Positions 1 to 42,170 of a stretch of 42,170 bases of DNA are shown one piece after another; the stretch's first letter is position 1; each line of letters starts with the position of its first letter. This DNA comes from Candidatus Methylopumilus sp. (GTDB lineage Bacteria; Pseudomonadota; Gammaproteobacteria; Burkholderiales; Methylophilaceae). A program made the translations under genes and the position numbers. The stretch spans positions 1 to 42,170 of the forward strand of contig SHXT01000011.1 of the NCBI GenBank assembly GCA_009693175.1, given 5' to 3'. Below the pieces are notes generated by a model. That model was given only the letters and a program-made list of their open reading frames with translations. It was not told the DNA's origin and searched no databases.

Positions 1-85
1 AAACAAATATACTTTATTCTTGTAATAAATTATTTACATTTAAGATCGAAGATAATTAACCTTTCTATTTAAAAAAATCAATTAA

Positions 86-607
86 TTGTTTAATTTTTTA
101 AAAATATTCTTTTTTTGTATTGCTATTATTTTTAGCCTTTCGATGAAGGCTTTTGGTGGTGCAAATAATCAAGTGCAAAAGGTTGAGCCAGATACAAACT
201 CCTCTGTCGGTACTGAGCTTAATAAACTTAAAGAAAATAGCGAATTATCACCCGCAGAGCGAGCGAGAATAAGGCGTGCACTTGCTGATTACGGCAGATC
301 GTCAGGTAAAGAAAGTCACATCATTGAAGAAAAACAAAGAGAAATGTTAAAAGGCCTTGTAGCTCGCTTTATTGGCTGTGACGAAGATGATGATGATACG
401 CTCGACTTGTCAGAAACAATAAAATGCTTGCCACAGGTAGCCCGTCAATTTAATCGTCTAGATATTGATGAAAATGAAGTGATTTCCCTCGATGAGCTTG
501 CATTTTTAGCGAAAGAGTTTGAAAAAAATCGTGCACCTCAACATCCTATAGAAACTAACAAACACAAAAACAATCAAGCCTCAACAGGCTCTAAAACACC
601 TATATAA
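86..607 (+). CDS. exported EF-hand calcium-binding protein
   Basis: A 173-residue protein with a hydrophobic N-terminus (residues 5-20) that looks like a signal peptide, so it probably acts in the periplasm or at the envelope. Two EF-hand loops are visible. The first spans D99-E110 with ligands at D99, D101, D103, T105, D107 and E110. The second spans D126-E137 with D126, D128, N130, V132, S134 and E137. Both fit the 12-residue canonical spacing. Cysteines 98 and 114 flank the first loop and could form a disulfide. The Lys/Gln/Asn-rich tail looks disordered. The start is TTG; the next Met (residue 20) would remove the signal peptide. No clear ribosome site is seen. Calcium binding is supported by the motif, but the biological role is unknown. 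The next gene follows after 37 bases on the same strand. Confidence 0.75.
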   Translation: MFNFLKIFFFCIAIIFSLSMKAFGGANNQVQKVEPDTNSSVGTELNKLKENSELSPAERARIRRALADYGRSSGKESHIIEEKQREMLKGLVARFIGCDEDDDDTLDLSETIKCLPQVARQFNRLDIDENEVISLDELAFLAKEFEKNRAPQHPIETNKHKNNQASTGSKTPI

Positions 608-644
608 ATTAATCCTTAGTGAATCTTAGTTAAAATAGATCGCT

Positions 645-1775
645 ATGGCTCGCGTCGAATTTCAATCTAGTTTTAAAGACATTAATCAAGAAGCATGGAA
701 TAGACTTACAAAATCTAATCCATTTTTAAGAATTGAATTTTTTCAATCTCTCGAAGAGTCCGGTTCCATTAATGCAAATACAGGATGGCATTCTTTTCCA
801 ATCACTGTGACCGATAAAGATAATCTCATTGGAGCATCGCCATTATTTTTAAAAGAGCATTCTTATGGGGAATATGTATTTGATTCTTCTTGGGCCCAGG
901 CTTATCAACAATATGGGCAATCTTATTACCCAAAAATAGTATCATGCATACCCTTTACACCTGCCACAGGACCCAGAATATTTGGCGTAAATCAAACAAT
1001 TAGAAATAACATACTGCAGCACATCGAAGAAATTTCACAAAAAAATAAGATGTCATCCGCTCACGTTTTATTTTGTAATGAAGATGAACAAGATATTTAT
1101 CACAATACAAAATGGATGCCTCGACGAGGCGTTCAATTTAAATGGTTAAATAAAAACTACAATCATTTTGAAGAATTTTTATCTAATCTTTCTCATGATA
1201 AACGAAAAAAAATTAAGCAAGAGAGGAAAAAAATTAAAAAATTAGGGTTAAATATAAAAAAAATAAAAGGATCTGAAATTACTGAAGCCGATCTTGATTT
1301 TTTTTATACATGTTATTGCAATACTTACAATGAACATCATTCACAGCCCTATCTCACAAGAAGTTTTTTTAGTCTTATTACAGAAAGAATGCCAGAGTCT
1401 ATATTGTTGGTGTTAGCTAATAAAGCAGACTCGCCAGTCGCAGGGTCATTTTTTATATATGATGAAAAAACTTTATATGGAAGATATTGGGGGGCTAAAA
1501 ATTTTTATCCAGGATTGCATTTCGAGCTTTCATATTATCAAGGACAAGAATTTTGTATTGAAAATAAAATTAATGCTTTTGAAGGTGGGGCGCAAGGTGA
1601 GCATAAACTTGCAAGAGGCTTCGAGCCATTTAATACATTTTCATTTCATAAAATTTTTGATGAAAGATTTGAGCAGGCTATCAAAGATTTTTTAAGCAGA
1701 GAAAATAATAATATCGAGCTTTATACAAACGAACTTAATGAAAGAGTTCCTTACAAAGCCGAATTAAATCTATGA
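645..1775 (+). CDS. FemAB-like / DUF482 GNAT-superfamily protein
   Basis: A 376-residue soluble protein resembling the PF04339 family (DUF482, often labelled peptidoglycan biosynthesis/recognition or GNAT N-acetyltransferase). Family-like segments include an N-terminal region around 'NPFLRIEFFQSLEESG', a central 'LSHDKRKKIKQERKK' basic stretch, and a C-terminal 'FEGGAQGEHKLARGF' motif. The family shares a FemAB-like double GNAT fold, which in relatives moves an acyl or aminoacyl group; the substrate is not known here. ATG start with no obvious Shine-Dalgarno. It is probably co-transcribed with the EF-hand gene upstream and converges on the tRNA-Met gene, whose 3' end is 16 bases past the stop. 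Family assignment is fairly sure; the reaction is not. Confidence 0.8.
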   Translation: MARVEFQSSFKDINQEAWNRLTKSNPFLRIEFFQSLEESGSINANTGWHSFPITVTDKDNLIGASPLFLKEHSYGEYVFDSSWAQAYQQYGQSYYPKIVSCIPFTPATGPRIFGVNQTIRNNILQHIEEISQKNKMSSAHVLFCNEDEQDIYHNTKWMPRRGVQFKWLNKNYNHFEEFLSNLSHDKRKKIKQERKKIKKLGLNIKKIKGSEITEADLDFFYTCYCNTYNEHHSQPYLTRSFFSLITERMPESILLVLANKADSPVAGSFFIYDEKTLYGRYWGAKNFYPGLHFELSYYQGQEFCIENKINAFEGGAQGEHKLARGFEPFNTFSFHKIFDERFEQAIKDFLSRENNNIELYTNELNERVPYKAELNL

Positions 1776-1791
1776 TGATATTTTTAAAAGA

Positions 1792-1868
1792 TGGTGGTGA
1801 TGGAGGGAATTGAACCCTCGACCTCAGGATTATGAATCCTGCGCTCTAACCGGCTGAGCTACATCACC
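1792..1868 (-). tRNA. tRNA-Met (CAT), elongator type
   Basis: A 77-base tRNA with encoded CCA. The acceptor stem GGTGATG pairs perfectly with CATCACC, followed by discriminator A and CCA (1794-1792). The anticodon stem CAGGA/TCCTG encloses loop TTCATAA with anticodon CAT. The TTCAATT T-loop and D-arm AGCTCAGCCGGTTAGAGC are normal. A paired first acceptor base pair rules out initiator fMet. A CAT anticodon could also be tRNA-Ile2 (lysidine-modified), which is less likely from overall resemblance. It lies downstream of ychF and has its own promoter in the 65-base gap. Confidence 0.93.
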
Positions 1869-1894
1869 ATTTTGCGAACTAAATAAAGCGTTGA

Positions 1895-1923
1895 ATTATA
1901 TTTTTTTAAGTACTTAAAGTCAA
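1895..1923 (-). promoter_or_regulatory. sigma-70 promoter for tRNA-Met
   Basis: Read on the minus strand, the -35 TTGACT (1923-1918) and -10 TATAAT (1900-1895) are separated by exactly 17 bases, near consensus. The -35 starts 11 bases after the ychF stop codon, and the predicted start of transcription is about 20 bases upstream of the mature tRNA 5' end. The spacer contains the palindrome TTTAAGTACTTAAA, which by itself might be mistaken for a terminator stem. Confidence 0.75.
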
Positions 1924-1933
1924 AGTTTGATCA

Positions 1934-3019
1934 TTACACATTAAATCTGAAATGCATAACATCACCATTTTGAACAATATATTCTTTGCCTTCGAGGCGC
2001 ATTTTCCCTCTCTCTTTTGATTTCTGTTCACCGTTATATGCAATAAAGTCATTGTATGAAATCACTTCAGCACGAATAAAACCTTTTTCAAAATCTGTAT
2101 GAATGACACCAGCAGCCTCAGGTGCCGTTGCACCTTTCTTTACTGTCCAGGCCCTTACCTCTTTGACGCCGGCAGTAAAATATGTTTGTAATCCTAATAG
2201 TTCATATGCTGCTCTAATAACTCTATCAAGACCTGGCTCTTTTAAACCAAGCTCATTTAAAAATATAGCTTTATCTGCATCTTCTAAATCAGCGATCTCA
2301 GCTTCAATTTTTGCGCAAATTGAAATCACAGGAAGGTTTTCTTTTTGACCTAAAGTTTTAAGTGAATCTAATATAGGGTTATTAGTAAATCCAGTTTCAT
2401 TTACATTAGCTACAAACATGACGGGCTTTACAGTAATAAGACAAAGTGGCCTAATAAGTTTGAGTTCATCTTGATCTAGATTTAAATTTCTTACGAGCTT
2501 TCCCTGATCTAGATGTGCTGTAATCTTATTAAGGATCGTAAGAAGTTGAATTGCTTGTTTGTCACCTGATTTAGCTTTTTTATTTTCACGTTGAATTGTT
2601 TTGTCTACTGTTTCCATATCAGCTAAGATCAGCTCTGTATTAATGACTTCAATATCAGAAAGCGGATCCACTTTGCCTGATACATGAACGATATTATCGT
2701 CTTGGAAGCAGCGAACCACATGCACAATTGCATCTGTTTCTCTAATGTTAGCTAAAAATTTATTGCCAAGACCTTCACCTTTAGATGCCCCAGCTACAAG
2801 GCCAGCGATATCAACAAACTCGACAATTGCAGGCTGAGTCTTTTCTGGATTTACGATTGCTTTCAGTTTTTCAATTCTAGGATCCGGTACTTCAACGATA
2901 CCAATGTTTGGCTCTATAGTACAAAATGGATAATTTTCTGCAGCAATACTTGCTTTGGTAATCGCATTGAATAACGTAGATTTTCCAACGTTAGGTAAAC
3001 CAACAATTCCACATTTCAT
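1934..3019 (-). CDS. ychF: redox-regulated ribosome-binding ATPase YchF (Obg family)
   Basis: A 361-residue P-loop NTPase of the Obg/YchF group. The G1 loop GLPNVGKST (residues 7-15) is at the N-terminus, the G3 DIAGLV motif is near residue 70, a helical hairpin insertion sits mid-protein, and a C-terminal TGS domain (ending in '[12 protein letters not shown]') is present. YchF prefers ATP to GTP because its G4 motif differs from NKxD. It associates with ribosomes and with stress responses in characterised bacteria. Length matches the family (about 363). ATG start, 12 bases after the pth stop, so it forms a pth-ychF unit. A tRNA-Met gene with its own promoter follows. Confidence 0.96.
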
Positions 3020-3031
3020 AGTTTGTTTTCT

Positions 3032-3607
3032 TTATTTATTTGTATGAAGACTAAGCATGGCTTTTTCAAATTGGCCAGATACAATTTCATTAAAAATTTT
3101 ACTACTTGTTTCTATCGATTCATTAATCAGATCTTTTTCTTTTGATGAAGGATCTTTTAAAACATAATCTACAACCAAATGTTTTTCGCCTGGATGACCA
3201 ATACCAATTTTTAGTCGCCAAAAATCTTGAGAACCAATAAATGCAAAAATACTTTTTAACCCGTTGTGTCCGCCATGGCTTCCACCAAATTTAAGCTTGG
3301 TTTGTCCAACATTAAGATCAAGGTCATCGTGAATCACTACGATTTCATTCGGAGTAATTTTATAAAAATTTGTAATGGCTGCCAGTGATTTTCCACTGCC
3401 ATTCATGTATGTATTAGGTTTTGCCAGATAGAATTCATGTGCATTAGAAGATTTTCCAATACTGGCAAAAAATTTATCGCTATTTTGTAAATTAATATTG
3501 TGACCACGAGCTATCAGATCAATCCACCAAAATCCTGCATTATGTCTAGTGTCGGTGTATTTCTCACCTAAATTTCCAAGACCTAAAAATAATTTAATAT
3601 TGTTCAT
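3032..3607 (-). CDS. pth: peptidyl-tRNA hydrolase
   Basis: Cleaves peptidyl-tRNA released from stalled ribosomes, recycling tRNA in the cytoplasm. From the chosen ATG the protein has 191 residues and begins 'MNNIKLFLGLGNLGEKY', the usual family start. The active-site segment TRHNAGF and the 'IHDDLDLNVG' and 'GSHGGHNGLKSI' motifs are present. A GTG 18 bases upstream would add six residues but lies inside the arm of a terminator hairpin, so it is rejected. The ATG at 3607 is only a couple of bases beyond the terminator U-tract and lacks a Shine-Dalgarno. Most pth mRNA should therefore come from read-through of prs-rplY transcripts. ychF follows after 12 bases. Confidence 0.95.
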   Translation of the reverse strand: MNNIKLFLGLGNLGEKYTDTRHNAGFWWIDLIARGHNINLQNSDKFFASIGKSSNAHEFYLAKPNTYMNGSGKSLAAITNFYKITPNEIVVIHDDLDLNVGQTKLKFGGSHGGHNGLKSIFAFIGSQDFWRLKIGIGHPGEKHLVVDYVLKDPSSKEKDLINESIETSSKIFNEIVSGQFEKAMLSLHTNK

Positions 3608-3609
3608 AT

Positions 3610-3647
3610 AAAAAATAAGGCGCACTTTAAATATTTAAGTGCGCCTT
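3610..3647 (-). terminator. intrinsic terminator between rplY and pth
   Basis: On the minus strand an 11-bp perfect stem (AAGGCGCACTT with AAGTGCGCCTT; + strand arms 3617-3627 and 3637-3647) with a 9-base loop is followed by A then TTTTTT. It sits 18 bases past the rplY stop and ends about two bases before the pth ATG. Stem GC content and U-tract fit a Rho-independent terminator. On the plus strand the following T-run is weak, so it acts mainly on minus-strand transcription. Confidence 0.85.
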
Positions 3648-3665
3648 TATTCATATCAGATTAAA

Positions 3666-4400
3666 TTACTTAGCTTTGTCTGACTTGGCTGCACCATCAG
3701 ATGGTTTAGCACCATCAGCTGGTTTAGCACCATCAGCTGGTTTAGCACCGTCTGCTGCTGGAGTACCTTCTGCTACTGGAGCACCATCCGCTGCAACTTC
3801 AGCCGGTTTTACTTCCACTTCCTCAACTACAACTTTTGGTTTAGCTACAGAAGTAACTGCTGCGTCATTATTATGTGCAAGTTGAACGAATTCAACACCT
3901 TCAGCCACTTTAATTTCTGATAAGTGAATTGATTGTCCAATATCAAGGCCTGCTAAATCAACCTCAATAAATTCTGGAAGATTTTTTGGTAAGCATGAGA
4001 TATTTACTTCAGTCATGATGTGAGCCACAATACCACCATTAAGTTTAACGCCAGGTGATACTTCAGCATTAATAAAGTGGAATGGTACTTTTACGTGAAT
4101 TTTTTCATTTTCATTCACGCGTTGAAAGTCAATATGTTGAATCGTGTTTCTCACAGGATGCATTTGATAGTCTCTTAATAAGACAGATTCTTTATTGCCA
4201 TCTAAATTAAGTGTCAAAATAGATGCATGAAATGCTTCATGTCTAAATTGTAAAAATAAAGATTTATGTTCTAGATCAAGCGAGACGGATTCTTTACCAT
4301 CACCATATAAAATTCCAGGAATACTTCCAGCGTGGCGAAGACGGCGGCTCGCACCCGTACCTTTCACATCACGTTTTACTGCATTAATTTCGATTTTCAT
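3666..4400 (-). CDS. rplY: 50S ribosomal protein L25, CTC-type long form
   Basis: bL25 binds 5S rRNA in the large subunit. The 244-residue product has the N-terminal L25 domain (about residues 1-90, with 'GTGASRRLRHAGSIPGILYG'), the C-terminal beta domain of the long CTC form (about 95-185), and a low-complexity tail of about 45 residues rich in Ala, Pro, Asp, Gly and Lys. The tail contains three PADGAK-type units encoded by an 18-bp tandem repeat. ATG start with a strong AAGGAG (4412-4407) six bases upstream. It is 74 bases downstream of prs with no terminator between, so the two are probably co-transcribed, as is common in betaproteobacteria. A strong terminator follows. Confidence 0.96.
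   Translation of the reverse strand: MKIEINAVKRDVKGTGASRRLRHAGSIPGILYGDGKESVSLDLEHKSLFLQFRHEAFHASILTLNLDGNKESVLLRDYQMHPVRNTIQHIDFQRVNENEKIHVKVPFHFINAEVSPGVKLNGGIVAHIMTEVNISCLPKNLPEFIEVDLAGLDIGQSIHLSEIKVAEGVEFVQLAHNNDAAVTSVAKPKVVVEEVEVKPAEVAADGAPVAEGTPAADGAKPADGAKPADGAKPSDGAAKSDKAK
3703..3756 (-). repeat. 18-bp tandem repeat in rplY tail
   Basis: Three consecutive 18-base units (ggtttagcaccatcagct on the plus strand; third copy has three substitutions), at 3703-3720, 3721-3738 and 3739-3756. A degenerate partial copy lies at 3691-3702. Each unit encodes six residues, so copy-number changes keep the L25 reading frame. Confidence 0.9.
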
Positions 4401-4417
4401 TTAATACTCCTTAAATA

Positions 4418-4440
4418 AATCTGCATTCCGCGACCAGATT
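4418..4440 (-). other. possible hairpin in rplY leader
   Basis: In the prs-rplY gap, AATCTG (4418-4423) can pair with CAGATT (4435-4440) just upstream of the rplY Shine-Dalgarno. A second small hairpin, TTGGTC/GACCAA (4452-4457 and 4463-4468), lies farther up. Neither has a U-tract, so neither is a terminator. A leader structure acting on L25 translation is possible but unproven. Confidence 0.25.
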
Positions 4441-4474
4441 GCAGTAGTTCATTGGTCAAAACGACCAAATTTGT

Positions 4475-5425
4475 TTATTCCATAAAAAGTGAACTTACGG
4501 AATCACCTTGGCTGATTCGACGAATCGTTTCTGCCAAAAGTTCGGCAACACTAAGCTGCCTAATTTTTTTACATGCTATCGCCGTTTTACTAAGCGGGAT
4601 TGTATTTGTTACAACCAATTCATCAAGCTCTGACTCGGTAATAATTTTTGTGGCATCGCCAGAAAGAATAGGGTGTGTTGCATAAGCCACAACTTTAATT
4701 GCGCCATTCTTTTTTAAAGCCGACGCAGCTTCACAAAGTGTATTTGCTGTATCAACCATATCATCAATAATGACGCAGGTTCTATTTTCAACCTCACCAA
4801 TAATATTCATAACTTTAGAAACATTAGGTTTAGGCCTACGTTTATCAATAATCGCAAGATCAGACCCTAATTGTTTTGCACAGGCTCTTGCTCTTACTAC
4901 TCCACCCACATCAGGGGACACGACTACAAGATTTTTATGCTTCTGTTCCAGCAAATCTTTGAGAAGCACGGGTGTTGCGTAAATATTATCTACAGGGATA
5001 TCAAAAAATCCCTGAATCTGGTCTGAATGAAGATCCATAGTGAGAAGCCTATCCACGCCGACCGTTGTCAGCATATTGGCAACCACTTTAGCGGTAATCG
5101 CAACACGTGCTGATCTCGGTCTTCTATCCTGTCTTGAGTAACCAAGGTAAGGAATTGCCGCTGTAATTCTTGATGCAGATGATCTTCTTAAAGCATCTAC
5201 AATCACCATAATTTCCATTAAATTATCATTAATTGGGTGACTTGTAGACTGCAATACGAATACATCTCTGCCGCGCACATTTTCGAGAAGTTCAACCATG
5301 ACTTCGCCATCGCTGAATCGACCCACATCGGTGCGGCCAAGATTAATACCTAAGTCATTAGCAACCTGCTCAGCAAGAACGGGATTAGCATTACCAGTGA
5401 ATATCATTACGCTGTTATTATCCAA
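4475..5425 (-). CDS. prs: ribose-phosphate pyrophosphokinase (PRPP synthetase)
   Basis: Makes PRPP from ribose 5-phosphate and ATP, feeding purine, pyrimidine, NAD, histidine and tryptophan synthesis. The 316-residue length fits bacterial class I Prs. Visible motifs are '[18 protein letters not shown]' near the start, '[10 protein letters not shown]' with the catalytic loop 'KRRPKPN', and the PRPP-binding '[14 protein letters not shown]'. The chosen start is a TTG at 5425 preceded by AGGA at a suitable distance; an ATG six codons later has no ribosome site. It starts 37 bases after the tRNA-Gln 3' end and continues into rplY, fitting the ispE - tRNA-Gln - prs - rplY order of betaproteobacteria. 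Confidence 0.96.
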
Positions 5426-5462
5426 AGTCTCGGTCCTAGTTATTTGTGATCAATCTTTAAAA

Positions 5463-5539
5463 TGGCAGGGGAGGAAGGATTCGAACCTTCGCATGCTGGA
5501 ATCAAAATCCAGTGCCTTAACCAGCTTGGCGACTCCCCT
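5463..5539 (-). tRNA. tRNA-Gln (TTG)
   Basis: A 77-base tRNA with encoded CCA. Acceptor AGGGGAG pairs with CTCCCCT, then discriminator G and CCA. The anticodon stem CTGGA/TCCAG encloses loop TTTTGAT, anticodon TTG. D-arm and GGTTCGAATCC T-arm are normal. The gene lies three bases past the ispE stop and 37 bases before prs, so it is probably cut from a mixed mRNA/tRNA transcript. Confidence 0.95.
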
Positions 5540-5542
5540 ATA

Positions 5543-6430
5543 TTATTCGGTATCCAACATTAAATTAAAATGTGGATGATTATTTAATCCCCTAACTACA
5601 AAGCCCAGCGTATCTTTAGGCCTTTTTTCTACCAGTATTTTGCCCTTATTTATCGAGTCTAAGGTAATAAAAAGACATGATCCAGAACCTGTCATTTTTG
5701 CGTTGCCGAACTGTTTTAACCAGTCAAAAACAAGGGAAATTCCCTTAAATCTTTTTAAGACACCTTTTTCTAAATCATTGGTCAAATTTTCAAGGTCCAA
5801 TTCATTGGAAAAGCCTGCTATTTTCAATGGAATCCGGTCTTTTGTCAATTCAAGTGACCTAAAAACCTCCTGGGTAGAAACCTTTTCATTCGGCGCTATA
5901 ACAAGGTAATCTTGAGGAGTATTTAAGAAGGAGGTAAGTTTTTCACCTATACCTTCGCCCCAAGCATTTTGACCAAAAATAAAGAATGGAACGTCTGCCC
6001 CGAGCTGAAGGCCTAAGTTGTGTAGTTCATTTTGAGTTAATTGGCAATGCCATAAGACATTAAGTGCTATAAGTGTCGTTGCAGCATCAGAGCTTCCACC
6101 GCCAAGACCTCCACCCATAGGGATATTTTTTTCGATATAGATATCTGCACCCAAGGTGCTCCGTGCGAATGATTTTAATAATTGAGCTGCTTTTATGCTC
6201 AAGTCATGCTCTTCTGGAATGTTTAAATCTTTAGATATACGGCGAATCTGTCCCGAGATATTTGTTTTAATGAAAAGTTTGTCATAAAGGTCAATTAACT
6301 GAAATACCGTTTGAATGTTGTAATAACCATCGGTTCTTCGGCGAATTACATGAAGAAATAGGTTTAATTTAGCGGGGGCTAAAAATTCTTTATAACCTTC
6401 TTCTATGAATTTATTTGCCAGCAATGTCAA
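5543..6430 (-). CDS. ispE: 4-diphosphocytidyl-2-C-methyl-D-erythritol kinase
   Basis: GHMP-family kinase of the MEP isoprenoid pathway, phosphorylating CDP-ME at the 2-hydroxyl with ATP. The 295-residue protein has the N-terminal 'APAKLNLFLHV' motif, the ATP-binding glycine-rich loop PMGGGLGGGSSDA (about residues 104-116) and a C-terminal 'AKMTGSGSCLF' motif. No ATG lies near the N-terminus. A TTG at 6430, preceded by GGAAGAG at about four bases, is the best start and overlaps the end of lolB by 20 bases. The lolB-ispE pairing is typical for beta- and gammaproteobacteria. The tRNA-Gln gene follows at once. Confidence 0.94.
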   Translation of the reverse strand: MTLLANKFIEEGYKEFLAPAKLNLFLHVIRRRTDGYYNIQTVFQLIDLYDKLFIKTNISGQIRRISKDLNIPEEHDLSIKAAQLLKSFARSTLGADIYIEKNIPMGGGLGGGSSDAATTLIALNVLWHCQLTQNELHNLGLQLGADVPFFIFGQNAWGEGIGEKLTSFLNTPQDYLVIAPNEKVSTQEVFRSLELTKDRIPLKIAGFSNELDLENLTNDLEKGVLKRFKGISLVFDWLKQFGNAKMTGSGSCLFITLDSINKGKILVEKRPKDTLGFVVRGLNNHPHFNLMLDTE

Positions 6431-7028
6431 GAATCTCTTCCACTAAAAAATTAAAACTAAACGTCCCTTGAGAGATTAGTATTTTAGAAGGGATTGTGAA
6501 TCCATTTTGTGTTTTAAAAGCGTTGATATTGATATTCCAATCATTATCATAAAAATGAATAGGGCGATTAAGATGATTATCATCTTTATGTAAATTATTA
6601 ATTCGTTCGATATGATTTGTAATGAGATGCCTAAAAAGATCGGGAGAAATATTCTTTCCGAATAAGGATTGGATATATTGATCAAAGTCATTACCTGATA
6701 AAATTTTTCCATGCATATCAATAATGCGTTTGTCATTTTCTGAGTAAATAATTTTTGCGATTTGATTATTAAAAGGAGAAAAAATATCAATCTCATCTTG
6801 ATTATCTTTATAGTGCCAAATAAATCGACCTGAGCCACCTTTATCATCGAGGACATAAGCAAACTTAGCTTTTAAGGAGAACTCTTCAACGAATTGATTT
6901 TCATTAAGCACTTGTGCCATTTCAATAGAAGATGAATGGGGTCTAAATATTTTAAAAGGGCCGTTAAGTGTTGCGCAACCTGAGATTATGAGCGCTGTTA
7001 AAAAGAGAACAGTAGAATTTAAATTCAC
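6411..7028 (-). CDS. lolB: outer-membrane lipoprotein receptor LolB
   Basis: LolB accepts lipoproteins from LolA and inserts them into the inner leaflet of the outer membrane. The 205-residue precursor has a lipoprotein signal ending in ISGC, which makes Cys18 the lipidation site. The rest fits the LolB beta-barrel-like fold ('FSLKAKFAYVLDDKGGSGRFIWHYKDNQDEIDIFSPF', quoted here as family-like in its F-x-W pattern around residues 50-75). Sequence similarity in this family is low, so neighbour ispE and length are important support. It begins 20 bases after the TPR gene and overlaps ispE. Confidence 0.85.
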   Translation of the reverse strand: MNLNSTVLFLTALIISGCATLNGPFKIFRPHSSSIEMAQVLNENQFVEEFSLKAKFAYVLDDKGGSGRFIWHYKDNQDEIDIFSPFNNQIAKIIYSENDKRIIDMHGKILSGNDFDQYIQSLFGKNISPDLFRHLITNHIERINNLHKDDNHLNRPIHFYDNDWNININAFKTQNGFTIPSKILISQGTFSFNFLVEEILDIAGK

Positions 7029-7048
7029 TTAAATGCTGCTTTTAAGAA

Positions 7049-8719
7049 TTAGTTGAGTCTTTTAAATGTTTCTTGAAGGATTTCATTGTCAGGAAAGGAT
7101 TGAAGTGATGATTGCCATAAATCATTTGCCTCTTTTTTATTTCCTTGCACCCATAAAACCTCGCCAAGATGAGCGGCAATTTCAGGATCAGCTTGAATAT
7201 CATAAGCTTTTTGGATGTATGAAAGTGCCGCATCAAATTTACCGAGTCTGAAATATAACCATCCCATACTGTCTAGAATATAGTGATTATTAGGTGCAAT
7301 TGACATAGCAATTTCAATATATTTTTTTGCGTCATCTAATTTAATATTTCTATCAGCAAATGAATAACCTAGAGCATTATAAGCAACCGCATAGTCAGGC
7401 TTCATTTTGATGGCTTCTCTTAAAAAGGTTTCCATTAAATCGTATTTATTTAATTTGTCAGCAAGGAGCGCAAAATCAAATTTAAACTCAGGGGACTCTT
7501 TGAAATTTGACGCTTCATTTTGCATAAGTTGGAACGCTTCTAAATGACGATTAGATCTTGTAAAAAGTGAACTTTTTAATTTTAGGATACTTAATTTTTC
7601 ATCCAATGAATTGCCAGTAAATGAATTTAAAAATTCTAAAGCTTTATCGACAGATTCTTTTTTAGCAATAATCTCAGCTTTAATTAATTTTGACTCAGTG
7701 AGATGGTTACCATTACCTACCTTACTAAGCCAAGTGATTGCAACATCATACTGATTTTTTTTATCTGCTATCTTTGCAAGATAGATAAAAACTTGATCTT
7801 TATCTTTAAGATTTTTTTTAAGACTTTGTAAAAAATATTTTTCGGCAAGATCGTAATCTTCGAGCTCAATCGATAAAAGACCTACAGTAAGTATAATTTC
7901 TGCCGAACTATTTGATATATTAACGAGTTTTATAAATTCATTTTTTGCCTCATTAATTTTTCTCTCATTTGTTAAAATCTTTGCATATTCAAGTTGAACA
8001 TTATTAGACTTAGGATATTTACTCAAAAAATCACGGTAAAAAATAAGTGCTTTTTCTGGTTTTTCTTGCGCGAGCGTTTGTCCTTTAAACAGCGCTGAAG
8101 TTTCCCAATCTGGTTTAATTTTATTAATCATAACCAATTCTTTTTCATAGATTTTTTGATCTTTACTTACCCAAGCTGCATGCATGACTGCAAAATGAGC
8201 CTCTACTAATAAAGGGTAAGGTTCTGCCAGCTTTGAAACTAGATTGAGCACTGATTTTTTGTCAGTTACTCTTGAAAGCATCGTATTAAGATATAAAAAG
8301 CCACTTACTCTTGCTTTTTCTTTTGTGAGAAGCTTTTGAAGAATTGGCATAGCTTCGTCGAGATTGTTATTGGCTATCAAAATTTCGCTTAAAGCTTGTT
8401 GTGCATCAAGAGATTCGTTATTGAGTGTATTCCAAGTTTTTGCGGCTTCTAGGGCAATCGTGCTATCTCTTGTGTATTCAGTGAGACGTGTTGCACGTTC
8501 AGCTAAAATATCGCTATTAGTTTGTTTAGCGAGATCTAAAAAAATTTCACTTGCTAGATTAAGTTCGCCTCGTTGAGAAGCAATTTCACCTAATAAAAGC
8601 CTAAAAATTAGGTCAGGATTGGTATAATTGTCGGCTGAATTTGACGAATCAGATTTTGCATTCGCGAAAATGCTAAAAAAGATAGTCAAGATAATCACTA
8701 ATATTTGAAACAGACGCAT
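7049..8719 (-). CDS. exported tetratricopeptide-repeat protein
   Basis: A 556-residue protein with a clear signal peptide (hydrophobic residues 3-19, likely cleavage after ANA at 22). The remainder is built of helical TPR units. Clear ones lie in the C-terminal third, for example 'PDYAVAYNALGYSFADRN', 'APNNHYILDSMGWLYFRLG' and 'DPEIAAHLGEVLWVQGN'. TPR arrays mediate protein-protein contacts, and this one should act in the periplasm. Position upstream of lolB is typical of betaproteobacteria and suggests an envelope job, but the partner is unknown. ATG start with AAGGA six bases upstream. It is probably the first gene of the long minus-strand block. Confidence 0.88.
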   Translation of the reverse strand: MRLFQILVIILTIFFSIFANAKSDSSNSADNYTNPDLIFRLLLGEIASQRGELNLASEIFLDLAKQTNSDILAERATRLTEYTRDSTIALEAAKTWNTLNNESLDAQQALSEILIANNNLDEAMPILQKLLTKEKARVSGFLYLNTMLSRVTDKKSVLNLVSKLAEPYPLLVEAHFAVMHAAWVSKDQKIYEKELVMINKIKPDWETSALFKGQTLAQEKPEKALIFYRDFLSKYPKSNNVQLEYAKILTNERKINEAKNEFIKLVNISNSSAEIILTVGLLSIELEDYDLAEKYFLQSLKKNLKDKDQVFIYLAKIADKKNQYDVAITWLSKVGNGNHLTESKLIKAEIIAKKESVDKALEFLNSFTGNSLDEKLSILKLKSSLFTRSNRHLEAFQLMQNEASNFKESPEFKFDFALLADKLNKYDLMETFLREAIKMKPDYAVAYNALGYSFADRNIKLDDAKKYIEIAMSIAPNNHYILDSMGWLYFRLGKFDAALSYIQKAYDIQADPEIAAHLGEVLWVQGNKKEANDLWQSSLQSFPDNEILQETFKRLN

Positions 8720-8780
8720 AAGGATCCTTGGAATTTTATTTTTACAATAGTTTAAACTAATTTGAGTAATAATTTAGTTG

Positions 8781-8809
8781 GTTATATTGGCCCATACCAA
8801 ATAAAGCAA
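8781..8809 (-). promoter_or_regulatory. candidate promoter for the TPR-lolB-ispE block
   Basis: On the minus strand TTGCTT (8809-8804) and TATAAC (8786-8781) are spaced by 17 bases, about 60 bases before the TPR-gene ATG. The -10 has five of six consensus bases and the -35 three of six. It lies in the 153-base divergent gap between the TPR gene and the ABC operon. Confidence 0.45.
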
Positions 8810-8827
8810 AAGAATATTTTTAATATG

Positions 8828-8833
8828 TATAAT
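8828..8833 (+). promoter_or_regulatory. candidate -10 box for the ABC operon
   Basis: A perfect TATAAT 40 bases upstream of the ABC ATPase start codon. No good -35 is seen at 16-18 bases upstream, so this is only a partial promoter match in an AT-rich gap. Confidence 0.4.
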
Positions 8834-8872
8834 CTATGATTCATTTTTTTAATAAAAATTCAAAAAATATCT

Positions 8873-9805
8873 ATGTCAAATCTAACCTTAGAAGCCATTG
8901 AACTTACCCGTCTTTTTGGGGGCCGTGAGGCCGTTAAAAACGTAAGCTTTCACTTAGAAAAAGGTGAAGTGTTAGGCTTTTTAGGCCCAAATGGTGCAGG
9001 GAAGTCAACCACTATGCGCATGCTAACAGGCAATTTAGCGCCATCGATTGGAACGGTAAAAATTTGTGGCATTGATATTATTGAAAATCCTAAGGAAGCA
9101 AAAGCATTGATTGGCTACTTGCCTGAAATGCGACCCCTCTATAAAGAACTTACTGTTGATGAATTTCTAACGATTGCTGCTCGCCTGCATAAAGTATCTA
9201 GTAACCATATTAAAAAAGCTGTTGAAATTGCAAAGCAAAAATGTGGTTTAACCCATATGAGTAAACGATTAATTGAAAATTTATCAAATGGGTATCAACA
9301 GCGCGTGGCAATTGCGCAAGCTATCATCCATAATCCATTAGTTTTAATTCTTGATGAACCTACTGTAGGCCTTGATCCAATTCAGATTAGAGAAATAAGA
9401 GAGCTTATTCGTGAGATAGGTCAAAAACATAGCGTTATTTTATCGACACATATTCTTCCTGAAGTTGAAATGGTGTGTGATCGCGTACAAATTATTGATA
9501 AAGGCAATTTAGTTTTTCATGGCTCTATCGATGAATTAAAACAACATAGACAAGGTAACAAATTGATGGCGGGTTTTTCAAAGGCACCAGCCATGTCAGT
9601 ACTTAAAAATATTGATGGCGTGACTAAAGTTGAGAAAGTAGATACAGATATGTATCGCATCCACTTTAAAAATAAACAATCTCCATCCGAAGCTATTGTG
9701 AAATTATCAGTAAAAAATCGTTGGGGGCTTTATCAAATTGCTCCTGATCAAACGAGCCTTGAAGATGTCTTTGTGCAATTAACTGAAAAGAAACAAACAA
9801 ATTAA
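8873..9805 (+). CDS. ABC transporter ATP-binding protein, GldA-like
   Basis: A 310-residue ABC ATPase. Walker A GPNGAGKST is at residues 38-46, the signature LSNGYQQRV at about 137-145, Walker B LVLILDEP at about 156-163, and the switch histidine in STH after that. A C-terminal extension of about 90 residues resembles those of ABC-2 type exporters with 'SLEDVFVQLT' near the end. With the following permease and GldG-like protein it forms the set called GldA/GldF/GldG in Bacteroidetes gliding studies. Such sets are widespread in non-gliding proteobacteria, where the substrate is unknown. It is first in a five-gene operon ending with mutM. Confidence 0.92.
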   Translation: MSNLTLEAIELTRLFGGREAVKNVSFHLEKGEVLGFLGPNGAGKSTTMRMLTGNLAPSIGTVKICGIDIIENPKEAKALIGYLPEMRPLYKELTVDEFLTIAARLHKVSSNHIKKAVEIAKQKCGLTHMSKRLIENLSNGYQQRVAIAQAIIHNPLVLILDEPTVGLDPIQIREIRELIREIGQKHSVILSTHILPEVEMVCDRVQIIDKGNLVFHGSIDELKQHRQGNKLMAGFSKAPAMSVLKNIDGVTKVEKVDTDMYRIHFKNKQSPSEAIVKLSVKNRWGLYQIAPDQTSLEDVFVQLTEKKQTN

Positions 9806-9827
9806 ACGAATGTGAGCGGGCGCTAAT

Positions 9828-10574
9828 ATGATTTTAAATATCGCAAGAAAAGAGCTTAAGAGTTTATTTGCATCGCCGATGGGTTGGACTATCTTGGCAC
9901 TCCTTATGGCTCTTCTTGGTAATTTTTATCTTACAGGGGTAAATAAATATTTTGAAGTAATGTCCGGCGCTGTTCGGCCTGCCGAAAGAGTAGGGGTCAC
10001 AATATTTGTTGGTCAGACAGTTTTTGGTATAGCTCGTTATATTATGCTTTTTTCTGTTCCTCTTTTAACAATGCGACTTATTAGCGAAGAGAGGCGTAAC
10101 CAAACACTACCATTTTTATTTAGCGCTCCCATTTCATTAACTGAGATTGTCTTAGGTAAGTTTGTCGGATTGATTATTTTTTTAAGTATCCTTATTGTTT
10201 ATATTTTTATGATGCTTACAACGCTCAATATTTGGGCGGATATAGACTTTGGTTATCTTATGGCAAATTCATTCGGCCTTTGGCTTCTGTTAGGAAGTTT
10301 TTCTGCGTTAGGTATTTATTTTTCAAGTTTAACAAAGCAACCTATTATTGCAGCGATCTTAAGCTTTATCTCGTTATTTGCCTTAATTTTCCTCGAAAGT
10401 ATGTTTGCAAGTGATCCTAATCACTGGTTTGCATACATATCATTAATGAAGCATTTTCAAAGTTTTTCAAGGGGTATGATTGATACAGCAGATTTAGTAT
10501 ATTTCTTTTTATTCATATCAACATTCTTAATATTAACTATAAGACGTCTTGATGCAGAAAGGTTGCGTGGATAA
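9828..10574 (+). CDS. ABC-2 type permease, GldF-like
   Basis: A 248-residue integral membrane protein with about six hydrophobic segments, starting 'MILNIARKELKSLFASPMGW'. This N-terminus, with a helix before the first membrane span, is typical of ABC-2 permeases. The 'ISEERRNQTLPFLFSAPIS' segment at the first cytoplasmic loop is a family hallmark. It should form the channel of the transporter powered by the ATPase encoded 22 bases upstream. Eight bases separate it from the GldG-like gene. Substrate not evident. Confidence 0.88.
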   Translation: MILNIARKELKSLFASPMGWTILALLMALLGNFYLTGVNKYFEVMSGAVRPAERVGVTIFVGQTVFGIARYIMLFSVPLLTMRLISEERRNQTLPFLFSAPISLTEIVLGKFVGLIIFLSILIVYIFMMLTTLNIWADIDFGYLMANSFGLWLLLGSFSALGIYFSSLTKQPIIAAILSFISLFALIFLESMFASDPNHWFAYISLMKHFQSFSRGMIDTADLVYFFLFISTFLILTIRRLDAERLRG

Positions 10575-10582
10575 ATATACTT

Positions 10583-11968
10583 ATGAAGATTAATCCAAAA
10601 TTAAGATTACAGATTCTTATACAAAATGGCTTTTTTGTAGTTTTCTTTATAGCCTTAATATTTTTATTAGGTTTTCTTGCTAATCAATATAAGTTTTCAA
10701 AAGATATTACCCAGACCAATCGAAATACATTAACGTCGGGCAGTATTAATGTTTTAAAACAGATGCAAGGACCTATAACTCTTACTATCTTTGCTTCGGA
10801 AGATGATGTGAATAATGGAGATACTTTCAGACAAGGCATCATTAATTTTATGACTCGATATCAAAGAACAAAACCTGATATTAATATAAAGTTTATCAGC
10901 CCAATAAAAGAGCCAAAATTAGCACAGGAAACCGGTATTAAAGAAGATGGTGAAGTTATAGTTGAATATCAAAAAAGATCTGAACATATCAACCCTCCTT
11001 TTGCGGAGCAAGAAATGACCAATCTTTTTATGAGACTTTCTAGAACTAATCAACAAGCGGTAATGTATTTGGATGGTCATGGAGAAAGAAATTTAATTGG
11101 ACTTAAAAATAATGATGTAGGGGAATTTGGTAAGCAATTAGAATCTAAAGGATTTAAATTTGCTAATTTAAATCTAACTATCGAACCAGAGGTACCTCTT
11201 AATGGTTCAATGTTAGTGGTTGCAAGCCCGCAAAAAATTATTTCGCCTGTTGAAGCGAAAAAGATTAAAAAATTCTTAGAGTCAGGTGGGAATCTTCTTT
11301 GGCTTCTTGATGACAATAACTTTCATGGTTTAGATGAAATTGCTTCTTATCTTGGACTTAGTATTTCAAGTGGTCAAGTAATAGATCCATCAGCGAAAGT
11401 TGAAGGAGCCGATGAAAATATTGCTTTTGCTTCTTCGTATGGTGCGCATGCTATTACTAAAAACTTTATGCTAGGAACACGTTTCTCTAATGCGCATGAA
11501 GTTATCGCTAAGGGAACATTAGATAATGGTTGGGAAGTTAGTAAATTGATAGAAGTATCTCCTAATGGATGGCTCGAGTTTTCGCAAATAAGTGCAAATC
11601 AAAAACCTACTTTCGATAAAAGCAAAGATAAGCCTGGTCCAATTAACATAGCAGTTGCACTGCAAAGAGTGTATGGGAAAAAGGGTCAAAGAGTTGTGGT
11701 AGTAGGCAATGGTAATTTCTTATCCAATACATTTATCACAACTGGCGGGAATTTGGATCTCGGCATTAATATGACTAACTGGTTGTCAGGAGATGATAAT
11801 TTAATTTCGATACAACCTATGCCATTAAAAGATGTCAATGTCACAATTCCTGGCGATAAAACCTCATTTATTATTGCATGGACCGTATTTCATAGCTTCG
11901 AGTACTTTATTCCGATTGGTTTTTTTGTTTTAGGGATATTTTTGTGGTTAAAACGAAGAAAAGCTTAG
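10583..11968 (+). CDS. GldG-like ABC transporter auxiliary protein
   Basis: A 461-residue protein with an N-terminal membrane span (about residues 12-30), a large extracytoplasmic region and a C-terminal span (about 435-455) followed by the basic end KRRKA. The periplasmic part resembles PF09822 (ABC_transp_aux, GldG): 'PITLTIFASEDD', 'YLDGHGERNL' and 'ESGGNLLWLLDDNN' fit its conserved blocks. It presumably partners the upstream permease. The gene is 9 bases before the DUF4340 gene. Family call is good; function is unknown outside gliding bacteria. Confidence 0.85.
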   Translation: MKINPKLRLQILIQNGFFVVFFIALIFLLGFLANQYKFSKDITQTNRNTLTSGSINVLKQMQGPITLTIFASEDDVNNGDTFRQGIINFMTRYQRTKPDINIKFISPIKEPKLAQETGIKEDGEVIVEYQKRSEHINPPFAEQEMTNLFMRLSRTNQQAVMYLDGHGERNLIGLKNNDVGEFGKQLESKGFKFANLNLTIEPEVPLNGSMLVVASPQKIISPVEAKKIKKFLESGGNLLWLLDDNNFHGLDEIASYLGLSISSGQVIDPSAKVEGADENIAFASSYGAHAITKNFMLGTRFSNAHEVIAKGTLDNGWEVSKLIEVSPNGWLEFSQISANQKPTFDKSKDKPGPINIAVALQRVYGKKGQRVVVVGNGNFLSNTFITTGGNLDLGINMTNWLSGDDNLISIQPMPLKDVNVTIPGDKTSFIIAWTVFHSFEYFIPIGFFVLGIFLWLKRRKA

Positions 11969-11977
11969 TTTAGAAGT

Positions 11978-12865
11978 ATGAAAAATCGTTGGTTAATTAA
12001 TATTATTTTGTTAGTGATGGTCTTATCGATTTCACTTTTCTTATTTCTTAAGCCTTCACAGATAAAACAAAAAAAACAATTTGCAATTAGCGCATTTAAC
12101 TTAAGTGATTTTGATTCCGTAAAGTTAGATTTTCCATCTAGAGCCTCAGTAATCTTTAAAAAAGGCACTGAATCTTGGGAGATGGTCGAACCTATCAAAG
12201 CTAGAGCAGATCAATTTTCAGTGCAAAAAATTATTTCCATCGTAGCAACATCTAGCAGTGAAAAATTACCCTCAAACGATCTAGCTAAATATGGCTTAGA
12301 TAAACCTATCGTGAAATTAAAATTAATTCACAACGGGTTAGAAGAGGAGTTTATTTTTGGCACATACAATTCTGTAACAGAAGATCAATATCTTTTATAT
12401 AAAGATAATGTATATCTTATTAGCGGTGCTTATTCAGAAGCCGCTTTAACGCAGCCTATTGAGCTCATTGATAAGTCACCCTTAAGCAAATCTGAGCAAA
12501 TTAAAGATTTTGATTTTTCTCGTCTTGAGCAATGGCAATCTAAACGATTGAAAGTCACGCGCAATAATAACGAATGGACTGCTAGTGAGGGTAATCAATT
12601 TAAACAAAATGAGATGGCTGAATGGTTTGATATGACATGGGTTAAAAATCCAGCAAGGTCAGTTGAAAAATCCTCGATTGATTTAAGGGTTTCATATAAG
12701 AGTTTTGATCTCCATACGACCGATGGGAAAAAGATTACCTTTTTGCGTGTACAAGAATCACCGGAGACGAAATTGTATAGAAAAGATGAAGGTTTACTTT
12801 ATCACTTTGGGAGTGATATTGGATTTACGATGATGAATCCTCCCATTGAACAATCTAAAAAATAA
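11978..12865 (+). CDS. DUF4340 domain protein of the ABC cluster
   Basis: A 295-residue protein with one N-terminal membrane anchor (about residues 6-24, 'INIILLVMVLSISLFLFL' region) and a soluble exported domain. Blocks such as 'WEMVEPIKARADQFSVQKI', 'YGLDKPIVKLKL' and 'LYKDNVYLISGAY' match the repeated pattern of DUF4340 (PF14238), a family that often sits beside GldG-like genes. No enzyme motif is visible. It probably forms part of the same envelope complex as the three genes before it. mutM follows after 8 bases. Confidence 0.8.
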   Translation: MKNRWLINIILLVMVLSISLFLFLKPSQIKQKKQFAISAFNLSDFDSVKLDFPSRASVIFKKGTESWEMVEPIKARADQFSVQKIISIVATSSSEKLPSNDLAKYGLDKPIVKLKLIHNGLEEEFIFGTYNSVTEDQYLLYKDNVYLISGAYSEAALTQPIELIDKSPLSKSEQIKDFDFSRLEQWQSKRLKVTRNNNEWTASEGNQFKQNEMAEWFDMTWVKNPARSVEKSSIDLRVSYKSFDLHTTDGKKITFLRVQESPETKLYRKDEGLLYHFGSDIGFTMMNPPIEQSKK

Positions 12866-12873
12866 ATTCTTTT

Positions 12874-13689
12874 ATGCCTGAACTTCCAGAAGTTGAGATT
12901 ACCTGTATGGGTCTCAAGCCTATACTTAAGAAATCTATTTCAAATATTATTGTTAGAAATCCATCTTTAAGATGGCCAGTTCCTTCGCATTTAAAAAAAA
13001 CGCTTCCCAACCAAAAAATACTTTGTGTCAAGAGACGCGCTAAATATATTCTTATTAAATTTGAAAAAGCGTGCCTCATGATTCATTTGGGAATGTCAGG
13101 ACGGCTTGAAATTCTGGATAAAGAGACACCTCCTCAAAAGCATGATCATGTAGATATTGCATTTCATAATTCAAAAAATATTTTAAGGTATACAGATCCA
13201 AGAAGATTTGGCTCTATATTCTGGATAGATGGAGATATCAAAGATCATTTTTTAATTGCTGGATTAGGCCAAGAGCCTCTAGAGCGCTTGTTCACCGGAG
13301 AGTATTTATTTTCAAAAATACATAATAAAAAATCACCTATTAAAAATATCATTATGGATAGTCATATTGTTGTAGGTGTTGGAAATATATATGCAAGTGA
13401 ATCATTATTTAAAGCCGGAGTGCTTCCAAGCAAATTAGGTAAAAATATTACGCTGAATGAATGTGGAAAGATCGTTAAATATATTAAGGCCACATTAAAA
13501 AAAGCGATTAAATTGGGCGGAAGCTCACTTAAAGATTTTTATAACGTGAACGGACAATCTGGTTATTTTCAGCAAACTTATAATGTGTATGGAAGAAAAG
13601 GGAAGCCTTGCCGAAAGTGTAAGTCAATTATTGAATCTAAGAAAATTGGACAGCGCTCAAGTTTCTTCTGTATTAAGTGCCAGAGCTAA
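12874..13689 (+). CDS. mutM: formamidopyrimidine-DNA glycosylase
   Basis: Bifunctional DNA glycosylase/AP lyase that removes 8-oxoguanine and formamidopyrimidines. The 271-residue protein has the catalytic N-terminus PELPEVE (Pro2 nucleophile, Glu3) and the beta-turn lysine in 'KRRAKYILI'. It also has the H2TH motif near 'IIMDSHIVVGVGNIYASE' and a C-terminal zinc finger with CRKC and CIKC pairs ending CQS. All key residues are present. ATG start, 8 bases after the DUF4340 gene, so it lies at the end of the ABC operon. Its stop codon overlaps that of the convergent symporter gene. Confidence 0.97.
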   Translation: MPELPEVEITCMGLKPILKKSISNIIVRNPSLRWPVPSHLKKTLPNQKILCVKRRAKYILIKFEKACLMIHLGMSGRLEILDKETPPQKHDHVDIAFHNSKNILRYTDPRRFGSIFWIDGDIKDHFLIAGLGQEPLERLFTGEYLFSKIHNKKSPIKNIIMDSHIVVGVGNIYASESLFKAGVLPSKLGKNITLNECGKIVKYIKATLKKAIKLGGSSLKDFYNVNGQSGYFQQTYNVYGRKGKPCRKCKSIIESKKIGQRSSFFCIKCQS

Positions 13690-15116
13690 TTATTATTCAG
13701 CTTATTTGTTTCTTTGATAATCTTAGGTAATAAAGATCCTATAATCATCCCAATAATACTATTACCTAGGCCAATTAGCTGAGCAGGTATCGGCGTATTG
13801 TCACCTAAAAATAATTCTACGAATAACCATGATCCTATACCACCAATAATTGCCATCAAGGCGCCTTGGCTATTAGCTTTTTTCCAAAATGCACCAAATA
13901 CGAGAGGCACAAAAGCACCTGCAAGTGTAATTTTATAGGCCGATTCAACCATACCGAAAATTGAAAGATTTGAACTGAGGGCGTATAGCAAGACAACAGC
14001 AGAAAAACAGACAAGGGTAATTCTCATAATTTTGAGTAAATGTTTGTCGCTGATTTTTGGGAAATAACCTTTAACAATATTTTCTGCAAAAGTAATAGAT
14101 GGCGCTAGAAGTGTTGCTGATGAGCAACTCATAATTGCCGATAGAACAGCTCCAAAGAATATCACCTGAGCAAAGAGAGGCATGTATTTAAGCACAAGCA
14201 TAGGTAAGACATGCTGTGAATTTGTATTTACTAGCCCACTAAAATATTCAGCATCAATTAAAGTCGCCGAATATGCAATAAACATTGGTACAAATGTAAA
14301 TGTAAAATAAATTAAAGCGCCAAGTATTGAGCCGTATAAGGCAATTTTGGCAGTTTTAGCTGATGTTACGCGTTGAAATACGTCTTGTTGAGGAACTGAC
14401 CCCAGCATCATGGTGATCCATGTGCCAAAAAAAGTTATCCATGTCCAAATATCTCCTTTTGGGAAAAAGTCTAATTTATGATTTATAGATGCGCTCTCAA
14501 TTACTGGGACAACGCCACCTGTTAACTGAGAAATAGCGTATGCAATATAAAGAAGTCCACCAATAACTACGATCATTTGAATAAAATCTAAGATGGCTAC
14601 AGCTAACATACCGCCAAAGGTAGTAAAAGTCAGCACAATTAATGTGCCAATGACCATACCCACTTGTTCACTAATGAATTGATGTGTAATAAGGTTAAAT
14701 ATTAATCCAAGCGCTTTAATCTGTGCCGCAACCCATCCCAAATATGAAATGACGATTGCAATTGTAGTTAATACCTCGATAGTTCTATTATATCTAGCCT
14801 TGTAAAAGTCCCCTAAAGTAATGATATTTAATTTATATAATTTAGAGGAGAAGAAAAGACCAGCAATAATTAAACAAAGACTTGATCCAAAAGGGTCAGC
14901 CACAACCCCATTTAAGCCTTCTTTAACAAAAGTAGATGACACACCAAAAATTGCTTCTGCACCAAACCAAGTTGCAAAAACTGTAGCAGTTACTACAGGC
15001 AACGGAAGGTGCCTGCCGGCAACAGCATAGTCTTTGGTATTTTTAACTCGAGAAGATACAAAAATACCAATTCCAATTGTGACCAGAAGATAGAGAGAGA
15101 CAAACCAGATAAGCAA
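13686..15116 (-). CDS. sodium:solute symporter (SSS family)
   Basis: A 476-residue inner-membrane protein with about 12-13 hydrophobic segments. It resembles the SSS family (PutP/PanF/ActP type): N-terminal 'SSRVKNTKDYAVAGRHLPL', then 'ATWFGAEAIFGVSS' and 'GSVPQQDVFQRVTSAKT', the last being an SSS hallmark. It should couple uptake of an organic solute to sodium. The substrate cannot be read from sequence; proline, pantothenate and carboxylates are all family substrates. The start is TTG with AGGAAG about eight bases upstream. It is 17 bases downstream of ubiB and probably shares its transcript. The stop overlaps the mutM stop. Confidence 0.88.
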   Translation of the reverse strand: MLIWFVSLYLLVTIGIGIFVSSRVKNTKDYAVAGRHLPLPVVTATVFATWFGAEAIFGVSSTFVKEGLNGVVADPFGSSLCLIIAGLFFSSKLYKLNIITLGDFYKARYNRTIEVLTTIAIVISYLGWVAAQIKALGLIFNLITHQFISEQVGMVIGTLIVLTFTTFGGMLAVAILDFIQMIVVIGGLLYIAYAISQLTGGVVPVIESASINHKLDFFPKGDIWTWITFFGTWITMMLGSVPQQDVFQRVTSAKTAKIALYGSILGALIYFTFTFVPMFIAYSATLIDAEYFSGLVNTNSQHVLPMLVLKYMPLFAQVIFFGAVLSAIMSCSSATLLAPSITFAENIVKGYFPKISDKHLLKIMRITLVCFSAVVLLYALSSNLSIFGMVESAYKITLAGAFVPLVFGAFWKKANSQGALMAIIGGIGSWLFVELFLGDNTPIPAQLIGLGNSIIGMIIGSLLPKIIKETNKLNNN

Positions 15117-15133
15117 ATTAAAACTTCCTAAAT

Positions 15134-16678
15134 TTATTTAATAAAATAAAACAAGACTGCCAAATTTACCAATAAAGTAATTCCAATGAAAGTGATTACG
15201 ATTTTAAACCAGCGATTCTGATTTTTTTGGGTTTTTAAGAAGCGCTCAATATCTTCTTGGCTAATTGCATTTTTATTTTCTTGTTTTTTTTGTTCGAGAA
15301 ACTCATGGATAAGTCTTGGTAATTGGGGAGTTAAATGAAGCCAATGAGGCAGTTCATTTTTTAAGCTCTTTAGAATATATTTAATACCTTTTTGTTCTGA
15401 CATATATTTTTTCAAAAATGGAGCCGCTGTTTTCCATAAGTCTAAATCAGGATCTAGGTTTCGACCAAGGCCTTCCACATTTAAAAGTGTTTTTTGAAGC
15501 ATAGTAAGTTGGGGCTGAATTTCCATGTTAAATCGTCTAGATGTTTGAAATAGTCTAATAAGAAGACGACCAAATGATATTTCTTTCAACGGTTTATTAA
15601 AAATAGGCTCACATACCGATCGTATTGCATTTTCAAACTCATCTAAAGAGGTATTCTTAGGCACCCAACCTGATTCGATATGAGCAAGCGCTACGTCATG
15701 GTAGTCACGTTTAAAAAAGGCTAAAAAATTACGTGCTAGATAATTTTTATCATTTTCGCTAAGAGACCCCATGATGCCAAAGTCCATGGCTATATAGTGA
15801 CCATCATCGGAAACTTGAATATTACCAGGATGCATATCTGCATGAAAAAAACTATCTCTAAACACCTGAGTAAAAAATATTTCTACGCCATTGCGCGCGA
15901 GTTGTTTAATATCAATTTTTTTCTTGCGAAGTGTTTCGACATGGCTAATAGGTGTGCCATACATTCTTTCCATCACCATGACATCTTCATTACAGAAATC
16001 CCAATAGACTTCTGGCACGATAAGTAATTTTTTATCTTTGAAATTTTCACCTAAACGACTGCAATTTGCTGCATCCAGCATAAGATTAAGTTCACAATCA
16101 ACATGTTTTGAGAATTCAGCAACAATCTCTCTTGGTCTTAAGCGCTTACCATCAGACCAAATTATTTCAAGCATATAGGCAATAAGATAAAGAAGCTTAA
16201 TATCTTTATTAATCACATGTCTAATATTGGGCCTAAGTATTTTCACTGCGACATGTACACCATTATGAAGTGTTGCGAAATGCACTTGAGCTACAGATGC
16301 ACTTGCAGCAGGCACTTGGTCAAATGATTTAAAAACTTTATTTAAAGATTTTTTATAGGAGTCATAAATAATTTTTTGCGCATCTATATAAGAAAACGAT
16401 GGCACTTGATCTTGTAATTTAGCAAGCTCATCTGCAATATCTAAAGGAATAAGATCTCTTCTTGTAGAAAGCATTTGACCGAACTTCACAAAGATAGGGC
16501 CTAAGTTTTCGAGAGCCAGCCTTAGTCTAGTGCCTCTATTTTCTTTATGAGATCTAAAAAATAATAAAAACGAAGTGAGGCGAACAATAAAATTAAATTT
16601 TTGATTGAATGTTAAATATTCTTCTAATCGGTACTTAAAAAGTATGTAAATAATGTAAATAAGCCTAAAGTATTTCAT
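15134..16678 (-). CDS. ubiB: ubiquinone biosynthesis atypical kinase/ATPase UbiB
   Basis: A 514-residue member of the ABC1/ADCK/UbiB atypical kinase family needed for aerobic ubiquinone synthesis. The KFGQ motif is at about residues 65-68, the Ala-rich loop 'PAASASVAQVH' replaces the usual glycine-rich loop, and 'MDFGIMG' carries the metal-binding DFG. One or two membrane spans at the C-terminus (last about 25 residues) anchor it. ATG start overlaps the ubiJ stop by four bases (ATGA). Part of DUF971 - ubiE - ubiJ - ubiB - symporter. Confidence 0.95.
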   Translation of the reverse strand: MKYFRLIYIIYILFKYRLEEYLTFNQKFNFIVRLTSFLLFFRSHKENRGTRLRLALENLGPIFVKFGQMLSTRRDLIPLDIADELAKLQDQVPSFSYIDAQKIIYDSYKKSLNKVFKSFDQVPAASASVAQVHFATLHNGVHVAVKILRPNIRHVINKDIKLLYLIAYMLEIIWSDGKRLRPREIVAEFSKHVDCELNLMLDAANCSRLGENFKDKKLLIVPEVYWDFCNEDVMVMERMYGTPISHVETLRKKKIDIKQLARNGVEIFFTQVFRDSFFHADMHPGNIQVSDDGHYIAMDFGIMGSLSENDKNYLARNFLAFFKRDYHDVALAHIESGWVPKNTSLDEFENAIRSVCEPIFNKPLKEISFGRLLIRLFQTSRRFNMEIQPQLTMLQKTLLNVEGLGRNLDPDLDLWKTAAPFLKKYMSEQKGIKYILKSLKNELPHWLHLTPQLPRLIHEFLEQKKQENKNAISQEDIERFLKTQKNQNRWFKIVITFIGITLLVNLAVLFYFIK

Positions 16679-17238
16679 AACTTTTTAAGTCTGATTTCCA
16701 GGCGCTCAACATCAAATCTAAGCGTATCAACTTCTTTATTAAACTTTTCGATTAATCTTTTTTTTGCTATCAATGGCTTTTCTTCAAGCCAATACTCTGC
16801 AAAAGTATCTAAGATATTAAATGATGTTTCTTTTGTGCGTTTAATAACCTGTTTTCCAAATTGAACTAGATGGTGCGCAGGAATGTCACCAATCACTTGG
16901 CTTAAGTCATCCTCATAATCCCATTCAATTTCTTTTATTAGTTGGCTTATAGTAGTTGCAAGCTCAATATCACCTTTAATCTCTATCTGCGCTTTTTTAT
17001 TGCCTTGCATAAGGTCAATAGCTGAAGCAAGAGACAGTTTAATCTCTGCATCATAAGTTTCTAATTGTTCTTTGTATTCAGGCTCACCATTCTCATTAAT
17101 GATAAATGCATATTGAATAGGACCCACATCAAACAAGATTGATTTTGATTTATGAGTAAATAGTTCTTTTTTTAACCATTCATTTTGATGGAATAAATGT
17201 TCAGTAAGTTTTGTTTTGATAGAGTTTAGAATCAACAT
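16675..17238 (-). CDS. ubiJ: ubiquinone biosynthesis accessory factor UbiJ (SCP2 domain)
   Basis: A 187-residue protein. Residues about 15-115 fit an SCP2 sterol-carrier-like lipid-binding domain ('EIKLSLASAIDLMQGNKKAQ' and 'IEIKGDIELATTIS' are typical). The last 25 residues form a heptad-patterned coiled coil. In E. coli UbiJ binds ubiquinone intermediates in a soluble complex with UbiK and other Ubi enzymes. Position between ubiE and ubiB is the standard arrangement and supports the call. Start overlaps the ubiE end by 7 bases. Confidence 0.88.
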   Translation of the reverse strand: MLILNSIKTKLTEHLFHQNEWLKKELFTHKSKSILFDVGPIQYAFIINENGEPEYKEQLETYDAEIKLSLASAIDLMQGNKKAQIEIKGDIELATTISQLIKEIEWDYEDDLSQVIGDIPAHHLVQFGKQVIKRTKETSFNILDTFAEYWLEEKPLIAKKRLIEKFNKEVDTLRFDVERLEIRLKKL

Positions 17239-17984
17239 TTGTAACCCATATGGATAGCTACAATGCCTGAAGATAAATTCAGATATTCTACTTTGCAGAA
17301 AGACTCTTCTTCCATCATTATTTTTAAAGCTTTTTGATTAGGATGCATTCTTATAGATTCCACGAGATACTGATAACTTGATTTATCTTTGGCAAATAAC
17401 TTACCTAGCTTAGGTAGTAATTTAAAGGAAAATTGATCGTAAAAAAATTGAAGTGGTTTCCATATTTTAGAGAATTCTAGAATTAAAATTTTTCCACCAG
17501 GAGAAAGTACTCGGTAGATTTCTTTGAGTGCTTTTTTCTTGTCAGTCATATTTCGAATGCCAAAACCAATTGTTACACAATCAAAGTAATTATCAGGGAA
17601 GGGGAGATGCTCTGCGTCGCATAAAATAGATGGTATGAAAATACCTTGATCAATTAATTTATTGCGCCCAATATTAAGCATAGATAAATTAATATCTGAG
17701 TGAATCATTTGCCCTTTAAAGTTACCCGATTGCGCACATATTTTTTTTGCAATTAGTACAGATAGATCTGCAGTACCTCCAGCAATATCAAGAATACGAG
17801 CATTCTTTTTTACATTGGAAGTCTTTACAAGAAATTTTTTCCAAATATGATGCATACCCAATGACATCAAATCATTCATCAAGTCATAATTTGACGCAAC
17901 AGAATGAAATACATTAGCTACTTTGCTAGCTTTTTGTGAAGTATCTACTTCAGTAAAACCAAAATGTGTTTTTTTATTGCTCAT
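17232..17984 (-). CDS. ubiE: ubiquinone/menaquinone C-methyltransferase UbiE
   Basis: SAM-dependent methyltransferase for the C-methylation step in ubiquinone (and menaquinone) synthesis. The 250-residue length is usual. Motif I 'ILDIAGGTADLSVLIAKK', post-motif 'DINLSMLNIGRNKL', and the UbiE-specific 'FGIRNMTDKKKALKEIYRVLSPGG' and 'SSYQYLVESIRMHPNQ' segments are present. ATG start overlaps the DUF971 gene by 11 bases. With only ubiquinone genes around, its role here is most likely in ubiquinone synthesis. Confidence 0.96.
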   Translation of the reverse strand: MSNKKTHFGFTEVDTSQKASKVANVFHSVASNYDLMNDLMSLGMHHIWKKFLVKTSNVKKNARILDIAGGTADLSVLIAKKICAQSGNFKGQMIHSDINLSMLNIGRNKLIDQGIFIPSILCDAEHLPFPDNYFDCVTIGFGIRNMTDKKKALKEIYRVLSPGGKILILEFSKIWKPLQFFYDQFSFKLLPKLGKLFAKDKSSYQYLVESIRMHPNQKALKIMMEEESFCKVEYLNLSSGIVAIHMGYKC

Positions 17985-18357
17985 CTATTTTTGCTCTTTC
18001 AATACCCGCCATAGATAATTTTCTTATATATTCTTCCCACAGCACGTCATATGTAACTGCAAGTTCATAAAGATAATCCCAGGAATAAATACCGGTATTA
18101 TGTCCATCTGAAAAACTTAATTTAATGGCATATTGACCCACAGGCTCGATATTATCTATGGACACATATTCTTTATGAGTTTGAAGTGTTTCCTGGCCAG
18201 GCCCGTGACCCTTTACTTCAGCTGACGGCGAATGCACTCTAAGAAATTCGCACGAAAGCATACACTCCGTATGATTATTAAATTTTATTTCTAATAATTT
18301 AGATGCTTGATGAAGCTTAATTTCTGTAGGATATATTTTAGTGTTACTTATTGTCAC
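17974..18357 (-). CDS. DUF971 family protein (GBBH-like N-terminal domain)
   Basis: A 127-residue soluble protein with the DUF971 fold (PF06155), seen in 'LHQASKLLEIKFNNHTECMLSCEFLRVHSPSAE', 'IEPVGQYAIKLSFSDGHNTGIYSWDYLYEL'-type blocks (family pattern H-N-T-G-I-Y-S-W). The domain also occurs at the N-terminus of gamma-butyrobetaine hydroxylase and next to Fe-S cluster carriers. The gene lies directly upstream of ubiE, as in many betaproteobacteria, but its function is unknown. ATG start. A 67-base gap separates it from rpoH. Confidence 0.85.
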   Translation of the reverse strand: MTISNTKIYPTEIKLHQASKLLEIKFNNHTECMLSCEFLRVHSPSAEVKGHGPGQETLQTHKEYVSIDNIEPVGQYAIKLSFSDGHNTGIYSWDYLYELAVTYDVLWEEYIRKLSMAGIERAKIDEQ

Positions 18358-18368
18358 TTGATAGATAG

Positions 18369-18402
18369 GCCGAAAAAACTATATTATCGGAGTTCTTTCG
18401 GC
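18369..18402 (-). other. hairpin between rpoH and the DUF971 gene
   Basis: Arms GCCGAAAAAAC (18369-18379) and GTTCTTTCGGC (18392-18402) pair over 11 bp with one mismatch and a 12-base loop. On the minus strand, the direction of rpoH transcription, no U-run follows. A T-run follows on the plus strand only. It may slow or end rpoH transcripts or protect the 3' end; it is not a standard terminator for rpoH. Confidence 0.4.
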
Positions 18403-18424
18403 ATTTTTGGTAAAAATTAAATAG

Positions 18425-19285
18425 TTAATTGCTTGAAGATAGCATCAATGATTTAATTTTTTTCATGGCTGCTTGTTCGATCTGTCTAATTCTTTCAGCC
18501 GACACACCTAGCTTGTCCGCAAGCTCATGAAGCGTTGAAGTATCTTTTTCTTTAAGCCATCTTTCTTTGACAATAAGACGACTTCTTTCATCAAGTGACG
18601 CAAGTGCTTTATTTAAGGTTGAGAGACTATTGCCTTCGGATTGATTGATTTCCATTTGTTCAGAAGGTTCAGGCGTCTCGTCCTTGAGATAAGAAATAGG
18701 TCTATATACATCATTTTCTGACTCTTCAGTACCATAGTCTAAAGAAATTTCGTTACCATTGAAGCGATATTCCATCTCGCGCACATCTTTGGGTTTAACA
18801 TTAAGCTCTTTTGCAATCGATTCGATTTCATCAGATTTAAGTGGTTGAAGTGTCTTTTTCATGCTTCTTAAGTTAAAAAATAACTTACGCTGAGCTTTGG
18901 TTGTAGCTGTTTTAACTAAGCGCCAATTTTTAACAATATATTCTTGGATCTCAGCTTTAATCCAATAAATTGCAAATGAAACAAGCCTAACGCCTCTTTC
19001 GGGATCAAATCGTTTAACGGCTTTCATCAGGCCAATATTGCCCTCTTGAACAAGATCTGATTGTGGAAGTCCATATCCTGAGTAACCCTTGGCTACTTTA
19101 GCAACCAATTTTAAATGAGATAGAACGAGTGTTTTTGCCGCTTCAAGATCGTTCGATTTCTTAAGGCGCATACCCAAAGCCAACTCCTCCTCAGCCGAGA
19201 GGGATGGGATCGCTCTAATGGATTGCATATAACGATCATAGCTATCAACAGAACCTAATGTAGGTAAGCTTAATTCCAAAGTCAT
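18425..19285 (-). CDS. rpoH: RNA polymerase heat-shock sigma factor sigma-32
   Basis: A 286-residue group 3 sigma factor. Region 2 ('DLVQEGNIGLMKAVKRFDPERGVRLVSFAIYWIKAEI') is followed by the RpoH box QRKLFFNLR at residues 132-140, which separates RpoH from other sigma factors. The region 4 helix-turn-helix is near the C-terminus ('LADKLGVSAERIRQIEQAAM'). It should direct polymerase to promoters like the one before grpE. Start: ATG with AAGGAA nine bases upstream. The gene has its own promoter region with a CIRCE operator, so transcription is probably repressed by HrcA. ftsX ends 130 bases upstream on the same strand. Confidence 0.97.
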   Translation of the reverse strand: MTLELSLPTLGSVDSYDRYMQSIRAIPSLSAEEELALGMRLKKSNDLEAAKTLVLSHLKLVAKVAKGYSGYGLPQSDLVQEGNIGLMKAVKRFDPERGVRLVSFAIYWIKAEIQEYIVKNWRLVKTATTKAQRKLFFNLRSMKKTLQPLKSDEIESIAKELNVKPKDVREMEYRFNGNEISLDYGTEESENDVYRPISYLKDETPEPSEQMEINQSEGNSLSTLNKALASLDERSRLIVKERWLKEKDTSTLHELADKLGVSAERIRQIEQAAMKKIKSLMLSSSN

Positions 19286-19312
19286 CTTATGAAATTCCTT
19301 GTAAAAACTTAA

Positions 19313-19321
19313 TTTATACCA
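19313..19321 (-). promoter_or_regulatory. extended -10 promoter of rpoH
   Basis: On the minus strand TGG followed by TATAAA (19321-19313) gives an extended -10 element with no good -35. Predicted transcription start is near 19306, leaving a leader of about 20 bases with the Shine-Dalgarno AAGGAA. The CIRCE element begins seven bases upstream of the TG, covering the -22 to -48 region. Confidence 0.6.
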
Positions 19322-19327
19322 ATAATT

Positions 19328-19354
19328 TTAGCACTCTTCACTAGAGAGTGCTAG
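19328..19354. promoter_or_regulatory. CIRCE operator (HrcA binding site) upstream of rpoH
   Basis: TTAGCACTC (19328-19336), nine-base spacer, GAGTGCTAG (19346-19354). This matches the CIRCE consensus TTAGCACTC-N9-GAGTGCTAA at 17 of 18 arm positions. It lies 43 bases upstream of the rpoH ATG and just upstream of an extended -10 promoter. HrcA, encoded at 39779-40798, is the known CIRCE-binding repressor. The match is too exact to be chance in a 130-base gap. Confidence 0.93.
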
Positions 19355-19414
19355 TTTAATAAAGTTCAATAGGAAGTATGATGAATAGTTAATTAATCTA
19401 ATAAAAACAATTGG

Positions 19415-20320
19415 TTAAGATATATCATATTTTTTCATAGATTGATTGATAGAGATAAAAGAAGCTATAACGGCAATTAAAATTGAACTAATAATGATCA
19501 AAAGGTATTGCAAAAGGCTTAAGTCAATAATGATAAATTGGGTGCCGTATAACGCCTCCACTTCAACAATGGTTTGATTGATGAATATTACAATTAATTT
19601 AAGTACGATCGCCGCAGTTAATCCACCACCTAAGCCGTAAATAAAACCGCTATATAAGAATGGACGTCTAATAAAACTATTCGTAGCTCCAATTAACTTA
19701 CTAAGCTCAATTTCTTCATGATGAGAGGTCATTTGTAAATGAATTGTATTGCCAATAACAACAGTTAGCATAGATGCTAATAAAATCGATGCTAATAAAA
19801 TGGCTTTATTAGCGAGTTGCAGTATGGAATTTAATTTTTTAACCCATTCTGTATCCATAATAATTTGATCGATTCCTTCAAGTTTATCTAAAAATAACTT
19901 TAATCCTGAAATTTCAACTGGATTAACGGTGTTAGGCGAAATAAAGAACGCATCCGGCAATGGATTTTCTGAAAGCCCATGATTCGAGTCATTAAACCCT
20001 AGTGATTTTTGCAGTTTAGGCCACACATCCTCTTTCTTTACAAAATGATAGCTATTGATTTCAGGACGACCTTTTAATTCTCTTTCGATTTTATTTCTGG
20101 TTTCGATTGAAGTGTCTTTTTTAAGAAAAATACTAATTTGAGATTCGTGTTGTATATTTTGTGAGAAAGATTTTAAGTTTTGTACGACAAGGAAAGACAG
20201 GCTGGGCAAGATAAGAGTTATACCTATCACTAAAAACATCATAAGAGTTGACATTAAAGATGCATGACTTCGCTGAAGCGCTATGAGAAACATATAACAA
20301 TGAGAAGTTAAATAATTCAT
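19415..20320 (-). CDS. ftsX: cell-division protein FtsX
   Basis: ABC-type permease-like partner of FtsE that links division to control of peptidoglycan hydrolases in the septal membrane. The 301-residue protein has four membrane spans: one near the N-terminus (about 22-45) and three after residue 165. An extracytoplasmic domain lies between span 1 and span 2 ('SQISIFLKKDTSIETRN'). The 'HHEEIELSKLIGATNSFIRRPFLYSG' segment is a FtsX hallmark. Start directly follows the ftsE stop (TAAATG). Confidence 0.95.
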   Translation of the reverse strand: MNYLTSHCYMFLIALQRSHASLMSTLMMFLVIGITLILPSLSFLVVQNLKSFSQNIQHESQISIFLKKDTSIETRNKIERELKGRPEINSYHFVKKEDVWPKLQKSLGFNDSNHGLSENPLPDAFFISPNTVNPVEISGLKLFLDKLEGIDQIIMDTEWVKKLNSILQLANKAILLASILLASMLTVVIGNTIHLQMTSHHEEIELSKLIGATNSFIRRPFLYSGFIYGLGGGLTAAIVLKLIVIFINQTIVEVEALYGTQFIIIDLSLLQYLLIIISSILIAVIASFISINQSMKKYDIS

Positions 20321-20983
20321 TTATTGACCAGTAATTTTAATAAGATTGCCTTCTTCTAAATAAAGCTGTTTATTTTTTTTGCTTGTAATCGGTATTTCAT
20401 GTGTTGCGATAATTACAGTAACCCCGAGTTCATGAAAGTTATAAAAAAGATTCATGATTTCATCAGCATGTTTTTTATCTAAATTTCCAGTTGGCTCATC
20501 GATTAAAAGAATAGAGGGCCTACAAACAATTGCTCTTGCAATTGCTAAACGTTGTTGTTCGCCACCCGATAAACTAATAGGCATCAACTTTTCTTTACTA
20601 AGCAGACCAACTTTATCAAGCGCCGCTCTTACACGGCCCCTAATATCGCCCCCATTGACTTCATTAATTTCGAGTGGAAGAGCTATATTTTCGTAACAAT
20701 TGCGATCATATAAAAGTTTATGATCTTGGAAAACGAGACCAAATTTTCTTCTTACATAAGGGATAGCAGAGCTCTTAATTTGGCTAATGTTCTTATTTTC
20801 AAAAATAATAGTGCCATGTGTAGGGGTTTCTATTGCTGCAATGAGTTTCAATAAAGTCGATTTACCGGCTCCCGAAGGGCCCGTTACAAAAACAAGATCA
20901 CCAGAGCTGATTTCAAAAGTTATATTCTGAAGCGCCTCTAGATTACCCGGATATCTTTTATGGACTCGATCAAATTTAATCAT
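20321..20983 (-). CDS. ftsE: cell-division ATP-binding protein FtsE
   Basis: ABC ATPase that works with FtsX at the division site. From the ATG at 20983 the protein has 220 residues and begins 'MIKFDRVHKRYPG', the usual FtsE start. Walker A GPSGAGKST is at residues 35-43; the signature LSGGEQQRLAIARAI and Walker B 'ILLIDEPTGNLD' follow. A TTG four codons upstream is an alternative start but adds residues not seen in relatives. Neither start has a strong ribosome site. ftsY ends 15 bases upstream of this ATG and ftsX follows at once. Confidence 0.95.
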   Translation of the reverse strand: MIKFDRVHKRYPGNLEALQNITFEISSGDLVFVTGPSGAGKSTLLKLIAAIETPTHGTIIFENKNISQIKSSAIPYVRRKFGLVFQDHKLLYDRNCYENIALPLEINEVNGGDIRGRVRAALDKVGLLSKEKLMPISLSGGEQQRLAIARAIVCRPSILLIDEPTGNLDKKHADEIMNLFYNFHELGVTVIIATHEIPITSKKNKQLYLEEGNLIKITGQ

Positions 20984-20998
20984 TGAGAAAAACAAAAT

Positions 20999-22168
20999 TT
21001 AAAAAAGTGCATCGACATATTCTTGAGCATTAAAAACTTTTAGATCGTCTATGGATTCGCCAACACCAATATATCTTAATGGAATAGGTTGTTCTTTAGC
21101 AATTGCTGCAATTACACCGCCTTTAGCTGTACCATCAAGTTTAGTTAGTGCAAGGCCAGTAATACCTAAAGCTTCATTAAAGATTTTGAGTTGGCTAATT
21201 GCATTTTGGCCTGTATTTGCATCTAGGACGAGAAGTATTTCATGTGGGGCTTCTGCATGACATTTGTTAATCACACGTTTAATTTTTGTAATTTCGTCAA
21301 TCAAATGTTTTTGTGTTGGAAGTCTACCAGCTGTATCTGCAATTACAATGTCAATATTTTTGGCTTTAGCAGAGTTAATAGCATCAAAAATTACAGCACT
21401 TGGATCCCCGGAGGTTTGTGAAACCACATGAACATTATTTCTTACACCCCAGATTTCTAGTTGTTCAGTTGCCGCAGCTCTGAAAGTATCTCCTGCAGCT
21501 ATTAAGACAGATTTTTTTTCATCGAGAAATATTTTTGTAAGTTTTCCAATAGTAGTTGTTTTTCCTGCACCATTAACACCTACAACCATAATGACATAAG
21601 GGCTTGATATTTTTAACACAAGAGGCGCTTCAATAAGCGTTAATAACTCAATTAATTTTTCTTTAAGCAATCCCTTAATTAGGTCTGCATCTTCAATATT
21701 TTTTTTCTTAACGGATGCTCTAATGCTATCTAATAAATAAGTAGTTGCAGATATTCCTACATCGGAAGTTAATAAGATTGTTTCTAATTCTTCAAAGAGC
21801 GATTCATCAATCTTTTTTCCGGTAAATAATGAAGTTAACTCCGAAGATAATTTCTCTCTCGTTTTTGTGAGACTTTTTTTTAACTTATCAGCGAAAGCAA
21901 AGAACCCACTTTTTTTCTCTTCTTTTAGTGGCGCCGGTTGTTTTTTAATTTCAACAGTTTTTTTTTGTGCAGTTCTTGGAGAAGATTTTTTAGGTTGTTC
22001 TGTTTGTAAAAGTTTTTTCTTTTTAGGCGCGCTAGATTTTTTGGGAACAATTTTCGCTTTTGGAGTTGAAGTTACTTTTTTTTGAGGTTTTTTGATAGCC
22101 TCTTTTTTGGCCACAGATTTTTTTGCTGGGCTGTCTTTTTTTATAATTTTTTTAAGGAATTCAAACAT
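20999..22168 (-). CDS. ftsY: signal recognition particle receptor FtsY
   Basis: GTPase receptor that brings SRP-ribosome complexes to the membrane insertion machinery. The 389-residue protein has a C-terminal NG domain: P-loop GVNGAGKT at about 197-204, 'AGDTFRAAATEQLEIW', 'IADTAGRLPTQ' and 'TKLDGTAKGG'. The first 90 residues form a lysine-rich, Pro/Ala/Ser-containing region with 29 lysines against 7 acidic residues. This is unlike the acidic A domain of E. coli FtsY. ATG start. It is first in ftsY - ftsE - ftsX. Confidence 0.96.
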   Translation of the reverse strand: MFEFLKKIIKKDSPAKKSVAKKEAIKKPQKKVTSTPKAKIVPKKSSAPKKKKLLQTEQPKKSSPRTAQKKTVEIKKQPAPLKEEKKSGFFAFADKLKKSLTKTREKLSSELTSLFTGKKIDESLFEELETILLTSDVGISATTYLLDSIRASVKKKNIEDADLIKGLLKEKLIELLTLIEAPLVLKISSPYVIMVVGVNGAGKTTTIGKLTKIFLDEKKSVLIAAGDTFRAAATEQLEIWGVRNNVHVVSQTSGDPSAVIFDAINSAKAKNIDIVIADTAGRLPTQKHLIDEITKIKRVINKCHAEAPHEILLVLDANTGQNAISQLKIFNEALGITGLALTKLDGTAKGGVIAAIAKEQPIPLRYIGVGESIDDLKVFNAQEYVDALF

Positions 22169-22227
22169 TTTTAAAATTCTAAGAACTTAATAGAGTAAAG
22201 AAAAGTCTATGACACAATCATATTCAT

Positions 22228-22233
22228 TATAAT
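22228..22233 (+). promoter_or_regulatory. candidate -10 box for the M16 operon
   Basis: A perfect TATAAT in the 92-base divergent gap between ftsY and the first M16 gene, 27 bases upstream of its start codon. No convincing -35 is seen, so the support is partial. Confidence 0.45.
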
Positions 22234-22260
22234 AGCTAAATCATCCAAGGATTAAACGCA

Positions 22261-23625
22261 TTGTTAAAAAATATTTTATTTTGTTTTTTCTTATTGCCGA
22301 ATTTACTTTTGGCCCAAACCTCTGAATTTAAACTTACTAATGGATTAAAAATTATTGTAAGGGAAGATCATCGCTCACCCGTTGTAGTTTCTCAGGTATG
22401 GTATCGAGCAGGCAGTCTCGATGAAGTCAATGGCAAGACAGGAGTAGCGCATGTTCTTGAGCATATGATGTTTAAAGGCACCAAAAAAATTAAAGCGGGC
22501 GAATTTTCAAGACTTATCGCACAAGCTGGCGGAAAAGAAAATGCCTTTACAGGCGCTGATTATACTTGTTATTACCAACAGCTTGAAAAATCTAATCTTG
22601 AGCTTTCTTTTAAGTTGGAAGCGGATCGTATGGCCAATCTAAATTTATCTAAAGAAGAGTTTGACAAAGAAATTAAGGTGGTTATGGAAGAACGCAGATG
22701 GAGGACGGAAGATAAACCTATATCTCAAGTAAAAGAACAATTCGAGTCAACCATGTTTAGATCACATCCTTATGGAAAGCCAGTAGTTGGTTGGATGAAT
22801 GATTTAGAAAATATGACAGTTGAAGATGCAAGAGAATGGTATATAAATTGGTATACGCCTAATAATGCAACTTTAGTCGTGGTAGGTGATGTTAATAATC
22901 AAGAGGTTTTGAAATTGGCTAAAAAGTATTTTGAAAAAATACCCTCACGAAAAATTCCAGAAAGAAAACCTCAATTAGAACCTCTTCAAAATGGAGAAAG
23001 AAGGGCGGTTGTTAAGGCACCTAGTGAATTAGCATATCTTTTAATGGGATACCAAGTTCCTACATTGAACGATTCTGGAGATAATGACCAAGACTCATGG
23101 GAGCCTTATGCGCTGGAAGTATTGTCAAGTATTCTTGCTGGCAATGGTTCTTCAAGGCTTAATCAAAATATTGTAAGGAATCAACACTTAGCAGTAAATG
23201 TAGGTGCTGGTTATAACTCAACGTCAAGAGGCAGAATTAGTGTGTTTGAATTAGATGGAACACCGAGTGACGCTAAAAAAATTAATGAACTTGAAATCGC
23301 ATTGCTCAATGAAATTGAAAAGATTAAGAAAGAAGGGGTAACACAAGAAGAATTAGATCGCGTTAAAGCTATAGTCATTGCAAACGATGTTTATCAAAAA
23401 GATTCAATGTTTGGTATGGCCATGGAAATTGGACAGCTTGAAACAATGAATTATTCATTTCATTTAAGTGATAACTATATCTTAAAAATTAATAGCGTGA
23501 ACTCAGAGCAAATAAAGAATGTAGCAAAAAAATATTTAATTAAAGATAACTTATCTGTCGTGATGCTTGATCCGCAGCCTATGAACCAAGACTCTAGACC
23601 TAAAGGACATCCTCATGTTCATTAA
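22261..23625 (+). CDS. M16 family zinc peptidase (catalytic member)
   Basis: A 454-residue exported protein with a signal peptide (hydrophobic residues 4-17, likely cleavage after LAQ or nearby). The inverted zinc motif HxxEH is intact (H64, E67, H68, 'HVLEHMMFKGT'). 'VVMEERRWRTEDKP' follows, and a C-terminal R/Y region ('SSRLNQNIVR') is present. M16B peptidases of this kind degrade peptides in the periplasm. The start is TTG with CCAAGGA about nine bases upstream; no ATG is close. It is followed, with an 11-base overlap, by a related gene without the zinc motif, so the two probably form a heterodimer. Confidence 0.92.
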   Translation: MLKNILFCFFLLPNLLLAQTSEFKLTNGLKIIVREDHRSPVVVSQVWYRAGSLDEVNGKTGVAHVLEHMMFKGTKKIKAGEFSRLIAQAGGKENAFTGADYTCYYQQLEKSNLELSFKLEADRMANLNLSKEEFDKEIKVVMEERRWRTEDKPISQVKEQFESTMFRSHPYGKPVVGWMNDLENMTVEDAREWYINWYTPNNATLVVVGDVNNQEVLKLAKKYFEKIPSRKIPERKPQLEPLQNGERRAVVKAPSELAYLLMGYQVPTLNDSGDNDQDSWEPYALEVLSSILAGNGSSRLNQNIVRNQHLAVNVGAGYNSTSRGRISVFELDGTPSDAKKINELEIALLNEIEKIKKEGVTQEELDRVKAIVIANDVYQKDSMFGMAMEIGQLETMNYSFHLSDNYILKINSVNSEQIKNVAKKYLIKDNLSVVMLDPQPMNQDSRPKGHPHVH

Positions 23626-24919
23626 ATTTATTCAGTTTATTTTTTTATTTATCTGTTTGCAGCAAAATAGTTTGGCTGTGTTAAAAATTGATACATGGGA
23701 AACTCAAGATGGGTCTAAAGTGCTTTTTGTTGAAAATCATGATCTTCCTATTCTTGATATTAATGTAAATTTTTTTGCGGGTAGTGCCCAAGACCCTTTA
23801 ACTAAAGAAGGTCTTGCTGAATTAACACATCATCTTATGAATTTAGGTGCTGCAGGTATTAATGAAGAAAAGCTTGCAAATGAATTTTCAGATATTGGGG
23901 TAGCGATAGCTGGAGGTGTTGATTTAGACAGAAGTTATTTTAAATTAAGAACACTAAGCTCTGCCGCGCAAAAAGATAAGGCACTTACATTATTTAAATA
24001 TGTGATGCATGCGCCTGATTTCCCAATTTCTGTGATAGATAGAGAAAAAAATAGGATTATTGCAAGCATTAAACAGTCAATGACCCAGCCTGAGTCAATT
24101 GCCAATTTAGCATTTATGAAATCTCTTTATGTTGAGCATCCATATAGTCATCCAGGATCAGGCAGTATCGAATCAGTACAGAGATTAAATCAAAATGATT
24201 TAAAGCAATTTTATAAAAACTACTATTTAGGATCTGAAGCTTCAATCGTTATTGTAGGAGACTTAAATATTGAAGAGGCAAAAAAGATTAGTGAATCAAT
24301 CAGTCATGGCTTGCCTCAAGGTAAACCAGTGCATACGATCAAAGCTGTTAATAATCAGAATGTTGCGGGGGTGAATAAAATAAAACATCCGGCAAAACAA
24401 TCACATATTCTTATAGGTATGCCAGCAGTTAAAAGGGGCCAGAATGATTATTTTTCTTTATATGTGGGGAATTACATTTTAGGCGGAGGCGGTTTCGTTT
24501 CTAGACTTACTGAAGAAGTCCGAGAAAAAAAAGGTTTAGTTTATAGCGTCTATAGTTATTTGATGCCGCTTTATGCAGAGGGGCCGCTTGAAATAGGGCT
24601 GCAAACAAAAAAAGAACAAACTGAAGAGGCGCTTCATATTGTGAATGCGACAATAAAAAAATTTATTGATGAAGGCCCTACCGAAAAAGAACTTACTGCA
24701 GCCAAGCAAAATTTAATTGGAGGATTTCCGCTAAGGCTGGATAGTAATGGGAAGATTGTTGACTATTTAAGCATGATTGTTTTTTATAAATTACCCATTA
24801 GTTACATTGATACATACACACATGAAATTAATCAAGTAACCATTGAACAAATAAAATCAGCTTTTAAGAATAGAGTTGACCCTAATAAACTTACAACTAT
24901 TATTGTAGGCTCCGAATAA
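23615..24919 (+). CDS. M16 family protein lacking the zinc motif (partner subunit)
   Basis: A 434-residue exported M16-like protein with a signal peptide (hydrophobic residues 4-20). Where HxxEH is expected it reads 'LAELTHHLMNLGA', so the zinc site is not intact. The C-terminal half keeps the substrate-binding Arg/Tyr region: 'GGGFVSRLTEEVREKKGLVYSVYS'-type sequence with R and Y in the usual places. In characterised heterodimeric M16B enzymes one subunit supplies zinc and the other the R/Y pair, which fits this pair. Overlaps the upstream gene by 11 bases and precedes rsmD by three bases. Confidence 0.9.
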   Translation: MFIKFIQFIFLFICLQQNSLAVLKIDTWETQDGSKVLFVENHDLPILDINVNFFAGSAQDPLTKEGLAELTHHLMNLGAAGINEEKLANEFSDIGVAIAGGVDLDRSYFKLRTLSSAAQKDKALTLFKYVMHAPDFPISVIDREKNRIIASIKQSMTQPESIANLAFMKSLYVEHPYSHPGSGSIESVQRLNQNDLKQFYKNYYLGSEASIVIVGDLNIEEAKKISESISHGLPQGKPVHTIKAVNNQNVAGVNKIKHPAKQSHILIGMPAVKRGQNDYFSLYVGNYILGGGGFVSRLTEEVREKKGLVYSVYSYLMPLYAEGPLEIGLQTKKEQTEEALHIVNATIKKFIDEGPTEKELTAAKQNLIGGFPLRLDSNGKIVDYLSMIVFYKLPISYIDTYTHEINQVTIEQIKSAFKNRVDPNKLTTIIVGSE

Positions 24920-24922
24920 TTT

Positions 24923-25469
24923 TTGAAACCTGTCAAAAATAAAATCAAGATTATTGGAGGGGCTTGGAAAAGAAAAAATGTTTCTTTTATCAATGCTCCT
25001 GGGCTAAGACCTACCCCAAATCGAGTAAGAGAAACTTTATTTAATTGGCTTGATCAGGACTTAACAGGCAAGATGTGTTTAGATCTTTTTTCAGGTTCAG
25101 GAGTAATCGGTTTTGAAGCACTTTCAAGAGGTGCTATAAGTGTATCAATGGTTGATAGATCACCTCAAGTTTTTAAAATGATCGAGGAAAATAAAAATTT
25201 GCTTAATGCAGATAAAGCAGAGCTTCATTGTGAAGATGCCCTAACATTTCTTCGGCGTAGTCCAGTTAAATTTGATGTTATTTTTTGTGATCCACCTTTT
25301 AATGAGGCTTGGGAAGAAAAATTATTTCCTGAATTATCTAACCATTTAACAAAGGATGGGCTAATATATTTTGAATCAGAAACTGATATGAAAGAGTGCG
25401 ACTCATTTAATATCTTAAAAAAAAGAAAAGCAGGTAATGTTTTTTATCATCTCGTTGCTTTAAAAAATA

Positions 25470-25483
<14 letters not shown>
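24923..25483 (+). CDS. rsmD: 16S rRNA (guanine966-N2)-methyltransferase
   Basis: SAM-dependent enzyme that methylates G966 of 16S rRNA. The 186-residue protein has the N-terminal 'IKIIGGAWKRKNV' and 'GLRPTPNRVRETLFNWL' RNA-binding blocks, motif I 'CLDLFSGSGVIGFEALSRGA', and catalytic DPPF in 'VIFCDPPFNEAWEE'. The start is TTG, three bases after the M16 stop; no ATG is near the conserved N-terminus. Its end overlaps coaD by 14 bases. rsmD-coaD linkage is common in bacteria. Confidence 0.94.
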
Positions 25484-26221
<738 letters not shown>

Positions 26222-26222
26222 T

Positions 26223-26612
26223 ATGCGTGTTTTACATGCCATGATTCGTGTTACAAACCTTGAAAGCTCATTGGCATTCTATATAAATATATTAGGTATG
26301 AAACTTTTAAGACAGCATGAGTATCCTGAGGGAAAATTTTCTTTAGCATTTGTAGGGTTTGGCGACGAAAAAGATCATGCCGTTATCGAACTTACTTATA
26401 ATTGGGGCGTGACATCATATGACAAAGGCAATGCTTATGGACATATTGCAATTGAAGTTGAGGATGCATATAAAACATGTGAGTCAATTGAAGCCAAAGG
26501 TGGAAAAGTCATTCGTGAAGCTGGCCCTATGCAACACGGGTCAACAGTAATTGCATTTGTTGAAGACCCAGATGGATACAAAATTGAATTAATTCAAGCG
26601 GGCACGTACTAA
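26223..26612 (+). CDS. gloA: lactoylglutathione lyase (glyoxalase I)
   Basis: Isomerises the hemithioacetal of methylglyoxal and glutathione to S-lactoylglutathione, detoxifying methylglyoxal. The 129-residue protein has the four metal ligands of the family at H5, E56, H74 and E122. The short length and loops fit the Ni/Co-dependent bacterial type rather than the Zn type. Motifs '[10 protein letters not shown]' and '[11 protein letters not shown]' are conserved. Last gene of the M16 - rsmD - coaD - fdx - gloA run. Its TAA abuts the dnaJ stop codon on the other strand with no base between. Confidence 0.96.
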
Positions 26613-27734
26613 TTAATCAAATAAATCTTTCATTTTATCGAGCCATCCTTTTGATTTTGGACTATGTTTGCCTCGATCCAAATGATTAATTTCTTCTAAC
26701 TCTTTTAATAATTCTTTTTGTCTATCAGTTAGTTTGATGGGTGTTTCTATGGAAACGTGACAATGAAGATCTCCAGACAAGCTTTGTCTTAGAGGCTTAA
26801 TTCCCTTACCTTTTAATCTAAATACTGCTCCTGTTTGTGTTTCAGGTGGTATCTTCATTTTTGCATGACCATCCAGTATGGGCACTTCGATCTCGCCACC
26901 AAGCGCTGCAATTGTAAAGCTAATAGGCATTTCGCAATGTAAATTCCCACCATCACGCTCAAATAGATCATGTTTCTTAAGGTGAATAACAACATAAAGA
27001 TCTCCAGGAGGGCCGCCATTGATTCCTGATTCACCCTCACCTGATAGTCGAATACGATCACCTTCATCAACACCTGTAGGTATCTTAACGGACAGAGTTT
27101 TATTTTGTTTAACGCGACTAGCGCCATGACATGTTGAGCATGGTTCTTTAATCACCTTTCCAGAGCCATGACATTTGGGGCAGGTTTGTTGTACCGAGAA
27201 AAAGCCTTGTTGCATTCTAACTTGGCCATTGCCATGACATGTATCACATGAAGTGGGTTGTGTGCCAGGTTTAGCGCCCGATCCTTTGCAGGGCTCACAA
27301 GCTGCCATGACAGGAATACGAATTTTTGTTTCAGTCCCTTTTGCAGCATCTTCAAGAGAAATTTCCATGTTGTAACGAAGATCTGCTCCTCGGTATACAT
27401 TAGATTTTTGACCACCTCGACCGCCGCCGAAAATATCACCAAAAATATCACCAAAGGCGTCATTAAAATCTGAAAAGCCTGCGGAACCATGGCCACCCAT
27501 ACTTGAATCTACGCCTGCATGGCCATATTGATCGTAACTTGCTCTTTTTTGACCATCAGAAAGTATTTCGTAAGCCTCTTTAGCTTCTTTAAAGTTTTCT
27601 TCGGCTTTGGGATTGTCCGGATTGCGATCAGGATGAAATTTCATCGCTAGTTTGCGATAAGATTTTTTTATTTCATCTTCTGAAGCGTCACGAGATATAC
27701 TAAGAGTCTCGTAATAATCTTTTTTTGTCGCCAT
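26613..27734 (-). CDS. dnaJ: chaperone protein DnaJ
   Basis: Hsp40 co-chaperone that delivers substrates to DnaK and stimulates its ATPase. The 373-residue protein has the J domain (about residues 5-70) with the HPD motif at 34-36, and a Gly/Phe region around 75-115. Four zinc-binding repeats follow ([32 protein letters not shown]; the last glycine is replaced by serine), then the C-terminal substrate domain. ATG start. A 61-base gap containing a 13-bp perfect hairpin separates it from dnaK. Confidence 0.98.
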
Positions 27735-27751
27735 GGCATTCTTTGGGAAGA

Positions 27752-27784
27752 CAAAACAACATCATAAATTCTGATGTTGTTTTG
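27752..27784 (-). other. 13-bp perfect hairpin between dnaK and dnaJ
   Basis: CAAAACAACATCA (27752-27764) and TGATGTTGTTTTG (27772-27784) pair without mismatch over 13 bp with a seven-base loop. It starts 11 bases past the dnaK stop and ends 17 bases before the dnaJ ATG. On the minus strand the following bases are TCTTCCC, so only a weak U-run exists (partly in the stem itself). It may be a partial terminator or an mRNA processing/stability element setting the DnaK:DnaJ ratio. Confidence 0.7.
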
Positions 27785-27795
27785 ATAGTTAAAAA

Positions 27796-29724
27796 TTATT
27801 TATCTTTTTTGTCTTGCTTTACTTCTTCAAATTCTGCATCAACAACTTCAGCATCGACAGTTTTTTCCTCTTGAGGCGCTCCGCCTTGATTAGGCTGTTG
27901 TGGTTGCTGTTCCGCGTATATTTTTTCACCTAATTTTTGTGATGCTTCCATAAGTTCTTTTGTTTTAGCTTCAATTTCCTCTTTATTATCAGATTTTAAA
28001 GATTCTTCTAAAGCCTTTATAGAAGTTTCAATTTTTTCTTTTTCTGTAGCATCTAATTTATCACCATGCTCAGTGATTGATTTTTTGACAGAATGAATCA
28101 TGCCATCAGCAGAATTTTTTACATCTACAAGTTCTCTAATTTTACGATCTTCATCAGCATATTTAACAGCATCTTCTTCCATTTTTTTAATTTCTTCTTC
28201 ACTAAGTCCGCTATTTGCTTTAATCGTAATTTTATTTTCTTTACCCGTTGCTTTATCTTTTGCAGATACATGCAAGATACCATTAGCATCAATATCAAAA
28301 GTCACTTCAATTTGAGGCGTACCTCTTGGAGCTGGCGGTATATCTGTAAGATTAAACTGACCTAGGCTCTTGTTTCCAGACGCAATTTCGCGCTCGCCTT
28401 GAAGCACATGAATTGTGACAGCATTTTGATTGTCTTCAGCAGTAGAGAATACTTGAGATGCTTTAGTTGGTATTGTTGTATTTTTCTTAATTAGTTTTGT
28501 CATGACGCCACCAAGTGTTTCAATACCTAAACTCAATGGACTTACATCAAGAAGTAATACGTCTTTAACATCACCCTGAAGAACGCCAGCTTGAATTGCA
28601 GCACCTACAGCTACTGCTTCATCTGGATTAACGTCTTTTCTAGCTTCTTTACCAAAAATATCCTTTACTTTATCTTGTACTTTTGGCATCCGACTTTGAC
28701 CGCCAACAAGAATAATGTCTGATATATCACTTCCAGAAACACCCGCATCTTTCATAGCAATTTTACAAGGCTCAATTGTTCTTTCGATGAGGTCATCTAC
28801 AAGTGATTCAAATTTTGCACGTGTGATTTTCACTACAAGATGTTTTGGGCCGCTTGCATCAGCTGTAATGTAAGGTAAATTAACTTCAGTTTGTTGGCTA
28901 CCTGAAAGCTCAATTTTTGCTTTTTCCGCAGCTTCTTTGAGACGTTGTTTTGCAAGTAAATCTTTTCTTAAATCAAGACCATTTTCTTTTTTAAATTCAT
29001 CTGCTAAGAAATCAATTAAGCGATTATCAAAGTCTTCACCACCCAAAAATGTATCACCGTTTGTTGATAAGACTTCGAACTGGTGTTCGCCATCTACAGA
29101 AGAGATTTCGATAATAGACACGTCAAATGTACCACCACCAAGATCGTAAACTGCGATCTTGCGATCACCTTCCTGTTTATCTAGACCAAAAGCAAGCGCT
29201 GCTGCAGTAGGCTCATTAATGATTCTTTTTACTTCAAGACCTGCAATACGCCCCGCATCTTTTGTTGCTTGTCTTTGACTATCATTAAAATAAGCAGGAA
29301 CTGTAATCACTGCTTCTGTGACTTCTTCCCCTAAATAATCTTCAGCAGTTTTTTTCATTTTTCTTAAAACTTCTGCTGAAATTTGTGGGGGTGCCATTTT
29401 TTGATCGCGTACTGTTATCCAAGCGTCGCCATTATCGGCTTTTGAAATTTGATATGGCATTAAACTAATGTCTTTTTGAACTTCTTTTTCTTCAAAACGA
29501 CGACCAATTAAACGCTTCACAGCAAATAAAGTATTTTTTGGATTTGTAACCGCTTGTCTTTTCGCTGGAGCGCCTACAAGAATTTCGCCATCATCTTGGT
29601 AAGCAATGATTGAAGGGGTAGTTCTAGCGCCTTCTGCATTTTCGATCACTTTAGGTTTTCCACCCTCCATGATAGCTACGCAGGAGTTCGTTGTTCCTAA
29701 GTCAATACCAATAATTTTAGCCAT
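27796..29724 (-). CDS. dnaK: chaperone protein DnaK (Hsp70)
   Basis: ATP-driven Hsp70 chaperone. The 642-residue protein begins '[19 protein letters not shown]' (phosphate-binding loop). It has '[13 protein letters not shown]' and '[13 protein letters not shown]' in the nucleotide-binding domain, the linker '[13 protein letters not shown]', and the substrate-binding domain with a Gln/Pro/Gly-rich C-terminal tail ending KDK. Length and motifs are standard. ATG start with AAGGA eight bases upstream. It has its own candidate sigma-32 promoter and can also be read from grpE. Confidence 0.99.
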
Positions 29725-29763
29725 TTTTTTTCCTTAAAAATCTGTTTAATTTGATACATCTAC

Positions 29764-29790
29764 AATTGGGACGATCTTGAATATTTCAAG
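29764..29790 (-). promoter_or_regulatory. candidate sigma-32 promoter of dnaK
   Basis: On the minus strand CTTGAAA (29790-29784) and TCCCAATT (29771-29764) are separated by 12 bases. The -35 is perfect for sigma-32 and the -10 matches CCCCATNT at about five of eight positions. It lies in the 69-base grpE-dnaK gap. The -35 forms half of a palindrome CTTGAA-TAT-TTCAAG at 29776-29790. Confidence 0.5.
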
Positions 29791-29793
29791 AGC

Positions 29794-30321
29794 TTATGTA
29801 GTTTTTGTTTTTGAAACGGTAACTAAAGCAGGTCTTATGACCCTCTCGTTCAATAAGTAGCCTTTTTGAAGCACCGTTAAAATTTTATTTGGCTCCTCAT
29901 CAGACTCAGTCATGCTGATTGCTTGGTGTTGGTTGGGATCAAATTCTTCACCTAATGCTTTAATTTCCTGAATACCAAATTTCTCAAATATATTTATCAG
30001 TTGTTTTTGTGTGAGTTCAATACCATTTTTATAACTTTCTAGATTTGCATTTTCAATGCTGAGCGCCGCATCAAGACTATCTTTGACAGAAAGTAATTCG
30101 CTACTAAATTTTTCTAATGCAAATTTCCTTGCTTTATCAATGTCTTCGATAGAGCGTTTTTTGATGTTTTCGCCTTCGGCTTTTACATAAAGCACTTGTG
30201 CCTCCGCATCAGCTAATTTTTCTTCAAGAAGCTTTATCTGGTCATCTGAGTTAATTGAAGATTGATCAGTATTATTTTCTGTTTCATCAAGCGGTTGATT
30301 ATTTTCATCTTCTGCATTCAT
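29794..30321 (-). CDS. grpE: nucleotide exchange factor GrpE
   Basis: Releases ADP from DnaK in the Hsp70 cycle. The 175-residue protein has an acidic, Asn/Gln-rich N-terminus and a long coiled-coil helix (about residues 28-90, 'IKLLEEKLADAEAQVLYVKAE' region). The C-terminal beta domain carries 'GEEFDPNQHQAISM' and 'VLQKGYLLNERVIRPALVTVSK'. Length is slightly short compared with E. coli (197). ATG start with AAGG about eight bases upstream. A sigma-32-type promoter lies 46-73 bases upstream of the start. Confidence 0.97.
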   Translation of the reverse strand: MNAEDENNQPLDETENNTDQSSINSDDQIKLLEEKLADAEAQVLYVKAEGENIKKRSIEDIDKARKFALEKFSSELLSVKDSLDAALSIENANLESYKNGIELTQKQLINIFEKFGIQEIKALGEEFDPNQHQAISMTESDEEPNKILTVLQKGYLLNERVIRPALVTVSKTKTT

Positions 30322-30366
30322 AGTATTGCCTTATAAATCCTTAGAAATCTTTTGAGTTAAAACAAA

Positions 30367-30394
30367 TTTGGGGGCGGAATATTAAATTTCAAGG
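30367..30394 (-). promoter_or_regulatory. sigma-32 promoter of grpE-dnaK-dnaJ
   Basis: On the minus strand CTTGAAA (30394-30388), a 13-base spacer, and CCCCAAAT (30374-30367). The consensus is CTTGAAA-N13-17-CCCCATNT; this site has a full -35 and seven of eight -10 bases. It is nine bases past the waaC stop. The predicted transcript start near 30361 leaves a leader of about 40 bases before grpE. Confidence 0.85.
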
Positions 30395-30402
30395 GATCTG
30401 GA

Positions 30403-31362
30403 TTAAATAATTAATTCTATTTGAGCGATTACAGATTCGACAGTAGGTAGCTCGCCAATTTCTCCAATATTAACCGATGGTATTTTGACATTAGGATAAA
30501 CGCCATTAAGGTAAGGATTGCTATCCATATAAAGGCCTATTGTGGGGATACCTTCGGCATTAGCGAGATGGGTAAGTCCTGAATCAACACCAATTGCACA
30601 TTTAGCACCTGCAATAATATTGGCTAGATTATTAATATTTAGCTTAGGAAGTACTAAACAATTATTTGAGTCTTTTCGTAGTATTTTACATATTTTATAT
30701 TCTTCAAGATTCCCCCACGGCAATAAGACTCTTAAGTCTTGACGATTAAAGAATTGAATGATTTTAAACCAGCTTTCAATGGGCCATTGTTTTGATTTTT
30801 TACTGGATCCATGAATAAGAACTACGTAGCGTTCAGACAGATTAAAGTTGCTAATGTTATATATCTCTAATCCAAAATGAGCTGGCTGGTCTGATAATTC
30901 ATATTCAAAGCATTTAGATGCAAGTTCTCTGTTCCTAACAACTGCATGAATATTTTTTGAGACAGTATGTGTGAATCTATAAAAATAAGATGCGGCTGAT
31001 TCACGAATAGAAGCTTTGTCAAAACCATGAATATCTCCACGAGTGAATAAAGTAAAAAAAGCACTTTTTAAAAGACCTTGAAAATCAATAATAATATCGT
31101 AATAATTTTGACGAATAGCTTTAATTGCTTTATAAAGTCTAATCCACGTTTCTTTTTTTCTAAGATTTTTTTTCCACGATCTAAGAGAGATGGTGATAAC
31201 TGAATTAATATCTGGGTGAAGTTTTAGTACATCTGCAAAAGAGTCTTCTACAAGCCAATCAATGGAACTGTCGGGTACAAAAAATTTAATATCATTAACA
31301 ACAGGTAGACAGTGGATAATATCCCCAAGCGAGGATGTTTTAATGATAAGTATACGAACCAT
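30403..31362 (-). CDS. waaC: lipopolysaccharide heptosyltransferase I
   Basis: Adds the first L-glycero-D-manno-heptose to Kdo2-lipid A in LPS inner core assembly (GT9 family, inner face of the cytoplasmic membrane). From the ATG at 31362 the protein has 319 residues and begins 'MVRILIIKTSSLGDIIHCLP', the WaaC N-terminus. 'VVLIHGSSKKSKQWP' and 'IGVDSGLTHLANAEGIPTIGLY' are GT9 sugar-nucleotide-binding motifs. An in-frame start 33 bases upstream adds 11 residues not expected in the family. It is divergent from edd and lies far from the other heptose genes (34.6-38.6 kb). Confidence 0.93.
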   Translation of the reverse strand: MVRILIIKTSSLGDIIHCLPVVNDIKFFVPDSSIDWLVEDSFADVLKLHPDINSVITISLRSWKKNLRKKETWIRLYKAIKAIRQNYYDIIIDFQGLLKSAFFTLFTRGDIHGFDKASIRESAASYFYRFTHTVSKNIHAVVRNRELASKCFEYELSDQPAHFGLEIYNISNFNLSERYVVLIHGSSKKSKQWPIESWFKIIQFFNRQDLRVLLPWGNLEEYKICKILRKDSNNCLVLPKLNINNLANIIAGAKCAIGVDSGLTHLANAEGIPTIGLYMDSNPYLNGVYPNVKIPSVNIGEIGELPTVESVIAQIELII

Positions 31363-31429
31363 ATAGTTAATTTTCGCATATAAATCAATGCCCATAGATG
31401 ATTTATATAATTAAATGATATTTAATTGT

Positions 31430-31459
31430 TTGACGCTTAGAGAGTGTTTCTAGGATAAT
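31430..31459 (+). promoter_or_regulatory. sigma-70 promoter of edd-eda
   Basis: TTGACG (31430-31435) and GATAAT (31454-31459) with an 18-base spacer, each matching five of six consensus bases. The predicted start of transcription is about 40 bases before the edd ATG. No operator palindrome is obvious. Confidence 0.65.
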
Positions 31460-31507
31460 CTGTCATAGAGAGAAATTTTTATTCACTTACCATAATGAAT
31501 TAATTTA

Positions 31508-33322
31508 ATGAAACATTCCATAGTTGAAATTACCGAGAAAATTAAAGAAAAAAGTAGGCCAACTAGAATTGCCTATTTAGCTCGTATAGACGCAACGCTT
31601 CAAAGGCAGCGCGGAGCAGATCGCTTGGGTTGCGCAAACGTTGCACATGCGATTGCAGCCCTTCCTAAAAATGATAAGTTTAGAATTGTCAGTGAAAAAA
31701 AACCGAATATTGCGATTGTTTCAGCTTATAACGATATGCTTTCAGCGCATAAGCCTTACGAGAAATATCCATCGATCATTCGCGATGAGGCAAATAAATG
31801 TGATGCAACGGCTCAAGTAGCTGGTGGCGTTCCTGCTATGTGTGACGGTATTACGCAGGGAGAGCCGGGCATGGAATTAAGCTTATTTTCTAGAGATACG
31901 ATTGCAATGTCTACAGCAATTGGATTGTCACATGATATGTTTGATGGCGCACTTATGCTGGGAATTTGCGACAAGATTGTTCCAGGATTATTGATTGGCG
32001 CCCTTCATTTTGGACATCTCCCCACCATATTTGTTCCTGCTGGGCCCATGTCGACCGGTATTGATAACACTTCAAAATCTAAAGTGCGTGAAAAATATGC
32101 CCAAGGATTAATTGGTAGAGAAGAGTTATTAGCCTCTGAATCAGCGGCTTATCACGGAGAAGGTACTTGCACATTTTATGGCACAGCTAATAGCAATCAA
32201 ATGCTCATGGAGGCTATGGGACTTCATGTACCAGGTGCAGCATTCATCCATCCTCATGAAGATATTCGGGAAGAAATTACACGTGAATCAGTAAGGTCTC
32301 TTTTGAATATTATTAAAAATAAAAAAAATAAACCTATTGGTAAATTGATAGATGAGCGAGTTATTGTCAATGCTATGGTGGCGTTATTAGCGACTGGTGG
32401 ATCTACAAATCATTTAATACATTGGGTTGCTATTGCAAGAGCTGCTGGAATTATTATTGATTGGAGTGACTTCCATGATCTTGCAAATACAACACCCCTG
32501 TTAGCAAGTATTTATCCGAATGGAAAAGCTGATGTGAATGAATTTCAAGCTGCAGGTGGTCCGGGTTTTGTGATTCGTGAGCTCATTGATACGGGATGCA
32601 TGTACCCAGAAGTTATGACTGTGAGTGATGGTGGGTTAAAAGAGTATACAAAAAAACCATCTAAAGAAAATGGTAAATTAATTTGGAAAGATATTCCTAA
32701 AAAGAGTGGCGATGAAACAATTGTGAGAAACGCTGACCATCCGTTTAATGAATCAGGTGGCCTCAAACTTTTAAAAGGCAATCTCGGACGCTCTGTTATC
32801 AAGATATCTGCTGTCCCTGAGGATCGTTATATTATAGAAGCGCCCGCAGTTATTTTTGACACACAAGAAGAGTTGCTGAGCGCATTCGATCGAGGCGAAC
32901 TTGAAAAAGATTTTGTAGCAGTTGTCAGATTTCAAGGACCTAAAGCGAATGGTATGCCAGAACTTCATAAACTCACACCACCTCTCGCAGTTCTTCAAAA
33001 CAAAGGATTTAAAGTAGCTATTGTTACCGATGGAAGAATGAGCGGAGCATCTGGAAAAATTCCAGCAGCTATACATTTAAGCCCGGAAGCTTCTGCAAAT
33101 GGACCCATTGGAAAAATTCGCAATGGTGACATGATTCGATTGAATGCATTGGTAGGTACTTTAAATGTATTGGTTGATGAAGATACTTGGTATGAAAGAA
33201 AAAATGAAACCCTTTCAGAAAAGCTTAAAAGTAATAATTTGCACGATATAGGGCGCGAATTATTTTCTGGAATGAGAAAAAATGTGATGTCTGCTGAAGA
33301 GGGCGCAATCACTTGGCTTTAA
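31508..33322 (+). CDS. edd: 6-phosphogluconate dehydratase
   Basis: First enzyme of the Entner-Doudoroff pathway: 6-phosphogluconate to 2-keto-3-deoxy-6-phosphogluconate. The 604-residue length matches Edd. IlvD/Edd-family signatures are seen in 'AMCDGITQGEPGMELSLFSRD', 'CTFYGTANSNQMLMEAMGLHVPG' and 'VTDGRMSGASGKIPAAIHLSPEA'. Cysteines in the first two blocks are likely [4Fe-4S] ligands. ATG start. eda follows after 15 bases and a HAD phosphatase gene after that. In Methylophilaceae this pathway can cleave the sugar phosphates of the ribulose monophosphate cycle. Confidence 0.97.
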   Translation: MKHSIVEITEKIKEKSRPTRIAYLARIDATLQRQRGADRLGCANVAHAIAALPKNDKFRIVSEKKPNIAIVSAYNDMLSAHKPYEKYPSIIRDEANKCDATAQVAGGVPAMCDGITQGEPGMELSLFSRDTIAMSTAIGLSHDMFDGALMLGICDKIVPGLLIGALHFGHLPTIFVPAGPMSTGIDNTSKSKVREKYAQGLIGREELLASESAAYHGEGTCTFYGTANSNQMLMEAMGLHVPGAAFIHPHEDIREEITRESVRSLLNIIKNKKNKPIGKLIDERVIVNAMVALLATGGSTNHLIHWVAIARAAGIIIDWSDFHDLANTTPLLASIYPNGKADVNEFQAAGGPGFVIRELIDTGCMYPEVMTVSDGGLKEYTKKPSKENGKLIWKDIPKKSGDETIVRNADHPFNESGGLKLLKGNLGRSVIKISAVPEDRYIIEAPAVIFDTQEELLSAFDRGELEKDFVAVVRFQGPKANGMPELHKLTPPLAVLQNKGFKVAIVTDGRMSGASGKIPAAIHLSPEASANGPIGKIRNGDMIRLNALVGTLNVLVDEDTWYERKNETLSEKLKSNNLHDIGRELFSGMRKNVMSAEEGAITWL

Positions 33323-33337
33323 TAATATAAGGATGAT

Positions 33338-33964
33338 ATGAAAACATTAGATCTCGCAAATTATGGGCCCGTAATACCGGTGATCGTAATCGACAAAATT
33401 GAAGATGCAGTGCCTATGGCAGAAGCTTTACTTGAAGGTGGTATTAAAGTTTTAGAAATTACTTTAAGAACCTCGTGTGCGATTGAGGCAATGGATAGAA
33501 TTATTAAGCATCTTCCCGAAGCTATTTTAGGAGCGGGAACAGTAAGAACTAAAGCGGATGCTTCAGCTGCAAAATTAATTGGCTGTCAATTTGCTGTGAG
33601 TCCAGGGTATACAAGTGAAATTGGAAAACATTGCTTAGATATTGGATTACCTTTGTTGCCTGGCGTTTCAACAGGTAGTGAAGTGATGATAGCAAACAAT
33701 GATGGCTATTATTTCTTAAAACTTTTCCCAGCTGTTGCAGTAGGGGGAATTAATCTTTTAAAAGGATTTGCAGGTCCATTCTCAGATGTTAAATTTTGTC
33801 CAACAGGTGGTGTGACAGTTCAGTCAGCATCAGATTTTTTAAGTTTATCTAATGTACCTGTATGTGGAGGCACATGGCTTACCCCTAAAGAGCTTGTTGC
33901 AAATAAAAATTGGGTTGAAATTACAAAGCTAGCAAAAGAAGCAAGCGCGATTCAGCGTCCTTAG
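33338..33964 (+). CDS. eda: KDPG aldolase (2-keto-3-deoxy-6-phosphogluconate aldolase)
   Basis: Splits KDPG into pyruvate and glyceraldehyde 3-phosphate, the second Entner-Doudoroff step. The 208-residue protein has the catalytic Glu40 in 'VLEITLRT' and the Schiff-base Lys128 in 'FLKLFPA'. The phosphate-binding 'FCPTGGV' is also present. ATG start preceded by AAGGATG, 15 bases after edd. Both catalytic residues are intact. Confidence 0.97.
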   Translation: MKTLDLANYGPVIPVIVIDKIEDAVPMAEALLEGGIKVLEITLRTSCAIEAMDRIIKHLPEAILGAGTVRTKADASAAKLIGCQFAVSPGYTSEIGKHCLDIGLPLLPGVSTGSEVMIANNDGYYFLKLFPAVAVGGINLLKGFAGPFSDVKFCPTGGVTVQSASDFLSLSNVPVCGGTWLTPKELVANKNWVEITKLAKEASAIQRP

Positions 33965-33979
33965 TATTATCCAAAAGTA

Positions 33980-34642
33980 ATGCTCCCTATTTCTCAATAT
34001 AAGACAATCCTATTTGATTGTGATGGCGTTGTTTTAAATTCAAACTTTTTAAAGATAGAAGCTTATCGATTAACTGCATTAGAGTTCGGAGCTTCTGAAG
34101 AAGATGCGATGAAATTAGTTAAACACCATATTGAATATACTGGCATCTCTAGAAATATTAAATTTGCTTATTTTTTAGTAACTATTCTCCATAAAAAAGT
34201 AGATGAATCATCGATGAATCATCTCTTGACGAGATTAAACTTTGAAGTTGAGAGACTTTTAGAAAATTGTGAAATTGCTAAAGGTCTTGATGAATTAAGA
34301 ACAAAAAGCAAATATACAAATTGGATGATTGTATCGGGAGGTGATCAGGAAGAGATTAATCGATTATTTACGAGAAAATCATTATTAAAATATTTCGATG
34401 TAGGTATTTTTGGAAGTCCGGACTCCAAAGAAGAGATTGTGGCGCGTGAACTTAAAAAACAAACAGGGCATGCACCAGCGCTATTTATTGGCGACTCTAA
34501 ATATGATTATCAAGTTGCAGAAAAAAATAATTTAGATTTTATTTTTTTAAGTGACTGGACAAATTTTTTAGAATGGAAAAGTTTTTGTGAAACAAATAAA
34601 ATTGAGGTATATAAAAAGCTAGATGATTTAAATCATATATAA
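33980..34642 (+). CDS. HAD-superfamily hydrolase, subfamily I
   Basis: A 220-residue HAD phosphatase with all four core motifs: DCDGV (nucleophile Asp in 'ILFDCDGVVLNSN'), Ser in 'WMIVSGGDQEE', Lys in 'GSPDSKEEIV', and 'LFIGDSKYDY'. An alpha-helical C1 cap lies between motifs I and II, as in phosphoglycolate phosphatase and beta-phosphoglucomutase relatives. The substrate is not known. It is 15 bases downstream of eda and probably co-transcribed with edd-eda. Its stop is two bases from the waaF stop on the other strand. It lacks the DRDGV motif of GmhB. Confidence 0.85.
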   Translation: MLPISQYKTILFDCDGVVLNSNFLKIEAYRLTALEFGASEEDAMKLVKHHIEYTGISRNIKFAYFLVTILHKKVDESSMNHLLTRLNFEVERLLENCEIAKGLDELRTKSKYTNWMIVSGGDQEEINRLFTRKSLLKYFDVGIFGSPDSKEEIVARELKKQTGHAPALFIGDSKYDYQVAEKNNLDFIFLSDWTNFLEWKSFCETNKIEVYKKLDDLNHI

Positions 34643-34644
34643 AA

Positions 34645-35637
34645 TTAAATCAGTTTTGTAACAATCTCACTCGGCTTAATATTTTTTAAGCAATTGGTGT
34701 GTTGGAGTGGACAAGTCCTTTTAAAGCATGGGCTGCAACTAAGATCAAGATAAGCAATTTTTGCATGTCGACTTAAAGGAGGTGTCTTTTTAGGATCAGA
34801 TGAGCCAAAAATTGCCACTTGTTTAATACCCAGACTAGCTGCTATGTGCATTAATCCAGAATCATTGCTTAAGAATGATTCACATCTGCTTATCACATCA
34901 ATTACTTCTTCAAGTTTTGTTTTTCCAATAAAATTAATGACTTTATTTCTTGTTAATTGATCTAAAGTTTTACCAAGATCTGCATCGTTCAACGATCCTA
35001 ATGAAATTACTTGCCACCCTTTTTTTATAGCTTGATTTGCAACTTCAGCAAAGTATTCAATAGGCCATCTTTTAGCTTCACCATAATCAGCGCCAGGAGC
35101 AATACCTAATAATTTATCCGATGCTTTTAATTTATTTTTAAGAAGTGTTTTTGCTTGATTAGGTTTCGAGATGAGATAGGTCGATAAATTAGGTTTAGTA
35201 TTTTTTATTTTAGGCGCGAACGCTAAAAATTGATCGACAGTTCGATAGAGTCTTGAATCTTTAGGAATACGATCATTGATAAGACCAAAACGCATCTCTC
35301 CTAAAAAACCAGTACGCCTAGGGATTCGAGCAAAAAATGGTATTAGTGCGGATTTAAATGAATTTGTTAAGACAATAGCCTGAGCGTAATTTTCTAATCT
35401 TAATGCTTTTCCTAATTGGTAGCGTTTTAAAAAATTGAGTTCACCGTGTGAAAAAGGGAGTGGAATCGACTTATTTACTTCAGGCATTCTAGATACTAGC
35501 GGTATCGTCCATGCTGGAGAGGCTACGTGAAGCTCATAAGCAGGATATGTTTCTTTAATAGCTTTAAAAAGCTTTTGTGCGATGACCATGTCGCCAAGCC
35601 ATGATGGTCCAATGATAAGAATTTTTTTAGGATTCAA
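34645..35637 (-). CDS. waaF: lipopolysaccharide heptosyltransferase II
   Basis: Adds the second heptose of the LPS inner core (GT9 family). The 330-residue protein begins 'MNPKKILIIGPSWLGDMVIAQ', a WaaF hallmark. It has 'LGIAPGADYGEAKRWPIEYFAEVA' and 'FLSNDSGLMHIAASLGIKQVAIFGSSDP'. It also has the C-terminal 'LDLSCSPCFKRTCPL' cysteine cluster typical of WaaF. ATG start three bases after the hldE stop. It is the last gene of the hrcA - hemH - hldD - gmhA - hldE - waaF run. Confidence 0.95.
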   Translation of the reverse strand: MNPKKILIIGPSWLGDMVIAQKLFKAIKETYPAYELHVASPAWTIPLVSRMPEVNKSIPLPFSHGELNFLKRYQLGKALRLENYAQAIVLTNSFKSALIPFFARIPRRTGFLGEMRFGLINDRIPKDSRLYRTVDQFLAFAPKIKNTKPNLSTYLISKPNQAKTLLKNKLKASDKLLGIAPGADYGEAKRWPIEYFAEVANQAIKKGWQVISLGSLNDADLGKTLDQLTRNKVINFIGKTKLEEVIDVISRCESFLSNDSGLMHIAASLGIKQVAIFGSSDPKKTPPLSRHAKIAYLDLSCSPCFKRTCPLQHTNCLKNIKPSEIVTKLI

Positions 35638-35640
35638 AAT

Positions 35641-37089
35641 CTAAGAGATTTTTCTAATAATGGCACTTGTACTTCTGCCAGGAACTATCGAGACTAGCTC
35701 AACTTTACCATTCCATTTCTTTAATTCTTGATGACCCACAACTTGATTTTTTTTATAGTCACTACCTTTGACTAAAATATCAGGCTGAATTTTTTTAATT
35801 AAATGAAGAGGTGTAGTTTCGTTAAAAATAATAATACTATCTACAGAAGTAAGACCTGAAAGCACTCTTGCTCGATCTTCTTCGTGAATGATGGGTCTTA
35901 ACTTACCTTTTAGTCGAGTAACGGATAAGTCACTATTGAGTGCCAAGACAAGCACATCACCTAATTTTTTTGCTTTCTCTAAATATGCTACATGACCTGC
36001 ATGAAGAATATCGAAGCAACCATTGGTAAATACAATTTTCTTTTTTTGTTTTTTCCAAATAGTAATTTGATCCATAAGGCTCGCAAGGGTATGAATTTTT
36101 TTAACTTGATCAGAATGTTGAGAGCTTAAAGTCTTAACAAGATCTTGAAGAGTAATTGGAATTGTACCTAATTTACCAATCACAATGCCTGCTGCAACGT
36201 TTGCAATATTAAGTGAAGTCTCAATAGGCATTTTAGCCATCATACATGCTGCAAGAGTAGCGATCACAGTATCGCCGGCCCCCGAGACATCGAAGACCTG
36301 TTGTTGATTAATAGCAGGTAAATTTTTAATTGAGTTACCTTGAATTAAATCAATACCTTCTTCACCTTTTGTCATTGCAATGAATTGCAGGTTAAGTATT
36401 TTTTTTAATTTTAGTAGAGGCGTTAAGAAGTTAGTATTTTTTGTCACATGAATATGGCAAGCCTCGATCACTTCTTTTTTATTTGGCGTAATTGCTGTGG
36501 CATTTTTATATTTGCTGTAATTAATACCTTTAGGATCTACTAGCACAGGTATTTTTTTTGACTTTGCTAGTTTAATGACGTGTTGACATAGCGCTTCACT
36601 TAAAACGCCTTTTGCATAGTCAGACAATATGACTATGGCCGGTTTTTTATGAATAAGCGTAGTGATTCTTTTAATAAGTGCAGAAGGTTCAATAAGATCA
36701 TCTGTCGCTTCTTGGTCGATCCTCATCATTTGTTGATGTTCACCAATAATGCGTGTTTTTGTTGTTGTTGGATTTTCATCTTTAACGATGCCGTCTACAC
36801 CAATGCGATTCTTTTTAAGGATATTGAATAATTTTTTCCCTTCGTTATCATTTCCGATTTGGCCCGCTAAGATAGTTTTAATTCCGAGTAGTGATAAGTT
36901 CGCTGCCACATTGCCGGACCCACCGATACGGTCGAATGATTCTTTAAGCTTCACAACAGGCACAGGGGCTTCGGGTGATATTCTTGAGACATTTCCAATG
37001 AGATAACGATCCAACATCAGATCACCGATCACCAATGCCCATTGATGATGCGCATTAAATTTATTCTTAATAATATCAATATCTTTCAT
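35641..37089 (-). CDS. hldE: bifunctional heptose 7-phosphate kinase / heptose 1-phosphate adenylyltransferase
   Basis: Catalyses two steps of ADP-heptose synthesis. The N-terminal half (about residues 1-320) is a ribokinase-type sugar kinase with 'RIGGSGNVAANLSLLG' and the catalytic 'DVSGAGDTVIATLAA'. The C-terminal part (about 345-482) is a nucleotidyltransferase with 'TNGCFDILHAGHVAYLEKAK' and 'GRSTSAIIRKI'. The 482-residue length shows that both domains are present. ATG start, three bases after gmhA. Fused forms like this are usual in beta- and gammaproteobacteria. Confidence 0.97.
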   Translation of the reverse strand: MKDIDIIKNKFNAHHQWALVIGDLMLDRYLIGNVSRISPEAPVPVVKLKESFDRIGGSGNVAANLSLLGIKTILAGQIGNDNEGKKLFNILKKNRIGVDGIVKDENPTTTKTRIIGEHQQMMRIDQEATDDLIEPSALIKRITTLIHKKPAIVILSDYAKGVLSEALCQHVIKLAKSKKIPVLVDPKGINYSKYKNATAITPNKKEVIEACHIHVTKNTNFLTPLLKLKKILNLQFIAMTKGEEGIDLIQGNSIKNLPAINQQQVFDVSGAGDTVIATLAACMMAKMPIETSLNIANVAAGIVIGKLGTIPITLQDLVKTLSSQHSDQVKKIHTLASLMDQITIWKKQKKKIVFTNGCFDILHAGHVAYLEKAKKLGDVLVLALNSDLSVTRLKGKLRPIIHEEDRARVLSGLTSVDSIIIFNETTPLHLIKKIQPDILVKGSDYKKNQVVGHQELKKWNGKVELVSIVPGRSTSAIIRKIS

Positions 37090-37092
37090 AAG

Positions 37093-37665
37093 CTAAAGAT
37101 TCTCTTCAATTAATTCACAAAGCGTATGCCCAATAAGAATATGAGCCTCTTGAATTCTTGCAGTTTCATTTGAATCCACAACGATACTGTGATTTGATAT
37201 TTTTTTAATTAACCCGCCATCACCACCCGTTAATCCAACTGTAATCGCACCTAATGAGTTTGCTTTTTCTAAGCCTTTGATTACGTTTTTGCTATTACCT
37301 GATGTAGAGATACCAATTACCACGTCATTTTTTAAGCATAACGCTTCTATTTGCCTTGAAAAAATATGTTCGTAGCCATAATCATTTGCAACTGCGGTAA
37401 TAATTGATGTGTCAGTAGTTAAAGCAATAGCAGGGAGGCTTTTACGCTCTTTCACAAACCGACCTACAATTTCTGCCGCAATATGTTGGCAATCTGAAGC
37501 ACTACCACCATTACCAAAAAGAAGAACCTTACCTCCTGAACTTAGAGTCATTTTAATTAAATCCGCTACTTCAATAATATGAGGAATGATAGAGACTAAT
37601 TTTTGAATCGTATCTTGATGGCTTTGAAAGATGGCTTGTATTTTTTGTTGACTATTTGTACTCAT
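37093..37665 (-). CDS. gmhA: sedoheptulose 7-phosphate isomerase (phosphoheptose isomerase)
   Basis: First enzyme of ADP-heptose synthesis, converting sedoheptulose 7-phosphate to D-glycero-D-manno-heptose 7-phosphate. The 190-residue SIS-domain protein has 'LLFGNGGSASDCQHIAAEIVGRF', 'IALTTDTSIITAVANDYGYEHIF', 'GISTSGNSKNVIKGL' and 'ARIQEAHILIGHTLCELIE', all GmhA-like. The related DnaA regulator DiaA shares the fold, but location between hldD and hldE favours GmhA. Start overlaps the hldD stop by four bases. Confidence 0.94.
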   Translation of the reverse strand: MSTNSQQKIQAIFQSHQDTIQKLVSIIPHIIEVADLIKMTLSSGGKVLLFGNGGSASDCQHIAAEIVGRFVKERKSLPAIALTTDTSIITAVANDYGYEHIFSRQIEALCLKNDVVIGISTSGNSKNVIKGLEKANSLGAITVGLTGGDGGLIKKISNHSIVVDSNETARIQEAHILIGHTLCELIEENL

Positions 37666-38645
37666 GCAAATGCATCCTTTTTCATTAAATAATTGATTGT
37701 GTAATCTTTCACACCTTCTTCAATAGTCTGAAAAGATTTTGTATATCCAATATCTTTTAACTTTTTAATATTAGCTTCGGTGAAGTATTGGTATTTTCCC
37801 TTAAGATCGTCCGGCATATCAATATATTTAATAGCATCAAGATTGCCTTCTACACTTTTGACGAGAAACTCTGCAAGCGCTTTAAAGCTTGACGCTTTTC
37901 CTGTGCCGACATTATAAATACCCGAGTATTCTTTATGACTTAAGAAATGTAAGACTACCGCTGCCGCGTCTTTTACATAGACAAAATCTCGTAATTGCAT
38001 ACCATCTTCATAATCAGTGTGATCACTCTTGAAAAGTCTAATTTTACCTTCTTTTTTAAGCTGATTAAATGCATGGAACACAACACTTGCCATTCTATTT
38101 TTATGATATTCATTCGGCCCATACACATTAAAAAATTTGAATCCACACCATTGTGGAGGTGTTTTTTCTTTCATGAGCACCTGCTGAATCACCCACTGAT
38201 CAAAAAATTGTTTTGAATAACCATATGCATTAAGAGGTCTTAGTTGATTGAGTGTTGATTCATTGTCATCGTAACCAAATTCTCCGCTGCCATAAGTTGC
38301 TGCAGAACTTGCATAAAGAAATGGAATGTTATGATCGCTTGAATAGCGCCATAAATTTTGACTATAACGAATATTGTTATTCAGGAGTTTATTAAAATCT
38401 GTTTCTGTTGAAGTGCTAATCGCACCCATATGAATAATAGCTTCAATTCCATGCTTTTTCTGAAGCCAAGAAAAGAGGTCGTCCTTATCGAGATAATCAA
38501 TATATGTTCGTTTGCTTAGATTGTTCCATTGATCAGGATGCTGAATGTCATCAACAATGATGATGTCTTTACGATCAAGAATGGTATTAAGATGCCAAGC
38601 AATCACACTTCCGATCATGCCGGCACCACCTGTAAGTATTATCAT
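37662..38645 (-). CDS. hldD: ADP-L-glycero-D-manno-heptose 6-epimerase
   Basis: Last step of ADP-heptose synthesis. The 327-residue extended short-chain dehydrogenase has the NADP-binding GGAGMIG (residues 6-12) and catalytic Ser/Tyr/Lys in 'ASSAATYG' and 'YGYSKQFFD'. 'FKFFNVYGPNEYHKNRMASVVFHAFNQ' and 'GMQLRDFVYVKDAAAV' are HldD-specific. The E. coli gene (rfaD/htrM) was described as heat-inducible, which is of note because hrcA lies two genes upstream here. ATG start, 23 bases after hemH. Confidence 0.96.
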   Translation of the reverse strand: MIILTGGAGMIGSVIAWHLNTILDRKDIIIVDDIQHPDQWNNLSKRTYIDYLDKDDLFSWLQKKHGIEAIIHMGAISTSTETDFNKLLNNNIRYSQNLWRYSSDHNIPFLYASSAATYGSGEFGYDDNESTLNQLRPLNAYGYSKQFFDQWVIQQVLMKEKTPPQWCGFKFFNVYGPNEYHKNRMASVVFHAFNQLKKEGKIRLFKSDHTDYEDGMQLRDFVYVKDAAAVVLHFLSHKEYSGIYNVGTGKASSFKALAEFLVKSVEGNLDAIKYIDMPDDLKGKYQYFTEANIKKLKDIGYTKSFQTIEEGVKDYTINYLMKKDAFA

Positions 38646-38668
38646 AATAAAGTATTATCTTTAAATAA

Positions 38669-39778
38669 TTAAGATTGTTTTTTCTCTATCGTCGCAGCTC
38701 TTTTTTTAGTAATTAATAAACGCTGAGCTTCTTTTTTTTCTGTCCAATCTTTATCGACCCAACCTTGCAAATTTTCTAGAATTATACCTTGCATCGCATT
38801 GATCCAATCTGGGTTGTCGTTAAGCGCTGGTATATAACTAAAGCTTTTGCCACCATGACTTAAAAAAATATGCCTACCTTCAATGTTAATTTCTTCAAGC
38901 GTTTCTAGACAGTCGCTTGAAAAGCCTGGACAAATTACATGGACATTCTTTTCATATTTTTTTCCTAAATTAGCCATGATTTCAGCGTAATAAGGTTTTA
39001 ACCATTCAGCTCTTCCAAAGCGCGATTGGAAAGACACTATATATTCACTCTCTTTTAGCTTTAAAGCTTCAGCAAGTAAACGTGCCGTTTTGTAACATTC
39101 ACAATGGTATGGATCGCCTTGTATCAATGATTTTTTTGGAATGCCATGAAAGCTTATGACTAATTTTGTAGGTTTTTCATTTTTTTTCCAAAATTGAATG
39201 ACAGAATTTTTGAGTGCGTTTATATAAAGAGGATGATCATGATAATTTCTAATTGTTCTAACAGCGGGGACATTTCTCATTTTAAGAAAAACGCGCCATA
39301 AAGCATCCATTGCTGAAGCGCTCGATGAGGCGGCATATTGAGGATAAAGGGGCATCAATAAAATCTTAGTGCAATTTTTTTCTTTTAATTTTAAAACTGC
39401 ATTTTTCATCGAGGGATTGCCGTAAGACATACCTAATGCAACCTCAATAGGCTGCGGCACTGTTTTTTTAATTTTTGTTGCTAATACTTTTGTTTGATTC
39501 ATTGCATTTACTAAAAGTGGTGAACCTTTTTTTGTCCAAACTTTTGCATATTTTTTTGCCGAACTTCTAGGCCTTAATACAAGAATGATGAAATAAAGTA
39601 TCCAGCACCAGATAAACCGTGGCACTTCAACCACTCTTCGATCCATAAGAAATTGTTGCAAATATTTTCTTACGGCATGCGTACTTAAAGAATCGGGCGT
39701 ACCTAAATTTGCAAGGATGATACCAATCTTTGGCGCATCGCCATGTTGGTAATTAGGTTCTTTAATAAAGTAATTCAT
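38669..39778 (-). CDS. hemH: ferrochelatase
   Basis: Inserts ferrous iron into protoporphyrin IX to make heme. The 369-residue protein has 'IGIILANLGTPDSLSTHAVRKYL' near the N-terminus and the catalytic histidine in 'VISFHGIPKKSL'. 'QSRFGRAEWLKPY' and 'VHVICPGFSSDCLETLEEI' follow. The C-terminus has a Lys-rich tail. Its ATG abuts the hrcA stop (TAAATG), so it is translationally coupled to hrcA. hrcA-hemH linkage is known from betaproteobacteria. Confidence 0.96.
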   Translation of the reverse strand: MNYFIKEPNYQHGDAPKIGIILANLGTPDSLSTHAVRKYLQQFLMDRRVVEVPRFIWCWILYFIILVLRPRSSAKKYAKVWTKKGSPLLVNAMNQTKVLATKIKKTVPQPIEVALGMSYGNPSMKNAVLKLKEKNCTKILLMPLYPQYAASSSASAMDALWRVFLKMRNVPAVRTIRNYHDHPLYINALKNSVIQFWKKNEKPTKLVISFHGIPKKSLIQGDPYHCECYKTARLLAEALKLKESEYIVSFQSRFGRAEWLKPYYAEIMANLGKKYEKNVHVICPGFSSDCLETLEEINIEGRHIFLSHGGKSFSYIPALNDNPDWINAMQGIILENLQGWVDKDWTEKKEAQRLLITKKRAATIEKKQS

Positions 39779-40798
39779 TTAATGTTGACTCAGTGCATTA
39801 GAAAGAAGTTTTGCTGTGATATCGACAATTGGAATAATTCTTTCATAGGCCATTCTTTTTGGGCCTATCACGCCTAAAGTTCCCACGATCTCATTATCTG
39901 TTTGATAAGGCGATGTGATAAGACTGCACTCATCAAGTGATGAGTAGCCGGATTCATTGCCAATGAAGATTTGAATACCATCGGCTTTTTGACTAGCATC
40001 AAGAAGCTTCATCAGTGCTGTGCGTTTTTCAAAGACTTCAAAAATCTTTCTAAGGCTAGATATATTTTTTGCTAGCTCCTCAGATTGAATAAGATTTCTT
40101 TGGCCTGTAATCACGATAGATTCATTTTCTGGCTGAATAACATCATTACCGACTTCAATTGCAGCGGTCATAAGTTTAATCATATCGGTATGCATTCTTG
40201 ATAATTCATCTACCAAAGTATCTTTTACTTTCGAAAAAGTATTGCCGCTAAAGTTATGATTAAAATAATTAGCTGCTTCAATTAAATCATCAGCACAATA
40301 GTTTTTTTCAGTTACCACGACTCTATTTTGAACATTGCCATCATTGGTCACGATAATTACAAGTATCTTTTTCTCAGATAAGCCAATAAATTCCAAATGC
40401 TTAAAAGTCGTTTTTTTAACTTTAGGAATTAATACCACACCTGCGAATTGGGTGAGTGTTGATAAAATATTTGCTGCAATGTTAATAAGTTGTTTGCTAT
40501 CACCCACGTTCATTTGAATTTGTAATGAGGCTACAATTTTATTATCTAATGGTTTGACGGTAAGCAGTGAATCTACAAAAAGCCTATAACCCATTTGTGT
40601 AGGTATTCTGCCAGCCGAAGTATGTGGACTTGTAATAAAACCAAGATCTTCGAGATCCTTCATAGTATTTCGAATAGATGCAGGGCTTAAGTCGAGACCA
40701 GATGACTGAGAAAGCGTTCTTGATCCTACAGGCTGACCATCGTTAATATGTTGTTCAATGAGGGTTTTTAGGAGAATTTGGGCGCGCTTATCTAACAT
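39779..40798 (-). CDS. hrcA: heat-inducible transcription repressor HrcA
   Basis: Repressor that binds CIRCE and needs GroE to stay active. The 339-residue protein has an N-terminal winged helix (about residues 1-75: 'DGQPVGSRTLSQSSGLDLSPASIRNTMKDLEDLGFI' pattern, then 'SPHTSAGRIPTQMGYRLFVD'). A GAF-like central region and the C-terminal 'LGVIGPKRMAYERIIPIVD' follow. Its likely target in this window is the CIRCE site at 19328-19354 before rpoH. No CIRCE is seen in its own 182-base upstream gap. It heads hrcA - hemH - hldD - gmhA - hldE - waaF and is divergent from nadK. Confidence 0.96.
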   Translation of the reverse strand: MLDKRAQILLKTLIEQHINDGQPVGSRTLSQSSGLDLSPASIRNTMKDLEDLGFITSPHTSAGRIPTQMGYRLFVDSLLTVKPLDNKIVASLQIQMNVGDSKQLINIAANILSTLTQFAGVVLIPKVKKTTFKHLEFIGLSEKKILVIIVTNDGNVQNRVVVTEKNYCADDLIEAANYFNHNFSGNTFSKVKDTLVDELSRMHTDMIKLMTAAIEVGNDVIQPENESIVITGQRNLIQSEELAKNISSLRKIFEVFEKRTALMKLLDASQKADGIQIFIGNESGYSSLDECSLITSPYQTDNEIVGTLGVIGPKRMAYERIIPIVDITAKLLSNALSQH

Positions 40799-40980
40799 AA
40801 TGAAATAGAATTTTTATTGTAAGATTGATATGCTTTAAAATAGTCTGCAAAGCACAAGGTTCTAGGGTGTAATAAGCCATTCTAACATGTAGTACTTTTG
40901 TAAATGAATGCTTATATACTAAGTTTTTCTTTATTAAATTGCTATATATTCTTTCGTCTTAAGTATGCTTTAATTCAATT

Positions 40981-41850
40981 ATGGAAAGTCTCTTTAAAAC
41001 AATTGTCATTATTGGAAAATACGCCAGTGGAAGCGATTCTACTGGTATCCAATCTCAGCTTTTAGAGTTAGCTCAACATTTAACTCAAAAAAAGATCAAT
41101 ATCTTTATTGAATCTAAAACACATCATTCCGGAAAATTTGAAGCATTTAAATCGATTGATCTAGAAGACGTTGGCAAAGAAGCCGATCTTGCGATTGTAG
41201 TTGGCGGTGACGGCACCATGCTTGGTGTTGCAAGGGCTCTTGTAAATTTTGACATTCCTTTAATAGGAATTAATCAAGGACGTTTTGGGTTCTTAGCGGA
41301 CTTAAATACAAGCAATATGCTTGAATCTATCGATGAGATTTTTGTTGGATCATCCTATAAAGACAAGAGGATGCTTTTAAATTCTAAAATCTTTAGAGGC
41401 TCCAAATGTATTCACGAGTCCTTAGCCCTTAATGACGTTGTGGTTCGAAGTGGTTCACGCTTAATCGAATTAAAAGTATCAATCAATGGCAGGTTTTTGC
41501 ATAAACAGCGATCAGATGGTCTTGTGATAACTACACCCACAGGCACAACGGCTTATGCGCTTTCTGCAGGTGGACCGATTCTTCATCCTGAACTAGAAGC
41601 CATATCAATTGTGCCGATTAGTCCGCATACTTTAAGTAATCGACCGATTGCGGTAAGTAGCAAGAGTGTAATCGAGATTGATGTGGTTGATATGGATGAG
41701 TCTTATTTAAGTGTCGACGGACAACTGAAAGTGCCGCTCGAGCTTCATGATCGTGTTGAAATTAAAAGTGCAGAAAAAATGATCACACTCTTACATCCTA
41801 AAGATTATTGCTACTTTGAGATGCTTAGAAAAAAATTAAACTGGGGTTAA
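40981..41850 (+). CDS. nadK: NAD kinase
   Basis: Phosphorylates NAD to NADP with ATP. The 289-residue protein has the GGDGT motif at residues 75-79 ('IVVGGDGTMLGVAR'), the 'GRFGFLADL' block, 'LALNDVVVRSG' (NE/D motif) and 'GLVITTPTGTTAYALSAGGPILHP'. ATG start; upstream is a 182-base divergent gap to hrcA with no clear consensus promoter. recN begins 9 bases downstream. The hrcA / nadK-recN divergence is a typical proteobacterial arrangement. Confidence 0.97.
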   Translation: MESLFKTIVIIGKYASGSDSTGIQSQLLELAQHLTQKKINIFIESKTHHSGKFEAFKSIDLEDVGKEADLAIVVGGDGTMLGVARALVNFDIPLIGINQGRFGFLADLNTSNMLESIDEIFVGSSYKDKRMLLNSKIFRGSKCIHESLALNDVVVRSGSRLIELKVSINGRFLHKQRSDGLVITTPTGTTAYALSAGGPILHPELEAISIVPISPHTLSNRPIAVSSKSVIEIDVVDMDESYLSVDGQLKVPLELHDRVEIKSAEKMITLLHPKDYCYFEMLRKKLNWG

Positions 41851-41859
41851 TTTAGAGCT

Positions 41860-42170
41860 ATGTTACTTAACTTATCTATCCTTGATTTTGTCATTGTTGA
41901 TAAAATGAGTTTAGATTTTCAATCAGGATTTTCAGCGCTCACAGGCGAGACAGGCGCTGGAAAATCTATTCTTATTGATGCACTTTCTTTGGCGCTAGGA
42001 CAGAGAAATGAAGGCGGCGTTGTCAGGCTTAATCAAGATAGAGCAGATATCAGTGCTATTTTTGATATTCAAAATAATAAAGAAGCTATCGATTGGTTAC
42101 AACATAACGAGCTTGAGTCTGAGAATGCAGAGCTTATTCTGAGACGAGTGATTCATGCGGATGGAAAATC
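41860..42170 (+). CDS. recN: DNA repair protein RecN (5' part, cut by window end)
   Basis: Only the first 103 codons are in the window. The translation begins MLLNLSILDFVIVDKMSLDF and has the SMC-like Walker A 'ALTGETGAGKSILIDALSLALG' region (GETGAGKS near residues 31-38), as in RecN of the SMC/RecF group that acts in double-strand break repair. 'LILRRVIHADGKS' at the window edge is also RecN-like. ATG start 9 bases after nadK. The rest lies beyond 42170. Confidence 0.93.
   Translation, partial: MLLNLSILDFVIVDKMSLDFQSGFSALTGETGAGKSILIDALSLALGQRNEGGVVRLNQDRADISAIFDIQNNKEAIDWLQHNELESENAELILRRVIHADGK

Follow-up and report, generated by a model that had tools for sequence, protein, structure and literature searches.

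What governs rpoH, the gene of the heat-shock sigma factor sigma-32, when the operator of a heat-shock repressor stands directly in front of it? Repression by HrcA and activation by sigma-32 are generally regarded as two heat-shock systems that either replace each other or run in parallel. In the window, by which we mean the whole stretch of 42,170 nucleotides analysed here, a CIRCE operator lies inside the 129-base gap between ftsX and rpoH (Table 1). The reading we favour, to which sequence comparison leads us to give a probability of roughly three in four, is that HrcA would repress rpoH through CIRCE by occluding two overlapping promoters, one of the sigmaE type and one of the housekeeping type, as part of a stress circuit placed above sigma-32.

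Table 1. Features discussed in the text, with positions in the window.
Feature	Position	Strand	Remarks
rpoH (sigma-32)	18425..19285	minus	286 aa; TIGR02392 382 bits against a curated cut-off of 323
Probable ribosome-binding site, AAGGA	19296..19300	minus	assigned by eye
Extended -10 proposed by the sequence-only reading, TGG-TATAAA	19313..19321	minus	string present; unconserved
Candidate housekeeping extended -10, TGC-TAAAAT (TGCTAAAAT)	19325..19333	minus	CIRCE right arm plus AAT
CIRCE operator	19328..19354	minus	CTAGCACTC-TCTAGTGAA-GAGTGCTAA, read on the minus strand
sigmaE-type -10, TCTAG	19341..19345	minus	within the loop of CIRCE; spacer of 16 bases to the -35; fifth base does not fit TCNNA
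sigmaE-type -35, TGAACTT	19362..19368	minus	6/7 to GGAACTT; starts 14 bases upstream of CIRCE
ftsX, upstream neighbour	19415..20320	minus	TIGR00439 252.6 bits, just under the cut-off of 255
sigma-32-type promoter upstream of dnaK, CTTGAAA-N13-CCCAAT	29765..29790	minus	12/13; no CIRCE
sigma-32-type promoter upstream of grpE, CTTGAAA-N13-CCCCAA	30368..30393	minus	12/13; no CIRCE
hrcA, cognate repressor	39779..40798	minus	TIGR00331 332 bits, over the cut-off; matches chain 1stz_A

We found a single match to TTAGCACTC-N9-GAGTGCTAA in the window, with 17 of 18 arm bases and one mismatch, while 100 dinucleotide shuffles of the window averaged 0.01 matches when as many as three mismatches were allowed. 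A 17/18 CIRCE upstream of rpoH, as an earlier sequence-only reading had reported it, is thereby confirmed. That reading had set the operator 43 bases from the ATG; it does lie upstream of this codon (19285, minus strand), at a distance of 42 bases, and the interval named at the time, 19313-19354, takes in the TGG-TATAAA string together with CIRCE. Across the genome assembly (1.17 Mb, 35 contigs, 97 % complete), CIRCE occurs at two places at up to three mismatches: before rpoH, with one mismatch, and upstream of groES, where it is exact. A reversed control pattern also gave two matches per strand genome-wide at this threshold and none at up to two mismatches; therefore matches with three mismatches mean little by themselves, and the true places have none and one. 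The gene order is ftsY-ftsE-ftsX-rpoH, all on one strand. The genome has one hrcA, inside the window, which lacks its own CIRCE when three mismatches are allowed and whose product matches the chain of an HrcA homologue of known structure; RpoE is also encoded in the genome (284.8 bits). Among named records, the closest RpoH proteins are those of a Methylophilaceae MAG (L139, 92 %) and of Candidatus Methylopumilus universalis (L140, 91 %).

The sequence-only reading had suspected a less common wiring and had suggested a search for the repeat upstream of rpoH in relatives. The repeat is kept there, and the arrangement turns out to be the usual state. The CIRCE arms are identical in the window and in 11 same-genus rows, and 99 of 100 genomes of the family have a CIRCE match at up to two mismatches, mostly two matches each. 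Among 80 named loci found by RpoH similarity, 71 carry CIRCE (at most four mismatches) upstream of rpoH; the nine without it belong to a Neisseriaceae MAG, gammaproteobacterium MFB021, three Halomonas, two Salinicola, one Chromohalobacter and one Nitrococcus. In the class, taken as GTDB Gammaproteobacteria with the betaproteobacteria included, we sampled 127 genomes of 120 families, and 97 of them have CIRCE upstream of rpoH. Their best matches are bimodal, with 0-3 mismatches in 97 genomes, 6-9 in 30 and 4-5 in none. This sample is drawn from 173 class genomes with RpoH at threshold, and the 46 outside it comprise the window's own genome and G146, which are covered by other sets, genomes that came second in their family, and genomes beyond the matches listed. 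Within the order, the site is present in 73 of the 87 genomes examined, out of 147 with RpoH; the window's genome and three more from its family belong to other counts. Outside the class, 20 families of the phylum gave one weak match (four mismatches, G428) and 19 best matches at 7-9 mismatches, with one rpoH copy per genome considered even though several of these genomes have more. In this sample, CIRCE at rpoH is usual within the class and rare outside it. Two RpoH matches were seen in each of G144, G275 and G403, and the G403 copy examined has no CIRCE although hrcA is present in that genome.

The presence of the site follows that of the repressor gene. With hrcA called at E <=1e-20 and the site at no more than four mismatches, 93 of 101 hrcA-positive class genomes have the site, as against 4 of 26 hrcA-negative ones (Fisher p 2.6e-14, a value that overstates independence because the genomes are related). 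The exceptions thus number eight and four, and some of them may come from assembly gaps or diverged HrcA proteins. In the order the split is perfect, with the site in 73/73 hrcA-positive and 0/14 hrcA-negative genomes, but it hinges on the four-mismatch cut, since three hrcA-positive genomes (G123, G235, G107) have four mismatches and the hrcA-negative G131 has five; with a looser cut, 1/14 hrcA-negative genomes would have the site. The first 67 order genomes divided into 59 and 8 exactly by hrcA, and for 20 further genomes, where the outcome was predicted from hrcA alone before the sequence was read, all 20 fell as predicted. With the site both conserved and present or absent together with hrcA, HrcA control of rpoH, as the sequence-only reading had proposed, is well supported at the level of sequence.

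G131 itself deserves a closer description. It gave no hrcA match, and the two genomes that share its genus code, G175 and G216, carry both hrcA and a CIRCE that is exact. The five mismatches of its CIRCE, at positions 0, 7, 18, 19 and 23, all fall outside the bases of the -35, of the -10 (positions 9-13) and of TGnTAAAAT, which remain; this is a single case. Other unusual loci were seen as well. In G310 and G425 (L222 and L133), a degenerate palindrome, TGTGCACTC-N9-GAGTGTTAA, accompanies a sigmaE-type -35 at rpoH, and no hrcA was found in either genome; it could be a relic or the target of a diverged regulator. The groES gene of G310 is without CIRCE. In the hrcA-positive G341 (L231), the region upstream of rpoH has a repeat resembling CIRCE, whose spacer appears to be 8 bases long and whose left arm is worn.

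The bases in and around CIRCE also resemble a sigmaE promoter, for which the consensus is a GGAACTT -35, a spacer of 15-17 bases and a TCNNA -10. In the window row, the whole sigmaE-type promoter scores 9/11. Judged on the window alone, however, it fails: the motif occurs twice, against 0-5 times in 10 shuffles, which is not above chance, and the claim for this genome consequently rests on its relatives, where the support comes from the comparative register. In the family alignment, a GAACTT-like string stands ahead of CIRCE and the start of the loop is common to the rows. GGAACTT (at least 6/7) lies at -16 or -17 relative to CIRCE in 32 of 59 order sites and 52 of 97 class sites, and any other offset accounts for at most two sites in these sets; in Methylophilaceae, among which we counted L141-L147 on similarity and record titles, it lies at -14 in 29 of 44. 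With a 16-base spacing, the -10 falls at CIRCE positions 7-11 (TCTNA), and in the -14 register at positions 9-13 (TCNNA). Among rows whose -35 matches at 6/7 or better, a -35 at -14 is paired with -10 register 9 in 28 of 31, and of the 128 with a -35 at -16 or -17, 80 have register 7, none has register 9 alone and 48 fit neither. The -35 and the -10 shift together relative to CIRCE.

When the rows are pooled, a sigmaE-type promoter (at least 9/11) is found near 208 of 261 rpoH CIRCEs, and in 187 of these cases its -35 has an offset between -14 and -17, compared with 1-14 such promoters in total in each of 20 shuffles of the upstream bases; the remaining 53 CIRCEs have no sigmaE-type promoter at this threshold. 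Counting distinct contexts only (L009 and L142 are identical over the stretch, and named and other records may otherwise share genomes), the numbers are 207 of 260 and 186. L168, whose upstream sequence is short, was excluded from the flank statistics despite its two-mismatch site. Among class genomes with the site, an adjacent -35 of at least 5/7 is present in 71 of 90 that encode RpoE and in none of the seven that do not (p 5e-5); at 6/7 or better, the counts are 53 of 90 and 0 of 7 (p 0.003).

The sigmaE-type promoter is not always placed in this way. In some class genomes without CIRCE, for example G348 and G387, one lies before rpoH on its own. A further register, in which the promoter ends exactly at the start of CIRCE, was observed at L188, L193, L175, L202 and L199; these loci belong to two Achromobacter (L188, L193), an Alcaligenaceae MAG, a Cupriavidus and a Burkholderiaceae genome. 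In a hand-picked set of 11 named loci, the promoter abuts CIRCE in five, lies elsewhere in three and is missing at threshold in three. It would not be justified to assign the Bordetella SigE promoter to the overlapping register, as the Achromobacter promoter abuts CIRCE instead, and the adjacent -35 of L188 and L193 matches at only 2/7.

A second promoter may share the right arm of the operator. Of 44 Methylophilaceae rows, 43 retain the final AT that follows CIRCE, as do 67 of 97 class sites, against 1 of 25 groES CIRCEs, and this AT is found in class genomes with RpoE (61/90) and without (6/7). Because the AT is kept in RpoE-negative genomes, where the adjacent -35 is absent, TGCTAAAAT would be a separate element of the housekeeping type. 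We take it as a candidate extended -10 on account of its conservation, although most of its bases are fixed by CIRCE itself. The groES CIRCEs, in this genome and in 25 class genomes, offer a useful comparison: they have the same operator and presumably the same repressor, but differ in the bases around it. Besides the rarity of the AT, a -35 at these offsets and TCTNA were each found in 0 of the 25 (30 groES loci, five of them without CIRCE). By eye, a TTGA-type string stands upstream of many groES CIRCEs.

The sequence-only reading had assigned the rpoH promoter differently, to TGG-TATAAA as the -10, with CIRCE over the -35 region. In a model built on it, HrcA would repress rpoH from this single housekeeping promoter, and the sigmaE-like bases would go unused in the genus. 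The string is indeed present, at a suitable distance, and the sigmaE match in the window is, as noted, imperfect and by itself at the level of chance. Yet none of the other 11 rows from the genus has TGG-TATAAA (10 of them are distinct, L348 being the same as L140 over the stretch), whereas the -35 (at least 6/7), the CIRCE arms and AAT are present in all 12 genus rows (11 distinct). By eye, the other genera of the family share no similar string between CIRCE and the start codon. We consider this model unlikely, and TGG-TATAAA is probably not the main promoter: the sigmaE-type promoter and TGCTAAAAT are conserved in its place.

With ftsY, ftsE and ftsX upstream on the same strand and a gap of 129 bases, rpoH could also be expressed mostly by read-through from these genes, and HrcA on CIRCE would then act chiefly as a roadblock or have little effect. 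The conservation in relatives of promoter-like elements interlocked with CIRCE speaks against this, and we regard it as quite unlikely. It seems still harder to believe that the inverted repeat works at the RNA level, by folding the rpoH leader into a hairpin that alters stability or translation with temperature. Pairing between the inverted arms, 8 to 9 bases long, would be possible, and RNA-level roles are known for CIRCE and for the E. coli rpoH message. However, a transcript made from the sigmaE -10 would begin inside CIRCE, and one made from TGCTAAAAT beyond it, so neither would contain the full hairpin, and the presence of the site tracks hrcA; we therefore give this explanation very little weight. 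A functionless palindrome, left by chance or as a relic, is scarcely credible: the chance expectation, the conservation over many families and the absence of the site where hrcA is absent all speak against it.

Returning to the reading in which HrcA occludes both promoters, what the DNA itself shows is the site, its conservation, its co-occurrence with hrcA, a fixed sigmaE register among the relatives, and promoters of the sigma-32 type before grpE, dnaK and groES. We infer that HrcA binds and represses at rpoH and that either promoter is used there. The left arm and loop of CIRCE would take up the spacer and the -10 of the sigmaE (RpoE) type promoter, and the right arm would form part of the candidate housekeeping extended -10; HrcA seated on one operator could then block both start points by steric exclusion. 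GroEL is known from other species as the sensor of HrcA, which is inactivated through titration of GroE, and by analogy we assume the same link in this circuit. Unfolded protein would engage GroEL, HrcA activity would be lost and rpoH would be freed; sigma-32 would then raise grpE, dnaK and groESL. Envelope stress would enter through sigmaE at the same 50 bases.

The grpE and dnaK promoters are the only two sigma-32-type matches of such strength in the window, and 10 shuffles give 0-1. The groES gene of this genome (L001, G000:C26) has a sigma-32-type promoter, CTTGAAA-N14-CCCTAT, upstream of its exact CIRCE. Given these promoters and the lack of CIRCE at grpE and dnaK, HrcA would act directly on rpoH and groESL, and its control of dnaK would pass through sigma-32. 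With its own CIRCE, groESL would complete a coherent feed-forward loop, closed by GroEL. The circuit proposed in the sequence-only reading, with HrcA above sigma-32, is kept as an inference.

How does this arrangement compare with known systems? A 2003 study by Permina and Gelfand is said, by its title, to cover these regulons in betaproteobacteria, and it may already report CIRCE at rpoH. To our knowledge, E. coli has no CIRCE, and none of the control genomes that gave an hrcA match is that of E. coli. In Geobacter sulfurreducens, a CIRCE has been predicted at position -51 of rpoH beside the groESL CIRCE (Rodionov 2004, PMC545781), so that, as here, both genes have the operator. That case differs in lying outside the class (the species is a deltaproteobacterium in PMC545781), in having CIRCE also at hrcA-grpE-dnaK-dnaJ, and in being a prediction only; the part of PMC545781 drawn on here describes no sigmaE promoter at its rpoH. 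In the betaproteobacterium Bordetella bronchiseptica, the part of PMC3490749 (2012) drawn on here reports that SigE transcribes from an rpoH (fam) promoter in vitro, and the likeness would be that an RpoE-type sigma factor drives rpoH; the words HrcA and CIRCE are absent from its main text. The E. coli rpoH promoter P3, a sigmaE promoter, is also named in that source; there too the likeness to our locus would be that sigmaE drives rpoH.

CIRCE at rpoH and sigmaE transcription of rpoH are thus separately in print. In the literature searched, which misses most subscription journals, we found no description of their interlocking, of its spread or of its tie to hrcA. It is tempting to go further and propose, with about even odds, that rpoH in the class is ruled by an old three-input element of some 50 bases, consisting of an HrcA operator, a sigmaE promoter and a housekeeping extended -10, in which cytoplasmic stress (GroEL/HrcA) and envelope stress (sigmaE) are combined before sigma-32, and that control of the E. 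coli kind derived from it after the loss of hrcA and CIRCE. The locus would offer a small and testable example in which the operator of a repressor has bases in common with promoters for two types of sigma factor. If this reading is right, many beta- and gammaproteobacteria would have the HrcA and sigma-32 systems stacked one above the other, sigmaE would feed into the same DNA as a third input, and E. coli would be an exception.
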